Source: Pseudaquabacterium terrae
GTDB taxonomy: Bacteria; Pseudomonadota; Gammaproteobacteria; Burkholderiales; Burkholderiaceae_C
Length of the DNA: 64,000 nt
Reading direction: 5' to 3'
Assembly (NCBI RefSeq): GCF_013266755.1
Contig: NZ_JABRWJ010000001.1
Coordinates: 310,001-374,000 of the forward strand
Positions 1-64,000 of the stretch are shown piece after piece (the first letter of the stretch is position 1; each line of letters begins with the position of its first letter). The position numbers and the translations under genes are program-made. The notes under the pieces were generated by a model. The model worked only from the letters and a program-made list of their open reading frames with translations. It was not told the DNA's origin and did not search any database.

Positions 1-695
1 TCCTGCACGAAGGCCTCGGTTCGCTGTCGATGTGGAAGGACTTTCCGCAGCAGCTGGTCGACGCGCTCGGCTGGCGCGGGCTGGTGTATTCGCGCCCCGG
101 CTACGGCCGCTCGACACCGCGCGACGCCGAGGAAGCCTGGCAGCTCGACTTCATGCACCGCCAGGCGCACGAGGTGCTGCCGGCGCTGCTTCGCGCGCTC
201 GGCATCGTTGCCGATCAGACGCCGCCCTGGCTCTTCGGCCACAGCGACGGGGGCTCGATCGCGCTGCTGTACGCGGCGCGCTTCCACCGCCAGACCGCCG
301 GGCTGGTGGTGCTGGCGCCGCACATCCTGGTCGAGGACATGGGCCTGCGCAGCATCGAGGCCACGCGCCAGGCCTACCTCGACACCGATCTGCGCGACAA
401 GCTGGCGCGCCATCACGACGATCCCGACTCGGCGTTCTGGGGCTGGAACCGCATCTGGCTGCACCCGCCGTTCCGCGAATGGTCGATCGAAGGCGAGATC
501 GGCGCGATCGAGTGCCCCGTGCTCGCGGTGCAGGGGCTGGACGACCAGTACGGCACGCTGGAACAGATCCGCGGCATCGCCCGCCGCGTGCCGCAGACGC
601 GCCTGCTGGAGCTGGCCGACTGCGGCCACTCGCCGCATCGGGACCAACCCGAGGCGCTCATCGCGGCAGTTGGCAGCTTCGCAAAATTACTTTAG
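1..695 (+). CDS. alpha/beta hydrolase, 5'-partial
   Basis: The frame is open from the left edge (reading L-H-E-G-L-G-S before the first internal ATG at 30), so the true start lies outside the window; about 230 residues are visible. The LHEGLGS segment fits the oxyanion-hole loop of alpha/beta hydrolases, GHSDGGS is the nucleophile elbow with Ser, QGLDDQYG carries the acid, and DCGHSPHRDQP the catalytic His, so a full Ser-Asp-His triad is seen. Substrate cannot be read from sequence. It ends 41 bases before the binding protein of an aromatic-type ABC transporter and probably belongs to the same transcription unit, so an ester or thioester of an aromatic acid is a reasonable guess, no more. Confidence 0.85.
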   Translation, partial: LHEGLGSLSMWKDFPQQLVDALGWRGLVYSRPGYGRSTPRDAEEAWQLDFMHRQAHEVLPALLRALGIVADQTPPWLFGHSDGGSIALLYAARFHRQTAGLVVLAPHILVEDMGLRSIEATRQAYLDTDLRDKLARHHDDPDSAFWGWNRIWLHPPFREWSIEGEIGAIECPVLAVQGLDDQYGTLEQIRGIARRVPQTRLLELADCGHSPHRDQPEALIAAVGSFAKLL

Positions 696-736
696 AGTTA
701 AAGCATTCGGCGCTTGGTACCGAGATGGAGACCTCG

Positions 737-1912
737 ATGAAATTGCGTGTCCTGACCCTGACGGCGTCGATCGCCGCCGCCCTTGCGATGTCTGCCGGCC
801 CAGCGTCGGCGCAGCCCGCCGCACCGAAGCTGAAGGTCGGCCTGATGCTGCCCTACACCGGCACCTTCGCCGCGCTCGGCACAGCGATCGAGAACGGCTT
901 CCGCCTCTATGTCGCCGAGCAGGGCGGCAAGCTCGGCGGGCGCGAGATCGAGGTCTTCAAGGTCGACGACGAGTCCGATCCGTCGAAGGCCACCGACAAC
1001 GTCAACAAACTGATCAAGCGCGACCAGGTCGACGTGCTCGTCGGCACGGTGCACTCCGGCGTCGCGATGGCGATGGCCAAGGCGGCCAAGGAGACCGGCA
1101 CGCTGCTGATCGTGCCCAACGCCGGCGCCGATGCGGTGACCGGCCCGATGTGCGCGCCGAACATCTTCCGCAGCTCGTTCTCCAACTGGCAGCCGGGGTA
1201 TGCGATGGGTGAAGTGGTGGCCAAGAAGGGCCACAAGAACGTCGTCACGATCACCTGGAAATACGCCGCCGGCGATGAATCGGTCAAGGGCTTCAAGGAA
1301 GCGCTCGAGAAGGGCGGCGGCAAGGTGACCAAGGAGCTGAGCCTGCCGTTCCCGAACGTCGAGTTCCAGGCGCTGCTGACCGAGATCGCCGCGGCGAAAC
1401 CCGATGCCGTCTACACCTTCTTCGCCGGCGGCGGCGCGGTCAAGTTCGTCAAGGACTACGCGGCCGCGGGGCTGAAGGGCAAGATCCCGCTGTATGGCGC
1501 CGGCTTCCTGACCGACGGCACCCTCGAAGCGCAGGGCGCCGACGCGGCCGACCTGCTGACCACGCTGCACTATGCCGACAGCCTCGGGCTGCCGCGCGAC
1601 AACGCCTTCCGCCTGTCGTATGCCAAGGCCTACAAGCTGCAGCCCGACGTCTATGCGGTGCAGGGCTACGACGCGGCGCAGATGCTGGGCATCGGCCTGG
1701 CAGCCGTGAAGGGTGACGCGACGAAGAAGGACGGCTTCGCCGACGCGCTGCGCAAGGCCAAGATCGACAGCCCGCGCGGCCCGTTCACCTTGTCGAAGGC
1801 GCACAACCCGGTGCAGGACATCTACCTGCGCCAGGTCAGCGGCAAGGAGAACAAGTCGATCGGCGTCGCGAGCAAGGCGCTCGCCGACCCGGGTCGTGGC
1901 TGCAGGATGTAG
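737..1912 (+). CDS. ABC transporter periplasmic binding protein (Liv/aromatic type)
   Basis: A 391-residue type I periplasmic binding protein. The start at 737 is chosen because GGAG at 727-730 sits six bases upstream and the product then opens with a clean Sec signal peptide (MKLRVLTLTASIAAALAMS, cleavage after ASA). The mature part begins LKVGLMLPYTGTFAALG, the classic opening of the branched-chain amino acid/amide binding family, followed by the NVNKLIKRDQVDVLVG region. In Burkholderiales such proteins beside feruloyl-CoA synthetase bind aromatic carboxylates rather than leucine; that is inferred from context. It heads the permease/ATPase genes that follow on the same strand. Confidence 0.93.
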   Translation: MKLRVLTLTASIAAALAMSAGPASAQPAAPKLKVGLMLPYTGTFAALGTAIENGFRLYVAEQGGKLGGREIEVFKVDDESDPSKATDNVNKLIKRDQVDVLVGTVHSGVAMAMAKAAKETGTLLIVPNAGADAVTGPMCAPNIFRSSFSNWQPGYAMGEVVAKKGHKNVVTITWKYAAGDESVKGFKEALEKGGGKVTKELSLPFPNVEFQALLTEIAAAKPDAVYTFFAGGGAVKFVKDYAAAGLKGKIPLYGAGFLTDGTLEAQGADAADLLTTLHYADSLGLPRDNAFRLSYAKAYKLQPDVYAVQGYDAAQMLGIGLAAVKGDATKKDGFADALRKAKIDSPRGPFTLSKAHNPVQDIYLRQVSGKENKSIGVASKALADPGRGCRM

Positions 1913-1994
1913 CCCACCCCCGCTCAAGCCGCACGCGTCACTCTCGAACTGACGGCCGCGCCCCGCGCCGGCCGCCGTGGGAAAGCTTTGCCCG

Positions 1995-2876
1995 ATGGAC
2001 CTCGCCACCTTCCTGATCCAGTGCCTCAATGCACTGCAGTACGGCCTGCTGCTGTTCCTGGTCGCCTCGGGACTGACGCTCATATTCGGCATCATGGGCG
2101 TGATCAACCTGGCGCACGGCAGCTTCTACATGATCGGCGCGTACATGGCGTACGCGCTGGCGCCGATCGTCGGCTCGACCTTCGGCGGCGGCTTCTTCGC
2201 GACGCTGGCCGCCGGGCTGGTGCTGTCGGTGCTGCTGGGTTACGTGCTCGAGTGGGCGTTCTTCAGTTACCTGTACCAGCGTGAGCACCTGCAGCAGGTG
2301 CTGATGACCTACGGCCTGATCCTCGTCTTCGAGGAGCTGCGCAGCCTGCTCGTCGGTGACGACGTGCACGGCGTGCAGCCGCCGCCGCTGCTGGCCGGCA
2401 GCGTGCCGCTGGGCGAGCTGATGAGCTACCCGGTCTACCGGCTCTTCGTCTCGGTGATGTGCCTGGTGCTCGCGCTCGGCATGTACCTGGTGCTCGGCCG
2501 CACGCGGCTGGGCATGATGATCCGCGCCGGCGCGACGAACCGCGAGATGGTGCAGTCGCTCGGCATCGACATCCAGTTCCTGTACCGCGTCGTCTTCGCC
2601 GCCGGCGTCGCGATCGCCGTGCTCGCCGGCATGCTGGCCGCGCCGGTGTCGTCGGTGTATCCCGGCATGGGCAACAGCGTACTGATCGTCTGCTTCGTCG
2701 TCGTCGTGATCGGCGGCATCGGCTCGATCCGCGGCGCGCTGCTCGCAGCCCTCTTGATCGGCATCGTCGACACCTTCGGCAAGGTCTTCCTGCCGCAAGC
2801 CGCCGGCGTGCTGGTCTATGTGCTGATGGCGCTGATCCTGCTGTGGAAACCGCAGGGACTGTTCAAGGCGGCCTAA
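1995..2876 (+). CDS. livH: ABC transporter permease, LivH family
   Basis: Inner-membrane permease of 293 residues with about eight hydrophobic segments. The motif GIMGVINLAHGSFYMIGAY near residue 30 is the LivH signature, and GGIGSIRGALLAALLIG near the C-terminus is the conserved EAA-like coupling region. An in-frame GTG at 1977 would add six residues; ATG 1995 gives the usual MDLATFLIQ start. It lies 82 bases after the binding-protein gene and three bases before livM, forming one operon for uptake of a branched-chain or aromatic carboxylate. Confidence 0.95.
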   Translation: MDLATFLIQCLNALQYGLLLFLVASGLTLIFGIMGVINLAHGSFYMIGAYMAYALAPIVGSTFGGGFFATLAAGLVLSVLLGYVLEWAFFSYLYQREHLQQVLMTYGLILVFEELRSLLVGDDVHGVQPPPLLAGSVPLGELMSYPVYRLFVSVMCLVLALGMYLVLGRTRLGMMIRAGATNREMVQSLGIDIQFLYRVVFAAGVAIAVLAGMLAAPVSSVYPGMGNSVLIVCFVVVVIGGIGSIRGALLAALLIGIVDTFGKVFLPQAAGVLVYVLMALILLWKPQGLFKAA

Positions 2877-2879
2877 CTC

Positions 2880-3899
2880 ATGAAGACGATGGACATCGAA
2901 GAACGGGGCAAGCTGCTCTTCACCGGCGCCGTGTTCGCGGCGCTCGCCGCGTGGCCGGCCTTCTCGGGCGCCTACGGGCTCGACCTGGTCGGCAAGATCA
3001 TGGTCTACGCGATCTTCGCGCTGAGCCTCGAATTGCTGGTCGGCACCACCGGCCTGGTCTGCTTCGGCCAGGCGGCCTTCTTCGGCATCGGCGCCTATGC
3101 GGTGCCGCTGCTCGCGCCGGGCGTCGAGCCCGCGTCGATCGCCTGGCTGCTGCCGGCCGCAGTGATCGCGGCGGGGCTGTACGCGCTGGTCGTTGGCGCG
3201 CTGTCGCTGCGCACGCAGGGCGCCTACTTCATCATGGTCACGCTGGCCTTCGCGCAGATGGCGTACTACGTCGTGCACGACACGCCGCTGGGCGGCGGCA
3301 CGGACGGCATCTACCTGAGCGCCAAACCGGCGCTCGGCGCGCTGATCGACCTCGACCGGCCGCTGGTGATGTACGGCTTCACGCTCGGCTGCCTGGTCGC
3401 CGTGTTCGTGCTGCTGGCGCTGGTCGGCCGTTCGCGTTTCGGCCGCGCACTTGCCGGCATCAAGGCCAACGAGCAGCGCATGCGCGCCACCGGCTTCTCG
3501 ACCTATCCGTACAAGCTCGCCGCCTTCACGCTGTCGGGCGGCATCGCCGGGCTGGCCGGCTTCCTGTTCGCGGTGAAGGACGGCTTCGTCAACCCGGAGC
3601 TGATGGGCTGGCACCTGAGCGGCGCGGTGCTGATCATGATCATCCTGGGCGGCCTGGGGCATCTGCGCGGCGCGCTGATCGGCGCGTTCGCGTTCGCGCT
3701 GCTGCAGGAGTTCTTCAAGTCCGAGGCGATCTTCGGCAACTTCGCGAAGCACTGGCACCTGGGCCTCGGGCTGACGATCATCGCCAGCGTCGCGCTGCTG
3801 CCGCGCGGCCTGGTGGGTTTGCCGGGGCAGTGGCGGGCGCGGCTGGTCGGTCGCAACGCTTCGCCGAATGTCATCGGTGCGGAGGTCCAAGATGCCTGA
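2880..3899 (+). CDS. livM: ABC transporter permease, LivM family
   Basis: Second permease, 339 residues. The segment ALSLELLVGTTGLVCFGQAAFFGIGAY is typical of LivM (written here only as the start ALSLELLVGTTG), and ILGGLGHLRGALIGAF is the cytoplasmic coupling loop. The start codon follows the livH stop by three bases and its own stop overlaps the livG start by eight bases, so translation of the transporter subunits is probably coupled. It should heterodimerise with the preceding permease in the inner membrane. Confidence 0.95.
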   Translation: MKTMDIEERGKLLFTGAVFAALAAWPAFSGAYGLDLVGKIMVYAIFALSLELLVGTTGLVCFGQAAFFGIGAYAVPLLAPGVEPASIAWLLPAAVIAAGLYALVVGALSLRTQGAYFIMVTLAFAQMAYYVVHDTPLGGGTDGIYLSAKPALGALIDLDRPLVMYGFTLGCLVAVFVLLALVGRSRFGRALAGIKANEQRMRATGFSTYPYKLAAFTLSGGIAGLAGFLFAVKDGFVNPELMGWHLSGAVLIMIILGGLGHLRGALIGAFAFALLQEFFKSEAIFGNFAKHWHLGLGLTIIASVALLPRGLVGLPGQWRARLVGRNASPNVIGAEVQDA

Positions 3900-4638
3900 C
3901 ATCCTTCTGCGCGCCCACGACCTGACGCGCCGCTGGGGCGGCCTCGTTGCCGTCGACCGCGTCTCGCTGGCGCTCGAACGCGGCAGCGTGCATGCGGTGA
4001 TCGGCACCAACGGCGCCGGCAAGTCGACGCTGATCAATCTGCTGTCGGGAGAGATCCCGCCCTCGGGCGGCCGCGTCGAGCTGCTCGGCGCCGACATCAC
4101 CGGCTGGCCGCAGCCCAGGCGCGCCCGCGCCGGCCTCGGCCGCAGCTACCAGCGCAATACGATCTATCCGGCCTTCAGCGTGTTCGAGAACTGCCGCCTC
4201 GCGGCGCAGGCGCGGCGCCAGAAGCCCTGGGCCTGGTGGCAGCCGGCGACCGGCTGCGATCAGACGCGCGCGGCAGCCGAATCATCGGCGCAGCGCGCGG
4301 GTCTGAACGGCTTGCTCGCCGCCCAAGCCGGCAGCTTGTCGCACGGCCAGAAGCGCCAGCTCGAGATCGCGATGTGCCTGGCCACCGGCCCCGAGGTGCT
4401 GCTGCTCGACGAGCCGCTCGCCGGCATGGGCGCCGAGGAGACGGAGCGCATGCTGGCGCTGCTCAACGAGCTGAAGGCGCATCACGCGATCCTGCTCGTC
4501 GAACACGACATGGACGCGGTCTTCCGCATCGCCGACCGCATCACCGTGATGGTCAACGGTGCGGTGATCTGCAGCGACACGCCGGCGGCAGTGCGCGCCG
4601 ACGCGCAGGTGCAGGCGGCCTACCTCGGCGGCCATTGA
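3892..4638 (+). CDS. livG: ABC transporter ATP-binding protein, LivG family
   Basis: A 248-residue ATPase. Walker A is GTNGAGKST, the signature is LSHGQKRQ (a relaxed form of LSGGQ), Walker B is LLLDEPLAG, and the H-loop lies in LLVEHDMD. An upstream ATG at 3868 is in frame, but 3892 is preferred: GGAGG at 3881-3885 is six bases upstream and the protein then starts MPDILLRAHDL as in relatives. It overlaps livM by eight bases. It works with LivF at the cytoplasmic face of the LivHM permease. Confidence 0.94.
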   Translation: MPDILLRAHDLTRRWGGLVAVDRVSLALERGSVHAVIGTNGAGKSTLINLLSGEIPPSGGRVELLGADITGWPQPRRARAGLGRSYQRNTIYPAFSVFENCRLAAQARRQKPWAWWQPATGCDQTRAAAESSAQRAGLNGLLAAQAGSLSHGQKRQLEIAMCLATGPEVLLLDEPLAGMGAEETERMLALLNELKAHHAILLVEHDMDAVFRIADRITVMVNGAVICSDTPAAVRADAQVQAAYLGGH

Positions 4639-4653
4639 CTCACAGGTTCCAGC

Positions 4654-5403
4654 ATGACCGACTCGATCATCGACGCGCGCGGGCTGCATGCCTGGTACGG
4701 CTCCAGCCACGTGCTGCACGGCATCGATCTGCAGATCGGCCGCGGCGAGACGCTCGGCCTGCTCGGCCGCAACGGCATGGGCAAGAGCACCTTGATCCGC
4801 ACGCTGCTCGGCCACGTGACGCAGCGCGAAGGGCGCATCACGCTGTTCGGGCATGACGCGTCGAATGCGAAGCCGCACGAGGTGGCGCGACAGGGCATCG
4901 CCTATGTGCCGGAAGGCCGCGGCATCTTCCCGAACCTGACGGTGCGCGAGAACCTGGTGATGGCCGCGCGAGCACCCGGCAAGGGCGGCGCACCGCGCGC
5001 TTTCACCAGCAGTGGCACGCACCCGGGCGACGCGTGGACGCTCGGTCGGGTGTTGACGACCTTCCCGCGCCTGCAGGAACGCCTGAACCACCTCGGCGGC
5101 CAGCTCTCCGGCGGCGAGCAGCAGATGCTGTCGATCGGCCGCGCGCTGATGACGCACCCGTCGCTGGTGATCCTCGACGAGGCGACCGAAGGCCTGGCGC
5201 CGCTGATCGTCGCCGAGATCTGGCGCGTGATCGGCGAGATCCGCGCCAGCGGGATCGCCACGCTGATCGTCGACCGCGACTACCGCAAGGTGCTGGCGCG
5301 CTGCGATCGTGCCTTGGTGCTGCAGAAGGGGCGTGTCATGCTGCAAGGCACGGCCGCCGAGGTCAACAATCATCCGGCCCTGGCCGGCTGCCTGGGCGTG
5401 TGA
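4654..5403 (+). CDS. livF: ABC transporter ATP-binding protein, LivF family
   Basis: A 249-residue ATPase with Walker A GRNGMGKST, signature LSGGEQQML and Walker B LVILDEATEG. The segment IAYVPEGRGIFPNLTVRENL is diagnostic for LivF. Where most LivF proteins have a VEQN H-loop this one reads IVDRDYRK, a modest deviation. An insertion of about 20 residues, rich in Gly/Ala/Ser, follows MAARAPG. Fifteen bases separate it from livG and 25 bases separate its stop from the feruloyl-CoA synthetase start, so all are probably cotranscribed. Confidence 0.94.
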   Translation: MTDSIIDARGLHAWYGSSHVLHGIDLQIGRGETLGLLGRNGMGKSTLIRTLLGHVTQREGRITLFGHDASNAKPHEVARQGIAYVPEGRGIFPNLTVRENLVMAARAPGKGGAPRAFTSSGTHPGDAWTLGRVLTTFPRLQERLNHLGGQLSGGEQQMLSIGRALMTHPSLVILDEATEGLAPLIVAEIWRVIGEIRASGIATLIVDRDYRKVLARCDRALVLQKGRVMLQGTAAEVNNHPALAGCLGV

Positions 5404-5428
5404 ACCCCGGTTCGATCGCGAGGACACC

Positions 5429-7228
5429 ATGGCCGACTTCTTCGACGACCCCGAACAACTCGCGCCGCCGCGCACGCTGTGCACCCGCCGCCCCGACGGC
5501 AGCCTGCTGCTGCGCTCGCCCGAGCCGCTGGGGCACTACGCGCGCTGCATCGGCGAGTGGCTCGAACGCTGGGCGCATGAAACGCCCGACGCGCTGGCAC
5601 TGGCCGAGCGCGATGCATCAGGCGACTGGCGGCGCCTGAGCTATCGCGAGCTGCGCCGCGATGTCGGTGCGCTCGCGCAAGCGCTGCTCGACATGAAGCT
5701 GCCGCCGGGCCAGCCGGTGGTCGTGCTGTCGGACAACGCCGTCGACCATGCGTTGCTGATGCTCGCGGGGATGCACGTCGGCCGGCCGGTGTGCACGGTG
5801 TCGAGCGCGTATTCGCGCTTGACGAAAGACCACACGAAGCTGCGCGGCATCCTGCAGGCGCTGCAGCCGGGGCTGATCTACGCCGCCGACCAGGCGGTGT
5901 ATGGCGCGGCGATCGCGGCCTGCGATGTGAATGCGCCGGTGGTCTACAGCCGGGGCGCCGAGAACGTGAATGGCGCGGTGGACTTCAATGCACTGCTGAA
6001 GACGGCCGAAACGCCGGCGGTGATGAAAGCCTTCGCAGCGATCCAGCCCGACGACCATGCGAAATACCTGCTGACCTCCGGCTCGACCGGACAGCCCAAG
6101 GTGGTCATCAACACCCATCGCATGCTGTGCGCCAACCAGCAAATGATCAGCCAGGTCTGGCGCTTCCTGCAGCACACCAAGCCCGTGCTGCTGGACTGGC
6201 TGCCGTGGAGCCACACCTTCGGCGCCAACCACAACTTCAACCTCGTGCTGTGCCACGGCGGCGCGCTGTACGTCGACGAAGGCCGGCCCGCGCCCGGGCT
6301 GATCGAAAAGACCGTGCGCAACCTGCGCGACGTGAAGCCGACGCTGCACTTCAACGTGCCGCGCGGCCTGGACATGCTGCTGCCGACCTTCGAGGCCGAT
6401 CATGAGCTGGCGCGTGACGCGATGTCGCGCCTTCAGCTCATCTTCTACGCCGGCGCCGCGCTGCCGCCGGCGAGCTGGCAGCGGCTCGAAGCGATAGCGT
6501 CCAAAGTACGCGAGCAGCCGCTGTGGCTGACGACGTCGTGGGGCTCGACCGAAACGTCGCCGGCCGCCACCAGCGCGCATTGGAAACTCGAGGGCGCCGG
6601 CAACATCGGCGCGCCGCTGCCGGGCATCGACCTGAAGCTGGTACCGAACGGCGAAAAGCTCGAGATCCGCGTGCGCGGCGTATCCGTCTTCCCCGGCTAC
6701 CGCAATGCCCCCGAGCTCACCGCCGCCGCCTTCGACGACGAGGGCTTCTACTGCATCGGCGATGCCGGCTATCTCGCCGATCCCGAGCGGCCCGAACGCG
6801 GCGTGATGTTCAACGGCCGCGTCGCCGAGGACTTCAAGCTCGGCAGCGGCACCTGGGTCTCGGTCGGCACCTTGCGGATCAAGCTGGTCTCCGCCTTCGC
6901 GCCGTATGCGCAGGACGTCGTGCTGACCGGGCACGGCGGCGACGAGCTCGGCGCCTTGATCTTCCCGAGCCCGGCCGCCGCTTCCGCCTCGCCCGAGACC
7001 GTCGCCGCTGCCCTCCGCATGGCGCTGCAGCGGCTGCGCGCGGAGGGCGGCGGTTCGTCGCAATGCCCGGCACGCGTGCTGCTGCTGACCGAGCCGCCGA
7101 GCGCCGATGCCGGCGAGATCACCGACAAGGGCTACGTCAACCAGCGTGCGGTGCTGGCGCGGCGCGCGGCCGATGTCGCTGCGCTGCATGCCAGCCCGGA
7201 CGATGCGCGGGTGATTCGCGCCGACTGA
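5429..7228 (+). CDS. fcs: feruloyl-CoA synthetase (AMP-forming)
   Basis: A 599-residue adenylate-forming enzyme predicted to activate ferulate or p-coumarate to its CoA thioester in the cytoplasm. The ATP-binding P-loop is LLTSGSTGQPKVV, the A5 motif appears as SWGSTETSPA, and the C-terminal GRVAEDFKL...GTWVSVG region is characteristic of feruloyl-CoA synthetases rather than fatty acyl ligases. ATG 5429 gives MADFFDDP; the open frame continues upstream into livF and is not coding there. It is the last gene of the transporter operon, so uptake and CoA activation of one aromatic acid are likely linked. The hydratase/aldolase and vanillin dehydrogenase expected for the next steps are not in the window. 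Confidence 0.88.
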   Translation: MADFFDDPEQLAPPRTLCTRRPDGSLLLRSPEPLGHYARCIGEWLERWAHETPDALALAERDASGDWRRLSYRELRRDVGALAQALLDMKLPPGQPVVVLSDNAVDHALLMLAGMHVGRPVCTVSSAYSRLTKDHTKLRGILQALQPGLIYAADQAVYGAAIAACDVNAPVVYSRGAENVNGAVDFNALLKTAETPAVMKAFAAIQPDDHAKYLLTSGSTGQPKVVINTHRMLCANQQMISQVWRFLQHTKPVLLDWLPWSHTFGANHNFNLVLCHGGALYVDEGRPAPGLIEKTVRNLRDVKPTLHFNVPRGLDMLLPTFEADHELARDAMSRLQLIFYAGAALPPASWQRLEAIASKVREQPLWLTTSWGSTETSPAATSAHWKLEGAGNIGAPLPGIDLKLVPNGEKLEIRVRGVSVFPGYRNAPELTAAAFDDEGFYCIGDAGYLADPERPERGVMFNGRVAEDFKLGSGTWVSVGTLRIKLVSAFAPYAQDVVLTGHGGDELGALIFPSPAAASASPETVAAALRMALQRLRAEGGGSSQCPARVLLLTEPPSADAGEITDKGYVNQRAVLARRAADVAALHASPDDARVIRAD

Positions 7229-7435
7229 ACGCCGCGCGTCGCTCCCATTGCGCGCATCGCCCCCATTGCGGTCCGCGCGCCCGAGGACTATCGTTGCCGC
7301 CACATGGCGCGCTCCCATCGCTGGAACGCGCCATGCGGTGGCGCCCCCTGCGCCGCGGCAGCCCCCTCGGGACACGGTGCCCGGAGCGCAACGGTCGAGG
7401 TCAGGACAACCCGTCGGGTTGGAAAGGAGCATCGA

Positions 7436-7840
7436 ATGCTGGGCGAACGCATAGGCGAAGACATCGGGAAGATCACGTCGCAGCGCGTGCTGCCGTCCGA
7501 AGGCGGCGCGCCGCGGATCGAGACCTCCTTCCAGGCCGCTGGCGCGATCTATGGCGTCAAGGCGACCGACCTCGGCACCTACGTGGCCTGCGTGCGGCCC
7601 GACGGCAGCCTCTACGGCGAAGGCCAGGGCCTGCTGATGGGCCAGGCCGGCGAAACCGCCACCTGGAAGGGCGGTGGCGTCGGTACGATGAAGAAGGACG
7701 GCGCGATCAGCTACCGCGGCGCGGTGTACTACCAGTCGGCCTCGCCGGCATGGCAGAAGCTGAACTCGATCGCCGGCGTCTTCGAGTTCGAGATCGACCC
7801 GCAGGGCAATACGAAGGGTCAGCTCTGGGAATGGAAGTGA
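7436..7840 (+). CDS. conserved hypothetical protein, 134 aa
   Basis: I do not recognise a domain. ATG 7436 is preceded by AAAGGAGC with good spacing, which decides the start over an in-frame ATG at 7304. The 134-residue product has no signal peptide or membrane segment and is Gly-rich with alternating hydrophobic residues, suggesting a beta-barrel or beta-sandwich (for example YGVKATDLGTYVACVRPDG and ISYRGAVYYQSA). It stands alone between the feruloyl-CoA synthetase operon and a ribonuclease gene; 207 bases upstream contain no gene. Confidence 0.75.
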   Translation: MLGERIGEDIGKITSQRVLPSEGGAPRIETSFQAAGAIYGVKATDLGTYVACVRPDGSLYGEGQGLLMGQAGETATWKGGGVGTMKKDGAISYRGAVYYQSASPAWQKLNSIAGVFEFEIDPQGNTKGQLWEWK

Positions 7841-7842
7841 CT

Positions 7843-7871
7843 GAGCCCCGCGCGGCCGCCCGGAGGGGCTC
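7843..7871 (+). terminator. GC-rich hairpin after the 134-aa gene
   Basis: GAGCCCC (7843-7849) is perfectly complementary to GGGGCTC (7865-7871) across a 15-base loop, beginning two bases after the preceding stop codon. There is no T-tract, so this is at best a weak or Rho-assisted terminator; a second small hairpin (GGCC-GGA-GGCC) follows near 7891. Confidence 0.35.
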
Positions 7872-7914
7872 GCTCCCGCTCGGCGGGACCGGCCGGAGGC
7901 CGTAGGGTGCCCCA

Positions 7915-9396
7915 TTGACCCCCACGGACCTGCAGCGCATCGCAACCGAGGCGATGCAGGCCCGCGGCCTGCTGGAGCACTTCGCGCCGCAGGCGCTCGC
8001 CGAAGCCGAGAGCCTGCGCCGCAGCGGCCCGCGGCCGCAGCCTGGTGAGTTGCGCGATCTGTGCGGCCTGCCCTGGTTCTCGATCGACAACGACGACACG
8101 CGCGACCTCGATCAATTGAGCTGGGCCGAGCCGCTGCCCGATGGCGGCGCGCGGCTGCTGGTCGCCGTCGCCGATGTCGACGCCTTCGTCGCGCCGGGCG
8201 AGGCGATCGACAACCACGCCGCCGCCAACACCACCTCCGTCTACACCGCGGCCGGCGTCTTTCCGATGCTGCCGCTGGCGCTGTCGACCGACCTGAGCTC
8301 GCTGCACGAAGGCCAGGAACGCCTCGCGCTGGTGGTCGACATGAGCCTCGCCGCCGATGGCACGGTGGTCGGCAGCACGCTCTACCGCGCGACGGTGCTG
8401 AATCGCGCGAAGCTGACCTACGACGCCGTCGCCGCCTGGCTCGCCGAGCCGGCCAGCGCGCCGCCGGCACTCACCGACGCACTGCAGGGCGTGCCGGAGC
8501 TCGCCGCGCAACTGCGCCTGCACGACAGCATCGCCCAGCAGCTGCGCCAGTGGCGCGTGCGGCGCGGCGCCCTGAGCGTGCGCACCAGCCAGGCGCGGGC
8601 GGTGTTCGATGACGACGGCCGGCTGGTCGACCTGCGGCCCGACGAGAAGAACCGCGCGAAGGACTTGATCGCCGACCTGATGATCGCGGCCAACAGCGCG
8701 ACCGCGCGCTTCCTCGCGCAGCAGGGCTTTCCGTCGCTGCGCCGCATGCTGTCGGCGCCGCGGCGCTGGGACCGCATCGTCGCGCTGGCGGCGTCGCACG
8801 GCAGCACGCTGCCTGCGTTGCCCGACGCGCTGGCACTCGACCGCTTCCTCGCCGCCCAGCGCGCCGCCGACCCCGCGGGCTTCGCCGACCTGTCGCTGGC
8901 GGTGGTGAAACTGCTCGGCTCGGGCGAATACGCGGCCGAGCAGGGCAATGGCGCCACCAACGGCACCACCCGCGGCCACTTCGGCCTGGCGGTCAACGAC
9001 TACGCGCACTCCACCGCGCCGAACCGCCGCTTCCCGGACCTGATCACGCAACGCCTGTTGAAGGCGGCCCTCGCCGGCGAGACACCGCCGTACGACGCCG
9101 AGCAGCTGGCGCTGATCGCGCGCCACTGCACGCTGCAGGAAGACAACGCCAACCGCGTCGAGCGCCAGGTGCTGAAGGCTGCTGCCGCGCTGCTGCTGCA
9201 CGAGCGCATCGGCGAGGTCTTCGACGCCATCGTCACCGGCGCGCCGAGCAAGGGCACTTTCGTGCGCATCGCTCGGCCGATGGTCGAAGGGCGCCTCGTG
9301 CGCGGCTTCGAGGGGCTGGATGTCGGCGATGCGCTGCGCGTGCGGCTGGTCGCCGTGTCGGCGGAGCAGGGGCACCTGGACTTCGAGCGCGCCTAG
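7915..9396 (+). CDS. RNB-domain ribonuclease (RNase II/R family)
   Basis: A 493-residue protein read from TTG at 7915, supported by AGGG at 7904-7907 seven bases upstream; the first in-frame ATG is 7951. The RNB metal-site motif reads SIDNDDTRDLDQLSW: Asp58, Asp64 and Asp66 match the conserved aspartates, while the last Asp of the usual DxDD is replaced by Gln67. The ANSATARFLAQQGFPSLRR and YAHSTAPNRRFPDL motifs are also typical. It is shorter than RNase II/R and appears to lack N-terminal cold-shock domains. Predicted 3'-5' exoribonuclease acting in RNA turnover; activity with the Gln substitution is not certain. Confidence 0.9.
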   Translation: MTPTDLQRIATEAMQARGLLEHFAPQALAEAESLRRSGPRPQPGELRDLCGLPWFSIDNDDTRDLDQLSWAEPLPDGGARLLVAVADVDAFVAPGEAIDNHAAANTTSVYTAAGVFPMLPLALSTDLSSLHEGQERLALVVDMSLAADGTVVGSTLYRATVLNRAKLTYDAVAAWLAEPASAPPALTDALQGVPELAAQLRLHDSIAQQLRQWRVRRGALSVRTSQARAVFDDDGRLVDLRPDEKNRAKDLIADLMIAANSATARFLAQQGFPSLRRMLSAPRRWDRIVALAASHGSTLPALPDALALDRFLAAQRAADPAGFADLSLAVVKLLGSGEYAAEQGNGATNGTTRGHFGLAVNDYAHSTAPNRRFPDLITQRLLKAALAGETPPYDAEQLALIARHCTLQEDNANRVERQVLKAAAALLLHERIGEVFDAIVTGAPSKGTFVRIARPMVEGRLVRGFEGLDVGDALRVRLVAVSAEQGHLDFERA

Positions 9397-9415
9397 CGCA
9401 CTAGACTCGGTGGTC

Positions 9416-9844
9416 ATGAGCACCCCGACCATGCCCCCGTTCCACCTCGCCTTTCCGGTGCACGACATCGCCGCCGCGCGCCGCTTCTATGGTGACTTGC
9501 TCGGCTGCCCCGAAGGCCGCAGCGCACCCGAGTGGGTGGACTTCGATTTCTTCGGCCACCAGATCGTCGCCCACCTGGCGCCCGACGAATGCGGCCACCG
9601 CTCGACCAGCGCAGTCGACGGCCACCAGGTGCCGGTACGGCACTTCGGCGCCGTGCTGACGATCCCGCAATGGGAGGCGCTGGCCGCGAAGCTGCGCGCC
9701 GCCGGCACCGAGTTCGTCATCGAGCCCTACGTGCGCTTCAAGGGCGAGCCCGGCGAGCAGGCGACGATGTTCTTCCTCGATCCGTCGGGCAACGCGATCG
9801 AGATCAAGGCCTTCGCGAACCTCGACCAGTTGTTCGCGAAGTAG
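9416..9844 (+). CDS. VOC-family protein (glyoxalase/dioxygenase fold)
   Basis: A 142-residue protein starting MSTPTMPPFHLAFPVHDI, with the paired beta-alpha-beta modules of the vicinal oxygen chelate superfamily; the C-terminal FFLDPSGNAIEIKAF is the standard second-module metal-ligand motif (Glu in IEIK). His in FHLAF and the EPYVRF segment could supply other ligands. No membrane segment or signal. It lies between the ribonuclease and an AraC regulator, 24 bases upstream of the latter, so it may be cotranscribed with it. Substrate unknown. Confidence 0.88.
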   Translation: MSTPTMPPFHLAFPVHDIAAARRFYGDLLGCPEGRSAPEWVDFDFFGHQIVAHLAPDECGHRSTSAVDGHQVPVRHFGAVLTIPQWEALAAKLRAAGTEFVIEPYVRFKGEPGEQATMFFLDPSGNAIEIKAFANLDQLFAK

Positions 9845-9868
9845 GCCGAGCACTTCAAAGGGCGAGCA

Positions 9869-10663
9869 ATGCCCTACGACCGCCGCACCCTCTTCGCGAC
9901 GCCGCTGCTGACCTGGCAGACGCTGCGGCTGCAGGAAGCGCTGCCGCATTGGAGCGCCGACTACCGGCCCGACAGCGCGCGCCTGCTGCTGCCGGTGTCG
10001 GATTGCTTCGAATGCGCGCTGACACCTGAAAGCAGCGGCCACGGCACGCGCTTCGTCTGCGACAGCGCCGCCGCGTTGTGGTTGACACCGGCGCGCAGCT
10101 ACCGAATGCGCCAGCCGCGCGCCGGCCAGCGCAGCCACCTGCTGTGCCTGCACGGCGCCGATGCGGCGGCGGCCGGCCGGCGCAAGGTCAGCCTGTCGCA
10201 GCACCTGGCGCTGCGGCGCTGGCAGCAGGCGCTCTTCACGGGTCAGGCCGAGCCGCTGGCAGTCGAGGAAGCGCTGCTCGGCCTGCTGCAGCACCTGCTC
10301 GACGCGCCGGCCGACGACGGCACCGGCGTGCCACGCGCCGTCGAACGTGCGCGCGAGCTGCTGGCCAGCGATCCGGCGCGCGGCGACACGCTGGCCGAGA
10401 TCGCGCGCGCGGTGCATGCCTCGCCCTTCCACCTGGCGCGCCAGTTCCGCCGCCACACCGGCGCCAGCCTGCACGGCTTTCGCACACGCCTGCGCATCAC
10501 GCTGGCGCTGCAGCGCCTGGCGCAGGGCGAGCGCGACCTGACGCGCCTGGCGCTCGACCTCGGCTACGCGAGCCACAGCCACTTCAGCGCCGCGTTCCGG
10601 CGCACGGTTGGCGCGACGCCGAGCGCAATGCGCACGTTTTCGACAGCGCCGCCGCCCGGCTGA
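9869..10663 (+). CDS. AraC-family transcriptional regulator
   Basis: A 264-residue regulator preceded by AAAGGGCGAGCA. The N-terminal half is a putative sensing region containing a few His/Cys residues (SDCFECAL); the C-terminal 100 residues hold the two AraC helix-turn-helix units, with LAEIARAVHASPFHLARQF for the first and LALDLGYASHSHFSAAFRR for the second. The target is unknown; the adjacent VOC protein or the exporter 43 bases downstream are the obvious candidates. Confidence 0.92.
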   Translation: MPYDRRTLFATPLLTWQTLRLQEALPHWSADYRPDSARLLLPVSDCFECALTPESSGHGTRFVCDSAAALWLTPARSYRMRQPRAGQRSHLLCLHGADAAAAGRRKVSLSQHLALRRWQQALFTGQAEPLAVEEALLGLLQHLLDAPADDGTGVPRAVERARELLASDPARGDTLAEIARAVHASPFHLARQFRRHTGASLHGFRTRLRITLALQRLAQGERDLTRLALDLGYASHSHFSAAFRRTVGATPSAMRTFSTAPPPG

Positions 10664-10706
10664 ACCGCACACTCGTCGGGACCCCTGCCACCGCACCCGA
10701 CGACCG

Positions 10707-11636
10707 ATGACCGACTCCACCGACCGCCGCTTTCTCGCCGGCCTGCTGTTCGGCCTCGCTGCCGCGCTGATCGGCGGCAGCTGGCAGGTGGTGACGCGGC
10801 AGGCGGTGACCACGACGCTGCAGCCGGCCGAGCTGGTCTGGCTGCGCTACGGCATCCCGGCGCTGCTGCTGTTGCCGCTGACCTGGCGCAGCGGGCTGTT
10901 TCCGAAACCGCTGGCGCTGCACCACGCGTTCTTCATGCTCGCCGGCGCCGGGCTGCCTTTCGGGCTCGTCGCGATGAGCGGCACGCGGTTCGCGCCCGCC
11001 GCGCACATGGGGGTGTTGATGGCCGGCGCGTCGCCGCTCTTCGCCAGCCTGCTGGCCTGGGCGCTGTGGCGCGAGCGGCCGGGCGCCGCGCGCGCACTCG
11101 GCTTGCTGCTGATGGGCGCCGGCGTCGCGCTGTTGGGCGCGCGCTCGATGGCGGACTTCGGCAGCTCGCAGGTCTGGCGCGGCGATGCGCTGCTCCTGCT
11201 GGCGGCGCTGCTCTGGGCCGGCTACACGCTGGCCTTCCGCCGCTCGGGGCTGACGCCGTGGCAGGGCGCGGCACTGGTCAACACCTGGTCGGTGCTGCTG
11301 CTGTTGCCGGCGGCGCTGCTGTTCGATGCGGTGCCGCGCGCGCTGTTCGCGCTGCCCGCTGCCGAGCTCGCGTGGCATGCGCTGTCGCAAGGCGTGATTG
11401 CCGGTGTGCTCGGGCTGTGGACCTTCTCCGCGGCGATCGACCGCCTCGGCGCGGCACGCGCCGCCGCCTTCGGCGCGCTGGCGCCGGTGGTCTCCGCGCT
11501 CGGCGGCTGGTGGTGGCTGGGCGAGGCGCTGGGGCTCGTCGACGGCCTGGCGGTCGCCGCCGCGGTCGCTGGCGTCGCGCTCGCCAGCGGTGCGCTGGCA
11601 CTGCGGCGGCGCGCGCTGGCCGACGCCGTCGCCTGA
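10707..11636 (+). CDS. EamA/DMT-superfamily transporter
   Basis: A 309-residue inner-membrane protein with about ten hydrophobic helices arranged as two EamA repeats (first repeat LLFGLAAALIGGSWQVVTR; second opens LLLLAALLWAGYTLAFRRS). The start ATG 10707 gives MTDSTDRRFLAG; the frame is open further upstream without a good start. Members export metabolites or amino acids; no substrate can be assigned. It follows the AraC gene on the same strand. Confidence 0.9.
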   Translation: MTDSTDRRFLAGLLFGLAAALIGGSWQVVTRQAVTTTLQPAELVWLRYGIPALLLLPLTWRSGLFPKPLALHHAFFMLAGAGLPFGLVAMSGTRFAPAAHMGVLMAGASPLFASLLAWALWRERPGAARALGLLLMGAGVALLGARSMADFGSSQVWRGDALLLLAALLWAGYTLAFRRSGLTPWQGAALVNTWSVLLLLPAALLFDAVPRALFALPAAELAWHALSQGVIAGVLGLWTFSAAIDRLGAARAAAFGALAPVVSALGGWWWLGEALGLVDGLAVAAAVAGVALASGALALRRRALADAVA

Positions 11637-11713
11637 GCGCCCCCCGCGATCAGGGGTGCCGCCGGCCCACCCCGCCCATGGAAGAATCCCGCGCTCGACG
11701 CGAGGGAATGGGC

Positions 11714-12397
11714 ATGAGGGACAAGGCGCTGGACGTGCAGCACCCGCCACGGCGCAGCGCGCCGTTCTGGCGCCGGCTGCCATTGATGTGGCGCCTGCGC
11801 AGACACCGGCCTGCGTCGGCAGCGCCGCTCGCGCCGGCGCCCGCACGTGCGGAGTTCGAGCAGCGGCTGCACGCGCTGCTCGACGACTGCCGCTACGGCG
11901 AGGCGATCGCCGCGCTGAACGAAACGCTGCGCGAAACGCCGCTCGATCCCGACTTCAACGACCAGCTGCATGCGCTGTACCAGGAGGTCGGCGACACGGT
12001 GTCGGTGCTCGCGCAGGGCCAGCAATGGCTGGCCGCGCGGGCCCTCGCCGGGCGCGGCAAGGAGGCCTTGGCCGCCTGGCGCACGCTGCAGAAGATCGAT
12101 CCCGGGTTCATCGTGCAGGAAGGCCGCGCCGTGCTGCCGCTGGCCCAGGCCGCCGTGAAGCATGGTGACCAGGCATTGGCGGTGCAGCTGCTGCAGGGCT
12201 TCGACAAGCGCTTTCCCGAGCACGAGGACCTGCCGGGCGTGTTCTTCCTCGGCGCGCAACTGATGCACGACTACGGCCGCCGGCACGACCAGGCGGTCAC
12301 GCTGCTGCGGCGCCTGCTGAAGCGCTACCCGGGCCACGCCGTGGCACGTGACGTGCGAACCTACCTCGGCCTGCTCGAACGCATGCAGGTGCGCTGA
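11714..12397 (+). CDS. TPR-like protein, 227 aa
   Basis: I do not recognise a named family. The start at 11714 has GAGGGA at 11702-11707; ATG 11708 is an alternative in the same frame. The N-terminal 45 residues are Arg/Pro-rich and basic. From about residue 50 the protein is helical with repeating pairs such as LDDCRYGEAIAALNETLRE and GDQALAVQLLQGFDKRFPE and then RHDQAVTLLRRLLKRYP, which look like divergent tetratricopeptide repeats. No signal peptide is visible. Likely a cytoplasmic protein-interaction protein. It converges on the next gene with a ten-base gap. Confidence 0.75.
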   Translation: MRDKALDVQHPPRRSAPFWRRLPLMWRLRRHRPASAAPLAPAPARAEFEQRLHALLDDCRYGEAIAALNETLRETPLDPDFNDQLHALYQEVGDTVSVLAQGQQWLAARALAGRGKEALAAWRTLQKIDPGFIVQEGRAVLPLAQAAVKHGDQALAVQLLQGFDKRFPEHEDLPGVFFLGAQLMHDYGRRHDQAVTLLRRLLKRYPGHAVARDVRTYLGLLERMQVR

Positions 12398-12407
12398 AGG
12401 CGGGGCT

Positions 12408-12728
12408 TCAGCGCCGGCGCCGTTCCTTCCACCAGCGCTCCAGGCGCCGCCAGGCGCTCTCGAGCGCGAGCATCATGCGGCCCACCGGCTTGCGCAGGAA
12501 GGGCACGTCCTGCGCGATCAGCAGCAGGCCGATCGGCAGCCATTCGAGGCCGATGATCGGCAGAAACCACAGGAAGCTGCCGAAGATCAGCAGCAGGCCG
12601 ACGGGCCAGCGCACCCAGCGCGCCTTCGGATCGCGCAGCCAGTGGATCCAGCGCGCGACCCGGTCCGGGACCTCCTTCTCGAGCCCGTCGTAGGCCGCTT
12701 CGATTTCTGGCTTGCCGCTGCTGGACAT
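12408..12728 (-). CDS. small inner-membrane protein, 106 aa
   Basis: A 106-residue protein starting MSSSGKPEIEAAYDGLEKE. The central part (WPVGLLLIFGSFLWFLPII and LEWLPIGLLLIAQDVPFL) forms two membrane-spanning hydrophobic helices, and the C-terminus is a basic tail rich in Arg and Trp. An upstream extension to 12812 is open but has no recognisable start. It is 32 bases downstream of the methyltransferase gene on the same strand. Function unknown. Confidence 0.7.
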   Translation of the reverse strand: MSSSGKPEIEAAYDGLEKEVPDRVARWIHWLRDPKARWVRWPVGLLLIFGSFLWFLPIIGLEWLPIGLLLIAQDVPFLRKPVGRMMLALESAWRRLERWWKERRRR

Positions 12729-12760
12729 GCACCACCGCGGCAAGCGATGTGCCCGTCGCG

Positions 12761-13618
12761 TCAAGGGGCCACGCGCATCTGCGCGACGCCGTACAGCGGC
12801 ACGCCGAAACACCAGCGGAAGAACGGATCGAGCGTCGCGAACGGCCAGCCGTAGCCTTGCATCACGCGGTGCTCCGCCTGCAGCTGCAGCCGCGGATGCA
12901 GCGTGGCCAGCTCATCGCTGCGGCGTGGGCCCCAGCGGAACTGCGCCCCGGTGTGGCGCACGCTCGGGTGCCATTGCGCCTGGCCGACCGCCTGGGCACA
13001 GATGAAATCGAACAGCAGCAGCGAGCCCGGCGGCGCGTTGTCGCCGATCTCGCGCAGCACCGCGGCCACCTGCGCCGGCTCGAAGTACATCAGCACGCCC
13101 TCGCAGATCAGCAGCAGCGGCGTGCGCGCGTGCGGCCCAGGGAGGTCCAGGCGCTGCCACCAGCCGGGCTGCGACAGGTCGAAGCCGACGTTGCGGCGCC
13201 GCGGCTCGCTCGGCAGCAGCTGCTCGCGCAGCGCGGTGACCTCGGGCAGGTCGGCATCGATCCAGCGGTTGCGGCCGTTGTCCAGCCACTGGAAGTAGTG
13301 CGCGAGGCCGCAGGCCAGGCTGATGCCCAGCGCGCGTGGATGGTCGTGCAGGAAGGCTTCGGCCTGGCCGCGAAACACCTGCGTGCGGGCCAGCACGCCA
13401 TACAGCGTCGGCTGGTCGTTGAGAAAGGGCTGGACCTCGGCGCCGAGTGCGTGCAGCAGCCGCGCGGCATGCCGGTCGCCCACCGCCACCTCGGGGAAGA
13501 GGGCATCGCCGCAGGCCCGCGCAGCCAGCGGAATCAGCAGCGTCGACGCGACAGCGCCCAACGCGGCGGGCAGGCGAGGGCAGTCCGGTTCGGGGGGGTG
13601 ATGCACGCGCAGCGTCAT
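12761..13618 (-). CDS. class I SAM-dependent methyltransferase, LCMT-like
   Basis: A 285-residue protein resembling the leucine carboxyl methyltransferase/PPM family. The family features are the paired LGISLACGLAHYFQWLDNG (a degenerate SAM motif I), RWIDADLPEV after it, and LLLICEGVLMYFEPAQVAAV, where the EGVLMYF segment is highly characteristic. Bacterial members methylate carboxyl groups of small molecules or have unknown roles; the substrate cannot be inferred here. It is probably cotranscribed with the small membrane protein downstream. Confidence 0.85.
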   Translation of the reverse strand: MTLRVHHPPEPDCPRLPAALGAVASTLLIPLAARACGDALFPEVAVGDRHAARLLHALGAEVQPFLNDQPTLYGVLARTQVFRGQAEAFLHDHPRALGISLACGLAHYFQWLDNGRNRWIDADLPEVTALREQLLPSEPRRRNVGFDLSQPGWWQRLDLPGPHARTPLLLICEGVLMYFEPAQVAAVLREIGDNAPPGSLLLFDFICAQAVGQAQWHPSVRHTGAQFRWGPRRSDELATLHPRLQLQAEHRVMQGYGWPFATLDPFFRWCFGVPLYGVAQMRVAP

Positions 13619-13790
13619 CGGAAGCCGACTCTAGTCCACTGCGTCAGGGAAACGCCAGCCCCACAGGCGCCCCATGGCGCATCGGCCCGCGACGGCCATG
13701 GCTTTTCGGCGCTAGGGTCAGGCGCTCCGCTCGCGCTGCCGGCCGATTTCGGCAAAGATGCGCGCCTTCAGCCCAACCGAGGAGACCCGC

Positions 13791-14153
13791 ATGGCCCGTT
13801 ATGTCGATGGATTCGTGCTGCCGGTGCCGCAGGCGAACCTGGCCGAGTACCGCAAGATGGCGCGCAAGGCCGGCAAGATCTGGCGCGAGCACGGCGCGCT
13901 CGAATACGTCGAGTGCGTCGCCGACGACGTCAAGCCCGGCAAGTGGACCTCGTTCCCGCAGAGCGTCAAACTCAAGGAAGGCGAGGTCGTGATCTTCGCG
14001 TGGATCGTCTTCAAGTCGCGCCGCCAGCGCGACAGCGTCAACGCCAAGGTCATGAAGGACCCGCGCCTGGCGTCGATGATGGACCCGAAGAACATGCCCT
14101 TCGACGGCAAGCGCATGTTCTGGGGCGGCTTCAAGGGCATCGTCGAGCTCTGA
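13791..14153 (+). CDS. DUF1428 (YbaA-like) protein
   Basis: A 120-residue protein beginning MARYVDGFVLPVPQANLAEY, which with YVECVADDV, KPGKWTSFPQSVKLKEGEVV and the closing MFWGGFKGIVEL matches the DUF1428 family. The fold is a ferredoxin-like alpha/beta dimer in known relatives. GAGGAGAC seven bases upstream fixes ATG 13791. Function is unknown. It converges on the CHAT-domain gene, with 16 bases between the stop codons. Confidence 0.9.
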   Translation: MARYVDGFVLPVPQANLAEYRKMARKAGKIWREHGALEYVECVADDVKPGKWTSFPQSVKLKEGEVVIFAWIVFKSRRQRDSVNAKVMKDPRLASMMDPKNMPFDGKRMFWGGFKGIVEL

Positions 14154-14169
14154 GCCCCACGCCCGCGGC

Positions 14170-17100
14170 TCACACCCACTCGTAGCGCTCGAGCCGCCCG
14201 GCCTGGTTCAGCATCACGCGGCTGCCGAGCGCGCGGATGGTCTGCAGCAGCAGTGGCGGCTCGATGCCGGTCAGCGCGTTCAGCGTCGCCAGCGTGCACG
14301 GGCCCGAGCGCAGCGCGCGCTCGACGAGCCGCTGCCGCGCCAGCGCGACCGCGGCGTCGATGGTCAGGAACTGCTGCCCCGGCCGGCCGGCGGGGCGTGC
14401 CGCGGCTTCGAGCAGGCGGCGCACGCCCAGCGGCGTCAGCGTCGGCAGCAGCGACCAGGCCAGCACCGCGGCGGCCACCGCATGCAGCGCGGCGAAGCTG
14501 CTGCCGCGCAGCGGCGCCGTGGTGCTCGGCGCGGGGCGCCGCAGCGCGCCCGCCAGCGGCGTGTTGTCGAGCGCGTCGTCCATGAAAAGGTCCGGCTTGC
14601 CGAGCCGCGCCGACCAGCTGGCATAACGCCGCACCACGCCCTCGGCGCTGGCTGCGCCGACCTGCAGCACCGCGCTGTAGGCCCCGGGCACCGGCATCGT
14701 CGCCGCGCCCGCGCCCTCGTTGCCGCCGGCGCCGATCAGCAGGCTGCGGTGCGTCATGCCGCGCAGCAGGTGGGCCTGGTAGTCCTCGCGCTGGTAGGCC
14801 TGCAGCGCGTTGATGGCGATCTCCTGGCCGTAGTCGAGCAGCACGACGTCGGGCCGGCTGCGGAACAGCCGCTCGAGCCATTCGAGCACCTGCGATTCGC
14901 TGATGCTGCCGTCCGGGTCGAAGGGCATCGGCTCGTCGACGACCATCGCCAGCGCGCCTTCGGCCAGGCCATCGGAGACGACGCGGCCGGCCACGCCGTG
15001 GTTGATCGCCGTCTGCGTCAGCGCCGCGGCGGTCTCGCTCGGGCCGATCAGGTGCGGGCCGGCGACGGCGATGCGCAGCGGCCGCTCGCCGCGGCGCCAG
15101 CGCTGCGCCGGCCGCGCATTGACGAATGCGGCAGAAGCCGGCGGGGCGATCTGCTGCACCTCGCGCTCCAGGTCGAGCGTGCCGCCGCGCTGGCGGATCA
15201 CGCGGCGTTCCAGCTCCTCCCACAGCTCGGCGCGCGCGCCCAGGCGCATCCACTGCCGCGATAGGAACTCCTCGCCATAGCGCAGCAACCCGGGCAGGCT
15301 GCGGCGGATCCAGCGCCAGCTGTCGCTCCAGGTCATCGGCGCCAGCCGCAGCTCGAACAGCTCGTCGGCATCGAGCTCGAGGAAACCGCGCAGCGAATGC
15401 GGCGCCACCAGCGCGACGCGGATCAGCCCGCGCCGATCGACCAGCAGCTGCAGCGCGGCGACCGAGGCGCGCCGCATCGTTTCCAGGTGGTTGATCAGCT
15501 GCAGGATCGTCGGGATGTCGTCGCAGCCGGCGAGCTGGTGCGCCAGCCGCTCGAAGCGCTGCTCGAAGCTCGGCGGCGCGCTCACCGCGCCGCTGCGGCG
15601 CGCCATGCTGGCCATCGCGTCGTCGGGCGCCGAGACGTCGAGCAGCACCTGGCCGAGCGCTTCGGCCAGCTGTTCGCGCCAGCGCGGCGGCAGGCCGGCC
15701 AGCGCTTCAGCCAGCTGCGCCAGCCCGTCGCCGAGCCCGTGCAGCGGGTCGCGGCGCTCGATGGGCGGCCGCAGGCCATCGCCGCCGCTGCGGCGATCGA
15801 CGCCGGGCTGGCCGGCCTGCTCGGCGTCCTCCAGCAGCAGCTGCACATTCGCCAGCAGCACCTCCAGGTCCTGCTCGATGCGCGGTTCGTCGGCGCTCTC
15901 GCGGCGCTGCGCGATCAGCTCACGCAGCCACAGCCCGACGGCGGCGCGCAGCAGGCCGCGCTGCAGCACGTCGATCTGCCCCACCTCGTCGAGCGCGATG
16001 ACGCAGCGCCGCCGCGCCAGGTCGCCGACCAGGCGCTCCCACCAGTCGAGCGCGCTCCACTGCGGCTGGCGCACCGGCCGATCGCCGGCGCGCGCCAGCA
16101 GCTCCTCGACGATGCCGCACATGCGCAGCACCAGGCCGTCGGCCGGCTGCGCGAGCAGCGCCTGCGGGTCGGGGCCCTGCGGCGTCTCGGCGGCGGCACA
16201 GGCCTCGTCGAGCACCGGCGCGATGGTGCGCGCATGCACGAACAGCACGATGCCGACGTCCGGCCCCAGCTCCTCGAGCGCGCGCTCGACCAGCGTCGAC
16301 TTTCCCGTACCCGTGGCCCCGGTGATCGCCACCACGCGCTGCCGCGCCGCGCCGCCGAGGATCTCGACCACCTGGCGCAGCGCCAGGTCACGCGCGAGGA
16401 AGCGGCCGCCCGAGGTGCGCAGGCCGAGCTTCAGCTCGATGCGGCGCACTTCTTCGACCGGCTGCGGCAGCGCGCCGCGCGGCAGCAGCGGGCCGGGGTC
16501 CTCGCCGCCGACGAAGAGCACCGGCACCGACCAGTCGAGCAGCAAGGAGCCGTGGCGCGGATCGCCATGCACCGCCCCGCGTGCGATGCGCAGCGCATCG
16601 ACCACCGAGTACCCCGAGGCCAGCCCCTGGTACAGGTAGCGCGTGAAGACGCGCTCGGTCGTCAGCGGCAGCACCGCCTGCATGCCGATGACGATCGGGC
16701 AGGCGCCTTGCACGCAGCGGTCGGCCAGGCTCAGCAGGTCGCGCCAGCCGACGGCGGCATCCTTGGCGAAGGCCAGCGGGTCGTCGCGGGCGCGCGCCGT
16801 CTCGCAGCCGGCGAAGATCGCCAGCCGCAGGTCCGGGCACAGCCGCAGCAGCTCGATCAGCCGCGCGCTCTCCACCTCCAGCGCGTGGCCGCCGTCGTCC
16901 TCCAGGATCAGCTGGTCGGGCAGCGCATGGCCGACGTAGTGGAAGACGTGATAGCCGCGCGGCCGCGACGCGATGCGCCGGCGCAGGCGGTCGACCGTCG
17001 GCCGGTCCTCGACGTCGACCTCCAGCAGCCCGGCGCGCTGCAGCGGCGCCAGCTCGGCGAGCAGGCTGCGCTTGACCTCGAAGACATCGAACTCATGACG

Positions 17101-17685
17101 CCCTTCCTGATCGGCCGCGAAACGCGGGCTCGACAGCACCAGCAGCAGGTGCAGCGGCGGGCGCACCGTGCGTGGCCGCGACGAATAGCTGCGCCCGCGC
17201 GCCTGGCGCACGATCTGCACGTCCGGCGCCAGCGCCAGGAAACGCGGCGCCAGCGGCTGCGGCGGGGCGATCGGGTCGGGCAGCAGCTCCCAGGGCAGCG
17301 CGGCGAGGTGCGGCGACGCCAGCACGCGGAACAGGATCTTGCGCCGCCGATCGGCTGCGATGCCGCGCGTGGCCTGGAACAGCTGCACGACCATCTGATC
17401 GCCGAAGACCAGCGTCTTCAGGTGCGCGGCGAGCTCGGGGTTCGGCTCGGGCTCGGCGAAGGCGATCGCGTCGGCATAGTCCCAGACCAGGTCGAGCAGC
17501 TCGTCGAGCGAAGGCAGTGCGGCATCGCGGCGCGGGATGCCGTGCACGAAGCCGGCGCTCGATTGCGCCGACAGCCAGGGCAGGCCTTCGGGGCCGAGGC
17601 TGATCGTGACGTCGAAGGGCTCGAATTCGCTGCCGCCGGCGTCGTCGTCGGGCAGGGTCGATGACGCGGGCAACATGGTGTTCAT
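14170..17685 (-). CDS. CHAT protease / P-loop NTPase / degenerate subtilase fusion
   Basis: An 1171-residue three-part protein. Residues about 170-395 are a CHAT caspase-like domain: VFHYVGHA supplies His253 and IFAGCETA supplies Cys294, the expected dyad, followed by CPIVIGMQAVLP. Residues about 430-860 are a STAND/AAA-type NTPase with Walker A GATGTGKST (456-464) and Walker B CVIALDEVG (Asp566, Glu567). Residues about 870-1095 read as a subtilisin-like S8 domain: NHGVAG (His896), IGAGGNEGAG (Asn989) and GSSFAALH (Ser1063) align with HGTxVAG, AAGN and GTSxAxP, but the aspartate of the triad appears replaced (RIAVAGPHL). The start overlaps the MBL gene stop as ATGA (17682-17685), implying coupled translation. 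Predicted NTP-dependent, protease-based sensor/effector of a conflict system; function is inferred. Confidence 0.82.
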   Translation of the reverse strand: MNTMLPASSTLPDDDAGGSEFEPFDVTISLGPEGLPWLSAQSSAGFVHGIPRRDAALPSLDELLDLVWDYADAIAFAEPEPNPELAAHLKTLVFGDQMVVQLFQATRGIAADRRRKILFRVLASPHLAALPWELLPDPIAPPQPLAPRFLALAPDVQIVRQARGRSYSSRPRTVRPPLHLLLVLSSPRFAADQEGRHEFDVFEVKRSLLAELAPLQRAGLLEVDVEDRPTVDRLRRRIASRPRGYHVFHYVGHALPDQLILEDDGGHALEVESARLIELLRLCPDLRLAIFAGCETARARDDPLAFAKDAAVGWRDLLSLADRCVQGACPIVIGMQAVLPLTTERVFTRYLYQGLASGYSVVDALRIARGAVHGDPRHGSLLLDWSVPVLFVGGEDPGPLLPRGALPQPVEEVRRIELKLGLRTSGGRFLARDLALRQVVEILGGAARQRVVAITGATGTGKSTLVERALEELGPDVGIVLFVHARTIAPVLDEACAAAETPQGPDPQALLAQPADGLVLRMCGIVEELLARAGDRPVRQPQWSALDWWERLVGDLARRRCVIALDEVGQIDVLQRGLLRAAVGLWLRELIAQRRESADEPRIEQDLEVLLANVQLLLEDAEQAGQPGVDRRSGGDGLRPPIERRDPLHGLGDGLAQLAEALAGLPPRWREQLAEALGQVLLDVSAPDDAMASMARRSGAVSAPPSFEQRFERLAHQLAGCDDIPTILQLINHLETMRRASVAALQLLVDRRGLIRVALVAPHSLRGFLELDADELFELRLAPMTWSDSWRWIRRSLPGLLRYGEEFLSRQWMRLGARAELWEELERRVIRQRGGTLDLEREVQQIAPPASAAFVNARPAQRWRRGERPLRIAVAGPHLIGPSETAAALTQTAINHGVAGRVVSDGLAEGALAMVVDEPMPFDPDGSISESQVLEWLERLFRSRPDVVLLDYGQEIAINALQAYQREDYQAHLLRGMTHRSLLIGAGGNEGAGAATMPVPGAYSAVLQVGAASAEGVVRRYASWSARLGKPDLFMDDALDNTPLAGALRRPAPSTTAPLRGSSFAALHAVAAAVLAWSLLPTLTPLGVRRLLEAAARPAGRPGQQFLTIDAAVALARQRLVERALRSGPCTLATLNALTGIEPPLLLQTIRALGSRVMLNQAGRLERYEWV

Positions 17686-18773
17686 CCCAGCTGCAGCGTC
17701 AGCCCGGCCGCGTCTTTTGGCGGGAAGACCACCTTCCAGCCGCCGGCCGCCGCGCCGTCGCGCAGCCGCTCGGTCGTCTCGCACTGGTAGTTGCAGTGAA
17801 AGCTCGGCACCTTGCGCGCCGGCATGCTGGCCGTCACCAGCGCGGCGGTCTGCACATCCGGATGGCCGAACACCGCGCCGTTGGTCGACACCAGCCAGCG
17901 CTCGCAGTCGACCAGCGCCAGCCACTCGGCGCTGACGTTGCCCATGCTGCCGTGGTGCGGCAGCTTCACCGCGTCGAGCTTCACCCGGGGCACGCCGCGC
18001 TCCAGGCACAGCCGCGCCAGGTTGGTCGCCAGCGTGCGCGCATGCGCATCGGCGCCGAAGAGCACGCGCTGGCCGTCGGCCTCGAACAGGAAGGCGATGC
18101 TCGAGCCGTTGGCGGGCGCCCGGTCGTCGCCGAAGGCGCGTGCGGAGAACACCGCGGGCCCGGTCGGCGGCCGGTACTCGCGGCGTTCGAGCAGGCGGCG
18201 GTGCGCCTCCTCGGCATCGCCGGGCGTGAAATCGCGGATCGCCGCGCTCCAGCGTGCGCGCAGCCGCTTCAGGTCCGACGGGTTCGGCCCCAGCAAGGTC
18301 AACCGCGCGCCGCCGGCGAGCTCCACCACCGGCAGCGCCGGCGCGGCCTCGGTCGGCGGCGGCACGACGACCGCGCGCTGGCCGAAGCGCTTGTTCAGCG
18401 TCTTCGCCAGCGCCGCATCGAGCCCGATCAGCGCGCCGAGGAACTCACCCTGCAGCGGCGCGAAGACATCGCGCTCGTTCGCCGGCAGATGGGCCCAGGT
18501 GTTGAACCAGACTTCGTTGATCGCCAGGCCCAGGCGGGCACGGTCCTGCAGCAGGATCAGCGCGCCGTCGATGTGGTCGGCGTCGATGTGGCTGACGACG
18601 AAGAGCTCGAGCTTGCGTTGCGCCGGCTTCAGCTTCTCGAGCTTCGCCTGCAGGCCGGCATAGGTGTGCGCCGGGCCACCGTCGATCAACACCCGGCGCC
18701 GGCCACGCGCCGGACCGTATTCGATCCAGATCGCGTCGCCGTGGGCGGCGGGCAGCAGCGTCAGGCTGAGCAT
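17682..18773 (-). CDS. ComEC-like metallo-beta-lactamase fold protein
   Basis: A 363-residue soluble protein. The start at 18773 gives MLSLTLLPAAHGDAIWIEYG, the usual opening of ComEC/Rec2-type MBL domains, where AHGDA replaces the more common GxGDA. The metal site is SHIDADHIDGA (HxDxDH), with further ligands in FGADAHARTLATN and KLPHHGSMGNVS. No membrane segments are present, unlike full ComEC. Such stand-alone proteins are repeatedly found in conflict-type loci beside NTPases or proteases and may be nucleases, phosphodiesterases or hydrolases of a nucleotide ligand. Coupled by ATGA to the CHAT gene. Confidence 0.88.
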   Translation of the reverse strand: MLSLTLLPAAHGDAIWIEYGPARGRRRVLIDGGPAHTYAGLQAKLEKLKPAQRKLELFVVSHIDADHIDGALILLQDRARLGLAINEVWFNTWAHLPANERDVFAPLQGEFLGALIGLDAALAKTLNKRFGQRAVVVPPPTEAAPALPVVELAGGARLTLLGPNPSDLKRLRARWSAAIRDFTPGDAEEAHRRLLERREYRPPTGPAVFSARAFGDDRAPANGSSIAFLFEADGQRVLFGADAHARTLATNLARLCLERGVPRVKLDAVKLPHHGSMGNVSAEWLALVDCERWLVSTNGAVFGHPDVQTAALVTASMPARKVPSFHCNYQCETTERLRDGAAAGGWKVVFPPKDAAGLTLQLG

Positions 18774-18928
18774 GTCTCGTCCAAAAGGACAGGGCGCCAC
18801 TGCAACGCAGATCGCGCGCCGCGTCAATCGCCAGTTTGGAACCGGGCTGCTCTCTCCTCAAGCCGCATGACGCGCAGCGGGCCGAAGCGCACTAGGCTGG
18901 CGCGATCGACGATCGACAGGGGGCGACG
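18774..18928. promoter_or_regulatory. divergent promoter region of the conflict island
   Basis: These 155 bases separate the divergent MBL-CHAT operon and the SLOG-tailed protein gene and must hold both promoters. I see a short inverted repeat GTCC-AAAA-GGAC at 18779-18790 and a direct repeat of GATCGAC just before the plus-strand start (about 18904-18917), followed by GGGGG as ribosome binding site. No clear -35/-10 pair could be assigned. Confidence 0.5.
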
Positions 18929-20962
18929 ATGAACTGCTTCGTGGTCAGGGGCTTCGGCGTCAAGCGCGACTCGGATGGCTGCGAGATCGACTTCGATCGC
19001 ATCCACCGCGAGCTGATCGAACCGGCCCTGCAGAAGTGCGGCATCGCCGGCGGCACGACCACGCAAGTGGTGGAGCCAGGCAACATCCAGGAGGACATGT
19101 TCCGCCTCCTGCTGCAGGCGGACCTGGTGGTGTGCGACATCACGGTGCACAACGCCAACGTCTTCTACGAGCTCGGCGTGCGCCATGCCCTTCGCAAGAA
19201 GCACACCGTGCTGATCAAGGGCAGCCCGTCGGCCGACAAGACGCCGTTCGACATCGGCGGCAACCGCTACCTCGCCTATGCCGTGGCGCAACCGGGCGCG
19301 CAGGTGGACGCGCTCGTCGCCGCGATCGAGGCCGCACGCTCGGGCTACCGTGAAACCGACAGCCCGATCTTCCTGATGCTGCCGCGCCTGCCCGAAGCGG
19401 ACACCAGCGTCGTGACGATCGTGCCGCTGGACTTCGTCGAGGAGGTTCAGCAGGCCGAAGCGAGCCGCGACAAGGGCTGGCTGCGCCTGCTGGCCGAGGA
19501 CGTGCGCGGCGAGTCATTCGAGTGGGAAGGCTCGAAGCTGATCGGCCGTGCGCAATGGTCGGTGACCGACTTCGAAGGCGCCCGCGCGACGTGGGAGGCG
19601 GTGCGCAAGCGGTCGCCGCTCGACCTCGACGCCAACCTGGCGCTGGCCAATGTCTACGAACGGCTCTACAAGCGGGAGCTCGATCCCGTGCTGCTGGAGC
19701 AATCGAACCAGGCGATCCAGAAGGTGCTCGACCGCCAGAACCTGATGCCCAAGCAGCGCTCCGAGGCGCTCGCGCTCGAGGGCCGCAACCTGAAGACGCT
19801 GTGGCGCCTGAAGTTCGACCCGCTGGAGACGCTCGATCAGCGCCGCGAGCGGGCGCTCGACATCCAGTTGAAGCAGTCGTTCGAGGCCTACCGCGATGCA
19901 TTCAACATCGACCTGAACAACTTCTTCCCGGGCATCGCGGCCTACCAGATGGGCCGCATCCTGCAGTCCATCGCCGACAGCCCCAGGTTCCAGAACCTGT
20001 TCACGCTGGGCAACCGCAAGCTCGCCGCCGAGCGCTACCGCGAAGACCTCGGCGGCCAGCTCACCGCCCTGGAACACGTCGTGCGGGCGTCGATCGAGCG
20101 CGCGCTGACCCCCGGCGCGAGCGACAGCGAGACCGCGACCTGGGCGGCCATCAGCGCCGCCGACCTGCTGTTCCTGACGGAAGGCGACGAGGCTGACGCC
20201 GGGGCGAGCGCGACCGTGCAGGCCTACGAGGCGGCGGTGCCACGCTCCGGCTTCTACTGGAACGCTGCCCGAGGCCAGCTGAAGTTGTTCGAGCAGCTGG
20301 GACTGCGCGGTGCCATGGCAAACGCCGTCATCGAACGCCTGGATGGACCGCCCGCAACGGGCGGCACGCGCAAGCCGCGTCTGGTCGTCTTCAGCGGACA
20401 CACCGTGGACCGGGGCGACGCGATCCGGCCTCGTTTCCCGAAGGGCCGGGAAGACCTCGCGCGCACGCTGATCGTCGATGGCCTGCGCAAGCTGAAGGCC
20501 GACGGCGAGCCGCTGGTCGTGCTGGTGTCGGCAGCCCCCGGGGCCGACATCCTGGCGCTGGAAGCCTGTGCAGCCGAGGGCATCGACACCTGGTTGTGTC
20601 TGCCGATGGAGAAGGACGCGGTCGCCCGGGAGGTGTTCAGCCACTACGACGACACCTGGCGCAACCGCTTCCTGGCGCTGTGGGCAGCGCATGCGAAGGG
20701 GCGCCGCCTGGTGCTGCAGCGCGGCGCTGGCCTGCCGCGCTGGCTCGCGCGTCGGGAGACGCTGACGCCATGGGAGCGCGGCAGCCGATGGATGATGCAC
20801 CTGGCCGAGTCCTGGGACTGCGAACGCCGCACGCTGCTCGCGCTGTGGGATCGCAACGAGCAGGACGGCTCGACGGCCGGCACGGCGCAGATGGTGCGGC
20901 TGGCCCGCATCGGCGCTTTCGAGATCAGCACGATCGACGCCACGCCGCTGGCCTCGCCATAG
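18929..20962 (+). CDS. NDT/TIR-like + TRAFs-binding-like + SLOG-like protein
   Basis: A 677-residue cytoplasmic protein. Residues 1-140 (MNCFVVRGFGVKRDSDG; LVVCDITVHNANVFYELGVR) match the Rossmannoid domain of the nucleoside 2-deoxyribosyltransferase/TIR-like class, with Glu81 in FYELG as the probable catalytic acid. Residues about 170-460 are helical and resemble the TPR-type TRAFs-binding region known from MAP3K5/ASK kinases and from bacterial DUF4071 proteins. Residues 482-660 (RLVVFSGHTVDRG; SAAPGADILALEACAAEG; CLPMEKDAVAREVF) look like a SLOG/LOG-type nucleotide-binding domain. Two nucleotide-handling Rossmannoid domains flanking a scaffold suggest sensing or making a nucleotide-derived signal. 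It is divergent from the CHAT/MBL operon. Family assignment is from pattern memory. Confidence 0.75.
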   Translation: MNCFVVRGFGVKRDSDGCEIDFDRIHRELIEPALQKCGIAGGTTTQVVEPGNIQEDMFRLLLQADLVVCDITVHNANVFYELGVRHALRKKHTVLIKGSPSADKTPFDIGGNRYLAYAVAQPGAQVDALVAAIEAARSGYRETDSPIFLMLPRLPEADTSVVTIVPLDFVEEVQQAEASRDKGWLRLLAEDVRGESFEWEGSKLIGRAQWSVTDFEGARATWEAVRKRSPLDLDANLALANVYERLYKRELDPVLLEQSNQAIQKVLDRQNLMPKQRSEALALEGRNLKTLWRLKFDPLETLDQRRERALDIQLKQSFEAYRDAFNIDLNNFFPGIAAYQMGRILQSIADSPRFQNLFTLGNRKLAAERYREDLGGQLTALEHVVRASIERALTPGASDSETATWAAISAADLLFLTEGDEADAGASATVQAYEAAVPRSGFYWNAARGQLKLFEQLGLRGAMANAVIERLDGPPATGGTRKPRLVVFSGHTVDRGDAIRPRFPKGREDLARTLIVDGLRKLKADGEPLVVLVSAAPGADILALEACAAEGIDTWLCLPMEKDAVAREVFSHYDDTWRNRFLALWAAHAKGRRLVLQRGAGLPRWLARRETLTPWERGSRWMMHLAESWDCERRTLLALWDRNEQDGSTAGTAQMVRLARIGAFEISTIDATPLASP

Positions 20963-21032
20963 GCTCGCACCGCCGCGCCGGTCGGGCGCCAATGCCCGGC
21001 CGGCGGTTCGCGCCCAGGACCCTCGCGCCCGA

Positions 21033-22202
21033 TCAGGCCGGCTCGTCCTTGTCGAATACAGGCGGAAAGTGAGCGGCCTGCACCTGGCGCTCGGCGATCG
21101 CTTGGCCGATCTTCTTCAGCTCGTCCAGGTTCCCGGGCTCGTCCATCACCTCCATGCCGCGCAGGTAGTCGTCGGAGACATCGCGCTCGAGTGCCGACTT
21201 GAACCAGTCCCTGTCGAACAGCGCGTTGTAGCGCTGGTAGGTCAGCATCGGGGTCTTGCCCAGCACCGGCCCAGCCAAACCCATTTCACGATCGATCCGG
21301 CGCGCGGTGTCGCTGACCGACAGCCACTGCAGCATCGCTTCGACGAGATCGCCGCAGTCCTCCATCAGGCTGTTGAGCGCCGCCACGCCCTGCAGTGCCG
21401 CCAGCCTGCTGATGTCCACCGTCGGGCTGGCCTTGCCGGTGCCGACCGAGACCAGCAGCAGCTTGTCGGCGCCGGTCTGCCAGCCGAACTCGTAGCCGCC
21501 CATCGTCACCGCCATCAGCGCATGCAGGCTCGGATTGTTGTGCGGACTGACGCCGCCGTCGACGAAGTGGCCGGTGGTGTCCCGGCGGTCGGGCCGGTCC
21601 GGCGAATGGATGGAGATCAGCTCCGGCTCGAAGAATGTGGGGGCCGCGGTGCTCGCGCGGATCACCTGCCACAGCGGGTACTCGCCGTTCGGAATGGTCG
21701 TGCTGCGGTCGTCGCCGGGCTTGAAGTACTTGGCCCGCGGGTTGTTCGTCAGCACCCAGGTGCTGCCGGTGTCGAGCCGCTTGGCGACCACCAGCAGACC
21801 GGTGCGGAAGTCGGTGCAGTTGAGCGTGCGCGTGCCGAACACGCCCTGCAGCGCCGCGGCAACCTTGTTGGCATCGAACTTGTCGCTCACGAATCCGCGC
21901 CGCCAGAAGCTGCGCTTGAACACCGTGGCGCCGAGCGCGCGATAGTGCTCCTCGATCTGATCGACCGTCATGCCGAGCGACAAGCCGCCGGCAATGATGG
22001 CACCGGTGGATGTTCCGGCGATCAGATCGAAGTAGTCGCCCAGGCAGGTGGCGCCGACGCGCTCTTTCAGCAGCGCTTCGATCTTGCGCAGCACCTGCAA
22101 GCTCAGCATGCCGCGCAGGCCACCGCCGTCGAGCGAGAGGATGCGCTTGGGCGCCGGCGCGGGCGAGAGATGCTGTTCGAAGCTGCGGAAACCGGTGCTC
22201 AT
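21033..22202 (-). CDS. patatin-like phospholipase
   Basis: A 389-residue patatin-family lipid acyl hydrolase. SLDGGGLRGMLSL is the oxyanion loop, GTSTGAII carries the nucleophile Ser, and FVDGGVSPHNNP supplies the catalytic Asp, so the Ser-Asp dyad is complete. No signal peptide or membrane helix is present, which fits a cytoplasmic lipase such as those used as membrane-attacking effectors. Start ATG 22202 is supported by AAAGGA upstream. It lies 23 bases after the peptidoglycan-binding gene on the same strand and converges on the SLOG-tailed protein gene. Confidence 0.9.
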   Translation of the reverse strand: MSTGFRSFEQHLSPAPAPKRILSLDGGGLRGMLSLQVLRKIEALLKERVGATCLGDYFDLIAGTSTGAIIAGGLSLGMTVDQIEEHYRALGATVFKRSFWRRGFVSDKFDANKVAAALQGVFGTRTLNCTDFRTGLLVVAKRLDTGSTWVLTNNPRAKYFKPGDDRSTTIPNGEYPLWQVIRASTAAPTFFEPELISIHSPDRPDRRDTTGHFVDGGVSPHNNPSLHALMAVTMGGYEFGWQTGADKLLLVSVGTGKASPTVDISRLAALQGVAALNSLMEDCGDLVEAMLQWLSVSDTARRIDREMGLAGPVLGKTPMLTYQRYNALFDRDWFKSALERDVSDDYLRGMEVMDEPGNLDELKKIGQAIAERQVQAAHFPPVFDKDEPA

Positions 22203-22225
22203 GGGGGGTCCTTTGTCAGTCGAGG

Positions 22226-23194
22226 TCAACGCACGGCATCGCGCAGGCCGATGCCGAACTGGCTTTCCAGGTCGTAGGGGATGCCGTGCACGGTTCCCTC
22301 GCCGCGCGCGATGCACAGCTTGCGCGACCGCACGTCGTCCACCCAGCGCGGATTGGCCGCCTGCGCGCGGCGATTGGCGACGATCTCCATCAGCGCCAGC
22401 TCACGCCTGTCTGGCGCCAGGCCCGGGCCGAGGTTTCGCTCGTCGGCACGAATCTGCGCCTTGACGATCGCGCTGATGCTGCCGTTCTGGACCACGATGT
22501 CGAACATCAGTGCCAGCGCCCGCTCGCTCGTCAGCCCGAACTCCCTGCACAGCGCGGCGGCGGCATCGAGCCGCTTGCCGGCGTGCCGGGTCTGGATCGC
22601 CTGGAACTCCGGCGTCCTGCCCAGCGACTTCGCGAAGCCGCGCCAGGGTTCGTGAACCGTGTGCTTGACCGGATGCTGCACCGAGCGCGCGAAGGCCATC
22701 AGCTCGTCCTTGTCGGAGTCGAGTGCGAGCTTCAGCGCCTCGAGGTGCCCGCCGAAGATGTCGCCGAGCACGTTCGGATGCTGCGTGAACATGTCCGCCA
22801 GCAGCGGCTGCAATGAGCCCTGGCCGAAGTTCCATTGCAGCACGCCGAAGCTGATGCCCTGGCCATCAAAATCGCCGCTGAGGCCGCAGAAGCACTCCGG
22901 CTCACCCGCGCCGGTTTCGAAGGAGCCGGTCAGCGCGAGGCAACGCCGGCCCAGGTCCGAATCGGTGACCCGCACCGGCGGCCGGATCTCCTCGGAGAAG
23001 AGCCGCTGCCACGTCAGCGCGCCGACGATGCCATCGGCCTCGAGCCCGACCTCGCGCTGGTACTTCGTCACTGCAGCGAAGGTGCCGCCGCCGAACTGGC
23101 CATCGACCGGGCCTGCATACACACCGAGCTCCGCCAGCTTGCGCTGCAGCCGCAGAACTTCGTCGCCGCTCGAGCCGAGCTTGTAGACCGCCAT
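22226..23194 (-). CDS. peptidoglycan-binding, lysozyme-like protein
   Basis: A 322-residue protein. Residues 3-68 form a PG_binding_1 domain (LGSSGDEVLRLQRKLAELG; VDGQFGGGTFAAVTKYQR). Residues about 80-310 form a second domain with SFETGAG, GDFDGQGISFGVLQWN and GSLQPLLADMF, resembling chitosanase/lysozyme-type glycoside hydrolases in which Glu of FETG and a downstream Asp act; the identification is tentative. No signal peptide is visible, so export would need another route (holin, T6SS or lysis). It is the first gene of a two-gene unit with the patatin. Confidence 0.75.
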   Translation of the reverse strand: MAVYKLGSSGDEVLRLQRKLAELGVYAGPVDGQFGGGTFAAVTKYQREVGLEADGIVGALTWQRLFSEEIRPPVRVTDSDLGRRCLALTGSFETGAGEPECFCGLSGDFDGQGISFGVLQWNFGQGSLQPLLADMFTQHPNVLGDIFGGHLEALKLALDSDKDELMAFARSVQHPVKHTVHEPWRGFAKSLGRTPEFQAIQTRHAGKRLDAAAALCREFGLTSERALALMFDIVVQNGSISAIVKAQIRADERNLGPGLAPDRRELALMEIVANRRAQAANPRWVDDVRSRKLCIARGEGTVHGIPYDLESQFGIGLRDAVR

Positions 23195-23312
23195 GGCAGC
23201 TCCTCATGTGGAAGGCAATCTCCGGATTGCGCGCCCGTCTGCCGATCGGCGCATCGTCATTTCGGATGACGCGGGGCCGCGCCCGGCGGCAAGTGCGCTC
23301 CAATACGGGCCC

Positions 23313-24443
23313 ATGGCCCCTCCCGCCGGCGCTGCCGACACCCTCCCGCCCGAAACACCCTGGCTCACGCTGACGAGCGATGAACGCGGCCGCGTGCTGC
23401 GCCTGTCCGGCGCCTGGCGCCTGGCGCACCTGGTGCCGATCGAGGGCGCGTTGGCCGGCGTCGCCGGAGTGCCGGCCGTCGTCGACGGCAGTGCGCTGAC
23501 CGAGCTCGACAGCGCCGCGGGGCTGGTGCTGCTGCGTGCGCTCGGGGAGGCCGAGCCGGGGTTCATCGGCTTCGCGCCGGCGCACGCGCGCATCCTGGCG
23601 GCGCTGCGGGCGCGCCGCATCGAGCCGCTGCCGGCGCCCGAGCGGCGTTCGAACCCGCTGTCGCGCCTCGGCCGCCGCGGCGTCGACGTCGGCGCGCTGC
23701 TGCTCGGCCACCTGCAGTTCTTCGGCCGGCTGATGGCCGCCTTCGGCGAGCTGCTGCGCGCGCCGCGCCGCCTGCGCATGCGTGAGCTGGTGGTGCAGAT
23801 CGAGCAGTCGGGGCTCGATGCGGTGCCGGTGGTGATGCTGGTCAGCGCGCTGATCGGCGTCGTCTTCACCTACCTGCTCGGGCTGCAGGCGGAGAAGTAC
23901 GGCGCCAACATCTTCGTCGTCGACGGTGTCGGCATCGGCGCGACGCGCGAGCTGGTGCCGATCATCGTCGCGGTGATCGTCGCCGGCCGCTCCGGCGCGG
24001 CGTTTGCGGCGCAGCTGGGCGCCATGCGGCTGGCCGAGGAGATCGACGCGATCCGCACGCTCGGGCTGTCGCCCGACCAGGTGCTGGTGGTGCCGCGCGT
24101 GCTGGCACTGATGCTGGTGCTGCCGCTGCTGGTCTTCGCCGGTGATGCAGCCGCACTCGCCGGCTCGCTGGCGATCGCGCGGCCGATGCTCGACCTCGGA
24201 CCCACCGCATTCCTCACGCGCCTGCGCGAGGCGCTGGAGCTGCGCCACGTGCTGATCGGCCTCGGCAAGGCACCGGTCTTCGCGCTGGCGATCGCGCTGA
24301 TCGGCACGCGCATGGGCATGACGGTCGGCCGCGATACGCGTGCCGTCGGTCTGGCCACCACCTCCACCGTCGTGCAGGCGATCGTCGCGGTGATCGTGCT
24401 CGATGCGATCGCAGCGGTGCTGCTGCAGGGGCTGGACTGGTGA
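23313..24443 (+). CDS. MlaE-family ABC permease with N-terminal STAS domain
   Basis: A 376-residue inner-membrane permease of lipid-transport MlaE type. The first 110 residues form a STAS-like domain (LSGAWRLAHLVPIEGAL; VVDGSALTELDSAAGLVLL) which in E. coli is the separate MlaB subunit. The permease has the MlaE hallmark LVPIIVAVIVAGRSGAAFAA and an EIDAIRTLG coupling helix. The ATG at 23313 gives MAPPAGAADT; the frame is open to 23193. Its stop overlaps the GTG start of the ATPase gene. First gene of a five-gene operon. Confidence 0.92.
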   Translation: MAPPAGAADTLPPETPWLTLTSDERGRVLRLSGAWRLAHLVPIEGALAGVAGVPAVVDGSALTELDSAAGLVLLRALGEAEPGFIGFAPAHARILAALRARRIEPLPAPERRSNPLSRLGRRGVDVGALLLGHLQFFGRLMAAFGELLRAPRRLRMRELVVQIEQSGLDAVPVVMLVSALIGVVFTYLLGLQAEKYGANIFVVDGVGIGATRELVPIIVAVIVAGRSGAAFAAQLGAMRLAEEIDAIRTLGLSPDQVLVVPRVLALMLVLPLLVFAGDAAALAGSLAIARPMLDLGPTAFLTRLREALELRHVLIGLGKAPVFALAIALIGTRMGMTVGRDTRAVGLATTSTVVQAIVAVIVLDAIAAVLLQGLDW

Positions 24444-25213
24444 GCGCCGCTCCGGTCATCGAGGTCGACGGCATCGTCAGCGCGTTCGGCGCGCAGCGCG
24501 TGCACGACGGCGTGACGTTCAGCGTCAACCGCGGCACGCTGGTCGCGCTGATCGGCGGCAGCGGTACCGGCAAATCGGTGCTATTGCGCGAAATGATCGG
24601 CCTGCACCGGCCGACCGCCGGCAGTGTGCGCCTGCTCGGCACCGACATGTGGGCGGCCTCCGACGCCGAGCGTGACGCCATCCGCCAGCGCTTCGGCATG
24701 CTGTTCCAGGACGGGGCGCTCTTCTCGTCGCTGACGGTGGCGCAGAACGTCGCGGTGCCGCTGCGCGAGCACACCACGCTGTCCGATGCGACGATCGACG
24801 CGCTGGTCGCGCTGCGGCTCGAGCAGGCCGGGCTGCCGCCGGAGGCCGCGGCGAAGCGGCCGAGCGAGATCTCCGGCGGCATGCGCAAGCGCGCGGCGAT
24901 TGCCCGCGCGATCGCGCTCGAGCCCGAGATCCTGTTCCTCGACGAACCGACCTCGGGGCTCGATCCGATCACCGCGCGCGGTTTCGACCGGCTGGTGCGC
25001 TCGCTGGTCGACGACCTCGGGCTGACGGTGTTCCTCGTCACCCACGACCTCGACACGCTGCTCGGCGTCGTCGACCGGCTGATCGTGCTGGCGCGGGGCC
25101 GGGTCATCGCCGACGGCCGCGTCAGTGAGGTGATGGCGGTCGACGATCCGTGGCTTCGCGACTATTTCTCGGTTCGTAGAATGGTTGCGACAGGAGGAGT
25201 GAATGGAAGCTGA
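24440..25213 (+). CDS. MlaF-family ABC transporter ATPase
   Basis: A 257-residue ATPase, starting at GTG 24440 within the overlap GTGA shared with the permease stop. Walker A is GGSGTGKSV, the signature is ISGGMRKRAAIARA (typical of MlaF), Walker B is ILFLDEPTSGLDP, and the H-loop is FLVTHDLDTL. It powers lipid movement between inner and outer membrane with the MlaE and MlaD partners. Stop overlaps the MlaD start. Confidence 0.94.
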   Translation: MSAAPVIEVDGIVSAFGAQRVHDGVTFSVNRGTLVALIGGSGTGKSVLLREMIGLHRPTAGSVRLLGTDMWAASDAERDAIRQRFGMLFQDGALFSSLTVAQNVAVPLREHTTLSDATIDALVALRLEQAGLPPEAAAKRPSEISGGMRKRAAIARAIALEPEILFLDEPTSGLDPITARGFDRLVRSLVDDLGLTVFLVTHDLDTLLGVVDRLIVLARGRVIADGRVSEVMAVDDPWLRDYFSVRRMVATGGVNGS

Positions 25214-26192
25214 AGCGCGCTATACGTGGGTCGGCGCGGCGATCCTGTTGCTCGTGGTGGCGCTGGTCGGCTCGCTGGTCTGGCTGCGCAACGTCGGCGC
25301 GCAGCGCGACTACACCTACTACACGATCCACTTCGAGCACCAGTCGCTCGAAGGCCTGCAGATCGGCGCCGATGTCGAGCTGCGCGGCATCAAGGTCGGC
25401 CGCGTCGAAGACTATGCACTCGCCGGCGACGGCGCGAACCGCGTTCGCGTCGACCTGCGCGTCAACCGGCGTGCGCCCGTGCGCACCAACACGGTCGCGG
25501 TCGTCACCCGCAACCTGCTGACCGGCATCGCCGCGATCTCGCTGGTCAACGCCGACCCGCAGGGCAAGCCCTTGATCGATGCGCCGCCCGGCGAGGAGTA
25601 CCCGGTGATCGCCGAAGGCCGCTCCAACCTCGAGGAGATCACCGGCCGCGTGAACCAGGTCGGCGAGATGGCGACCGCGGTGCTCGCCAGCCTGAACCAG
25701 CTGCTGCAGGCCGAGAACCGCGAGGCGCTGATGGGCACGGTGCGCAACCTGCGCACGCTGAGCGCGGGCCTCAACAGCCGGCTGCAGACGCTGGACGGCA
25801 CGCTGACGCAGGTCGGCCGCGCGGCCGACGAGGTGGGCGGTGCCGTGACGCGCCTGAGCACGGCCGGCGAGCGCATCGCCACCGTCGCCGAGCGCGGCAG
25901 CGAGCGCCTGGACACCACGCTGGTCGAAGCCGAGCGCACGTTGACCGAAGCGCGGCAGGCGCTGGCGCAGCTGTCGAAAGCCACCGACAGCCTGCAGCAG
26001 CAGACCGTCGCCACCGCACGCCGCCTCGAAGACACCGCCGCCACCGCCGACGACCGCCTCGAATCGACGGCCGCCGAGCTGCGCCTGTCGATCGACGCCG
26101 CGACCCGCGTGCTCGAACGCCTGCATGAGCCGCGCGCCGCGCTGCTGGGACCGGCCAAGCGCCAGCTCGGGCCCGGGGAAAGCCTGAAATGA
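25203..26192 (+). CDS. MlaD/MCE-family substrate-binding protein
   Basis: A 329-residue protein anchored by one N-terminal helix (VGAAILLLVVALVGSLVWL). Residues about 38-115 form the MCE domain (SLEGLQIGADVELRGIKVGRV). The rest is a long amphipathic helical region (IATVAERGSERLDTTLVEAE and similar), longer than E. coli MlaD, that may extend as a coiled periplasmic tube or needle. AGGAGGAG before ATG 25203 is a strong ribosome binding site. It overlaps the ATPase and lipoprotein genes. Confidence 0.93.
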   Translation: MEAEARYTWVGAAILLLVVALVGSLVWLRNVGAQRDYTYYTIHFEHQSLEGLQIGADVELRGIKVGRVEDYALAGDGANRVRVDLRVNRRAPVRTNTVAVVTRNLLTGIAAISLVNADPQGKPLIDAPPGEEYPVIAEGRSNLEEITGRVNQVGEMATAVLASLNQLLQAENREALMGTVRNLRTLSAGLNSRLQTLDGTLTQVGRAADEVGGAVTRLSTAGERIATVAERGSERLDTTLVEAERTLTEARQALAQLSKATDSLQQQTVATARRLEDTAATADDRLESTAAELRLSIDAATRVLERLHEPRAALLGPAKRQLGPGESLK

Positions 26193-26824
26193 CCACCCGC
26201 CGCCACTTCACGGCCGCGCTGCTGCCACTGCTGCCGGCCTGCCTGCCCTCGTGCGTGTCGGTCGACATCGGCCAGGACGCGCCGGCGCACACCTATCTCG
26301 GCCTGCATGACGACGGCCGCGGCGAGCGGCGCGCGCAGCCGCTGGTGCCGGCGCTGCTGGTGCAGGCGCTGCCGGCCGATGCGCTGGCCGAGACCGCGTC
26401 GATCGCCTACTCGCGCCAGCCGCACCAGTACGCCTTCTACCAACTCGCTTCGTGGACCGAGCGGCCGGTGCGGCTGGTGCCGCGGCTGCTGCAGCGGCGG
26501 CTCGAAGCGCGCGGCGTCGCGCAGGCGGTCGGCGTGCTCGGCGATCCGCTGCGCGCCGACTGGCTGCTGACGCTGTCGCTCGACGCGCTATACCACGATG
26601 TGAGCGACAGCCCGGGCCGCGCGCGGCTGGCGATCGGCGCCGAGCTGGTCGACCGGCGGCAGCGCAAGCGCGTCGCGCGGCGTTCGTTCGACGCCGCGGT
26701 GGTGGTCGCGCGTGCCGATTCCACGGCCGCGGCGCAGGGCCTCTCGGCAGCATTGACGCAGGTCTTCGATGCGCTGCTGCCGTGGCTGGAGACCAGCCTG
26801 CAGCAAGCGGCGACGTCGTCATGA
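26189..26824 (+). CDS. ABC-type transport auxiliary lipoprotein (PqiC-like)
   Basis: A 211-residue lipoprotein predicted from MTTRRHFTAALLPLLPAC, where LPAC is a lipobox with Cys18. The mature domain has LVPALLVQALPADALAET, IAYSRQPHQYAFYQLASW and an ASW...RLVPRLLQRRLEA region like the DUF330/PqiC family of outer-membrane partners of MCE transporters. The ATGA overlap with mlaD (26189-26192) and the ATGA overlap with the next gene indicate translational coupling. Confidence 0.85.
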   Translation: MTTRRHFTAALLPLLPACLPSCVSVDIGQDAPAHTYLGLHDDGRGERRAQPLVPALLVQALPADALAETASIAYSRQPHQYAFYQLASWTERPVRLVPRLLQRRLEARGVAQAVGVLGDPLRADWLLTLSLDALYHDVSDSPGRARLAIGAELVDRRQRKRVARRSFDAAVVVARADSTAAAQGLSAALTQVFDALLPWLETSLQQAATSS

Positions 26825-27306
26825 CCACGGATGTTTTGTGGTGGACGCTCAGCGTCGCGCTGATCGTGCTCGGCGTCGCCGGCACGGTGTTGCCGGCGCT
26901 GCCGGGCACGCTGTTCGTGCTCGCCGGCATCGTGCTCGGCGCCTGGATCGACGGTTTCACGCGGGTCGGCTGGGGCGTCGTCGCGCTGGTCAGCGTGATG
27001 GCGGTGATCGCCTGGGTGCTGGACTACGCGGCCGGGCTGCTCGGCGCCAAGAAGGCCGGCGCCAGCAAGCTCGCGCTGCTCGGCGCCGCGATCGGCACCG
27101 TCGCCGGGCTGCTGATGGGCATCGTCGGCGTGCTGTTCATGCCGCTGGTCGGTGCGGCGATCGGCGAATACATCGCGCAGAAGGACCATGGCCGCGCGGT
27201 CAAGGTCGGCATCGCGACCTGGGTCGGCATCATGATCGGCATGATCGCCAAGGTGGTGATCGCCTTCATGATGATCGGCGTGTTCATCGTCGCGCTGCTG
27301 TTCTGA
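26821..27306 (+). CDS. DUF456 membrane protein
   Basis: A 161-residue, very hydrophobic protein with four or five membrane helices; VLGVAGTVLPALPGTLFVLAG and the YAAGLLGAKKAGASK...ALLGAAIGT segment are typical of DUF456. Its start codon overlaps the lipoprotein stop as ATGA. Function unknown; coupling to the Mla-type operon suggests a role in envelope maintenance. Confidence 0.88.
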   Translation: MTTDVLWWTLSVALIVLGVAGTVLPALPGTLFVLAGIVLGAWIDGFTRVGWGVVALVSVMAVIAWVLDYAAGLLGAKKAGASKLALLGAAIGTVAGLLMGIVGVLFMPLVGAAIGEYIAQKDHGRAVKVGIATWVGIMIGMIAKVVIAFMMIGVFIVALLF

Positions 27307-27328
27307 ACGCCATCCAAGGGAGCCTCGC

Positions 27329-27823
27329 ATGCAGGAAACGACGCGCACGATCAGCCTGCGCGAAATCACCGCCGACACGGTGCGCGCGGTGTGCAAGCTG
27401 ACGGCTGAGCCGAGCGGCTTCGTCGCGCCGAACGCGATGTCGATCGCACAGGCCCACTTCCATCCGAATGCCTGGTTCCGCGCGGTCTACGCCGACGACG
27501 AGCTGGTCGGCTTCGTGATGCTCGACGACAGCGCGCTGCTGCCCGAGCCACCCGCCGAGCCGGAGGTGGGACTGTGGCGCTTCATGATCGACGCGCAGCA
27601 CAAGCGCAAAGGCTACGGCCGCGCCGCGCTGCGGCTGGTGATCGAGCACGTGCGGCGCACGCATCCGACGCTCGAGCGCTTCCTGACCTCCTGCGTACCA
27701 GGCCCCGGCACGCCGCGGCCGTTCTACGAATCGCTGGGCTTCGTCTTCACCGGCGAGGTCGACGAGGGCGAAGAGGTGCTGGCGCTGGATCTGCGGCCGA
27801 CGCGGGACCGAGGGCAGGGCTGA
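27329..27823 (+). CDS. GNAT-family N-acetyltransferase
   Basis: A 164-residue acetyl-CoA-dependent acetyltransferase resembling the spermidine/spermine or aminoglycoside-like GNAT group. Acetyl-CoA binding is in DAQHKRKGYGRAALRLVIE (Q/RxxGxG/A pattern), and the C-terminal FYESLGFVFTGEV closes the fold. AAGGGAGCC upstream supports ATG 27329. It follows the Mla-type operon by 22 bases but has no functional link that I can see. Confidence 0.9.
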   Translation: MQETTRTISLREITADTVRAVCKLTAEPSGFVAPNAMSIAQAHFHPNAWFRAVYADDELVGFVMLDDSALLPEPPAEPEVGLWRFMIDAQHKRKGYGRAALRLVIEHVRRTHPTLERFLTSCVPGPGTPRPFYESLGFVFTGEVDEGEEVLALDLRPTRDRGQG

Positions 27824-27830
27824 AGGGTCG

Positions 27831-29195
27831 TCAACCCAGCCGCCGCGCCATTTCGGCCGCCACGGCGCGCAACGGCCGGGCGACCGGGGCATGGGCGGCC
27901 AGGCGCTGCCAGAAGACGCGCGCCGGGCCGCGGGCCGGGCCGGCGGCGGCCGCGGGGTCGGGCTCGAAGGGGCTGTAGTCGGCCGCGCCCCCGACCAGCA
28001 CGTCGGGCCGCCAGCGCATCGGCAGCATGTCGTAGACCGGCGCCAGCGTGAAGGCGGGATAGGCCAAGGCCTGGCCGGGATGGGCCAAGGCCTGGTGCGG
28101 CCCGGCCGTCGACGCGCGCTCGACGAACAGGCTCAGGTTGCCGCCGTGCATGTCGGTGTTGCCGATCAGGCGCCCGAAGTCCGACAGCGCCCGCGCGCGT
28201 GCTGCATCCAGCGCGGTGAGCCGACCCTGCCGCGCCAATGCCTCGCAGCTGGCCGCCCAGCCGCCGTAGGGCCCGCCGACGAGGCCGTCGTGCACGGCGG
28301 CCACGGCGACCGCGTGGCGGCGGCCGGCCGCGCCGATGCGGTCGAAGCGCGGCGACAGCAGGTAGCTGCGCCGCGATGACTCGACGATGCGCGCTGCCGC
28401 CACCTCGACGCCATGCCCGGCGAGCACGGCCGCGGCCAGCGCCTCGCCATGCAGCAGGTCGTGCCAGCGCTCGCCGAAGGGCGTGCCGCGCGGCGGCGTG
28501 AACTTGACGACCAGCGCGGTGCCATCGGCCGCGCGCACCAGGAACTTCGGCTGCTCGCCGCCGGCCGACGAGCCGGCGGGCAAGGTGCGCGCGACGTCCT
28601 CGGCCAGGAGATCGAGCTGCGCCACGGCCAGCGCAGGCTCGGCCGGCAGCGGGAGCGCGTGCGCGAGCGGCTCGGCCGGTGCGGGTTCGCCGAGCACGAT
28701 CGCACCGGGGGCATCGTGCAGCTGCAGCGCGGCGAAGAGCTGCATCTCCAGCGTCCAGCGCTCCGGGTTCGCATCGAGCCCGGCCGGCGCGAGGCGCTGC
28801 GCGAGCAGGCGGCCCAGAAAGCCCTGCGGCCGCAACGGCGCCAGGTACCAGGGCAGGCGATCGTGCTGCAGCGCGTCGAGCGCGCCGGCATCGACGTGCA
28901 GCGTGCGCCCCTCGCCGAGCAGGCTGAGCGTGCCCAGCCGCTGCGGCCTGCCGTCCTCGGCGATCCACCACAGCGGCTGCTGCGCCGCCCGGCCGAGCAT
29001 CGCTCGCGCCAGCCCGTAGCGCGCGCGGCGGCCGCGCCCGAGCGGAAGCACCTGCGACGACAACGCGGCCAGCAGCCGCGACAGCGTCGGCTGGCTCTTG
29101 CGCAGCGCCGCCTGCAGCTGCGCGGAGCTGGCGACGCCGCCGCGCGCGGCGAGCGCGGCCAGGACCGCCAGCCGGTCAGTTTCGAGTGGATCCAT
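27831..29195 (-). CDS. yjjJ: HipA-family protein, YjjJ type (winged helix plus HipA kinase)
   Basis: A 454-residue protein combining an N-terminal winged helix-turn-helix (AALAARGGVASSAQLQAALR, residues about 9-65) with a HipA-like Ser/Thr kinase domain. GGEQPKFLVR is the Gly-rich nucleotide loop, FDRIG the ATP-site strand, and LIGNTDMHGGNLSLF the catalytic loop with Asp and Asn. E. coli YjjJ has the same architecture and behaves as a HipA-like toxin without a separate antitoxin; self-regulation through the DNA-binding head is inferred. Its promoter carries repeated sequences described separately. Converges on the GNAT gene with a seven-base gap. Confidence 0.88.
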   Translation of the reverse strand: MDPLETDRLAVLAALAARGGVASSAQLQAALRKSQPTLSRLLAALSSQVLPLGRGRRARYGLARAMLGRAAQQPLWWIAEDGRPQRLGTLSLLGEGRTLHVDAGALDALQHDRLPWYLAPLRPQGFLGRLLAQRLAPAGLDANPERWTLEMQLFAALQLHDAPGAIVLGEPAPAEPLAHALPLPAEPALAVAQLDLLAEDVARTLPAGSSAGGEQPKFLVRAADGTALVVKFTPPRGTPFGERWHDLLHGEALAAAVLAGHGVEVAAARIVESSRRSYLLSPRFDRIGAAGRRHAVAVAAVHDGLVGGPYGGWAASCEALARQGRLTALDAARARALSDFGRLIGNTDMHGGNLSLFVERASTAGPHQALAHPGQALAYPAFTLAPVYDMLPMRWRPDVLVGGAADYSPFEPDPAAAAGPARGPARVFWQRLAAHAPVARPLRAVAAEMARRLG

Positions 29196-29245
29196 GAATG
29201 GATGAACCGGGCCGATCTACACAGGTAACCGGCTCATCCATGAAT
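29190..29245. promoter_or_regulatory. repeat-containing operator candidate upstream of yjjJ
   Basis: ATCCATGAAT occurs twice in direct orientation (29190-29199 and 29236-29245), the first copy covering the yjjJ start codon. Between them GATGAACCGG (29201-29210) faces CCGGCTCATC (29229-29238) as a nearly perfect inverted repeat. Such symmetry at the start of a gene encoding its own winged helix suggests an autoregulatory operator; this is inference. Confidence 0.5.
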
Positions 29246-29284
29246 AGTAGCTGAATAGATCTTGAATGGATTGTCTGAAGCTGT

Positions 29285-29823
29285 TCACTGCGCCGCGAAG
29301 CAGTACAGCAGCCCGTCGCCGCCGGTCCCCTTCAGCGCCGCCAGGCTGCAGCCGCCGCGTGACTGGTGCGACGAGTTCCACGAGGTCGCCCAGGGGTCGG
29401 TGGTCGGCCCGGTCTTGTCGTGGTGGCCGACGATCACCGCGCCCTCGGCGCCGCTGCGCGTCCAGTTGCCGCAGGTCAGGTCGGGATCGTTCGGCGAGAA
29501 GGCTGTGCCGTCGGCCCGCGTGCCGGTCAGGATGTCGTGGCGGTTCGGCGTGTCGCCGCGACCCGCGACCACCGCGCCCTTCTCGTCGAGCGCGGTCTGC
29601 TTGTTGATGTTGTTCGCCGCGCTGTGCAGGTCGTTGACATCGCGCCCGATCTGCACGCCCTTGGCGTTGTGCCACTGCCCGCTGCCGATGCGGTCGCGCG
29701 CATTGGCCACCGGCACGCCGTCCTTGGCTTGCGTGCTCAGGTAGGCGCGCCAGGTCCTGGCGCCGGCGCCAGCCGCGCTGGCCAGCGACTGGCAATGTTG
29801 ATCGGCGCCGCTCAAGAAAACAC
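29285..29823 (-). pseudogene. 5'-truncated lectin/endostatin-like domain gene
   Basis: The frame encodes a secreted-type lectin-like (endostatin-like) domain: SGADQHCQSLASAAGAGART, RIGSGQWHNAKGV, TGTRADGTAFSPNDPDLTC, VGHHDKTG and a closing GGDGLLYCFA with conserved Cys. Full-length relatives carry a signal peptide and an additional 20-30 residues before the ADxHCQ motif. Here the homology starts directly at the fumarylacetoacetase stop codon (29824), the upstream part of the frame lies inside that gene, and no ATG with ribosome site precedes the domain. I read it as a remnant left by a deletion or rearrangement. A start at TTG near 29812 cannot be excluded. Confidence 0.55.
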
Positions 29824-31152
29824 TCAGCCGCGCGGGGCCACCGCCGGCAGCACCGTGCCCTCGCATTCGCCGAAGCCGATGCGCCGCGCGCCGCCGCGTT
29901 CGCAGTACGCGCGCAGCAGCACGCTGTCGCCGTCCTGCAGGAATGTGCGCTGCTCGCCGCTGGCCAGCGCGAGCGGCTGCTTGCCGCCCGCGCTCAGCTC
30001 GAGCAGCGAGCCGCCCTGGCCCGGCTGCGGCCCGGACTGCGTGCCCGAGCCGAGCAGATCGCCGCTGGCCAGGTTGCAGCCGTTGCTCGCGTGGTGGGTG
30101 ATCAGTTGCGCCAGCGTCCAGTACGAGTCGCGGAAGTTCGAGGCCATCAGGCGCTGGTGCGGCTGGTCGGCCTCCCGCATCGCCGCGGTCTGCAGCCAGA
30201 CCTCGAGGATGATGTCCAGGCCGCCCGACGCCCGATTCGCTGCACTGTCCAGGTAGGGCAGCGGCTGCGGGTCGTCGGCCGAACGCTCGAAGGCGACGCG
30301 GAACGGCGCCAGCGCTTCAGGCGTGACGATCCACGGCGAGATCGTCGTCGCGAAGCTCTTCGACAGGAAGGGGCCGAGCGGCTGGTACTCCCAGGCCTGC
30401 ACGTCGCGCGCCGACCAGTCGTTCAGCAGCACCACGCCGAAGAGCCGGTCCTCGGCGTCCTCGATGTCGATCGGCTCGCCCATCGCATTGCTGCCGCCGA
30501 TGAAGGCGCCGAGCTCGAGCTCGTAGTCCAGGCGCTTGCAGGGGCCGAAGCTGGGATGCGGATCGTCCGGGCCCTTGAACTGGCCGCGTGGCCGCCTGAA
30601 ACCCTGGCCGCTGGTGACGATGGACGAGCCGCGGCCGTGGTAGCCGATCGGCACCCACTTGTAGTTCGGCAGCAGCGGGTTGTCCGGGCGGAACAGCTTG
30701 CCGACGGTGGTGGCATGGTGGATGCCGGTGTAGAAGTCGGTGTAGTCGCCGATGCGGCAGGGCACGCTCAGCTCGACCTCGGTTTGCGGCACCAGGCACA
30801 GCTCCAGGAAGGGGCCCTGCTCGCTGCCTTCGGTCAAGGCTTGCGACAGCGCAGTGCGCAGCGTGCGGCGCGCATCGGGTCCGAGGTCCATGAAGGCATT
30901 CAGGTCGCCGGCGGCCAGCGGCTGCAGCAGCGCCGCGACATCCGTCGGCCACGGGCACTGCTCGGCCGCGAGCTTCAGGTCCAGCACCTGGTCGCCGATC
31001 GCGATGCCGATGCGCCACGGTTCGTCGGTGTGGTTCCGGCGGAAGCGACCGTACGGCAGGTTCTGGATCGGAAAGTCAGCGTCCGCCGCATTGGCCGATT
31101 CGACCCAGCTGCGCAGCGCCGGGTCGTGCGTGGTGTCGAGTTCAGCGCTCAT
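29824..31152 (-). CDS. fahA: fumarylacetoacetase
   Basis: A 442-residue hydrolase that splits fumarylacetoacetate to fumarate and acetoacetate, the last step of homogentisate breakdown. Family motifs are [19 protein letters not shown] (metal Asp and catalytic His), [15 protein letters not shown] (metal Glu pair), [15 protein letters not shown] and [15 protein letters not shown] 31152 overlaps the hmgA stop as ATGA. Last gene of the catabolic operon; its 3' end abuts the truncated lectin-like remnant. Confidence 0.97.
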
Positions 31153-32453
31153 GCCTTGCCTTTCGCAAACTGGTCCTTCAGACCCTGCCAGCACTCGGCA
31201 TAGGCCGCATCGAGCGCGCCGCCGTTCATCGCGAATTCGGTCGGCACCAGCCGGTAGCGGCTCTCGAACATGAAGGCCAGCGTGTTGTCGAGCTTGTGCG
31301 GCTGCAGCGGCGCCGTCGACGCCTTCTCGAAGGCTTCTTCGTCGGGCCCGTGCGGCACCATGCAGTTGTGCAGCGATGCGCCGCCGGGGCGGAAGCCCTC
31401 GGGCTTGGCGTCGTATTGGCCGTAGACCAGGCCCATGAACTCGCTCATCAGGTTGCGGTGGTACCAGGGCGGGCGGAAGGTGTCTTCGGCGACCATCCAG
31501 CGCGGCGGGAAGATCACGAAATCGCAGTTCGCGGTGCCGGGCGTGTCGCTGGGCGAGGTCAGCACCGTGAAGATCGACGGGTCCGGATGGTCGAAGCTGA
31601 TCGAGCCGATGGTCATGAAGTTCGCGGTGTCGTACTTCACCGGCGCCAGGTTGCCGTGCCAGGCGACCACGTTGAACGGCGTCTGCTTCATCGCTGCCCG
31701 CCACAGCCGGCCGCCGAACTTCTTGATGATCTCGTAGCCGCCGTCACCGTCTTCGTAGGCCGCGACCGGCACCTGGAAGTCGCGTGCATTGGCCAGGCCG
31801 TTCGAGCCGATCGGGCCCAGCTCGGGCAGCCGGAACAGCGCGCCGTAGTTCTCGCAGACGTAGCCGCGCGAGGGCCCGTCGGGCAGTGCGATCTTGAAGA
31901 CGACGCCGCGCGGCACCAGCGCGATCTCGCCCGGCTTGACGTCGAGCACGCCCATTTCGGTGGTTAGCACGATGCGGCCCTGCTGCGGCACGATCAGCAG
32001 CTCGCCATCGGCATTGACCAGCGCGCGGCGCTCCATCGAGCGGTTCGCGAGGTAGACGTGCGCGGCGATGCCGGTCTGCGCCTCGGCATCGCCATTGGCG
32101 GCGACGGTGCGCAGGCCATCGATGAAGTCCGCCGGCTCGGCGGGGATCTCGAACGGCCCCCAGCGCAGCGGCTCGGGCGGCAGGACCCCACCGGAGGCCG
32201 CACCGGTCAGCCAGAACGGCTGCGCATACGGCGCGTAGCTGCCGCTGACGACCGAGGGCTGGCGCCGATACAGCCAGCTGCGGCGATTCTCGGCGCGCGG
32301 CGCGGTGAACGCGGTGCCGGAGACCAGCTCCGGATACAGCGCCAGCGGCGCGCGCTGCGGGCTGTTGCGGCCCTGCGGCAGCGCGCCGGGCACGGCCTCG
32401 GTCGCGTATTCGTTGCCGAAGCCGCTCTGGTAGCGGCGGGTGTCGTCGGTCAT
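31149..32453 (-). CDS. hmgA: homogentisate 1,2-dioxygenase
   Basis: A 434-residue iron(II) ring-cleaving dioxygenase. [17 protein letters not shown] contains the His and Glu iron ligands, and [16 protein letters not shown] the second His ligand; the N-terminal [13 protein letters not shown] is the family start. It converts homogentisate to maleylacetoacetate. The maleylacetoacetate isomerase needed between it and FahA is not in the window. Coupled to fahA by ATGA; begins one base before the Bug-type gene's stop region at 32455. Confidence 0.97.
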
Positions 32454-32454
32454 G

Positions 32455-33429
32455 TCAGTCGAGTCTGATGTTGTTGGCGCGGATCAGCTGGCCCCAGCGT
32501 TCGCGCTCGGCGCGGGCGTAGGTGGCCATCTGCTGCGGCGTGCCGGGCAACGCTTCGAGCGCCAGCGTCTGGAAGCGCGCCTTGACCGGCGTCGATTCGA
32601 GCGCGGCGATCAGCGCCTTGTTCAGCTTGGCCACCTGCTCGGGCGGCGTCGCCGCGGGCACGACCAGGCCTTGCCAGGCATAGGCTTCGAAGCCGGTGAG
32701 GCCTTGTTCGGCGAGGGTCGGGATCTCGTTCATCGTTGGCAGGCGCTTCGGGCTGGCCACGCCGATCGCGCGCAGCTTGCCGCCCGTGCCGATGTACTGC
32801 TGAACGCTCGCGCTGTCCATCAGGCCGAACGGCACTTGGCCGCCGAGGAGATCCTGCACCGCCGGCGCGGCGCCGCGGTAGGGCACGTGGCTCAGCTTCA
32901 GGCCGGTGCGCTCGCGCAGCAGCTCGGTCGCCAGGTGGTGCGGGCTGCCGGCGCCGGCGGAAGCGTACGGCGTGCCGTCGGCGTTCGACTTGGCCCAGGC
33001 GACGAACTCCTTGAAGTTCTTCGCCGGCACGTTCGGCCCGACGACCAGGATCAGCGGAAAGCGCGCCAGCAGGCCCACCGGCGCGAAATCCTTCTCCGCG
33101 TTGTAGGGCAGCTTCGAGAACAGCGTCGGGTTCGCGGCCAGCGTCGCGAAGTCGGCCGTCAGCATCACGTGACTCGGGTCCTTGGCCTTGGCGACGTAGT
33201 CGGCCGCGATGTTGGTCGCAGCACCCGGCTTGTTGTTGATGACGAAGCCCTGGCCGCCGAGGTTCTTCGTCATCTGCTCGGCAACGGTGCGCGCGACGGT
33301 GTCCGAACCGCCGCCGGCGGCATACCCGACGACCCACTCGATCGGGCGCGAATCCTGGGCCGCGGCGAGCAGCGGCAGCGCGAACAGCGAGGTGAGCAGC
33401 GTGCGGCGGAGGGGGGAGGCGAGGGTCAT
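32455..33429 (-). CDS. Bug/TctC-family periplasmic binding protein
   Basis: A 324-residue tripartite tricarboxylate transporter-type receptor. The signal peptide ([25 protein letters not shown]) is followed by [52 protein letters not shown] and [18 protein letters not shown], all Bug signatures. In Burkholderiales these receptors are often placed in catabolic operons without their TctAB membrane partners, as here. It probably binds an aromatic or carboxylate ligand related to the homogentisate pathway. Confidence 0.93.
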
Positions 33430-33467
33430 GCGGTTGTCCCGATTCGTTGGAAGGAAGAGCAAGGGGA

Positions 33468-33662
33468 TCAGGCGCTGTCGCGCGCGGCGTGCAGCGCTTC
33501 GCGCAGCACGGCGAGCGAGCCGATGTGGTTGGCAAGCAGCAGCACGAGGCGAGCGTTCAACGCCTGGCTTTGCGCGCTGTCGAGGCCGCGGTGGGCGTCG
33601 ATCAGCGCTTCGTAGAAGTCGTCGGGGGCGTCGAGGTGCGGGGTGGTGATCAGGTGGTCCAT
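33468..33662 (-). CDS. DUF2783 small protein, 64 aa
   Basis: A 64-residue helical protein (LDAPDDFYEALIDAHRGLD; LNARLVLLLANHIGSLAVL) matching the small DUF2783 family that accompanies FAD monooxygenases of aromatic catabolism. Start ATG 33662 lies 17 bases after the monooxygenase stop. Probably an accessory or stabilising subunit; no mechanism is known to me. Confidence 0.85.
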   Translation of the reverse strand: MDHLITTPHLDAPDDFYEALIDAHRGLDSAQSQALNARLVLLLANHIGSLAVLREALHAARDSA

Positions 33663-33679
33663 ATGGTCCTCGCCTCGCT

Positions 33680-35431
33680 TCAGGCCGACGCCAGTGCACG
33701 GCGCAGTGCCGCACGCAGCGCATCGCCGTCGGGCCGGCGCCAGCGTGCGCAGACATGCTGGTCCGGCCGCAGTAGCACGGCGGTGCCCGGTTGCAGGTCG
33801 TAGCGCTGCGCGATGCAGCCTTCGCTGTCGATGAAGGGTGCGTCGCTGCCGGCGGCGCCGATGGTCAGCAGCTTCAGGGGCGCGAGACCAACGGCCGCGG
33901 CGCGCAACTCAGTGGCGATGCGGGCGGTGTCCGGCCCGTCACCGAGCAGCAGCGTGAAACCATCGCCGAGCTGGCGCAGCAGCCAGCCCGGGTGGCCGTC
34001 GGGCCCGCGCAGCGGCGCATCGACCGCCGGCGCGCCCGGCACCATGCGGCCGGCGAAGACATCGCGATCGGGCGTGTTCAGCGCCGAGTCGCGCAGCGTC
34101 GCCGGCACCGACAAGCGCCCGCTGTTGACCAGCGTGCGCGCAAATCCATGCTCACGCGCCAGCTGCAGCACGGCATCGCGGAACACGCGGCTGATCTCGC
34201 TCTTCGGCGTGATGAAGTCGGTCGCGCGCGTCGAATTGAGGATGTTCTCGTCGGCGGCGAATTCACGCTCGGTGGCATAACTGTCCAACAGCGCGTCCGG
34301 GGCGCCCGACTGCAGCACCGCCGCCAGCTTCCACGCCAGGTTCTCCGCGTCCTGCACGCCCGAATTGGCGCCACGCGCGCCGAAGGGCGACACGCCATGC
34401 GCCGAGTCGCCGGCGAACAGCACGCGGCCATGGCGGAAGGCGTCCATGCGCAGGCACGAGAAGGTATAGACGCTGGCCCATTCGAGCGTGAACTCCGCCT
34501 CGCGCAGGGCCGGGTTCGCCGATGCCGCCAGCAGCGCCTTGACGCGCGGAATGATGTGCTCGGGCTTCTTCTCCTCGTCGGGATTGGCATCCCAGCCGAG
34601 CTGGAAATCGATGCGCCAGACGCCATCGGGCTGGCGATGCAGCAGCACGCTCTGGCCGGGATGGAAGGGCGGATCGAACCAGAACCAGCGCTCGGCCGGA
34701 AGACTGTCAGCCCCCACGCTTGCGGCTTCGCCGCGGCGCTGCCCCCCGAGGGGGCTCTCGGCCGCTTGGGAGCGGCCCGGCGCTGGCCTCGCCGCCGCCA
34801 TCCGCACATCGGCAATCAGGAAGCGATCCTTGAAGGTGCGGCCGTGGCTTTCCTGACCAATCAATTGCCGCACCGCGGAGCGTGAGCCGTCGCAGGCAAT
34901 CAGGTAGTCGGCTTCGATCGCGTAGTGGCCCTCAGGCGTCTCGACCGTCAGCCGCGCGTGGTCGGCGAATTGCTCGACCCCGGCGACCTTGTTCTTCCAG
35001 CGCAACTCGATCAGCGGCAATTCGGCCGCGCGCTCGGCGAGATAACCCTCGACGTAATACTGCTGCAGGTTGATGAAGGCCGGCCGCTCGTGGCCATGCT
35101 CGGGCAGCAGGTCGAATTCATAGACCTGCTGCTCGTGGAAGAAGACGCGGCCCAGGTTCCACGACACGCCTTTGTCGACCATGCGCTCGCCGACGCCGAG
35201 CCGGTCGAAGATCTCCAGCGTGCGCTTGGCGAAGCAGATCGCCCGCGAACCGGTCGACAGGCGGTCGTCGTTGTCCAGCAGCACCACGCGCTGGCCGCGC
35301 TGCGCGAGGTCGATCGCCAGACTCAGGCCCACCGGTCCGGCGCCGACGACGATGACCGGATGGCGCTTGGGCGCCGCGGCGTCCTGGTCCGCCGAGCGGC
35401 GGTAGGCGAAGGTGAGCTGCTGGTAGTCCAC
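33680..35431 (-). CDS. FAD-dependent aromatic monooxygenase (MhpA-like) with in-frame repeat insertion
   Basis: A 583-residue flavoprotein hydroxylase. FAD binding is shown by VVGAGPVGLSLAIDLAQRG, the DG motif by IACDGSRSAVRQ, and the GD motif by LFAGDSAHGVSPFGARG; a thioredoxin-like C-terminal domain follows. Operon context with hmgA/fahA suggests it forms homogentisate or a related hydroquinone from a hydroxyphenyl acid; MhpA-like enzymes hydroxylate 3-hydroxyphenylpropionate, so the substrate is open. Between VRM and LPAERW about 30 residues (Gly/Arg/Ala/Ser-rich) are encoded by a GC-rich repeat (34703-34798) that relatives lack; the frame is kept. Confidence 0.92.
   Translation of the reverse strand: MDYQQLTFAYRRSADQDAAAPKRHPVIVVGAGPVGLSLAIDLAQRGQRVVLLDNDDRLSTGSRAICFAKRTLEIFDRLGVGERMVDKGVSWNLGRVFFHEQQVYEFDLLPEHGHERPAFINLQQYYVEGYLAERAAELPLIELRWKNKVAGVEQFADHARLTVETPEGHYAIEADYLIACDGSRSAVRQLIGQESHGRTFKDRFLIADVRMAAARPAPGRSQAAESPLGGQRRGEAASVGADSLPAERWFWFDPPFHPGQSVLLHRQPDGVWRIDFQLGWDANPDEEKKPEHIIPRVKALLAASANPALREAEFTLEWASVYTFSCLRMDAFRHGRVLFAGDSAHGVSPFGARGANSGVQDAENLAWKLAAVLQSGAPDALLDSYATEREFAADENILNSTRATDFITPKSEISRVFRDAVLQLAREHGFARTLVNSGRLSVPATLRDSALNTPDRDVFAGRMVPGAPAVDAPLRGPDGHPGWLLRQLGDGFTLLLGDGPDTARIATELRAAAVGLAPLKLLTIGAAGSDAPFIDSEGCIAQRYDLQPGTAVLLRPDQHVCARWRRPDGDALRAALRRALASA
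34703..34798. repeat. GC-rich REP-like element inserted inside the monooxygenase gene
   Basis: This stretch of about 96 bases has the look of the intergenic repeats common in Burkholderiales: a TTGCGGCTTCGCCGC hairpin (near 34720-34735), a GCCCCCCGAGGGGGC near-palindrome (34741-34755) and a GGCCGCTTGGGAGCGGCC hairpin (34760-34777). It is a multiple of three long and has no stop codon in the gene's frame, so the coding sequence continues through it. Boundaries are set by where family similarity stops and restarts. Confidence 0.65.
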
Positions 35432-35443
35432 GGCCGGCCCCCG

Positions 35444-36397
35444 TCAGGCTTCCAGCGCTTTCCACATCGCCACGTCGCGCTCGGCGGTCCAGATGCGCGG
35501 GTCGGCATACTGCGTCGCTTCGTCGTAGCAGCGGGTGACGTCGAAGGGCAGGCAGTGGTCGAAGATCACCCAGTGCCCGTACTTCGGCTTCAGGGCCGCG
35601 TACGTGTCGCGATAGACGGCATTCAGGTCCTTGCCGGCGGCGACGCCCGCCTGCACGCTGGCGTACATGTCGGCGACGAAGGCGCGCGTGCCGGCCAGGC
35701 CCTGCGCCACCGCATCCGGCGTCGTCAGCGCGGCGCCGCGGCCCGGCACCAGCGCACGCGGCTGCAGCGCGGCGATGTTGTCCAGCGTCTGCGGCCAGTC
35801 CTTGAAATACGCGTCGCCGGCATACGGCGTGGCGTCGAACTCGACCAGGTCGCCGGAGAACAGGATCTTCTGCTCGGGCAGCCAGGCGACGGTGTCGCCC
35901 TTGGTGTGGCCGCGGCCGAGCTGGATCAGCTGCACTTCCAGCTTGCCCAGCCAGATCGACATCCGCCCCTCGAAGGTGATGGTCGGCCAGGTCAGGCCCG
36001 GCGGCACCGACTCGACGTTGCGAAACAGGCGCGGGAAGCGGCCGATCTCGCTCGCCTTGTCCTGCTCGCCGCGCTCGACGATCAGGTCGAAGGTGTCGCG
36101 GCTGGCGATGATGTGCTGCGGCGCATAACCCGAGGCGCCGAGCACGCGCACCGCGTGGTAGTGGCTCAGCACCACATATTTGATGGGCTTGTCGGTGACC
36201 TCGCGGATGCGGCGCACGACGTCCTGCGCCATCACCGGCGTGGCCTGCGTGTCGATCACCATCACCGCGTCGTCGCCGACGATGACCCCGGTGTTCGGGT
36301 CGCCTTCCGCCGTGTAGGCATAGGCGTTGTCGGACAACTTGGTGAAGCTGACTTGCTTCTCTTCCAGGTCGGCTTGGCTGGCGAATGCTTTGCTCAT
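35444..36397 (-). CDS. MBL-fold hydrolase with altered metal motif
   Basis: A 317-residue protein of the metallo-beta-lactamase superfamily (glyoxalase II/SoxH-like: TGVIVGDDAVMVIDTQATP, GHTKGDTVAW, LFSGDLVEFD). The normal HxHxDH site is replaced by SHYHAVRVLG, losing Asp and the third His, and the later GHG becomes GRG. No signal peptide is seen. It is the first gene of the homogentisate-type operon, 13 bases before the FAD monooxygenase start region. It may hydrolyse a lactone or ester intermediate or use a different metal site; this is inference. Confidence 0.88.
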   Translation of the reverse strand: MSKAFASQADLEEKQVSFTKLSDNAYAYTAEGDPNTGVIVGDDAVMVIDTQATPVMAQDVVRRIREVTDKPIKYVVLSHYHAVRVLGASGYAPQHIIASRDTFDLIVERGEQDKASEIGRFPRLFRNVESVPPGLTWPTITFEGRMSIWLGKLEVQLIQLGRGHTKGDTVAWLPEQKILFSGDLVEFDATPYAGDAYFKDWPQTLDNIAALQPRALVPGRGAALTTPDAVAQGLAGTRAFVADMYASVQAGVAAGKDLNAVYRDTYAALKPKYGHWVIFDHCLPFDVTRCYDEATQYADPRIWTAERDVAMWKALEA

Positions 36398-36485
36398 GAC
36401 GAACGCGTTTGGTAATGTGAAAGTGTGTTGATCTTAGTCAACAAGTTCGATAATGTCGAACTCATTTTGTTAAGTAGAAGTACGC
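36398..36485. promoter_or_regulatory. divergent operator/promoter between iclR-type regulator and catabolic operon
   Basis: This 88-base spacer is strikingly AT-richer than its surroundings. It contains two perfect palindromes: GTTGA-N6-TCAAC at 36427-36442 and GTTCGA-N5-TCGAAC at 36445-36461, three bases apart. IclR regulators bind such short palindromes in divergent promoters, so these are good operator candidates controlling the operon on the left and the regulator itself. Confidence 0.7.
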
Positions 36486-37286
36486 ATGGCTGAAAACGGT
36501 GACGACGACACCCCGGAGGGGGCCCGCGAATCACGCGGCATCCAGAGCATCGAAGTCGGCGGCCGGCTGCTGCTGGCGCTGGTGCACGCAGGGCGGCCCA
36601 TGCCGCTGAAGGACCTGGCGCGCGAGGCCGACATGACGCCGGCGAAGGCGCACCCGTACCTCGTGAGCTTCGGCAAGTTGAAGCTGATCGAGCAGGACCC
36701 GGCGAGCGGCCGTTACGGCCTGGGCGCGCTGGCGCTGCAGCTGGGCCTGATAGGGCTGCAGCAAAGCGATCCGGTGCGGCTGGCATCGGCCGAATTGCCG
36801 GCGCTGGCGCTGGCGGTCGGCCAGACGGTGGGCATCGCGATCTGGGGCAACCGCGGGCCCACCTTCGTGCGGCTGGAAGAAGGGCCGACCGCCGTGCACG
36901 TGAACATGCGCCACGGCACGGTGGTGTCGGTGCGCGGCACCGCGTCGGGCCGGCTCTTCGCCGCGTTCATGCCGCGCGACGAGGTGCTGGCCACGCTGCG
37001 CGCCGAGGCCGGCAAGGCCGTGCGCATCGAGCCGGCCTTCGAGGCCGAGCTCGCAGGCGTGCGCGAGCAGCGCTTCTCGAGCATCGTCGACGGCACGGTG
37101 CGCGGCATCACCGCACTGGCCGCGCCGGTGTTCGACGGTTTCGGGGAGATGGTGATTGCGCTGACGGCGATCGGACCGAGCGCGATCCTGGATCCGTCGC
37201 GCGACGGTGCGGCGGCACAGGCCTTGATCGGCTGCGCGGAGGGACTGTCGCGGCGCATGGGCGCGCGTCCGGCCGCGCCCACCTGA
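36486..37286 (+). CDS. IclR-family transcriptional regulator
   Basis: A 266-residue regulator. Residues about 20-80 form the winged helix-turn-helix (MPLKDLAREADMTPAKAHPYL), and the C-terminal domain has the GAF-like effector pocket (VGIAIWGNRGPTFVRLEEG; GRLFAAFMP; GITALAAPVFDGFGEMV). It is transcribed away from the MBL/monooxygenase/hmgA/fahA operon and almost certainly controls it in response to an aromatic intermediate. Family and role are firm; ligand is unknown. Confidence 0.94.
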   Translation: MAENGDDDTPEGARESRGIQSIEVGGRLLLALVHAGRPMPLKDLAREADMTPAKAHPYLVSFGKLKLIEQDPASGRYGLGALALQLGLIGLQQSDPVRLASAELPALALAVGQTVGIAIWGNRGPTFVRLEEGPTAVHVNMRHGTVVSVRGTASGRLFAAFMPRDEVLATLRAEAGKAVRIEPAFEAELAGVREQRFSSIVDGTVRGITALAAPVFDGFGEMVIALTAIGPSAILDPSRDGAAAQALIGCAEGLSRRMGARPAAPT

Positions 37287-37296
37287 CCGCGGTCGC

Positions 37297-38814
37297 TCAC
37301 TGCATCTCGTGCACGGTGTAGGTGGCGCAGTGCACGTTGCCGCCGGCACCTTCTTCGTTGTTCTGCACGTGCATGTCGACGAACAGGCTGATGAAGCCCT
37401 GCGCCTTCAAGCGATCGGCAACCATCCTGTCGACGGCATTGCGCGGGCCGAACCGCTCGTGCTGATCAGCCGCGGCCAGCGTCAAGCCGCTGCAGGCATG
37501 GATGGCGATGGGCGGCGGGCCCTCGGACGCACCCATCTCCAGGGGCTTGCCGATGTAGATGCAGTTGACGGCATTGCCATTGACGGTCGTCAGGCGCCCC
37601 TTCGGACCGCGCTTGAACCAGACCGGCAGGTGAACGATGGTCTGGCCGGCGGTGTCTTTCAACAGCGCAGCGATCGCCGTCAGTTTGGCCTGCGCCGTGG
37701 TGTTCAATGCGTCGTCGGGCAACGACCCCGGCGCCGCGCCACAGGCTTCCTTGAAGGCATCGGGACTGGCCACGAACGCCACGCCCTTCTTCGGAAAGCT
37801 CACGATCTCGTCGACGTGGCCGACGCAAAGCCAGCCGGTGTCGAGCAAGATCGCGTCGATGCTGCCGGCGAGCTGGCTCGCGAGGGCGCCAAGCACGCCG
37901 GTGCGGTTCCGTCCGTGGCCGCAGGTGCCGCTGACGAGAAACGACTGGCCGCGCCCTTCGCAGGTCAGGAAATTGCCGCCGAAGCCCAGGCTTTCCTGCG
38001 TGTCGCCCGGTGGCAGCCGCGACAGCAGGGCACCTGGCGGCGAGTCGCCGACCCACGAGCCGCCGATGTACTTGCTCGTTCCCAGGCTGACGAGCGCCTT
38101 CCTGCCGCACAGGTTGATCCAGTAGTCGCGTGCGAAGGTCGAATTGCCCTTGCCGTCAGGCAGCGGGATGCACCGCGCCTTGCACCCGGTCTGTGCCAGT
38201 GCGAATTCGACCGCCGCCCTGAGGTCCTGGAGCGATTGCTGCAGGTAGATCGCCAGCAGTGGCCAGTAGCCGGCCGCGACCGCCGTCGGGCAGGACTCGA
38301 CCACACTCGGCAGCACGTCCAGGCGCAGCGGTTCGCCGCCCCGCTCGATGCTGCCCACGCGCAGGCAACAAGGCAGATCCGCGTCCTGGGACGCGGCCTT
38401 CAGCGTGAACACCGTCGTCGTTGCGGGCACCATCGGCTCGCCTTGGCAGCTGGCCTCGGCGACCGCCGTGTCGCCCTCCAGCAGCACGAGCACTCCCTTG
38501 CCGAAGACACCGCCGCCCATCAGGAGCTCGAAGGGCGTGCCTTCCCGCGCCGGCCCCGTGACGTTGTCCTTTCCCCTGCGCAACTCGAACGCGCCCTGCG
38601 CGCCGACGTGCGCCGCGATGAGTTCCGCGAGCTCGCCTTCGGCGATCACGCGCACATCGCGGGTGAAGCGGACGGTGCATGCCTTCTCCGCCGCCGCCCA
38701 CGCGAGGGCGCTGCCGTGCGCGGACTTGGCCATCCGGGGCAGCGTGACCCAACGACAGATCAGCTGCTGCGGCCGGCCTTCGGCCACCAGCCAGACTTCC
38801 CTCAGCTCGTACAC
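37297..38814 (-). CDS. protein-arginine deiminase (PAD)-like protein, candidate T6SS cargo
   Basis: A 505-residue protein read from GTG 38814. Its C-terminal half matches the catalytic domain of protein-arginine deiminases: TGWLCVGHVDEIVSFP (His333, Asp335) parallels the GHVDEFLSF of animal PADs, GGNVHCATY places Cys496, and FARDYWINL (Asp230) gives the remaining acid; FGGNFLTCE and GVAFVASPDAF also fit. Spacing D-H of 103 and D-C of 161 residues is close to PAD4. The first 200 residues may correspond to PAD Ig-like domains or a secretion region. PADs convert peptidyl arginine to citrulline, normally calcium-dependent. It is the last gene of a unit with a DUF4123 adaptor, so delivery by a type VI system is inferred. 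No signal peptide. Confidence 0.83.
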   Translation of the reverse strand: MYELREVWLVAEGRPQQLICRWVTLPRMAKSAHGSALAWAAAEKACTVRFTRDVRVIAEGELAELIAAHVGAQGAFELRRGKDNVTGPAREGTPFELLMGGGVFGKGVLVLLEGDTAVAEASCQGEPMVPATTTVFTLKAASQDADLPCCLRVGSIERGGEPLRLDVLPSVVESCPTAVAAGYWPLLAIYLQQSLQDLRAAVEFALAQTGCKARCIPLPDGKGNSTFARDYWINLCGRKALVSLGTSKYIGGSWVGDSPPGALLSRLPPGDTQESLGFGGNFLTCEGRGQSFLVSGTCGHGRNRTGVLGALASQLAGSIDAILLDTGWLCVGHVDEIVSFPKKGVAFVASPDAFKEACGAAPGSLPDDALNTTAQAKLTAIAALLKDTAGQTIVHLPVWFKRGPKGRLTTVNGNAVNCIYIGKPLEMGASEGPPPIAIHACSGLTLAAADQHERFGPRNAVDRMVADRLKAQGFISLFVDMHVQNNEEGAGGNVHCATYTVHEMQ

Positions 38815-38817
38815 GGT

Positions 38818-39054
38818 TCAGTCCGCCTCGGCGCCGAGCAGCAGATGCTCGGCCAGCGCCAGCACATCCGGCACGTAGCGCGTGCCGCGGCTGGCGGCCA
38901 ACCGCATCGCCTCGCGCACGACACGTTCAAAGGGTTCCGCCGGTGCACTCACGGCGCCATGGCGCTCGATCAGCATCGCCTGCAGGCGGGCCCGCACCGG
39001 CGCCTGGACCGACTGCTCCAGCGCATCGAGCTGAGCGCGCCGGATGATCAGCAC
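38818..39054 (-). CDS. small protein of the DUF4123 module, 78 aa
   Basis: A 78-residue helical protein starting at GTG 39054 (VLIIRRAQLDALEQSVQ), overlapping the DUF4123 gene by seven bases and ending three bases before the PAD-like gene. Small proteins of this kind with a C-terminal YVPDVLALAEHLLLGAE pattern often sit between DUF4123 adaptors and effectors. It could be a chaperone, an adaptor extension or an immunity protein. Confidence 0.75.
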   Translation of the reverse strand: MLIIRRAQLDALEQSVQAPVRARLQAMLIERHGAVSAPAEPFERVVREAMRLAASRGTRYVPDVLALAEHLLLGAEAD

Positions 39055-39623
39055 GGCAGGGCTTCCCGGTTCGCCGCATGCGGTCCCACCACATCCGAAC
39101 GGCGCAAGTGCTGCACGCCACAGGGGTTCGCAGACTCCAGCACATAGCTGTGCACCGGCCCGAACACGCTGCACGCCTCCGCGGCCGTGCAGGTCGGCAG
39201 GTAGGCACCGAGCACGCGCGGATCGTAGAAGCGGAACATCAGCAGGCGGCCGTCCTCGTCGCGCACGCGCAGCAGCGTGCGCAGGTGCTTGCGCAACTGC
39301 TGCAGCGTGACGTCCGGCGGCGCGACCGTCAGCACGCCCCAGCTGCGGCCCCAGCCGTGCTGCAGGAACTCCCGCGTGAAGCGCACATCGGGCGCCAGGT
39401 GAACCAGGTGCGGTGCCGCCGCCCGCAGCGACGGCGACAGTGCGCCGGCGAACAAGCAGCAGCGCTCCAGGCCGGTGGCGTCGATCAGGCCGATGATGCG
39501 CGGATCGCGCGCGGCGTCGATCACCGCATGCACCTGCGGCGCGTCGAGGCGATCACCCTGCGGCCACAGGCGCGCGACCAGCGCATCGACCTGCGCGGCG
39601 GTCAGGGTCGCCGGGGAAGTCAT
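39048..39623 (-). CDS. DUF4123 type VI secretion adaptor
   Basis: A 191-residue protein with the DUF4123 (Tap/TEC) fold: VHAVIDAARDPRIIGLID, CCLFAGALSPSLRAAAPHLV, HGWGRSWGVLTVAPP, LQQLRKHLRTLLRVRDEDG and the hallmark MFRFYDPRVLGAYLP. Known members load effectors onto VgrG spikes. ATG 39623 overlaps the upstream gene's stop as ATGA. No vgrG or PAAR gene is in the window, so the matching spike must be elsewhere. Confidence 0.9.
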   Translation of the reverse strand: MTSPATLTAAQVDALVARLWPQGDRLDAPQVHAVIDAARDPRIIGLIDATGLERCCLFAGALSPSLRAAAPHLVHLAPDVRFTREFLQHGWGRSWGVLTVAPPDVTLQQLRKHLRTLLRVRDEDGRLLMFRFYDPRVLGAYLPTCTAAEACSVFGPVHSYVLESANPCGVQHLRRSDVVGPHAANREALPC

Positions 39624-40162
39624 GCGGGCTCCAGCGCGACCGCTCGCCGCCGTTCGCACTCCTCGCAGAACGGCGTGCCAAGCGCGGCCGCCCGCCGCAA
39701 CACGGCGGCCTGGCGATCCGCGTCGACAGCCACCGGCAGCGCCGGCGCGGCCGACGGCGTGGGCGCCGGCTCAGCCGCCGCAGAACGCGCCGAGCGGAGC
39801 ATCGACGGCGTTACCACCAAGGACGACACCCACGCGCGCTCGGCGCGCTGATCGTCGACCAAGCGCCGGCGCCTCAGCTCGACCAGGCGCAGCCGGCCGC
39901 GTTGCAGCAGGCGGGCGACGGCGGCATGCACCTGCGGCTCAGGCAGCCGGCCCGGTCCGCCATCGGCCGCCTCGGCCAGCGCACGCAGCCGCCGCGCGTC
40001 GCAGCGCAGCAGCCAGCGCGGCGCCGCCGACCAGGGCGACGACACACCCTCGGACCACTCGAAACGGTCGAAGCCGTCCGGCACGGGCAGCGCGACGGCT
40101 GCCCAGGCGGGCCGCAGCTCGAACTCGCGGCCGCAGTCATCGAAGCGCACGCTCAGCACCAT
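39620..40162 (-). CDS. uncharacterised protein of the DUF4123 module, 180 aa
   Basis: I do not recognise a domain. The 180-residue product opens MVLSVRFDDCGREFELRP, has a basic helical middle (LLQRGRLRLVELRRRRLVD), an Ala/Pro/Ser-rich linker, and a C-terminal LGTPFCEECERRRA with a CxxC pair that could bind zinc. Its stop overlaps the DUF4123 start, so it is the first gene of a four-gene coupled unit. Spike-associated or immunity roles are possible; nothing in the sequence decides. Confidence 0.7.
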   Translation of the reverse strand: MVLSVRFDDCGREFELRPAWAAVALPVPDGFDRFEWSEGVSSPWSAAPRWLLRCDARRLRALAEAADGGPGRLPEPQVHAAVARLLQRGRLRLVELRRRRLVDDQRAERAWVSSLVVTPSMLRSARSAAAEPAPTPSAAPALPVAVDADRQAAVLRRAAALGTPFCEECERRRAVALEPA

Positions 40163-40272
40163 CGCTCCCCCTTCGAGCGTCCGGCGCCAAGCGCGCGGCC
40201 TCGTTGCGGGGAACTTTAGGCGCGGCAGCGGCCGCGCTCAATATGAACTATGTCGCTGCGCGGCGGCACGGC

Positions 40273-41289
40273 TCAGCCGTTGCGGAAGATGAAGCTGTAG
40301 GCGTTCAACGCCGGCACGCCGCCCAGGTGCGCATACAGCACCTTCGAGCCGGCCGGGAATTCGCCGCGCCGCACCTTGTCGATCATCCCGTGCATCGACT
40401 TGCCCTCGTAGACCGGGTCGGTCAGCATGCCTTCCTGGCGCGCGCACAGGCGAATCGCCTCCAGCGTGTCCTCGCTCGGCAGGCCGTAGGCCGGTGCGGC
40501 GTAGCGCGTGTCGAGCACGACGTCCTCGGCGCGGATCTCGCGCCCCAGCTCTACCAGCTTGGCGGTCGACTGCGCGATGCGCAGGATCTGCGCGTGCGTC
40601 TGTTCGGGCGTGCCCGAGGCGTCGATGCCTATCACCCGATCGGCGCGGCCATCGGCGGCGAAACCGACGACCATGCCGGCCTGCGTGCTGCCGGTGACCG
40701 AGCAGACGACGATGTAGTCGAACTTGAAGCCGAGCGCCGCCTCTTGCGCCCGCACTTCCTCGGCGAAGCCGACGTAGCCGAGGCCGCCGAGCGGATGCTC
40801 CGAGCAGCCGGCCGGGATCGGGAACGGCTTGCCGCCGGCGCGGCGCACATCGGCCAGCGCCTCTTCCCAGCTCGGCCGGATACCGATGTCGAAGCCAGCC
40901 GGGTCGAGCCGCACGTCGGCGCCGAGGATGCGCGACATCTGGATGTTGCCGACGCGGTCGCACACCGCATCGTTGTGCTCGACCCAGTGCTCCTGCACCA
41001 GCACGCACTTCAGCCCCAGGTGCGCGGCCACCGCCGCGACCTGCCGCGTCTGGTTCGATTGCACGCCGCCGATCGACACCAGCGTGTCGCAGCCCTCGGC
41101 CAGCGCCTGCGGAATCAGGTACTCGAGCTTGCGCGTCTTGTTGCCGCCGAACGCCAGGCCGCTGTTGCAGTCCTCGCGCTTGGCGTACAGCTCGACCTCG
41201 CCGCCCAGGTGCGCGGACAGGCGCTTCAGCGGCTGGATCGGGCTCGGGCCGAAGGTCAGCGAATGGCGGGGGAAACGTTCGAGGTTCAT
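40273..41289 (-). CDS. acdS: 1-aminocyclopropane-1-carboxylate deaminase
   Basis: A 338-residue PLP enzyme splitting ACC to 2-oxobutyrate and ammonia. [20 protein letters not shown] is the AcdS start, and [13 protein letters not shown] holds the PLP lysine. The two residues that separate true ACC deaminases from D-cysteine desulfhydrases are both of AcdS type: Glu295 (PVYEGKSM) and Leu322 (YAHLGGVP). A GGAAGGAGG-like site lies upstream of 41289. Divergent from the Lrp-type regulator. It can lower plant ethylene precursors, so plant association is plausible. Confidence 0.96.
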
Positions 41290-41429
41290 CGCGGGGCTCG
41301 CATCGGGAAGGAGGTGATGCGATGCTAGGCAGGCGGGCGGTTCACAGGGTTGCAAAATCAGGCGCCTGCAGGCAGGCTTCGTTAACCTGTTTCGCCATTC
41401 ACAGCCACCCGCATTGCACACGATCACCG
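41290..41429. promoter_or_regulatory. acdS/acdR divergent promoter region
   Basis: The 140 bases between the divergent genes hold a 10-base palindrome GCCTGCAGGC (41364-41373), an adjacent TTGCAAAATCA motif (from 41350) and a GTTAAC site (41381-41386). These are candidate binding places for the Lrp-type regulator encoded on the right. Confidence 0.5.
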
Positions 41430-41945
41430 ATGAACGCAACAAAAGTTCGCGCCCGCTCGACGACGGCCGCGCTGCCGCCGCCGACCACGCCGCTGGACCG
41501 CACCGACAAGGCCATCCTGCGCCAGCTGCAGCGCGACGCGTCGCTGTCGAACGTCGCGCTGGCGGCCAAGGTGCACCTGAGCCCGCCCGCGTGCCTGCGC
41601 CGCGTCGAACGGCTGAAGGCTGCCGGCCTGATCACCGGCATCGTCGCGCTGCTGAACCCGCCGGCGCTCGATGCCGGCATGCTGGTGATGATCGGCGTCG
41701 TGCTCGACCGCTCGACGCCCGATTCCTTCGCCGACTTCGAGAAGGCGGCCGCGAAGGTCTCCGGCTGCATGGAATGCCACGTCATCACCGGCGAGTTCGA
41801 CTACTTCATGCTGCTGCGCACGCGCGACAACGACAGCTTCAACCGCCTGCACGCCGAGCAACTTTTGCAGCTGCCGGGCGTGCGGCAGATCCGCTCGTTC
41901 ATCGCGCTGAAGCAGGTGCTGTCGACGACGCAGCTGGTGGTTTGA
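41430..41945 (+). CDS. acdR: Lrp/AsnC-family regulator (AcdR type)
   Basis: A 171-residue regulator. After a 20-residue Ala/Pro/Thr-rich lead, [20 protein letters not shown] and [19 protein letters not shown] form the AsnC helix-turn-helix; the C-terminal RAM domain carries [21 protein letters not shown]. Divergent arrangement with acdS is that of AcdR, which activates acdS in response to ACC in studied bacteria. Confidence 0.92.
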
Positions 41946-42079
41946 AACGAAGCACCTGGCGCGTCGGCTTTCGGCGCAAGCGCTGATGTTCCAATCACGT
42001 TGGGCGGCACAAGGCGCTGTCGCCCGCGTACACGCAAGTCATCATCGCAAGCCAAGCCCTCAGCACAGGAGAAAACTGA

Positions 42080-42472
42080 ATGTTCAGCCACGTCATGGTC
42101 GGATCGAACGACATTGATCGCTCCAAGCAGTTCTATGACGCCGTGCTCGGCGTGCTCGGGGCCGGGGAGCCGATGCGAAATCAGAACGGCACGGGTCAAG
42201 TCCGGCTGTTCTACCGGCACGATGGCGGAACGTTCTGTGTCAGCGAACCGATCGACGGCGAGTCGGCCACCGTCGCAAACGGCGGCACCATCGGCTTCAA
42301 GTGCAGCTCGCCGGAGCAAGTGCGGCAGTTCCACGATGTCGCCGTTGCGCACGGGGGAACATCGATCGAAGACCCGCCAGGATTGCGCGAGGGCAAGCTC
42401 GGTGCATTGCACTTGTCCTATGTGCGCGATCCAGACGGCAACAAGCTCTGCGCGCTCCACCGGCCCAAGTAG
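42080..42472 (+). CDS. VOC-family protein
   Basis: A 130-residue glyoxalase-fold protein. MFSHVMVGSNDIDRSKQFYD is the first module and LSYVRDPDGNKLCALH the second, with HVM and GNKLCA at metal-ligand positions. AGGAGAAAACTGA upstream is a clear ribosome site. Such small VOC proteins are often lactoylglutathione-lyase-like or fosfomycin/bleomycin-like; no substrate can be assigned. Confidence 0.9.
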   Translation: MFSHVMVGSNDIDRSKQFYDAVLGVLGAGEPMRNQNGTGQVRLFYRHDGGTFCVSEPIDGESATVANGGTIGFKCSSPEQVRQFHDVAVAHGGTSIEDPPGLREGKLGALHLSYVRDPDGNKLCALHRPK

Positions 42473-42491
42473 ATCCCTGCGCCACGGCGAC

Positions 42492-43385
42492 ATGAAACGC
42501 CGACACAGCATCCGAGCCCTCTTGGCACTGCTGCCACTGGCGGCCGGTGCCCAACCCCCGCTGATGCTGCGCCGCATTCCGTCCAGCGGCGAACCGATCC
42601 CAGCGATCGGGCTCGGCAGCTGGATCACCTTCAACGTCGGCAACGATGCCGCGGCGCGCGCGGACTGCGCCGAGGTGATGCGTGCCTTCGTCGATGGCGG
42701 CGGGCGGGTGATCGATTCGTCGCCGATGTACGGCTCGTCGCAGGCGGTGATCGGCGAGGGGCTGGCGCGAATCGGTGGCGCGCAGCGCATCTTCTCTGCC
42801 GACAAGGTGTGGATCGGCTCCGGCGCGCGCGGCCCGGCGCAGGTCGAGGAATCACGCCGGCTGTGGGGCATCCCGCGCTTCGACCTGCTGCAGGTCCACA
42901 ACCTGCTCGCCTGGGAACAGCACCTGCCGGCGCTGCTGGCGATGAAAGCGGCCGGCCGGTTGCGCTACGTCGGCATCACGACCTCCGAAGGCCGGCGCCA
43001 TGCCGATATCGAGCAGATCATGCGCACGCAGCCGATCGATTTCGTGCAGCTCACCTACAACCCGCTCGACCGCGAGGCCGAACAGCGCCTGCTGCCGCTG
43101 GCGCAGGAGCGCGGCATCGCGGTGATCGCCAACCGGCCGTTCCGCGAAGGTGCGCTGCTGCGCGCGCTGGCCCGGCATCGCCTGCCCGCCTGGAGTACCG
43201 AGATCGATTGCGACGGCTGGGCGCAGTTCGCGCTCAAGTTCATCGTCTCGCACCCGGCGATCACCTGCGCCATTCCCGCCACGAGCAACGTCGATCATGT
43301 GCGGCAGAACCTGGGCGCCGCACGCGGACGTTTGCCGGACGAGGCGATGCGGCGGCGCATGGCAGCGTTTGTCGCGGCGCTGTGA
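42492..43385 (+). CDS. aldo/keto reductase with signal peptide
   Basis: A 297-residue NADPH-type aldo/keto reductase fold protein. It starts MKRRHSIRALLALLPLAAGAQ, an export signal possibly of the Tat type (Arg-Arg-His). The catalytic set is seen as Asp and Tyr in VIDSSPMYGSSQAVIG, Lys in FSADKVWIG and His in LLQVHNLLAW. It follows the VOC gene by 19 bases and precedes the DUF6064 gene by 18. An exported member is unusual, since the cofactor is cytoplasmic. Confidence 0.88.
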   Translation: MKRRHSIRALLALLPLAAGAQPPLMLRRIPSSGEPIPAIGLGSWITFNVGNDAAARADCAEVMRAFVDGGGRVIDSSPMYGSSQAVIGEGLARIGGAQRIFSADKVWIGSGARGPAQVEESRRLWGIPRFDLLQVHNLLAWEQHLPALLAMKAAGRLRYVGITTSEGRRHADIEQIMRTQPIDFVQLTYNPLDREAEQRLLPLAQERGIAVIANRPFREGALLRALARHRLPAWSTEIDCDGWAQFALKFIVSHPAITCAIPATSNVDHVRQNLGAARGRLPDEAMRRRMAAFVAAL

Positions 43386-43403
43386 CTCGAAGGCGACGGA
43401 CGC

Positions 43404-44009
43404 ATGAGCGAGTGGTGGACCTACCGGCCGTCGGACTTCCTGATGTTCGCGCCGCGCACGTACTACCGCTTGATCGAGCTCTACAACGCCGCGGTCTGGC
43501 CGGCGCAGCTGGTGGCGCTGGCCGCCGGTGCCACGTTGCTCGTGCTGGCATGGCGCGGCCGGGCGGCCTCGCCGCGCTGGGTCTTTGGGCTGCTGGCCTT
43601 CGCCTGGGCCTGGGTCGGCGTGGTTTTCCATGGGCGGCATTTCGTGACGATCAATTGGGCCGCGAGTTGGTTTGCCGGTGCCTTCCTGTTGCAGGCGCTG
43701 CTGTGGATCGGATTGGCCGTGCGCCATGCCGGGCTGCAATGGCGATCCGATGCCGGTTCGCGTCGGCTCGTGGGCCTCGGCCTGATCGCAGCGGCGGTGC
43801 TCCTGTTTCCGCTGCTCGCGCCGGCGACCGGCCGCTCCTGGAGGCAAGCCGAACTGTTCGGCCTGGCGCCGGATCCGACGGTGCTGGCGACGCTCGGCGT
43901 GCTGCTGTTGCTCGACGGTGCCCGATGGCTGCGGCTGATCTGCTCGGTCCTTCCGCTGGGGTGGTGCGTTTTCGCCGTGCTGCTGCAATGGACGATGCAC
44001 GCGCCGTGA
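43404..44009 (+). CDS. DUF6064 membrane protein
   Basis: A 201-residue protein with about six membrane helices (LVALAAGATLLVLAWRG; WAASWFAGAFLLQALLWIG and others). MSEWWTYRPSDFLMFAPRTYY is the typical DUF6064 start. Probably cotranscribed with the aldo/keto reductase. Function unknown. Confidence 0.85.
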   Translation: MSEWWTYRPSDFLMFAPRTYYRLIELYNAAVWPAQLVALAAGATLLVLAWRGRAASPRWVFGLLAFAWAWVGVVFHGRHFVTINWAASWFAGAFLLQALLWIGLAVRHAGLQWRSDAGSRRLVGLGLIAAAVLLFPLLAPATGRSWRQAELFGLAPDPTVLATLGVLLLLDGARWLRLICSVLPLGWCVFAVLLQWTMHAP

Positions 44010-44029
44010 CAGAACACGGCCGTCGGCGC

Positions 44030-44515
44030 TCAGGCGGCGACGGCGATGCCGGCGCGGCTCGAGCGACACCGCCATAGCTCGGCGAGCAGCGCTGCATCGC
44101 AGCGGGCCTGCACATCCGCGGGAACGTTGACCTCGCGAATCTCGGCGCTGTGCACGGTGATGCCCGCCCTGGCGGTCTTGCGCCGAATAGTCAAGCGCAT
44201 GCTCCGGTCGACGGTGCAGCGCTCGCACAAGAGTGACGCCAGCATCGACGTGACGACCGTCGTGCGCAGCGCGGCCAGTGCGACGCTGGCAACGTCAAAC
44301 CGCCCGCGCTGGAACGCCACGGTCGCTTGCTGCACGTCGTGCACGTGCCAGCAGACGACGGCAGCGACATCCAGCGCCACCGCGTCGCGTGTCGATTGGT
44401 GTTCCACATGGAGAGCGGTAAGCCGGCAGCGAGGCCTCACGGCGGCGGGGGCCGCGGCCAGCGAGCGTTTGTCATCCGCGGCGTCGTCGTGCCGCACTGT
44501 TCCGTGTGCAGTCAT
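44030..44515 (-). CDS. SPFH/band-7-like fragment protein, 161 aa
   Basis: A 161-residue protein from ATG 44515, which has TTGGAG upstream. Residues about 38-140 resemble the core of slipins/stomatins: ALDVAAVVCWHVHDVQQATV, ASVALAALRTTVVTSMLASL and ITVHSAEIREVNVPADVQ align with their strand-helix pattern. The N-terminal membrane hairpin and the C-terminal coiled region of real slipins are missing, and the sequence is divergent, so it is either a reduced stand-alone domain or a decaying gene. Faces the DUF6064 gene, 20 bases from its stop. Confidence 0.6.
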   Translation of the reverse strand: MTAHGTVRHDDAADDKRSLAAAPAAVRPRCRLTALHVEHQSTRDAVALDVAAVVCWHVHDVQQATVAFQRGRFDVASVALAALRTTVVTSMLASLLCERCTVDRSMRLTIRRKTARAGITVHSAEIREVNVPADVQARCDAALLAELWRCRSSRAGIAVAA

Positions 44516-44584
44516 GTCGCACTCCAATCGATCCTCGATACCAGCTTTTGGTGGCTTGGTCAGGCATTGCCCTGCGCGATGGTG

Positions 44585-44612
44585 CGTACAGACTGAAGCT
44601 CGTGTCTGTACG
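44585..44612. repeat. perfect inverted repeat upstream of the SPFH-like gene
   Basis: CGTACAGAC (44585-44593) and GTCTGTACG (44604-44612) are exact reverse complements separated by ten bases. The element lies in the 206-base gap between the cytochrome gene and the SPFH-like gene, about 70 bases upstream of the latter. It may be an operator or a hairpin ending the cytochrome transcript; there is no T-tract. Confidence 0.55.
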
Positions 44613-44721
44613 TTGTCCCACTTGCTCTTCAGCAGGCTCCCACCCGACCCTCGTCGGGGCCATCACGTGGTGCAGAACCTGCTTCCTCGAGACGGCAATT
44701 TCCAACCGTCCTCGCCTTCGT

Positions 44722-45999
44722 TCACAGCGACTTGAGATACTGGGCGAGGTCGCTGATGTCGTCGCTGCTGAGGCCAAGCGAACGCTTGGTGTTGTAGATG
44801 CGCCCGACGTCTTCGAGCGTGGCGGCCGAGCCGTCGTGGAAGTACGGTGCGTGCTGCCACACACCCCGCAGCGGCGAGGTTCGGTAGAGCTTGGTGGCCG
44901 AGCGCGCCGCGTAGCTCGGCGATTCGGGTTCGGCCATCGAGGCGGACGGTGGATGCAGCGTCAAGTTCGCATCGGTAAAGCTCGCTCCGCTGTGGCAAGT
45001 CACGCACTTGCCGCGGGTCTCGAACACCGCTTTGCCGCGTCCCGCGGCGGCCGCGTCGAAGCTTCCGGGCGGTGCCGATGGCGCGGAAAGAGACAGCTGA
45101 TAGGCCTGCAAGGCGGGTAGCTTGCTGCTCACCAGGTCCTGCGTGCCGTTGGTGATGCTCAGGTTCAGCCGCGGCTCGGTGAACGTGCCTTGACCGCCCA
45201 TCTGGGTCACCGCGACGTACCGGTTCCAGTAGGCAATCTCTTCGCCGTCGCCGGTGAAGGTGATGCTGTGGATGCCCGCCAGGCCATAGGCCGGTGGAAT
45301 GACAACGGGCTTGTTCACGCCGTCGATGTTGAAGCGCGGATCGTACTTGCCCGGGCCCCAGGAATTGAATACCAACTTCGTCGCCGCATCGAGCGCCGGT
45401 GACAATGCAATGACGGCACCCACATTGAGATCTCGATTGGCCCAACCGTCCAGGCGCTTGCCGATGCCCGGCGCGAACGAGTTGTCCACCGTCGAATGGC
45501 ACAACGCACAGGTAATGCCCACGCGGGTCAAGCGATCCACGCCGCGGACAGTCTCTACAGTGCCCTTCAGGCCCACCACCGCGTCGAGCTTGAGCAGAGC
45601 AATCGTTGTGGCCGGGCTGTGCAGGTCGACGCGCCCACTTCGGATACCCTGGACCACCGCCGCGGGCAGTGCATCTGCATCGACCTTCAACCCCACCGAT
45701 AGCGCGGTCACGGGATCCACCGATGCGCTGATCACCTCGTGCATCCTCAGCAGGTCAGTCCACTTCGCCTCGTCGCCGAAGGTCTCGAAGCGGAAGATGT
45801 GCTTCCCCTGTGCGGCAAGTGCGGTCTCCTTGCCTTTCGCGCCGAGTTCGTCCCGCCGGCTCGCTGAGCCATTGTCCGAGGAGCCGCCGCCGCACGCCAC
45901 CATGACGAAGGCTGCGGCGAAGGTCACGCTGCACACCGCGACACACCGCGACGCGCAGGCGAGCCGCGTCTCGGATGAAATTGGCAAGCGGTGCGTCAT
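44722..45999 (-). CDS. dihaem cytochrome c, peroxidase-like lipoprotein
   Basis: A 425-residue exported protein. The signal sequence ends at FVMVACGGG, a lipobox with Cys. Two haem motifs are present, CALCH and CVTCH, and the C-terminal YRTSPLRGVWQHAPYFHDGS and LEDVGRIYN are typical of the bacterial cytochrome c peroxidase/MauG family. AAAGG upstream supports ATG 45999. It is likely a periplasmic electron carrier or peroxidase anchored to a membrane; substrate unknown. Confidence 0.9.
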   Translation of the reverse strand: MTHRLPISSETRLACASRCVAVCSVTFAAAFVMVACGGGSSDNGSASRRDELGAKGKETALAAQGKHIFRFETFGDEAKWTDLLRMHEVISASVDPVTALSVGLKVDADALPAAVVQGIRSGRVDLHSPATTIALLKLDAVVGLKGTVETVRGVDRLTRVGITCALCHSTVDNSFAPGIGKRLDGWANRDLNVGAVIALSPALDAATKLVFNSWGPGKYDPRFNIDGVNKPVVIPPAYGLAGIHSITFTGDGEEIAYWNRYVAVTQMGGQGTFTEPRLNLSITNGTQDLVSSKLPALQAYQLSLSAPSAPPGSFDAAAAGRGKAVFETRGKCVTCHSGASFTDANLTLHPPSASMAEPESPSYAARSATKLYRTSPLRGVWQHAPYFHDGSAATLEDVGRIYNTKRSLGLSSDDISDLAQYLKSL

Positions 46000-46138
46000 A
46001 TGAACCTTTCAGCGCCCGGCGTTACAGAAGCCGGCATCGATGGTCACGACGGGCCACCACGTCACGCGCAGCGCGGTCTCGTCCGGCCCTCGCCAGACAG
46101 CAGGGCTATCGCCCGGCCCCGGGTTGGCGCGTGCAGTC

Positions 46139-46552
46139 CTAGAGCGACAGCAGCCGCTGAAAGAACGACCGATAGCGGCGCAGGGCAACGCGCAAGTTCT
46201 CCGTCGATGCTTGTTCCGTCTGGTCCACCTGCCCTTCGAGCTTGGCGCGCTCCTTCGAAAACGTTTCTGCCAAGCTCTTCATCACCTGGGCAACCAGTTC
46301 GTCGGCTTCTCGCACTGCCCGCTGCGGGTCATCGACAAAGCCGATCTGGACCGCGTCCCACCGAGCTCGGAAATCCTTGCTCACGTCCGGAAAGAAGAGT
46401 GGGGCGAGCTCTTCGCTGATCGCAGCGGACTCCTGCTTTTCGCTGGCGGGCTCTTCGAGTTCCGCGCTGACCACTGGTGGGGAATCCGGCGCCTCTGTGG
46501 CGGCTGCCAGATCTGCCGTGGTGAGATTCTTTTCTGCCAGTTCGATGTTCAT
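46139..46552 (-). CDS. uncharacterised acidic helical protein, 137 aa
   Basis: A 137-residue acidic protein with a low-complexity N-terminus (Glu/Ala/Ser-rich, residues 1-45) and a helical C-terminal part: FRARWDAVQIGFVDDPQRAV, ADELVAQVMKSLAETF and TENLRVALRRYRSFFQRLL. This half is related to the upstream gene's product (FVDNPKG, ADRLVREL, TEDLRKAVMHYRALFDELL). ATG 46552 overlaps the upstream stop as ATGA. Function unknown. Confidence 0.8.
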   Translation of the reverse strand: MNIELAEKNLTTADLAAATEAPDSPPVVSAELEEPASEKQESAAISEELAPLFFPDVSKDFRARWDAVQIGFVDDPQRAVREADELVAQVMKSLAETFSKERAKLEGQVDQTEQASTENLRVALRRYRSFFQRLLSL

Positions 46553-47139
46553 GATTGCGCCACCATTTGCTTTGCCGACGGGGGTTGCTCGACTTCCGCG
46601 ACCTCGAGCAATTCATCGAACAGCGCGCGGTAGTGCATCACCGCCTTGCGAAGGTCCTCGGTGTCGGCTTCGCCGCGTTGGTCGCGGGCCGCTATGGCCT
46701 GCGCCGCTCGATAGTTGTTCACCACGTCAGGGTGATCGACCGATATGTCGGCCGCCCGGCGTTCGAAATCGCCCATCGGGTAGCCGCGCTTCAGGAGCAA
46801 CTCGCGAACCAGGCGATCCGCCTGAACGACGACCCCCTTGGGGTTGTCGACGAAGTTGCCCTGCAACTCTTTCCACGCCTGACTGAACCTGGCGGCCTCG
46901 GCCGGCATCAGCGGAGTGATGTCGAGATGATCGACGCGCTTTTCGCGCGTCTTGAGTTCCGACTCGGCTTTTGTTCGGCTGCCGAGTTCCTTCACAGCCA
47001 GCTCGTATTCCGGGCCGAAGCGCTGTTCAAGCCGGTGCGATTGCTTCTTTTGGTAGAGCAGGTAGGCGGCAAGTGCCACCAATACGGTCGCCACGGCGAG
47101 GCCGAGGATGATCCATGTCTGCGTGTTCATCGTGTCCAT
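46549..47139 (-). CDS. uncharacterised membrane-anchored protein, 196 aa
   Basis: A 196-residue protein with one N-terminal membrane helix (TWIILGLAVATVLVALAAYL) followed by a basic stretch (LYQKKQSHRLEQRF) and a helical cytoplasmic domain shared with the next protein (FSQAWKELQGNFVDNPKGVV; TEDLRKAVMHYRALF). GGAG six to seven bases before ATG 47139 decides the start over 47130. Lies downstream of the Crp/Fnr gene, 92 bases away. The family is recognisable as a conserved hypothetical only. Confidence 0.82.
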   Translation of the reverse strand: MDTMNTQTWIILGLAVATVLVALAAYLLYQKKQSHRLEQRFGPEYELAVKELGSRTKAESELKTREKRVDHLDITPLMPAEAARFSQAWKELQGNFVDNPKGVVVQADRLVRELLLKRGYPMGDFERRAADISVDHPDVVNNYRAAQAIAARDQRGEADTEDLRKAVMHYRALFDELLEVAEVEQPPSAKQMVAQS

Positions 47140-47231
47140 GCGAGTCTCCGAATCTTGATAGCCATCCGTGCTGACGTTCCACGAATCCAGGCCGGCGGCG
47201 CGCCGGTCTGGGCACCATCCAACTCACGTCG

Positions 47232-48002
47232 TCAGCTGGCGATGCTTGCCGGCAGCAGCCGGTCGTACTCCTTCTTGACCACGGCGTAGCACTCGCAGGT
47301 GCGCTGCTCGAGGCCGGGTCGGTCGAGCACCGATATGTGTCCTCGCGCATATCGGATCAGCCCATCCCTCTGGAGCTTCAGCGCAGCCTCGGTCACGCCC
47401 TCGCGTCGCACACCGAGCATGTTCGCGATCAGTTCCTGCGTCATCACGAGATCGTTGCCGGAGAGCCGGTCCAGGCTCAGCAACAGCCAGCGGCAAAGTT
47501 GCTGGTCGAGCGAGTGATGGCGGTTGCACACCGCGGTCTGGGCCATCTGGGTGATGAGCGCCTGGGTGTAGCGCAAGAGCAGGTGCATCACCGGAAGGGA
47601 CTTGTCGAACTCGTCCTTCAGCGTGCGCGAGGGCATGCGCCAGGCATGGCCTCCGCTCTGCACGACGGCGCGGCTGGGTGTCGTGCCCCCGCCCATGAAG
47701 AGTGAAATGCCGACCAGCCCCTCGAAGCCGACCACGCCGATTTCGGCCGACGCGCCGTCCTCCATCACGTAGAGCAGTGAGACGATCGCGGTGGTCGGGA
47801 AGTACACGTGGCTCAACTCGATGCCCGATTCGTAGAGCACCTTGCCGAGCGGCAACTCGACGTACTCGAGCCGCGGGCGCCAGCGTTGCCATTCCGCAGC
47901 CGGCAAGGCTGCGAGCAACTGGTTGTCGTGCGGGCCGGGCAGCACGGCACTCACGAGGGTGTCCAGCTGCGGGGCGCGCTCGATCGCGCACGTCGGTCCC
48001 AT
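47232..48002 (-). CDS. Crp/Fnr-family regulator
   Basis: A 256-residue regulator from ATG 48002; a GTG at 48077 would extend it by 25 residues. The cyclic-nucleotide-binding-like domain (LPLGKVLYESGIELSHVYFP; VGFEGLVGISLFMGGG) is of the Crp/Fnr subgroup without cAMP-type RxA motif, and the C-terminal winged helix is LIANMLGVRREGVTEAALKL. No Cys cluster for an Fnr iron-sulfur centre is seen. Targets unknown; the two genes downstream are candidates. Confidence 0.88.
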   Translation of the reverse strand: MGPTCAIERAPQLDTLVSAVLPGPHDNQLLAALPAAEWQRWRPRLEYVELPLGKVLYESGIELSHVYFPTTAIVSLLYVMEDGASAEIGVVGFEGLVGISLFMGGGTTPSRAVVQSGGHAWRMPSRTLKDEFDKSLPVMHLLLRYTQALITQMAQTAVCNRHHSLDQQLCRWLLLSLDRLSGNDLVMTQELIANMLGVRREGVTEAALKLQRDGLIRYARGHISVLDRPGLEQRTCECYAVVKKEYDRLLPASIAS

Positions 48003-48126
48003 GGTTCGCACTCTGGGCGCGTCGGCCAGGTCGGTCTGTTCGCTGGCGCACCCTCCGCCGAAGAGCGCCGCGCTCACTGACGACGCGACCGCGCTGTGCC
48101 TGCGACTGATGGGATGACGCGGAAAG

Positions 48127-49293
48127 TCAAGGCCTTGATCGGTGATCGATCAGATTCAGCGTGAGGACGAACTGGCTGCCGAATCCCGGGCCGCCGCTGC
48201 TGGCGACCACCACGCCGTCATGCGCCTCGACCAGTTCGCGCACCACGGTGAGCCCGAGGCCCAGGCCGCTGGCGTTGAAGCCGACTGCATGCACGTCCTG
48301 CACGAATGGCTCGAAGACCCTTGGCAGGGCCTCTGCAGTGATGCCGATGCCGTTGTCGCTGACCGTGATGACCAGGTCCTGATCCGCCACCAACACCGAC
48401 AGGTTGATCTCACCGCCCTTCGGCGTGTACTTGGATGCGTTGTCGAGCAGGTTGCACAGCACCTGCGTCAGGCGCCCAGGGTCCCCGTCCACCAGCAGTG
48501 CGCCGGGAGGCACGAAAGCGGTGAAGCGCTGCCGGCACGCATCCATCGCTGGTCGGCAGGAGTGCACCGACGTGTCGATGACTTCGGCCATGTCCACCGT
48601 CCGGCGATCGAGCGTGAGCTTGCCGGTCTTGACGCGGGAAACGTCGAGCAGGTCGTTGACCAGACGCGTCATGCGGGTGACCTGCCTTTCGATGACACCG
48701 CGCACGTTCTGCAGCAGCGCGGGGTCGAGGCGCTCCATGCCAAGCAGGTCGGCTGCGGTGCGCATGGGCATCAGCGGGTTGCGCAACTCATGCGCCACCA
48801 GCGTCAGGATGTCCCTCTGCCGGGCCTCGGCTCGCTGGGCGGCCGCCTGGACATCCTGGGCTGTCAGCGCGGCCATCACCAGGTTCTCGTTTGCCTCGCG
48901 CAGCGCGGCATGACGTTGCTCCACCTGGCCCGGGTCGTGAGGGACCAGCGGCGGCGGCAGCGCGTGCAGCGTCGTCGCTGAAAGCTCGTCTGGCCGCGGC
49001 AGCGCATCGAGTTCAGCCGATTCCGCGGCTTCATGCAGTGCCGCGGTAGCGGTTTCTGCGTCGGAATGAGCGCGCAAGGCCGACAGCACCAGATGCTCAT
49101 TGGCCTCCAGCAGCTGAGCCGCCAGGCGGCTGCCGAGCTGACTCTCGGCCTGTCCCAGGTCCGAGCGTAGCTGTACCAGCTGGTCCCGAGCCTGTTCGAC
49201 TTCGCCCCGCAGCCGCGCAAGCTCCCGCGCGGCACCGTGCATGGCGTCGCGATCCGAAGCTGCGGCCGAATTCACGGGGACGTGCTCAGTCAT
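48127..49293 (-). CDS. sensor histidine kinase, cytoplasmic
   Basis: A 388-residue kinase without membrane segments. The first 170 residues are coiled-coil (ARELARLRGEVEQARDQLVQ), followed by HisKA with LVAHELRNPLMPM (phosphoacceptor His) and a HATPase domain with NLLDNASKYTPKGG (N box), VSDNGIGI (G1) and GLGLGLTVV (G2). Its start overlaps the KaiC-like gene by eight bases, so it should be part of that signalling unit. The cognate response regulator is not adjacent. Confidence 0.92.
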   Translation of the reverse strand: MTEHVPVNSAAASDRDAMHGAARELARLRGEVEQARDQLVQLRSDLGQAESQLGSRLAAQLLEANEHLVLSALRAHSDAETATAALHEAAESAELDALPRPDELSATTLHALPPPLVPHDPGQVEQRHAALREANENLVMAALTAQDVQAAAQRAEARQRDILTLVAHELRNPLMPMRTAADLLGMERLDPALLQNVRGVIERQVTRMTRLVNDLLDVSRVKTGKLTLDRRTVDMAEVIDTSVHSCRPAMDACRQRFTAFVPPGALLVDGDPGRLTQVLCNLLDNASKYTPKGGEINLSVLVADQDLVITVSDNGIGITAEALPRVFEPFVQDVHAVGFNASGLGLGLTVVRELVEAHDGVVVASSGGPGFGSQFVLTLNLIDHRSRP

Positions 49294-50773
49294 CGCCAGC
49301 AGCGCTGGCTGACCTCGATCGCGCAGGACCCGGCTTGCGGGTCGGCCGTCCACCAAGCAAACCCTCCTGGTCGGCCAGCCGCTCGCCGATCCGGATGCCG
49401 TCGGCGTCGATGCTGAACAGGCGCAGCTCGTCCGAATGCGCGCTGGCGCGCACCTTGACGACGGCCATCACGCGCAGCAGCCGGCTGTCGACCTCGATGT
49501 AGCGCTGCACGATGATCGCGTCGGTCAGGAAGGCCGTGCCGTAGGGGCTGAAGCGCAGGTCGGTGTAGCGGTCTTCCAGCTCGGAGGTCATCAGCACCGT
49601 GACGCCGGCGGCCGCCAGTGCGGTGACCAGGCGCGACAGCGATTCGCGGAAGTCCTCGCGAAACGTCGGCGCCAGCGCCAGCTCGAAGCCCGACAGCGAA
49701 TCGATCACCACGCGGCGCGCCTTCAGGCGCCGGATCTCGGTGAGCAGCAGCTGCACGATCTCGTCGATCGACAGGTCGGGCGCGCGGCTGTCGACCAGCC
49801 CGACGCGTCCGCTGTCGATCAGCTCGGCCAGGATCCTGTTGCGCGATCGGCGCGGGTGCGGCTCGAAGACGGCAACCACGCCGTTCTCGCCGCATCGCGC
49901 GCCCTCGGCCAGGAAGGATGCGGCCAGGATGCTCTTGCCCGACCCCGACGGTCCGGCGACCAGCACCGAATAACCTTGCGGCACGCCGCCGCCGAGCATC
50001 TGGTCCAGCGGCGGCACGCCGGTCAGCAGCCGGGCATCGGCGGGCGCGGCGGGGGCAGCCACATCGGCCGCCAGGCCGGCCGGCGCGAACACCTCGACCC
50101 CCGCGCTGCCGATGCGAAACGTGTGCAGCCCCGGCAGCGTCGGCTGGCCGCGCATCTTCATGATCTCCATCTTGCGGACCATCGAGTTGCGCTGCACGCT
50201 CTGGCGCAGCCAGATCAGGCCGTCGGCCACCGTGAACACCGGGTTGGTGTCACTGTCGGTGAAGTACTCGCCGATCAGGAAGGTGGTGGCCTGCCAGCTG
50301 GTCATCAGCATGCCCAGCTGCTGCACGAACTGCTGCAGCTCGTTGTGCGGGTTGCCGCCGTCGCTGCTGGCCAGCACGACGGAGCGGAAGGAGTCGACGA
50401 AGACCAGGCCGGGCCCGTGCGCCTCGACCTCGGCGACGATGCGGGTCAACACCTTGTCGAGGTCGCCCGCCTGGGTCTCGTCGGCCAGGTTGATGAAGCG
50501 CACCGAACGGTTGATGGCCTCGCTGTCGAAGAACTCGAATTGCTGCTGGTAGCGCAGCATCTTCAGCGGCGGCTCGCCGAGCACGGTGAAGTACAGCGCC
50601 GGCCGCTCCGGCGTCGCCAGCGCGAACATCATCTGGTGGGCCAGCGTGGTCTTGCCGCTGCCGGGGGTGCCGGCGATCAGGTTGAACGAGAACTCGGGCA
50701 GGCCGCCGCCCAGCACCGCGTCCAGCCCCGGCACGCCGGTGGCCAGGCGGTTGATCGTCACTTTGGTGGTCAT
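49286..50773 (-). CDS. KaiC-like double-domain ATPase
   Basis: A 495-residue RecA-fold protein with two KaiC domains. The first has Walker A GTPGSGKTT and the catalytic pair YFTVLGEPP (Glu), the second Walker A GPSGSGKSI and VAVFEPHPRR. ATG 50773 gives MTTKVTINRLATGVPGLDAV. In bacteria without KaiAB, such proteins are coupled to histidine kinases and control stress or light responses. It overlaps the 140-aa gene by four bases (ATGA) and the kinase by eight. Confidence 0.92.
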   Translation of the reverse strand: MTTKVTINRLATGVPGLDAVLGGGLPEFSFNLIAGTPGSGKTTLAHQMMFALATPERPALYFTVLGEPPLKMLRYQQQFEFFDSEAINRSVRFINLADETQAGDLDKVLTRIVAEVEAHGPGLVFVDSFRSVVLASSDGGNPHNELQQFVQQLGMLMTSWQATTFLIGEYFTDSDTNPVFTVADGLIWLRQSVQRNSMVRKMEIMKMRGQPTLPGLHTFRIGSAGVEVFAPAGLAADVAAPAAPADARLLTGVPPLDQMLGGGVPQGYSVLVAGPSGSGKSILAASFLAEGARCGENGVVAVFEPHPRRSRNRILAELIDSGRVGLVDSRAPDLSIDEIVQLLLTEIRRLKARRVVIDSLSGFELALAPTFREDFRESLSRLVTALAAAGVTVLMTSELEDRYTDLRFSPYGTAFLTDAIIVQRYIEVDSRLLRVMAVVKVRASAHSDELRLFSIDADGIRIGERLADQEGLLGGRPTRKPGPARSRSASAAGDD

Positions 50774-51192
50774 CGGATGTCCTGTGCGGGCGAGCCGCTC
50801 GAAGCGTCTGCCCATACCGTGCGCAGCAGGCGCTCGGTGAGGGCGGGACCGACCAAGCTGCCCAGCAGCTCGTGAAAGGCCTGAAACAGTGCCGTGCTGC
50901 CGGCGGCGGCGTCGGCGCTGCTCTGCAGCGCGATCATCGACTGAAGCCCTGCGAGGTCCATTTCCGGCGGCAACACTTCGGGCTGGACGGTGATCCACCG
51001 GTGCGTTGCGGCCGTGAGATGCAGGCTGCGCCGGTAGAGGGCGGCCACGCCGCGCGTTCCAATGATGGGGCTCAGTGCGGCGTCGATCTCGCGCCAGGTC
51101 GCGATCACCGCAGCAGCGATCTGGGCCGCACTCGCGTCCTCCCCGACCCGCTGTGCCAGGGGAGCGATCAGACGGCTCACCCGGCTTTGCAT
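50770..51192 (-). CDS. uncharacterised protein of the KaiC operon, 140 aa
   Basis: A 140-residue, predominantly helical protein (LIAPLAQRVGEDASAAQIAA; IIGTRGVAALYRRSLHLTA; TALFQAFHELLGSLVGPAL). No known domain is recognised. The last four bases (ATGA) overlap the KaiC-like start, so production is coupled. It may act as an input or adaptor protein for the KaiC/histidine kinase unit. Confidence 0.8.
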   Translation of the reverse strand: MQSRVSRLIAPLAQRVGEDASAAQIAAAVIATWREIDAALSPIIGTRGVAALYRRSLHLTAATHRWITVQPEVLPPEMDLAGLQSMIALQSSADAAAGSTALFQAFHELLGSLVGPALTERLLRTVWADASSGSPAQDIR

Positions 51193-51311
51193 GACTTGTC
51201 CCTGACCGTTTGGGATGGGTGCCCGATAGTACGCTTGCGGACGATCGGGCGGTCAGTTAATGATGTGCTGGCCGCGCTCTTGCGGAGTTGGCAGACGGGC
51301 TGTTCGAACCC

Positions 51312-54300
51312 TCAGGCCGCCATCGGCGAAGCAAGCTGGTTGCGCATGTGCCGTGCCATGAAGCTGCACACCTCGTCCGCCGGCACGGGTTTGCACAGCC
51401 AGTAGCCCTGGATCTCGTCGCAGCCGCGCAGCCGCAGGTAGGCGAGTTGCGCGGCGGTTTCCACGCCTTCGGCCACCACCTTCATCCCCAGGCCGTGGGC
51501 CAGCGTGATGATGCCTTCGGTCAGCGCTTGCGCATGGGCATCGAGCGGCAGGTCGTGGATGAACGAGCGATCGATCTTGACCGCCGTCAAGGGAAAACGC
51601 TTCAGGTACGACAGCGAGGAATAGCCGGTTCCGAAGTCATCGATCGCCAGACCGATGCCCATGTCGCGGATTTCCTGCAGCAGCCCGGCCGCGTGTTCGG
51701 GGTTCTTCATCATCGCGCCCTCGGTGATCTCCAGTTCGAGCAGCGAAGGATGCAGGCCCGAGGTCTCCAGGATCTCGCCGATGTCGGCAATCAGCGTGCG
51801 GCTGAGCAGCTGCCGCGGCGACAGGTTGACGCTCATCTGCACCGCCGGCAGGCCGGACTGCTGCCATGAGTGGGCGTCGGCACAGGCGCGGGCCAAGGCC
51901 CACCTTCCCAACGATTCGATCAACCCGGTCTCTTCGGCGATCGGGATGAACCGCGTCGGCGCGATCAGGCCCATCACCGGATGGCGCCAGCGCATCAACG
52001 CCTCGACGCCGACGATGCGCTGGGTGCTCAGGTTCATCTTCGGCTGGTAGTGCAGTTCCAGCTCACCGCGTTCCTGGGCGCGGCGCAGGGCAGCCTCGAG
52101 CACCAGGCGGTCGTTGCCCAGGGCGTTCATCTGCGGCACGTAAAACTGGTAGGAGCCGCCCTTGTCCTTGGCACGGTACATCGCCGTGTCGGCATTCTTC
52201 AGCAGCGTCTCGGCATCGCTGCCGTCCTCGGGATAGACGCTGACGCCGATGCTGGCGGCGACGTGCAATTCCTGCCCGTCGACGATGAAAGGCTCGGCGC
52301 AGCAGGTCAGGGCCCGTTCGGCCAGCACCACCGCATCGCTGGCGTCGGACAGGTTCTCCAACAGCAGCACGAATTCGTCGCCGCCGAATCGCGCGACGGT
52401 GTCGTGCTCCCGCAGCATCGCCGAGAGGCGCTCGCCGCAGGCCTTGATCATCGCGTCGCCGACGCCGTGGCCCAGCGTGTCGTTGATCTGCTTGAAGCGG
52501 TCCAGGTCGATGAACATCACCGCGAAGCGCTTCTGCTGCAGGCTGCTGCGCTGGATCGCGCGGACCAGGCCGTTCTTCAGCGCCGCGCGATTGGGCAGGC
52601 CCGTCAGGTCGTCGTGGTCGGCGACGAAGCGAAGGCGCCGCTCGGCCCGCTTGCGCTGCGCATACTGGGCCACCTGCAGCGCGATCACGCGCAGCGATTC
52701 CAGCGCATCGGCGTCGGCCGCCCGCGAATCGCGCCTGAAGAACTCGAGCACCGTGTTGTGGCCTGCCACGACCATCGGCACGATGAGGCCCACGGTCAGC
52801 CCGGCCTGGCATGCCAGCGCATCGCGCGTGAAACCGTGCTGGACGTCGCGCGTATTCACATGCAGGGCGTCGCCTTCGGCCCAGGCACGGCCGAAGGAGC
52901 CTTCGTCCGGGCGGTAGCCGAGCGACCGGCTGAGGTCGACGAACTGCGCCAGCGCCGGCTCGTCGCCGGCATGCCAGGCCGCGTCGCAGCGCACCTGGCC
53001 GTCGGCGTGCACGCTCCACACGGCGCCGCAGTCCCAGCGCAGGCGCGTGCACACCGCCGCCAGCGCCTGCGCCATCACGGGCGCGGTCTCCGAATCGCCG
53101 ACCAGCAGGCGGGCAATGTCGTGTTCCAGGTTCAGGCGCAGCGCACCCTTGTGGCGCTGCGTATCGTCGCGCACCGTGCCGCGCAGCAGCACCTTGCCGC
53201 CCTCGTCGCTCGACTGCACGATGACGTGAACCCAGCGCTCGGTGCCATCGGGCAAGGCGAGCCGATGCTCGAATTCACAGCGCTGGCCCGAAGCCGAGGC
53301 CTGGGCCATGTGCTGTTCGACCGCGGCCAGGCCGTCGGCCGGCACGCGCGACAGCAGCGCCGGCAAGCCGGGTACCAGGTGGTTGGTGTCGAAGCCCAGG
53401 ATGCGCCGCGCCTCGTCGGAGCAGACCAGTTCCCCGGTCTCGGCATCCAGGATCCAGCTGCCCAGGCTGGCCAGATGCTGGGCCTCGTCCAGTTGCCGTT
53501 CGCTGGTGCGCAGGTGGCGGGTCATCGCGGTGGCCAGGGCCTGGGCGCGGCGGCGGCCGGTGCTCAGCGAATAGCCGATGCCGGCCAGCAGCAGGCTGAT
53601 GGCCAGGCCACCGCAGGCGATGAGCCACGGAGTGGCCCGTTCGAGCCGGCCGATGAACGGGTCGGCACTGACTTCGACCAGCCAGGAGCGGCCGCCCAGC
53701 TCGAATGCGAGCGTGCGCACGAAGCGCGCAGCGGCCTCGACGCGTGCAGCGCGTGGTTGCGCTGCCGAGGCGCCTGCGGCAGCGGCAGCGGACTGGGCCC
53801 GGTTGTCATACAGCAGCGGGTGGCCGGCCGTGGCGTCGACGATGACGAACCGGCTCTCCACGCGGCTGCCGATGGGTGCCTTGCCGGGCCCGCCGTCGAA
53901 CAGGCGCATGCCCGGGGCCCCGGCGTCGCCCGCCAGCACGTCCTGCATCATTGCGGCGACCCTGAATCCGGCCCCGACCGAGCCGACGTAGGCGGCGCGC
54001 CGCTGATCGATGGTGTCGAGCGGCATCTTCGGGCGATAGACAGGCAACCGGATCCCCAGTCCGACGTCGGACTCGCGGCCGCCGATGCGGATCCGGCGAC
54101 CGGACGACACCAGCCCGCCGGTGTCGCGAGCCTGCTCCAGTGCGTCGCCGCGGTTGGGCATGGCGCCCAGGTCATTGCCCAGCAACTTCTCGTTGCCCGC
54201 CAGCGGCTCGATGAACGTCAACGGGTAGTAGCCGGGCCGATCGCCGGGCGGCTTGATCGCGAAGCCGGCCGCGACGCCCGGGGCCAGGCTGCTGTCGCCG

Positions 54301-54668
54301 CGGAACCGTTCTTCGAATCGTGCCCTGTCGGCCGCTTCGACGTAAGGGGCATAGCTGACGGCCTGGAAGCCCGGATAGCTCTTTGCCAGGCCCAGCCCAT
54401 CGACATAGTCCCGGAAGTCGCTGCGCGTGAGCGGGGCCGAGTTGTTGAAGCGCGCGCGCAGCCCGGTGAGGACCTCGACGTAGTTGTCGAAGCGGCCCTC
54501 GACCTTGCGTGCCACCGCCAGGGCTGCCGCGTCGAAACGCTGCTGGGCACTGCGTGCGATCTCCTGGTGGGCGGCCAAGCCGAGGCCGATCGACAGCGCC
54601 GTGCCGAGGGCAAGCACCATCAGCGGCAGGAAGAACTTGTACTGCTCCGAACGGGTTCTTTGGGGCAT
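51312..54668 (-). CDS. CHASE-PAS-GAF-GGDEF-EAL protein
   Basis: An 1118-residue c-di-GMP enzyme in the inner membrane. A first helix (FFLPLMVLALGTALSIGLGL) and a second at about 350 (LIACGGLAISLLLAGIGYSL) bracket a periplasmic CHASE sensor (FQAVSYAPYVEAADRARFEE). PAS (LASLGSWILDAETGELVC), GAF, GGDEF (RFGGDEFVLL, with I-site REHD five residues before) and EAL (VGVEALMRWRHPVMG) follow; [18 protein letters not shown] and VVAEGVET complete the phosphodiesterase. Both activities look intact. ATG 54668 has AGGGAG upstream. Confidence 0.95.
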   Translation of the reverse strand: MPQRTRSEQYKFFLPLMVLALGTALSIGLGLAAHQEIARSAQQRFDAAALAVARKVEGRFDNYVEVLTGLRARFNNSAPLTRSDFRDYVDGLGLAKSYPGFQAVSYAPYVEAADRARFEERFRGDSSLAPGVAAGFAIKPPGDRPGYYPLTFIEPLAGNEKLLGNDLGAMPNRGDALEQARDTGGLVSSGRRIRIGGRESDVGLGIRLPVYRPKMPLDTIDQRRAAYVGSVGAGFRVAAMMQDVLAGDAGAPGMRLFDGGPGKAPIGSRVESRFVIVDATAGHPLLYDNRAQSAAAAAGASAAQPRAARVEAAARFVRTLAFELGGRSWLVEVSADPFIGRLERATPWLIACGGLAISLLLAGIGYSLSTGRRRAQALATAMTRHLRTSERQLDEAQHLASLGSWILDAETGELVCSDEARRILGFDTNHLVPGLPALLSRVPADGLAAVEQHMAQASASGQRCEFEHRLALPDGTERWVHVIVQSSDEGGKVLLRGTVRDDTQRHKGALRLNLEHDIARLLVGDSETAPVMAQALAAVCTRLRWDCGAVWSVHADGQVRCDAAWHAGDEPALAQFVDLSRSLGYRPDEGSFGRAWAEGDALHVNTRDVQHGFTRDALACQAGLTVGLIVPMVVAGHNTVLEFFRRDSRAADADALESLRVIALQVAQYAQRKRAERRLRFVADHDDLTGLPNRAALKNGLVRAIQRSSLQQKRFAVMFIDLDRFKQINDTLGHGVGDAMIKACGERLSAMLREHDTVARFGGDEFVLLLENLSDASDAVVLAERALTCCAEPFIVDGQELHVAASIGVSVYPEDGSDAETLLKNADTAMYRAKDKGGSYQFYVPQMNALGNDRLVLEAALRRAQERGELELHYQPKMNLSTQRIVGVEALMRWRHPVMGLIAPTRFIPIAEETGLIESLGRWALARACADAHSWQQSGLPAVQMSVNLSPRQLLSRTLIADIGEILETSGLHPSLLELEITEGAMMKNPEHAAGLLQEIRDMGIGLAIDDFGTGYSSLSYLKRFPLTAVKIDRSFIHDLPLDAHAQALTEGIITLAHGLGMKVVAEGVETAAQLAYLRLRGCDEIQGYWLCKPVPADEVCSFMARHMRNQLASPMAA

Positions 54669-54728
54669 GACCAACTCCCTAACGTCGATGAGGTACGGCA
54701 ATCGCAGAACGATCCTGGCGCGTTCGCT

Positions 54729-56852
54729 TCACGAAGCCATCGCGAACGCCGAATCGGCAAACTCGCTCTTGACATCCCAGACGGCGAGCGTGCCGTGCGG
54801 ATTGGTCCTGGGCTGGGCTGCCAACAAGTCGGTGATCGTCGTCGCCGGCACCGCCTTGCTGAAGTAGTAGCCCTGGAATTCATCGCAGGCGTGGTCCCTC
54901 AGGAACTCGATCTGCCCTTGCGTCTCCACGCCCTCGGCCACGATGGTCATGTTCAAGGTCTTTCCCATCGCGATGACGGCATCCGTGATGGCCCGGTCTT
55001 CCGCGTTGGAGGGCAGTTCGCGAACGAACGAGCGGTCGACCTTGATGGTGTCGATGGGAAACCGCTTCAGGTTGGACAACGACGAGTAGCCCGTCCCGAA
55101 GTCATCCAGCGACAAGCGGATGCCCAGCGTCTTGAAGGCCCGCAGCACCTCGCTGGCCTTGCCCGCGTCGCGCATCAGCATGCTCTCGGTGATCTCGAGC
55201 TCGAGGAACGCGGGGGCCATCCCCGTCTCCGCGAGGATCGAGCGCACATCGGACAACAGCGCTTCATGATAGAACTGGCGCGCCGACAGGTTGACGGCCA
55301 TGCGCAACGGGGGAAGTCCCATTTCGCGCCACGACACATGTTGCCGGCACGCGGTCTCGAGAACCCAGCGGCCGATGGGCACGATCAGGCCGTTCTCCTC
55401 TGCCACGGGAATGAATTTCGACGGCGGCACCGGTCCGAAGTCCGGATGCTTCCAGCGCAGCAAGGCCTCCACACCGATGATGTGGCCGGTCTTGCAGTCG
55501 ACTTTCGGCTGGTAATGGACCCGAAACTGCTGCCCCTCCAGCGCCCGCCTCAGGCTCGATTCGAAGGCCAGACGTTCGAGCGTATGCGTGTTGAGTTCGG
55601 CGCAATAAAACGCGAAGGTGTTCTTCCCTTCTTCCTTCGCCTGGTACATGGCAATGTCGGCGTTCTTCATCAGCGTACGCTCGTCATCGCCATCGCTCGG
55701 GTACACGCTGATCCCGACGCTGGCCGTGACATGGAACTCATGGTCGCGCAAGGTGAACGGCCGGGCCACGGCACCCAGGATCTTGTGTGCCAGCGCCGCC
55801 AGTTGTTCCGTGCCGTTCAAGCTCGGTGCCATGAGGACGAATTCGTCCCCGCCAAGCCGGGCCACGCAGTCGGTTGCCCTGAGGCATGACTTGAGTCTTG
55901 CCGCCATCTCCTGAAGCAGCAGGTCGCCGGCCTCGTGACCCAGGGTGTCGTTGACGTTCTTGAAGCGGTCCAGATCGACGAAGAGCACAGCCAGTTGTTT
56001 GCCCTCGCGCTGTGCCAGGCTGACCGATTGGTTCAGCAATTTGCTGAACATGCTGCGATTCGGCAGCAGGGTGAGGCTGTCGTTATAAGCGAGAAACTCG
56101 GCGTGCTCGGCCGTGAGCTTGTGCTGTCGAACGGCCTCGGTGAGCTCGTTGGTTCGCTGGCTCACCTTCCTGTCGAGTTGGTCGTTCATCTCGGTCAATG
56201 CCGCCGATTTGTCGCTCAACTGCCGGTTGCGCTCGACAATGAAAGCCTGCCATCTGCGCACCAGCACGAATACATACGACGCGCCGAGGATCAGGAACAC
56301 AGCGCGGGCGGTGGTTGCGATGGCGCTGCGGCGCATGTTTGCCTCCCGTTGCGAACGCATCGAGCCGCTGGCTTGCGACAGGCGCCGGTTGAACTCCGTC
56401 ATGCCGGCCGCGTAGATCCCCTTGTAGCCCTCGTATTCCGCGGCCGAGAGGAGTCGTTGCGCCTCCCCGGTTTCCCCTCGTCGTACCATTTCGAATGCGC
56501 GATGTTCCATGGCGACAAGCGCAACGTTGGCAGCGTGAGTCTTCGCAGCAGCGGAGCCCTGAAGCCCGTCCGGATCGAGGCGCATTGCCTCCTTGATGGC
56601 CTCGTCCAATCGAGGCTCGAACCGGCGATAGCGCGCCTCCCAAGCCGGGTTGCCAGTGGCCGCGGCCATCCGTGCCGACATGGTCAGGACCTCGTCGAAA
56701 TGGACGATGTCGGCCCGGGTCTTTTCCATGCGGGCTATTGCTGGCAGCTGCACCTCGGCATGGCGGTAGTCTCGGTGGGCCTCCCAGCTCAGCGCCCCGA
56801 TAGCGAACAGCGCAAGCACGGTGGCCAGCGTCACGGATTTCGGATGGAACAT
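54729..56852 (-). CDS. membrane GGDEF-EAL protein
   Basis: A 707-residue c-di-GMP enzyme. Two helices ([34 protein letters not shown]) flank a helical periplasmic region of about 170 residues. A coiled linker leads to GGDEF ([11 protein letters not shown]-site RATD) and EAL ([41 protein letters not shown]). ATG 56852 is preceded by GAAGGG; 56900 is an alternative. It sits 60 bases upstream of the preceding GGDEF-EAL gene, in the same direction. Confidence 0.94.
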
Positions 56853-57133
56853 GGTGGCCCTTCGCAGGCGATGAGGAACCGCAATGGGCGCACTCGGCAT
56901 GATGCTCGGTGTGGCCCTGTTAGGCTGAACGGCGGCTCGACCTGGTTCAGGGAAATGACTTCGAGAGCCCAAGGCCCACGAGTCTCCAGAGGACTGTAGA
57001 GGACGCTCGGCGCTCGCACCAGTCAGGGACTCGAGATGGCGCAGGTACGAGCTTCCCTTACCTGGCTCTGCTGGCGCGACGGAATCGACGTTCGGTCACA
57101 CTCACGCATGGTCGATGGCGGTTTCACCCCCAT

Positions 57134-57364
57134 ATGCCATTCATGGACCTGCCTGATCGTCGCGAGACCAACATCGACATCCTGATTGCCTTGCATGCGA
57201 CCAAATGCCGACTTGCCACCCTGATCAACGCCCGCCAGGGCCGCGGCGAGGCAACCGCGGACCTGGATGCGCAGTTGGCCGCCAATCGCGCCAAGGCTGG
57301 CGAGATGGCGAGGTTCCTGCGCATGAATCCCAACATCCTGGGCTCGTTCACGACGCCCTCTTAG
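57134..57364 (+). CDS. small hypothetical protein, 76 aa
   Basis: A 76-residue frame on the plus strand with an even composition and a plausible helical protein (ETNIDILIALHATKCRLATL; LAANRAKAGEMARFLRMNP). ATG 57143 is an alternative start. No strong ribosome site is visible and no domain is recognised. It converges on the LuxR-type regulator with four bases of overlap. Real but unconfirmed gene. Confidence 0.5.
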   Translation: MPFMDLPDRRETNIDILIALHATKCRLATLINARQGRGEATADLDAQLAANRAKAGEMARFLRMNPNILGSFTTPS

Positions 57365-58038
57365 AGCGCTTCGCGCATCGAGTCGACCAGTCCATGGCGC
57401 ACGCAGTACAGCGTCAGCCCGGGCAGATCGTTGATGCCCAGCCGTTCCATGATGCGTGCCCGGTGCACATCGACTGTCTTTGAACTGAGCTTGAGCGTGA
57501 AGGCGATCTCCTTGGCGGCCTGGCCGCGGGCGATCATCACCAGGATCTCGAGCTGGCGGCCGGTCAGCATTTCTTCCGGACCGCGTTCGCGCGCCTGGAT
57601 CAGGCGCTTCGAGACCTGAGCGCTGTAGTACGGCAGGCCGGCCATCACTGCACGCACCGCGTGCTCGAGCTCGAGCGGAGAGCTCTCCTTCATGACGTAG
57701 CCGCTGGCGCCGAGTTGCAGCGCGCGGCGGATGAAGTCTGGCGAGTCGTGCATCGACACCACCAGCACCTTCGGCGGCTTGGCCATCGCGCGCAGCTCGG
57801 CCAGCGCCGTCAGGCCGTCCATGCCGGGCATCGACAGATCCGTGACCACCAGATCGGGTGCGTGGCGCCGCACGTCGGCGAGCAGCTCCTCGCCGTTGCG
57901 CGCCTGGCTGACGACGGTGACGCCGGCCACCATCTCGAGCAGCAGCTTGAGGCCCGAGCGCACCAGCTCGTGGTCATCGGCAAGCACGATGCGCACGGCC
58001 TCGCGGGTGTCGTGCGCAAGTGGCACGGCGGGGTTCAC
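57361..58038 (-). CDS. LuxR/NarL-family response regulator
   Basis: A 225-residue regulator starting at GTG 58038 inside the stop of the kinase gene (GTGA overlap), so the two proteins are translationally coupled. Receiver domain: VRIVLADDHELVRSGLKLLLE, phosphoacceptor Asp in LVVTDLSMPGMDG and Lys in GYVMKESSP. DNA-binding domain: LTGRQLEILVMIARGQAAKE and LKLSSKTVDVHRARIMERL. Transcription is expected in response to the partner kinase. Confidence 0.94.
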   Translation of the reverse strand: MNPAVPLAHDTREAVRIVLADDHELVRSGLKLLLEMVAGVTVVSQARNGEELLADVRRHAPDLVVTDLSMPGMDGLTALAELRAMAKPPKVLVVSMHDSPDFIRRALQLGASGYVMKESSPLELEHAVRAVMAGLPYYSAQVSKRLIQARERGPEEMLTGRQLEILVMIARGQAAKEIAFTLKLSSKTVDVHRARIMERLGINDLPGLTLYCVRHGLVDSMREAL

Positions 58039-59114
58039 AGCGACAACCTCATGACGCTGCCGCGGTTCAGGCTGGAGCGGAAGCGCAGGCGTCCGCCCAT
58101 CAGCTCGGCGCGTTCGAGCATGCCGTGCAGGCCGATGTTCTTCTCGCTCATGCCACCTGCGAGCACGGCACGAACGTCGTAACCGCGGCCATCGTCGCCG
58201 ACCGTCATCACCAGGTGTTCGCCGCCCGTGAAGCGCAGCCGCACCACCAGGCGGCCTGCGCCGGCGTGCCGCAGCACATTGGTGACGGCTTCCTGCAGAA
58301 TGCGCAGCGCCACCCCATGCGTCGGCCACACGCGCTGCGGCGGAGTGCCGCGCAGCCGAACGAAGCTCTGCAGACCGGTGGCGTCGCGTTGGCGGTCGAG
58401 CGTGGCCTTGACGGCGGCCACGAATCCCAGCAGCTCGAGCTGCGCCGGGCGCAGCTGGAACGACATCGACTTGATCTGCTGGATGGCGTGCTGCGCCAGC
58501 TCGAGCGCGCTCTCGTGGCAGCGCGATGTCTGCTCGGCAGAGGCGCTGCGTTTGGCCGCGTGCAGCTGCATCACGATGCCCGTGAGCACCTGACCGAGCC
58601 CGTCGTGAAGCTCGCGAGCGATGCGCGTGCATTCGCGCTCCTGAGCCCCCACCAGGCGTGCCGACAGCAGGCGCAACCGCGAGTTGGCGCGCGCCAGCGT
58701 GTCGGCACTGCGCAGGCGCTCGAGCAGGAAGCGGCGGTCGCGCAGAACCCGCTCGATCACCGCCGGCAGCAGCGCCAGCTTGTGCTTGGCGACATAGTCC
58801 TTCGCGCCGGCGCGAAACAGATTGACCACCGCGTTTTCGTCGATCACCCCCGTCACCAACACCAGCGGCACGTCGTGAACGCCCTCGTCCAGCATCGCCA
58901 GTGCGCGCTCGGCCGTAAAGCCCGCCATGCAGCAGTCGCACAGAAGCACATCGGGCTCGGCCGCTGCCGGGGGCAGGCAGCCAAGCAACGCTGCCTCGCT
59001 GTCGACCCGGGTCAGCGTGGCCGGCATGCCCGCCCGTGCGAGTGCGAGCCGGATCAGTTCGACATCGTCCGGTTCGTCCTCGATGCAGATGATGCGCAGC
59101 ATCACGGCGGCCAT
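58035..59114 (-). CDS. receiver-histidine kinase hybrid
   Basis: A protein of about 359 residues combining an N-terminal receiver (IICIEDEPDDVELIRLALA; VLLCDCCMAGF with Asp; DYVAKHKL) with a HisKA_3-type kinase (RIARELHDGLGQVLTGIVM, phosphoacceptor His) and HATPase (ILQEAVTNVLRHAGAGRL; GDDGRGYDV; IGLHGMLERAELMGG). ATG 59102 is an alternative start. The receiver at the N-terminus suggests an upstream phosphorelay input. Output goes to the coupled LuxR-type regulator. Confidence 0.92.
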   Translation of the reverse strand: MAAVMLRIICIEDEPDDVELIRLALARAGMPATLTRVDSEAALLGCLPPAAAEPDVLLCDCCMAGFTAERALAMLDEGVHDVPLVLVTGVIDENAVVNLFRAGAKDYVAKHKLALLPAVIERVLRDRRFLLERLRSADTLARANSRLRLLSARLVGAQERECTRIARELHDGLGQVLTGIVMQLHAAKRSASAEQTSRCHESALELAQHAIQQIKSMSFQLRPAQLELLGFVAAVKATLDRQRDATGLQSFVRLRGTPPQRVWPTHGVALRILQEAVTNVLRHAGAGRLVVRLRFTGGEHLVMTVGDDGRGYDVRAVLAGGMSEKNIGLHGMLERAELMGGRLRFRSSLNRGSVMRLSL

Positions 59115-59154
59115 GATCACATCTGACCGATGAGATCGGTCTCGAGCCAGCAGG

Positions 59155-59313
59155 TCATGCCGGCCGTTCACGGCGAGCCAGCTCGGCGGCGTGTTCCACC
59201 ACCGTGGCTTCGAGCCGCGCGTTGCGGGCCAGCAGCTCGCGCGCGGTCCTGCGCTCGAGCATGCGCTCGAGCGTGCCGAGCAATGTACGCGGGAGGGGCA
59301 GATTGAGGTTCAT
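59155..59313 (-). CDS. small hypothetical protein, 52 aa
   Basis: A 52-residue basic, helical frame starting MNLNLPLPRTLLGTLERMLE, with a coiled-coil-like C-terminus. It has no obvious ribosome site and lies between the 71-aa gene and the receiver-kinase gene on the same strand. Assigned because the region otherwise shows no gene and the frame has a plausible composition. Confidence 0.35.
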   Translation of the reverse strand: MNLNLPLPRTLLGTLERMLERRTARELLARNARLEATVVEHAAELARRERPA

Positions 59314-59456
59314 CGTCTGAGGTCGCGTGGCGGAGTCGAATGACGGATCGTCGGTTGCTGTTGCGCTGCTGCAGGGATAAGTCGCCGACGAGGATCGCGT
59401 CTGTGCGGTAGCGCTCCGATGACACCTTCGGCCGGCCGACATCGCGGACGACAGAG

Positions 59457-59672
59457 TCATCCGCATGCCTCGTCCGAAGGGGCGTGGTCGGTGGCCACTT
59501 CGAAGGCCTGCAGCTCCTGTTCGATGTCGCGCATCAAGAAACGCAATTCGCGAAAGTCCGTCAGCAGAGCCGCCCTCGGGGCACGCCGGATCGGCAGCTC
59601 AGCCACCTTCGCCAGAAGCCTGCAGATTCGATTGGCTCGCAGGTGGCCGGTCAGACCCACGCTGGTTTCCAT
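59457..59672 (-). CDS. small conserved-looking protein, 71 aa
   Basis: A 71-residue protein starting METSVGLTGHLRANRICRLL, rich in Arg and helix-forming residues (FRELRFLMRDIEQELQAFE). GAAAGGA directly before ATG 59672 is a strong ribosome site, and the gene overlaps the end of the PAS-GAF sensor gene by 22 bases. It may be a partner of the sensor; no domain is recognised. Confidence 0.65.
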   Translation of the reverse strand: METSVGLTGHLRANRICRLLAKVAELPIRRAPRAALLTDFRELRFLMRDIEQELQAFEVATDHAPSDEACG

Positions 59673-61480
59673 GACATTCCTTTCTCGCCGCTGGCTGAGA
59701 CGATCACACCGCGATGCCGAGCGGCCAGGCCATGGCGTTCGATCGCCAACCCAGCGAGGCGCGCCGCCGCTGCCATCACGGCGAAATCGTCCTTGCCCGG
59801 CGACGCGGGGTGGTCGTTGTAGACGGCAATGCAGCCGAGCACACGGCCGGTGCGATCCAGGACCGGCACCGACCAGCAGGCCCTCAGGCCGTACGCCAAC
59901 GCGAGCTGCCGATAGCCCTGCCACAGCGGGTCGGTGGCGATGTCTTCGACGAGAACCGCGGCCTTGCGGTGCATGGCAGCGAGGCACGAGCAGCCGCCGT
60001 TCGGGCCCGGCAGCAAGCCTGCCAGCGCGTGGTTGTAGGCCGCAGGCATGTTGGGCGCGGCGCCCACGTAGCATGTTCCCGATACCGCATCGAGTACCAA
60101 TACCGAGCCGAGCCGCCCCGGATAGTAGGCGCAGATGTCGGCCACGGCGGCCAGCGTCTCGTGCAGCGTTGCGCCGGCAACCATCCGCGCCAGCACCTCC
60201 GATTGCGTGCGCTGCAGGTGCTCGTTGAAGCGCTGCGAGGTGATGTCGCGGAGAAAGATCTCCAGGCCGTTCGGGCTCGGAAAGCCGCGCACTTCGAACC
60301 AGCGCTGCCCAGGCTCGTCGGCTTGCTCGAGGGTGAACGGTTCGCCGCACGCCATGGCCTGCAGAATGCGGCTGCGAAATGCGGTCGCGCAAGCGACCGG
60401 CAGCTCGTCCCACACGACTTGTCCCACGAGTTCGCTCGCCGGGCGCTGCAGGAGCTGCGCCGCGGCCGCATTGACGAAGCTGATGCGACAGTCGCGATCG
60501 AGCACATAGAGGGCCTCGCCCATGTGCCCCAGCGTGTGGTGCAGGCGGACCTCGGATTGATCGAGCGCGACGCGGGTCACTTCGTGTCGCTGGGTCTCGG
60601 CGCGCAAGTTGTTCTGGACACGCAATGCGCGTTCGATGCGGCAAGTGGACGCAACGCTGAGTCGCCTCGACATCGCGAGGGCCAGGGTCAGCACCAGCCC
60701 GAGCATCAGTACCAGGCCGCTGGGCTGTGCGCCCGAAAGACTCACCCAGATCCCGAGCGTCAGTACCGTGCCGACCAGCGCGAGCCCGGCCACCGAGCGT
60801 TCGATCGGTGGCGGTACGGGAACTCGACGTACGCTCAGCGAGACCGCGAAGGCCAGGCTCAGTGCCAGCAGCGAAGCGGCAGTTGCGGTGGAGACTGTGG
60901 CGGTGGCGGTTGCCGGCGTCGCGCCGCCGCGCCAGCCGGTCAGCACGAGCAGCGCGAGGGCAGCGGCGAGCAGGCTGAACGCGAGCGCGGCCGGCCGGGC
61001 TGGCAGGCGCTTGCCGAGCCCCGCCACGGCGGCCAGCGCCAGCAGTGCCATCGGGAACGCCGCATCGGGTGCCATGCGCAGGGACGCGAGCACGGGCTCG
61101 ATGGGGCTCTGCGAGTGGCCGCTCGTCGACGGCCAGCCGGCCGGCACGACGGCGTTCAGCATCCACGGCAGCAAGGTCATCGACGCCAACGCGAGTACCG
61201 GCAGCGCGAGCAATGCCGCCGCGAATGGGCGGCGCACAAGCTGCAGCAGCGCAGCGCCGCCGAGCAGCGTGATGCCGAGCGCCGGCGCAAGCGCCACGGG
61301 TGCCGAGAGGCCGCGGGAGAACAGCGCCTGCAACGCGTGCGGGCTCCCCCCGCTCATCAGCATCAAGCCCAGGGTGCACACCATCATGCCCACGAGTAGC
61401 GCCGTGCTGTGCAACGTGCGGCCCTCGTCGAGAAAGCCTGGCTGCCGTCGCCGGGTGATGTCGGGTGTCGCTGGTTCCAT
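59651..61480 (-). CDS. membrane PAS-GAF sensor without output domain
   Basis: A protein of about 609 residues from ATG 61480; ATG 61507 is an in-frame alternative nine codons upstream. The N-terminal half contains eight or so hydrophobic helices (LLVGMMVCTLGLMLMSGG; LALAPALGITLLGGAALLQL) like MASE-type sensors. PAS follows (YVLDRDCRISFVNAAAAQLL), then GAF (GGCSCLAAMHRKAAVLVEDI; CWSVPVLDRTGRVLG). There is no kinase, GGDEF or methyl-acceptor output, so it must signal through a partner, probably the receiver-kinase encoded downstream on the same strand. Confidence 0.88.
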   Translation of the reverse strand: MEPATPDITRRRQPGFLDEGRTLHSTALLVGMMVCTLGLMLMSGGSPHALQALFSRGLSAPVALAPALGITLLGGAALLQLVRRPFAAALLALPVLALASMTLLPWMLNAVVPAGWPSTSGHSQSPIEPVLASLRMAPDAAFPMALLALAAVAGLGKRLPARPAALAFSLLAAALALLVLTGWRGGATPATATATVSTATAASLLALSLAFAVSLSVRRVPVPPPIERSVAGLALVGTVLTLGIWVSLSGAQPSGLVLMLGLVLTLALAMSRRLSVASTCRIERALRVQNNLRAETQRHEVTRVALDQSEVRLHHTLGHMGEALYVLDRDCRISFVNAAAAQLLQRPASELVGQVVWDELPVACATAFRSRILQAMACGEPFTLEQADEPGQRWFEVRGFPSPNGLEIFLRDITSQRFNEHLQRTQSEVLARMVAGATLHETLAAVADICAYYPGRLGSVLVLDAVSGTCYVGAAPNMPAAYNHALAGLLPGPNGGCSCLAAMHRKAAVLVEDIATDPLWQGYRQLALAYGLRACWSVPVLDRTGRVLGCIAVYNDHPASPGKDDFAVMAAAARLAGLAIERHGLAARHRGVIVSASGEKGMSWKPAWV

Positions 61481-61731
61481 TGGGGTGTCCACGTGGCGGT
61501 ATTGCATCCTGGAAGGCTTGCGTGTTGCGCCAGTGCAGCTTGTGGCCGGCGGCGACTGCGGCCTTGAGGCGATTGCGCAAGGCCGGCTAGGCAATATTCC
61601 TAACCGGCTGGAGGACCGACGACGGATGCAGCCATCGCGCCGAACCTTCCCTGGTCTGGCGCAGACGCTGCAGAAACTTGCCCGCAGACGGCGAGGACGA
61701 ACGGCGGTTTCATGGGCGGCAGCATGGAGTT

Positions 61732-62187
61732 TCAGTGCTTCGTTCGACGCCGGGCTTCATCGCGTTGGCTCGCTGTCTCGATGTAGGGTTCCAGGTCATC
61801 GCGCTGGGGCTCCGGCTTCGCGGCGATCCCGAAGGCTTTGCGAACGAAGTCGCACGTCGCGACGTGGTCGCATTCCCAGCCGACCGTGCGGGCCGCGCGA
61901 ACCAGAATCGCCAGGAACTCGTCCGTCAGCACGGGTTCCAGGGCTGCATCGGCGGCCTTCTGGGTGGCGTAATGCTCCATCACGACGACGGCGCGTCCCT
62001 TGATGCCCAGCTGCAGCACGAGCCGGCTCAGCAGGCCATCGCCATAGTCGACGCGCCACGGGTCGATCCCCGCGGCGAGGAATACGACAGTCCCGCGCTG
62101 GCCGGACGGATGCACGATCCTGTCGCCCTCGTGGATGTCGCGGCGATCGTAGTCGGGCCAGGGTGCTTTGCGCCGCGGAGCGGCCAT
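61732..62187 (-). CDS. uncharacterised protein of the sigma/EAL unit, 151 aa
   Basis: A 151-residue protein with an N-terminal barrel-like region (EGDRIVHPSGQRGTVVFLAA; WRVDYGDGLLSRL) resembling small SH3/KOW-type barrels and a helical, Arg-rich tail. The start codon shares one base with the sigma gene stop (TGATG), so it is translationally coupled to it and may modulate the sigma factor, for instance as an anti-sigma protein; that is inference. Downstream 61481-61731 has no gene. Confidence 0.75.
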   Translation of the reverse strand: MAAPRRKAPWPDYDRRDIHEGDRIVHPSGQRGTVVFLAAGIDPWRVDYGDGLLSRLVLQLGIKGRAVVVMEHYATQKAADAALEPVLTDEFLAILVRAARTVGWECDHVATCDFVRKAFGIAAKPEPQRDDLEPYIETASQRDEARRRTKH

Positions 62188-63137
62188 CAGGTCGGCTCCT
62201 TGAACTTGCGGGTGATGCGATCGGCGGGAATCCGGACTGCTGCGACTGCGGGGACGCGCGGGCTGAAGCGCTCGTCGGGTGTCGTGAGGGCCGCTTCCAC
62301 CAGTTCGCTCCACGGCGGCGCCGCCGTCGATCGCGCAAGTTGCGCTTCCCGCGACACGACCAGTTCGTCGAAGGCCACGGTGGCAGCGGCGCCCGGCCGG
62401 TCGAGCGAGCGCCGTTCGGCGTGCCCGAAATGCCGCGCGACGCGGCCGCACACGTTCTTGTACAGCTGCGACACGCGTGACACGGTCACGTTCAGGCTGC
62501 CGGCCAATTCCACCGGACTCATGCCAACGCCCAGGTACGCGTCGATCACCTGGCGGTCACGTTCGGGCAGTGTGGCGAAGAACGTCTCCAGCCGCCGCAG
62601 GACGATGGCGGTGTCCACGCGGGCCTCCACCTCGTCCCTTTCCGTCGCCGGTTGCTGTGCCACCGGGTGATCGTCCGGGTTCGAGTCCTGGACAAGGCTT
62701 TCCGCCTGCGCCGACCATGCCGCCAGATCGAGGCTCGCGATCTCGTCGATCCCGAGTCCGGTCACGCCGCTGAGTTCGGACAGCCGCGGACTCGCACCGT
62801 TGAGCGAACGCCAGCGTTCGCGCGCGATCTGAAGCACCGTGCACTTGCGCCGCTGCTCGCGCCCCAGGTGATCCATCTGGCGCAGCTCGTCCATCATGGC
62901 GCCCTTGACGCGCATCCTCGCGTAGCGCAAGAAGGCGTCGCGCGCTTCGGCGGTATCGCGGTCACCCTCCCAGCGAAAGCCCAGCGCCGCCTGCGCCACG
63001 GCGATCAGGCCCGCCTGGATCAGGTCCGCCCTCTGCACGTTGGCAGGCATCCGGCGCGCCAAGGTGTTGGCTTGCTTGCGCACCCAGGACGCGTTGCGTG
63101 CGATGAGCGCCGAGCTGACGCCTTGCATGGAGATCAT
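62187..63137 (-). CDS. FliA-like (sigma-28) RNA polymerase sigma factor with C-terminal extension
   Basis: A 316-residue group-3 sigma factor. Region 2 is VQRADLIQAGLIAVAQAALG and FLRYARMRVKGAMMDELRQM, region 3 SPRLSELSGVTGLGIDEIA, and region 4 RLETFFATLPERDRQVIDAY and LNVTVSRVSQLYKNV. FliA proteins are near 240 residues; this one carries about 70 more beyond region 4 (Ala/Pro/Arg-rich, ending RKFKEPT), and the sequence is divergent, so it looks like a specialised paralog. Overlaps the EAL gene stop as ATGA and the 151-aa gene start as TGATG. Confidence 0.9.
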   Translation of the reverse strand: MISMQGVSSALIARNASWVRKQANTLARRMPANVQRADLIQAGLIAVAQAALGFRWEGDRDTAEARDAFLRYARMRVKGAMMDELRQMDHLGREQRRKCTVLQIARERWRSLNGASPRLSELSGVTGLGIDEIASLDLAAWSAQAESLVQDSNPDDHPVAQQPATERDEVEARVDTAIVLRRLETFFATLPERDRQVIDAYLGVGMSPVELAGSLNVTVSRVSQLYKNVCGRVARHFGHAERRSLDRPGAAATVAFDELVVSREAQLARSTAAPPWSELVEAALTTPDERFSPRVPAVAAVRIPADRITRKFKEPT

Positions 63138-64000
63138 GAGTTGACCAGCCCTCGAGTTCGTGAACGCCAGGTTTCCAGCCACGACGGCACCTGGTCCGGT
63201 GCCATGGCGCGGCCGATGAACCAGCCCTGCGCGAGATCGCACTCGAGCTGGCGCAGCAGCTGCCAGTCGTCCTCGGTCTCGACGCCTTCGGCCACCACGG
63301 CCATGCCCATCTGCTTGGCGATGCCGATGCTGCCCTGGAGAATCGGGCGAATGATCTGGTTGTGCCGCGCACCGCTGACGAAGCCGCGGTCGACCTTCAG
63401 CTCGGTGAACGGGATGTCGCGCAGTTGCACCAGCGACGAGTGCCCGGTGCCGAAGTCGTCGATCGACAGGCCGAAACGCTGCAGGCGCAGGCGCACCAGG
63501 CTTTCCAGCGGCATCGGCGACGGGGACAGCAGGCGGCTCTCGGTGAGCTCCAGCGTCACGTCCTGCGGCGCGGCCCCGGTGTCGCGGGCCCAGCCGGCGA
63601 CGCGTTCCGCGAAGCCCGGCGAGCGCAGGTTCTCCATCGAGAGGTTGACCGCCATCGTGACCGGCCAGCCCTGGGCTTGCCATTGCGCCAGCTGGCGCAG
63701 CGCCTCGTGCAGCACCCAGTCGGTCAGGCTGTCGATGATCCCGCAGTCCTCGGCCAGGCCGATGAACCGGTCGGGCAGCACCAGCCCATGCATCGGGTGG
63801 TTCCAGCGCACCAACGCCTCCAGACCCGTGAGCGCGCCGTTTCGCAGGTCCACCTTGGGCTGGTAGTGCAGCACCCACGGCTGCTCGTGGCCGGCGGTGA
63901 TCACCTCGGGCACGGTGAACAAGGGCAGGGTCGCGACGGGCGCCGCCGCGTGCAAGGGCTGCCAGCAGTCGAGCAAGGCGCCCAGCGAGGCGCGCGCGGC
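63134..64000 (-). CDS. EAL-domain c-di-GMP phosphodiesterase, partial (continues past window)
   Basis: The C-terminal 288 residues of a protein whose start lies beyond the right edge (frame open to base 64000). The EAL domain reads LHYQPKVDLRNGALTGLEAL (motif written LEALVRW), AVNLSMENLR, TLELTESRLL, IDDFGTGHSSLVQLRDIP and VVAEGVETEDDW; metal and catalytic residues look intact. The linker before the domain resembles that of receiver-EAL proteins. Its stop overlaps the sigma factor start, so a c-di-GMP phosphodiesterase and a sigma factor are made from one message. Confidence 0.92.
   Translation of the reverse strand, partial: AARASLGALLDCWQPLHAAAPVATLPLFTVPEVITAGHEQPWVLHYQPKVDLRNGALTGLEALVRWNHPMHGLVLPDRFIGLAEDCGIIDSLTDWVLHEALRQLAQWQAQGWPVTMAVNLSMENLRSPGFAERVAGWARDTGAAPQDVTLELTESRLLSPSPMPLESLVRLRLQRFGLSIDDFGTGHSSLVQLRDIPFTELKVDRGFVSGARHNQIIRPILQGSIGIAKQMGMAVVAEGVETEDDWQLLRQLECDLAQGWFIGRAMAPDQVPSWLETWRSRTRGLVNS

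What the first reader, a model, noticed from the sequence alone, without database searches (positions are those of the whole stretch)
37297..40162. Peptidylarginine deiminase-like protein in a DUF4123 type VI secretion module
The last gene of a four-gene overlapping unit encodes a protein with all PAD catalytic residues (Asp230, His333, Asp335, Cys496) in nearly PAD4-like spacing. The second gene is an unmistakable DUF4123 adaptor (FRFYDPRVL), whose known job is loading T6SS effectors. A deiminating effector that citrullinates target proteins in bacterial or eukaryotic competitors would be a novel toxin activity; I do not recall one described.
Basis: partly seen in the sequence, partly recalled or inferred. 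Interest (0 to 1): 0.85.

Follow-up and report, generated by a model that had tools for sequence, protein, structure and literature searches.

The report
Orphan type VI module with PAD-like enzyme
A bacterium carries a small four-gene cassette that looks like a loading kit for its toxin-injecting machine, paired with an enzyme that has the active-site residues of arginine-modifying (citrullinating) enzymes, a cargo not described for that machine in the papers searched.

Summary
Four overlapping or abutting genes lie on the minus strand (40162-37297): g180, a true DUF4123 protein, a 78-aa gene, and a 505-aa protein with the Asp/His/Asp/Cys set of protein-arginine deiminases (PADs). The PAD match is local and weak: Pfam PAD 17.7 bits, cut-off 25, around WLCVGHVDE. 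Calcium-ligand motifs kept in 16-18 of 18 canonical PADs are absent, so calcium dependence is unlikely. Asp230 is the best candidate acid, unsettled by alignment. Both AlphaFold jobs failed (pLDDT 34, 37).

g180 ends ...AAALGTPFCEECERRR..., like some VgrG tails near DUF4123 (two same-genus relatives: AAQTGAPFCAVCQGC/AACQGC). The 78-aa gene weakly resembles the C-terminal lobe of DUF4123 adaptors, found near short DUF4123 genes in vgrG loci. The genome has two T6SS clusters and six VgrGs, none with that tail; this is its only DUF4123. The one relative that keeps the flanking genes together lacks the module, so it came or went as a cassette.

Best reading: a self-contained T6SS cargo cassette delivering a probably calcium-independent PAD-like deiminase. 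Docking, export, substrate and toxicity are untested.

The parts
39620..40162 (-). g180: 180-aa putative carrier; body of unknown fold, VgrG-like tail near the C-terminus
   Evidence: body matches a protein in same-genus G143 beside a PG_binding_1 gene (38% over 99 aa, E 1.2e-7); tail
39656..39679 (-). GTPFCEEC tail motif of g180 (residues 162-169 of 180)
   Evidence: strict G.P[FL]C..C in 3 of 26 tails of proteins near DUF4123, 0 of 12 control VgrG tails, 0 of 316 background tails
39048..39623 (-). DUF4123 adaptor, N-lobe only (191 aa from the ATG in the ATGA overlap)
   Evidence: domain followed by only 28 aa
38818..39054 (-). g78: candidate stand-alone counterpart of the DUF4123 C-terminal lobe (78 aa, GTG start overlapping the DUF4123 stop)
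   Evidence: aligns over 78 of 78 residues with C-lobe-type genes near DUF4123 (hhalign 82%, 31% identity); profile E only 0.06-0.16
37297..38814 (-). PAD-like guanidine-modifying enzyme, putative effector (505 aa)
38329..38814 (-). N-terminal domain (residues 1-162) of the effector; no Pfam match
38125..38127 (-). Asp230 codon, candidate catalytic acid
   Evidence: spacing; alignment not decisive
37810..37818 (-). His333 to Asp335 codons inside WLCVGHVDE
37327..37329 (-). Cys496 codon, candidate catalytic nucleophile (GNVHCAT)
36486..37286 (+). IclR-type regulator, flank of the cassette (name recalled from sequence features)
   Evidence: 86% identical in G143, where it is the neighbour of the ACC-deaminase-like gene
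40273..41286 (-). ACC-deaminase/D-cysteine-desulfhydrase-like gene, other flank (name recalled)
   Evidence: 91% identical in G143

Best explanation
The four genes form a mobile, self-contained cargo cassette for a type VI secretion system encoded elsewhere in the genome. Proposed mechanism: g180 presents a VgrG-type tail (shown by sequence). The DUF4123 protein docks on that tail (inferred from published DUF4123-VgrG tail binding). The 78-aa protein supplies the effector-binding lobe that long DUF4123 adaptors carry in the same chain (weak sequence similarity plus gene order). Together they load the 505-aa protein onto the spike (inferred). After injection, its C-terminal part (about residue 163 to 505), a PAD-like guanidine-modifying hydrolase with an Asp/His/Asp/Cys centre, deiminates arginine or another guanidine group in the target cell (inferred), probably without calcium because the PAD calcium-ligand motifs are absent.
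For: Overlapping genes. DUF4123 at 101.9 bits. Two TssK genes, six VgrGs, and ClpV-like and IcmF proteins in one cluster. The only DUF4123 in the genome; 0 of its 6 VgrG tails carry G.P[FL]. VgrGs of same-genus G356 and G1160 end in AAQTGAPFCAVCQGC and AAQTGAPFCAACQGC, followed by a C-lobe-type gene and, 0.5-0.6 kb further, a short DUF4123. Same gene order with a VgrG in the g180 position in G886: VgrG - DUF4123 - C-lobe-type gene - 535-aa protein. PAD-like match far above 258 other proteins and 2000 shuffles. Empty site in G143: 70 bp between the two flanking stop codons there, 2986 bp here.
Against: No close homolog of the effector in 399 family, 399 order (overlapping samples) or 369 class genomes, in plasmids, phages or viral contigs, nor in a pattern scan of one genome for each of 84,980 species, which gave 17 distant PADs only; so no repeated genetic linkage. 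No VgrG, PAAR or immunity gene seen in the cassette. g78 similarity is weak (E 0.06-0.16). The loose tail motif is absent from 18 of 26 proteins near DUF4123, and the g180 homolog in G143 lacks the tail. Structure prediction failed. D230 is not confirmed by alignment. The empty site rests on one genome.
Confidence: 0.6

Rival explanations
1. The enzyme acts on a free small guanidine compound (as agmatine or arginine deiminases do) rather than on proteins, still delivered by T6SS.
For: The Asp/His/Asp/Cys set is shared across guanidine-modifying enzymes (recalled). PAD calcium-ligand motifs are missing and the Cys motif is GNVHCAT rather than GEVHCG[ST]N.
Against: The only Pfam match is to PAD, around DTGWLCVGHVDEIVSF, and a PAD profile confirms that stretch; no NCBIfam family matches. 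This stretch alone does not fix the substrate.
Confidence: 0.25
2. The unit is a decaying remnant of a T6SS vgrG island: VgrG lost, adaptor in two frames, effector no longer delivered.
For: No VgrG nearby; the two adaptor lobes sit in overlapping frames; only one genome was found to have the effector.
Against: All four frames are open and abut or overlap, GC3 0.88 for the three longer genes, His/Asp/Cys residues intact. Separate lobes are common: in 10 of 13 other genomes with a short DUF4123 examined, a C-lobe-type gene lies in the same cluster, though six of the ten supplied the profile's seeds.
Confidence: 0.15
3. A cytoplasmic guanidine hydrolase next to a DUF4123 gene by chance.
For: Canonical PADs elsewhere have no DUF4123 in the DNA fetched; flanking genes look metabolic (names recalled).
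Against: Overlapping genes, and presence or absence as one block at an otherwise conserved locus.
Confidence: 0.08
4. A non-catalytic member of the fold used as a binding protein.
For: Divergent sequence; catalytic Asp not settled by alignment.
Against: His333, Asp335 and Cys496 are retained in context.
Confidence: 0.1

Closest known systems
Protein-arginine deiminases (PADI/PAD, PF03068), including PADs of myxobacteria and other Deltaproteobacteria
   Same: His/Asp motif WLCVGHVDE, Cys near the C-terminus, order and rough spacing of catalytic residues
   Different: Below the Pfam cut-off; lacks the calcium-ligand motifs and GEVHCG[ST]N; N-terminal domain unmatched; DUF4123 neighbour. By eye the myxobacterial PADs start like lipoproteins and this one does not (not tested by tool)
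DUF4123 (Tap/TEC/Tla1) adaptor with cargo effector, e.g. VgrG4a-Tla1-Tle1 of Pseudomonas aeruginosa (PMC13133936, passages)
   Same: DUF4123 protein encoded with a putative effector; VgrG-tail-like sequence present
   Different: No VgrG; the tail sits on a 180-aa protein; the adaptor C-lobe appears to be a separate gene; PAD-like rather than lipase cargo; no immunity gene seen
vgrG islands with short DUF4123 plus separate C-lobe-type gene
   Same: Adaptor parts, and in G886 the same gene order
   Different: They have a VgrG and other or no identified cargo

Membership tests
PAD (PF03068) | Score above the curated cut-off (25 bits) | tested here: not met
   17.7 bits; 19.1 bits for the C-terminal part
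PAD (PF03068) | Catalytic Asp, His, Asp, Cys in order | tested here: inconclusive
   H333, D335, C496 in conserved context; D230 fits roughly by spacing but not by MAFFT
PAD (PF03068) | Calcium-binding residues of the catalytic domain (which residues: recalled) | tested here: not met
   W.QDE.[EQ] 18 of 18, DS.R 16 of 18, FGN[LM]E 17 of 18 canonical PADs; none in the window protein. PMC8826395 passages say sites 1 and 3 appear fully conserved in the representative PADI sequences compared
PAD (PF03068) | Guanidine-modifying propeller fold | tested here: inconclusive
   AlphaFold jobs failed: pLDDT 34 and 37
PAD (PF03068) | Citrullination of protein arginine | not testable with these tools
   needs an assay
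DUF4123 adaptor | DUF4123 domain above cut-off | tested here: met
   101.9 bits, cut-off 25.8
DUF4123 adaptor | C-terminal effector-binding lobe | tested here: inconclusive
   absent from the DUF4123 chain; candidate is the overlapping g78 gene
T6SS cargo effector | T6SS present in the genome | tested here: met
   TssK x2, VgrG x6, ClpV-like and IcmF proteins
T6SS cargo effector | Encoded beside a VgrG, PAAR or adaptor | tested here: met
   adaptor yes; no VgrG on this contig; PAAR not searched by model, none noticed in the gene list
T6SS cargo effector | T6SS-dependent secretion and cognate immunity | not testable with these tools
   no immunity gene identified; secretion needs an experiment

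The most novel reading that the evidence does not exclude
A calcium-independent protein-citrullinating T6SS effector, carried in a portable cassette in which a small non-VgrG protein bears a VgrG-type docking tail, so that the cassette brings its own adaptor-docking site to resident T6SS machines whose VgrGs lack it.
Probability: 0.28. Interest if true: 0.88.

Novelty: new variant of a known kind. Interest (0 to 1): 0.7.

Why it matters
If true, it adds arginine deimination to the chemistry of injected bacterial toxins, offers a PAD-like enzyme apparently free of calcium control, and suggests how orphan effector cassettes travel: they carry a docking tail separately from VgrG. The tail and lobe motifs could serve as markers to find further orphan T6SS cargo.

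Tried and rejected
Structure prediction with canonical PADs as alignment rows failed twice, so no fold search was run. Trimming the sequences to make MAFFT place D230 on the canonical acid failed: no trimming gave more than 7 of 15 rows. The alignment trimmed at residue 200 puts D230 on an Asp four residues before the canonical acid, not on it. Rejected: g78 as a Holliday-junction resolvase (Pfam 14.9 and 16 bits, cut-off 21.1) or as JetA (E 0.00067, partial), since position and profile fit the adaptor lobe better; this is a judgement, as the lobe profile's own E is 0.06-0.16. Seven weak g78 hits in other genomes of the 250 searched were not accepted; the one opened (G111) lies antisense in a 983-aa gene, the other six were not opened. 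Of three non-self g180 hits two, inside long frames of G143 and G105, were set aside. Phage, plasmid or viral origin: no accepted match.

Literature: combinations that no paper held: peptidylarginine deiminase + polymorphic toxin, deiminase + T6SS + DUF4123, protein-arginine deiminase + VgrG. Searches gave one paper each, the same one (PMC4770681, listing and start of abstract only, not opened). Searches listed nothing on such an effector in the rows shown (25 of 1,311, 12 of 185 and 10 of 1,872 papers). All this covers open-licence PMC only; older catalogues of polymorphic-toxin domains were not checked.
Full report
WHAT IS THERE. Four minus-strand genes run from 40162 to 37297. Their junctions are tight: DUF4123 starts at an ATGA overlapping the end of g180, the 78-aa gene starts at a GTG overlapping the DUF4123 stop, and the last gene starts 3 bases after the previous stop. 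DUF4123 is certain (101.9 bits). g180, the 78-aa gene and the N-terminal domain of the last protein have no accepted Pfam match.

THE PAD-LIKE PROTEIN. Pfam PAD matches at 17.7 bits, below its cut-off of 25, over residues 321-340. A profile of 15 canonical PADs that excludes the window protein scores it 21.2 bits, again on residues 321-340, against 6.3 for the next of 259 predicted proteins and 6.3 for the best of 2000 shuffles. The pattern RD...GH.DE...HC occurs only in this protein among the 259 and in 0 of 2000 shuffles, but it was written after seeing the protein. hhalign gives 96% probability for a local match (residues 322-404) and 95% for a global one. phmmer against the PDB finds nothing at E<=1 with the whole protein; with the catalytic part, PAD2 chains come at E 1.5, just behind two ferredoxin chains at 1.1. 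The canonical PADs come from 17 loci, by their titles mostly Deltaproteobacteria and myxobacteria; a profile of ten sequences that includes the window protein (A1) finds human PAD4 at 1.4e-71. H333, D335 and C496 sit in matching context. D230 is the best candidate for the first acid by spacing (103 residues to His; canonical 112-119; D257 would give 76), but MAFFT does not put it there. The motifs W.QDE.[EQ] (18 of 18 canonical PADs), DS.R (16 of 18) and FGN[LM]E (17 of 18) are absent. That these hold calcium ligands is recalled; that calcium sites 1 and 3 appear fully conserved in the representative PADI sequences compared is from passages of PMC8826395, which also counts PADIs in 69 of 16,196 proteobacterial species with proteomes.

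RARITY. BLAST finds the protein only in its own genome: 1 of 399 family genomes and 1 of 399 order genomes (the samples overlap). A profile search finds it and one canonical PAD (G1084) in 369 class genomes. A pattern scan of one genome for each of 84,980 species gave 17 distant PADs; it relies on six short peptides and could miss relatives. Plasmids, phages and viral contigs give nothing. None of the 17 canonical PAD loci, nor the G1084 locus, shows a DUF4123 in the DNA fetched.

A CASSETTE. In G143 (same genus; flanking genes 86% and 91% identical) the IclR-type and ACC-deaminase-type genes are direct neighbours, 70 bp between their stop codons; here 2986 bp separate them and hold the module. 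In the other seven same-genus loci fetched, some of them short contigs, no ACC-deaminase match was seen beside the IclR match, so the empty site rests on one genome. Direction (gain here or loss there) is not shown; rarity favours gain.

THE T6SS LINK. The genome has two TssK genes and six VgrGs, none of them on the window's contig; one cluster has ClpV-like and IcmF proteins and an Ntox15-domain protein behind a VgrG. DUF4123 occurs once in the genome, here. In a published P. aeruginosa case the DUF4123 lobe binds the VgrG tail and the C-terminal lobe binds the effector (PMC13133936, passages); DUF4123 is named as one of three characterised T6SS adaptor families (PMC10673891, passages).

g180 CARRIES A VgrG-TYPE TAIL. 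It ends AAALGTPFCEECERRRAVALEPA, the motif being residues 162-169 of 180. The loose motif G.P[FL] in the last 20 residues occurs in 8 of 26 tails of proteins near DUF4123, 0 of 12 control VgrG tails and 4 of 316 background tails; 3 of those 4 are VgrGs also counted among the 26. The strict form G.P[FL]C..C occurs in 3 of 26, 0 of 12 and 0 of 316. The motif was chosen after seeing g180. Of 31 DUF4123 loci, 4 gave no upstream frame (L043, L103, L105, L113) and 3 were dropped because the frame did not look like VgrG (L107, L111, L115); the other 24 are the longest upstream frame each, save L051 where the second was taken, and they were not each checked as VgrG by model. The VgrGs of G356 and G1160 make 26; these two were drawn as controls and moved after a DUF4123 was found near them. 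VgrGs whose ends were not reached, or that read as a wrong frame, were left out of the controls. A DUF4123 profile found none in the nine control loci scanned; the other three controls are from the own genome. None of the own genome's six VgrG tails has the loose motif. A small non-VgrG protein ending SAVTGTPFCEECET also lies beside DUF4123 in G837, in convergent orientation; its body resembles g180 only weakly (E 0.41). The G143 protein that matches the g180 body lacks the tail.

g78 LOOKS LIKE THE MISSING ADAPTOR LOBE. The window DUF4123 chain ends 28 residues after the domain, whereas several longer DUF4123 proteins continue for some 65-160 residues. In G853, G983 and G886 a separate gene beginning like g78 follows a short DUF4123 downstream of a VgrG (the G983 upstream protein was judged VgrG by eye). 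A profile from six such genes, picked by eye, has g78 as its best hit outside that gene family in 10,666 six-frame segments, but only at E 0.06-0.16, and the next hits score nearly as well; hhalign aligns 78 of 78 residues, 82% probability, 31% identity. Among those next hits are the C-terminal parts of long DUF4123 proteins (L109, L113, L108). Of 13 other genomes with a short DUF4123 examined (G053, G051, G030, G084, G062, G081, G116, G886, G837, G853, G983, G356, G1160), ten have a matching gene in the same cluster, in G356 and G1160 0.5-0.6 kb from DUF4123; six of the ten supplied the seeds. Two further short or cut frames (L114, L115) were not classed.

READING. The order tail carrier - DUF4123 - C-lobe - effector matches VgrG - DUF4123 - C-lobe-type gene - 535-aa protein in G886, with g180 in the VgrG place. 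I therefore read the unit as a portable T6SS cargo cassette with a PAD-like enzyme. Shown: genes, motifs, absence of calcium motifs, T6SS genes, empty site in one relative. Inferred: docking, loading, export, deimination, target. Whether the target is bacterial or eukaryotic is open; no immunity gene was recognised, which is compatible with a non-bacterial target or with g180 or g78 having a double role.

Noticed in passing
window 14170-23194: A run of large genes (a metallo-beta-lactamase-like start at 18827, a 677-aa gene at 18929-20962, a peptidoglycan-binding-like start at 23194) looks like another accessory island; names are by eye.
   Followed up: no
L153 6124-10239 and L154 3395-7431 (same-genus G356, G1160): T6SS clusters with a VgrG ending in GAPFC..C, a C-lobe-type gene and a short DUF4123; the window's genome has no DUF4123 outside the window module.
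   Followed up: partly
L032 8722-13265 (G143): A g180-body homolog beside a PG_binding_1 protein and a 1025-aa protein without Pfam match, possibly another effector locus.
   Followed up: partly
L036 6574-8097 (own genome, C53): An Ntox15-domain protein directly behind a VgrG in one of the genome's T6SS clusters.
   Followed up: partly
L120 4347-7530 (G837): A small GTPFCEECE-tailed protein next to DUF4123 and a run of small genes that look membrane-bound by eye.
   Followed up: partly
L121 8747-10354 (G886): A 535-aa protein in the effector position behind VgrG, DUF4123 and a C-lobe-type gene, with no Pfam or NCBIfam match.
   Followed up: partly
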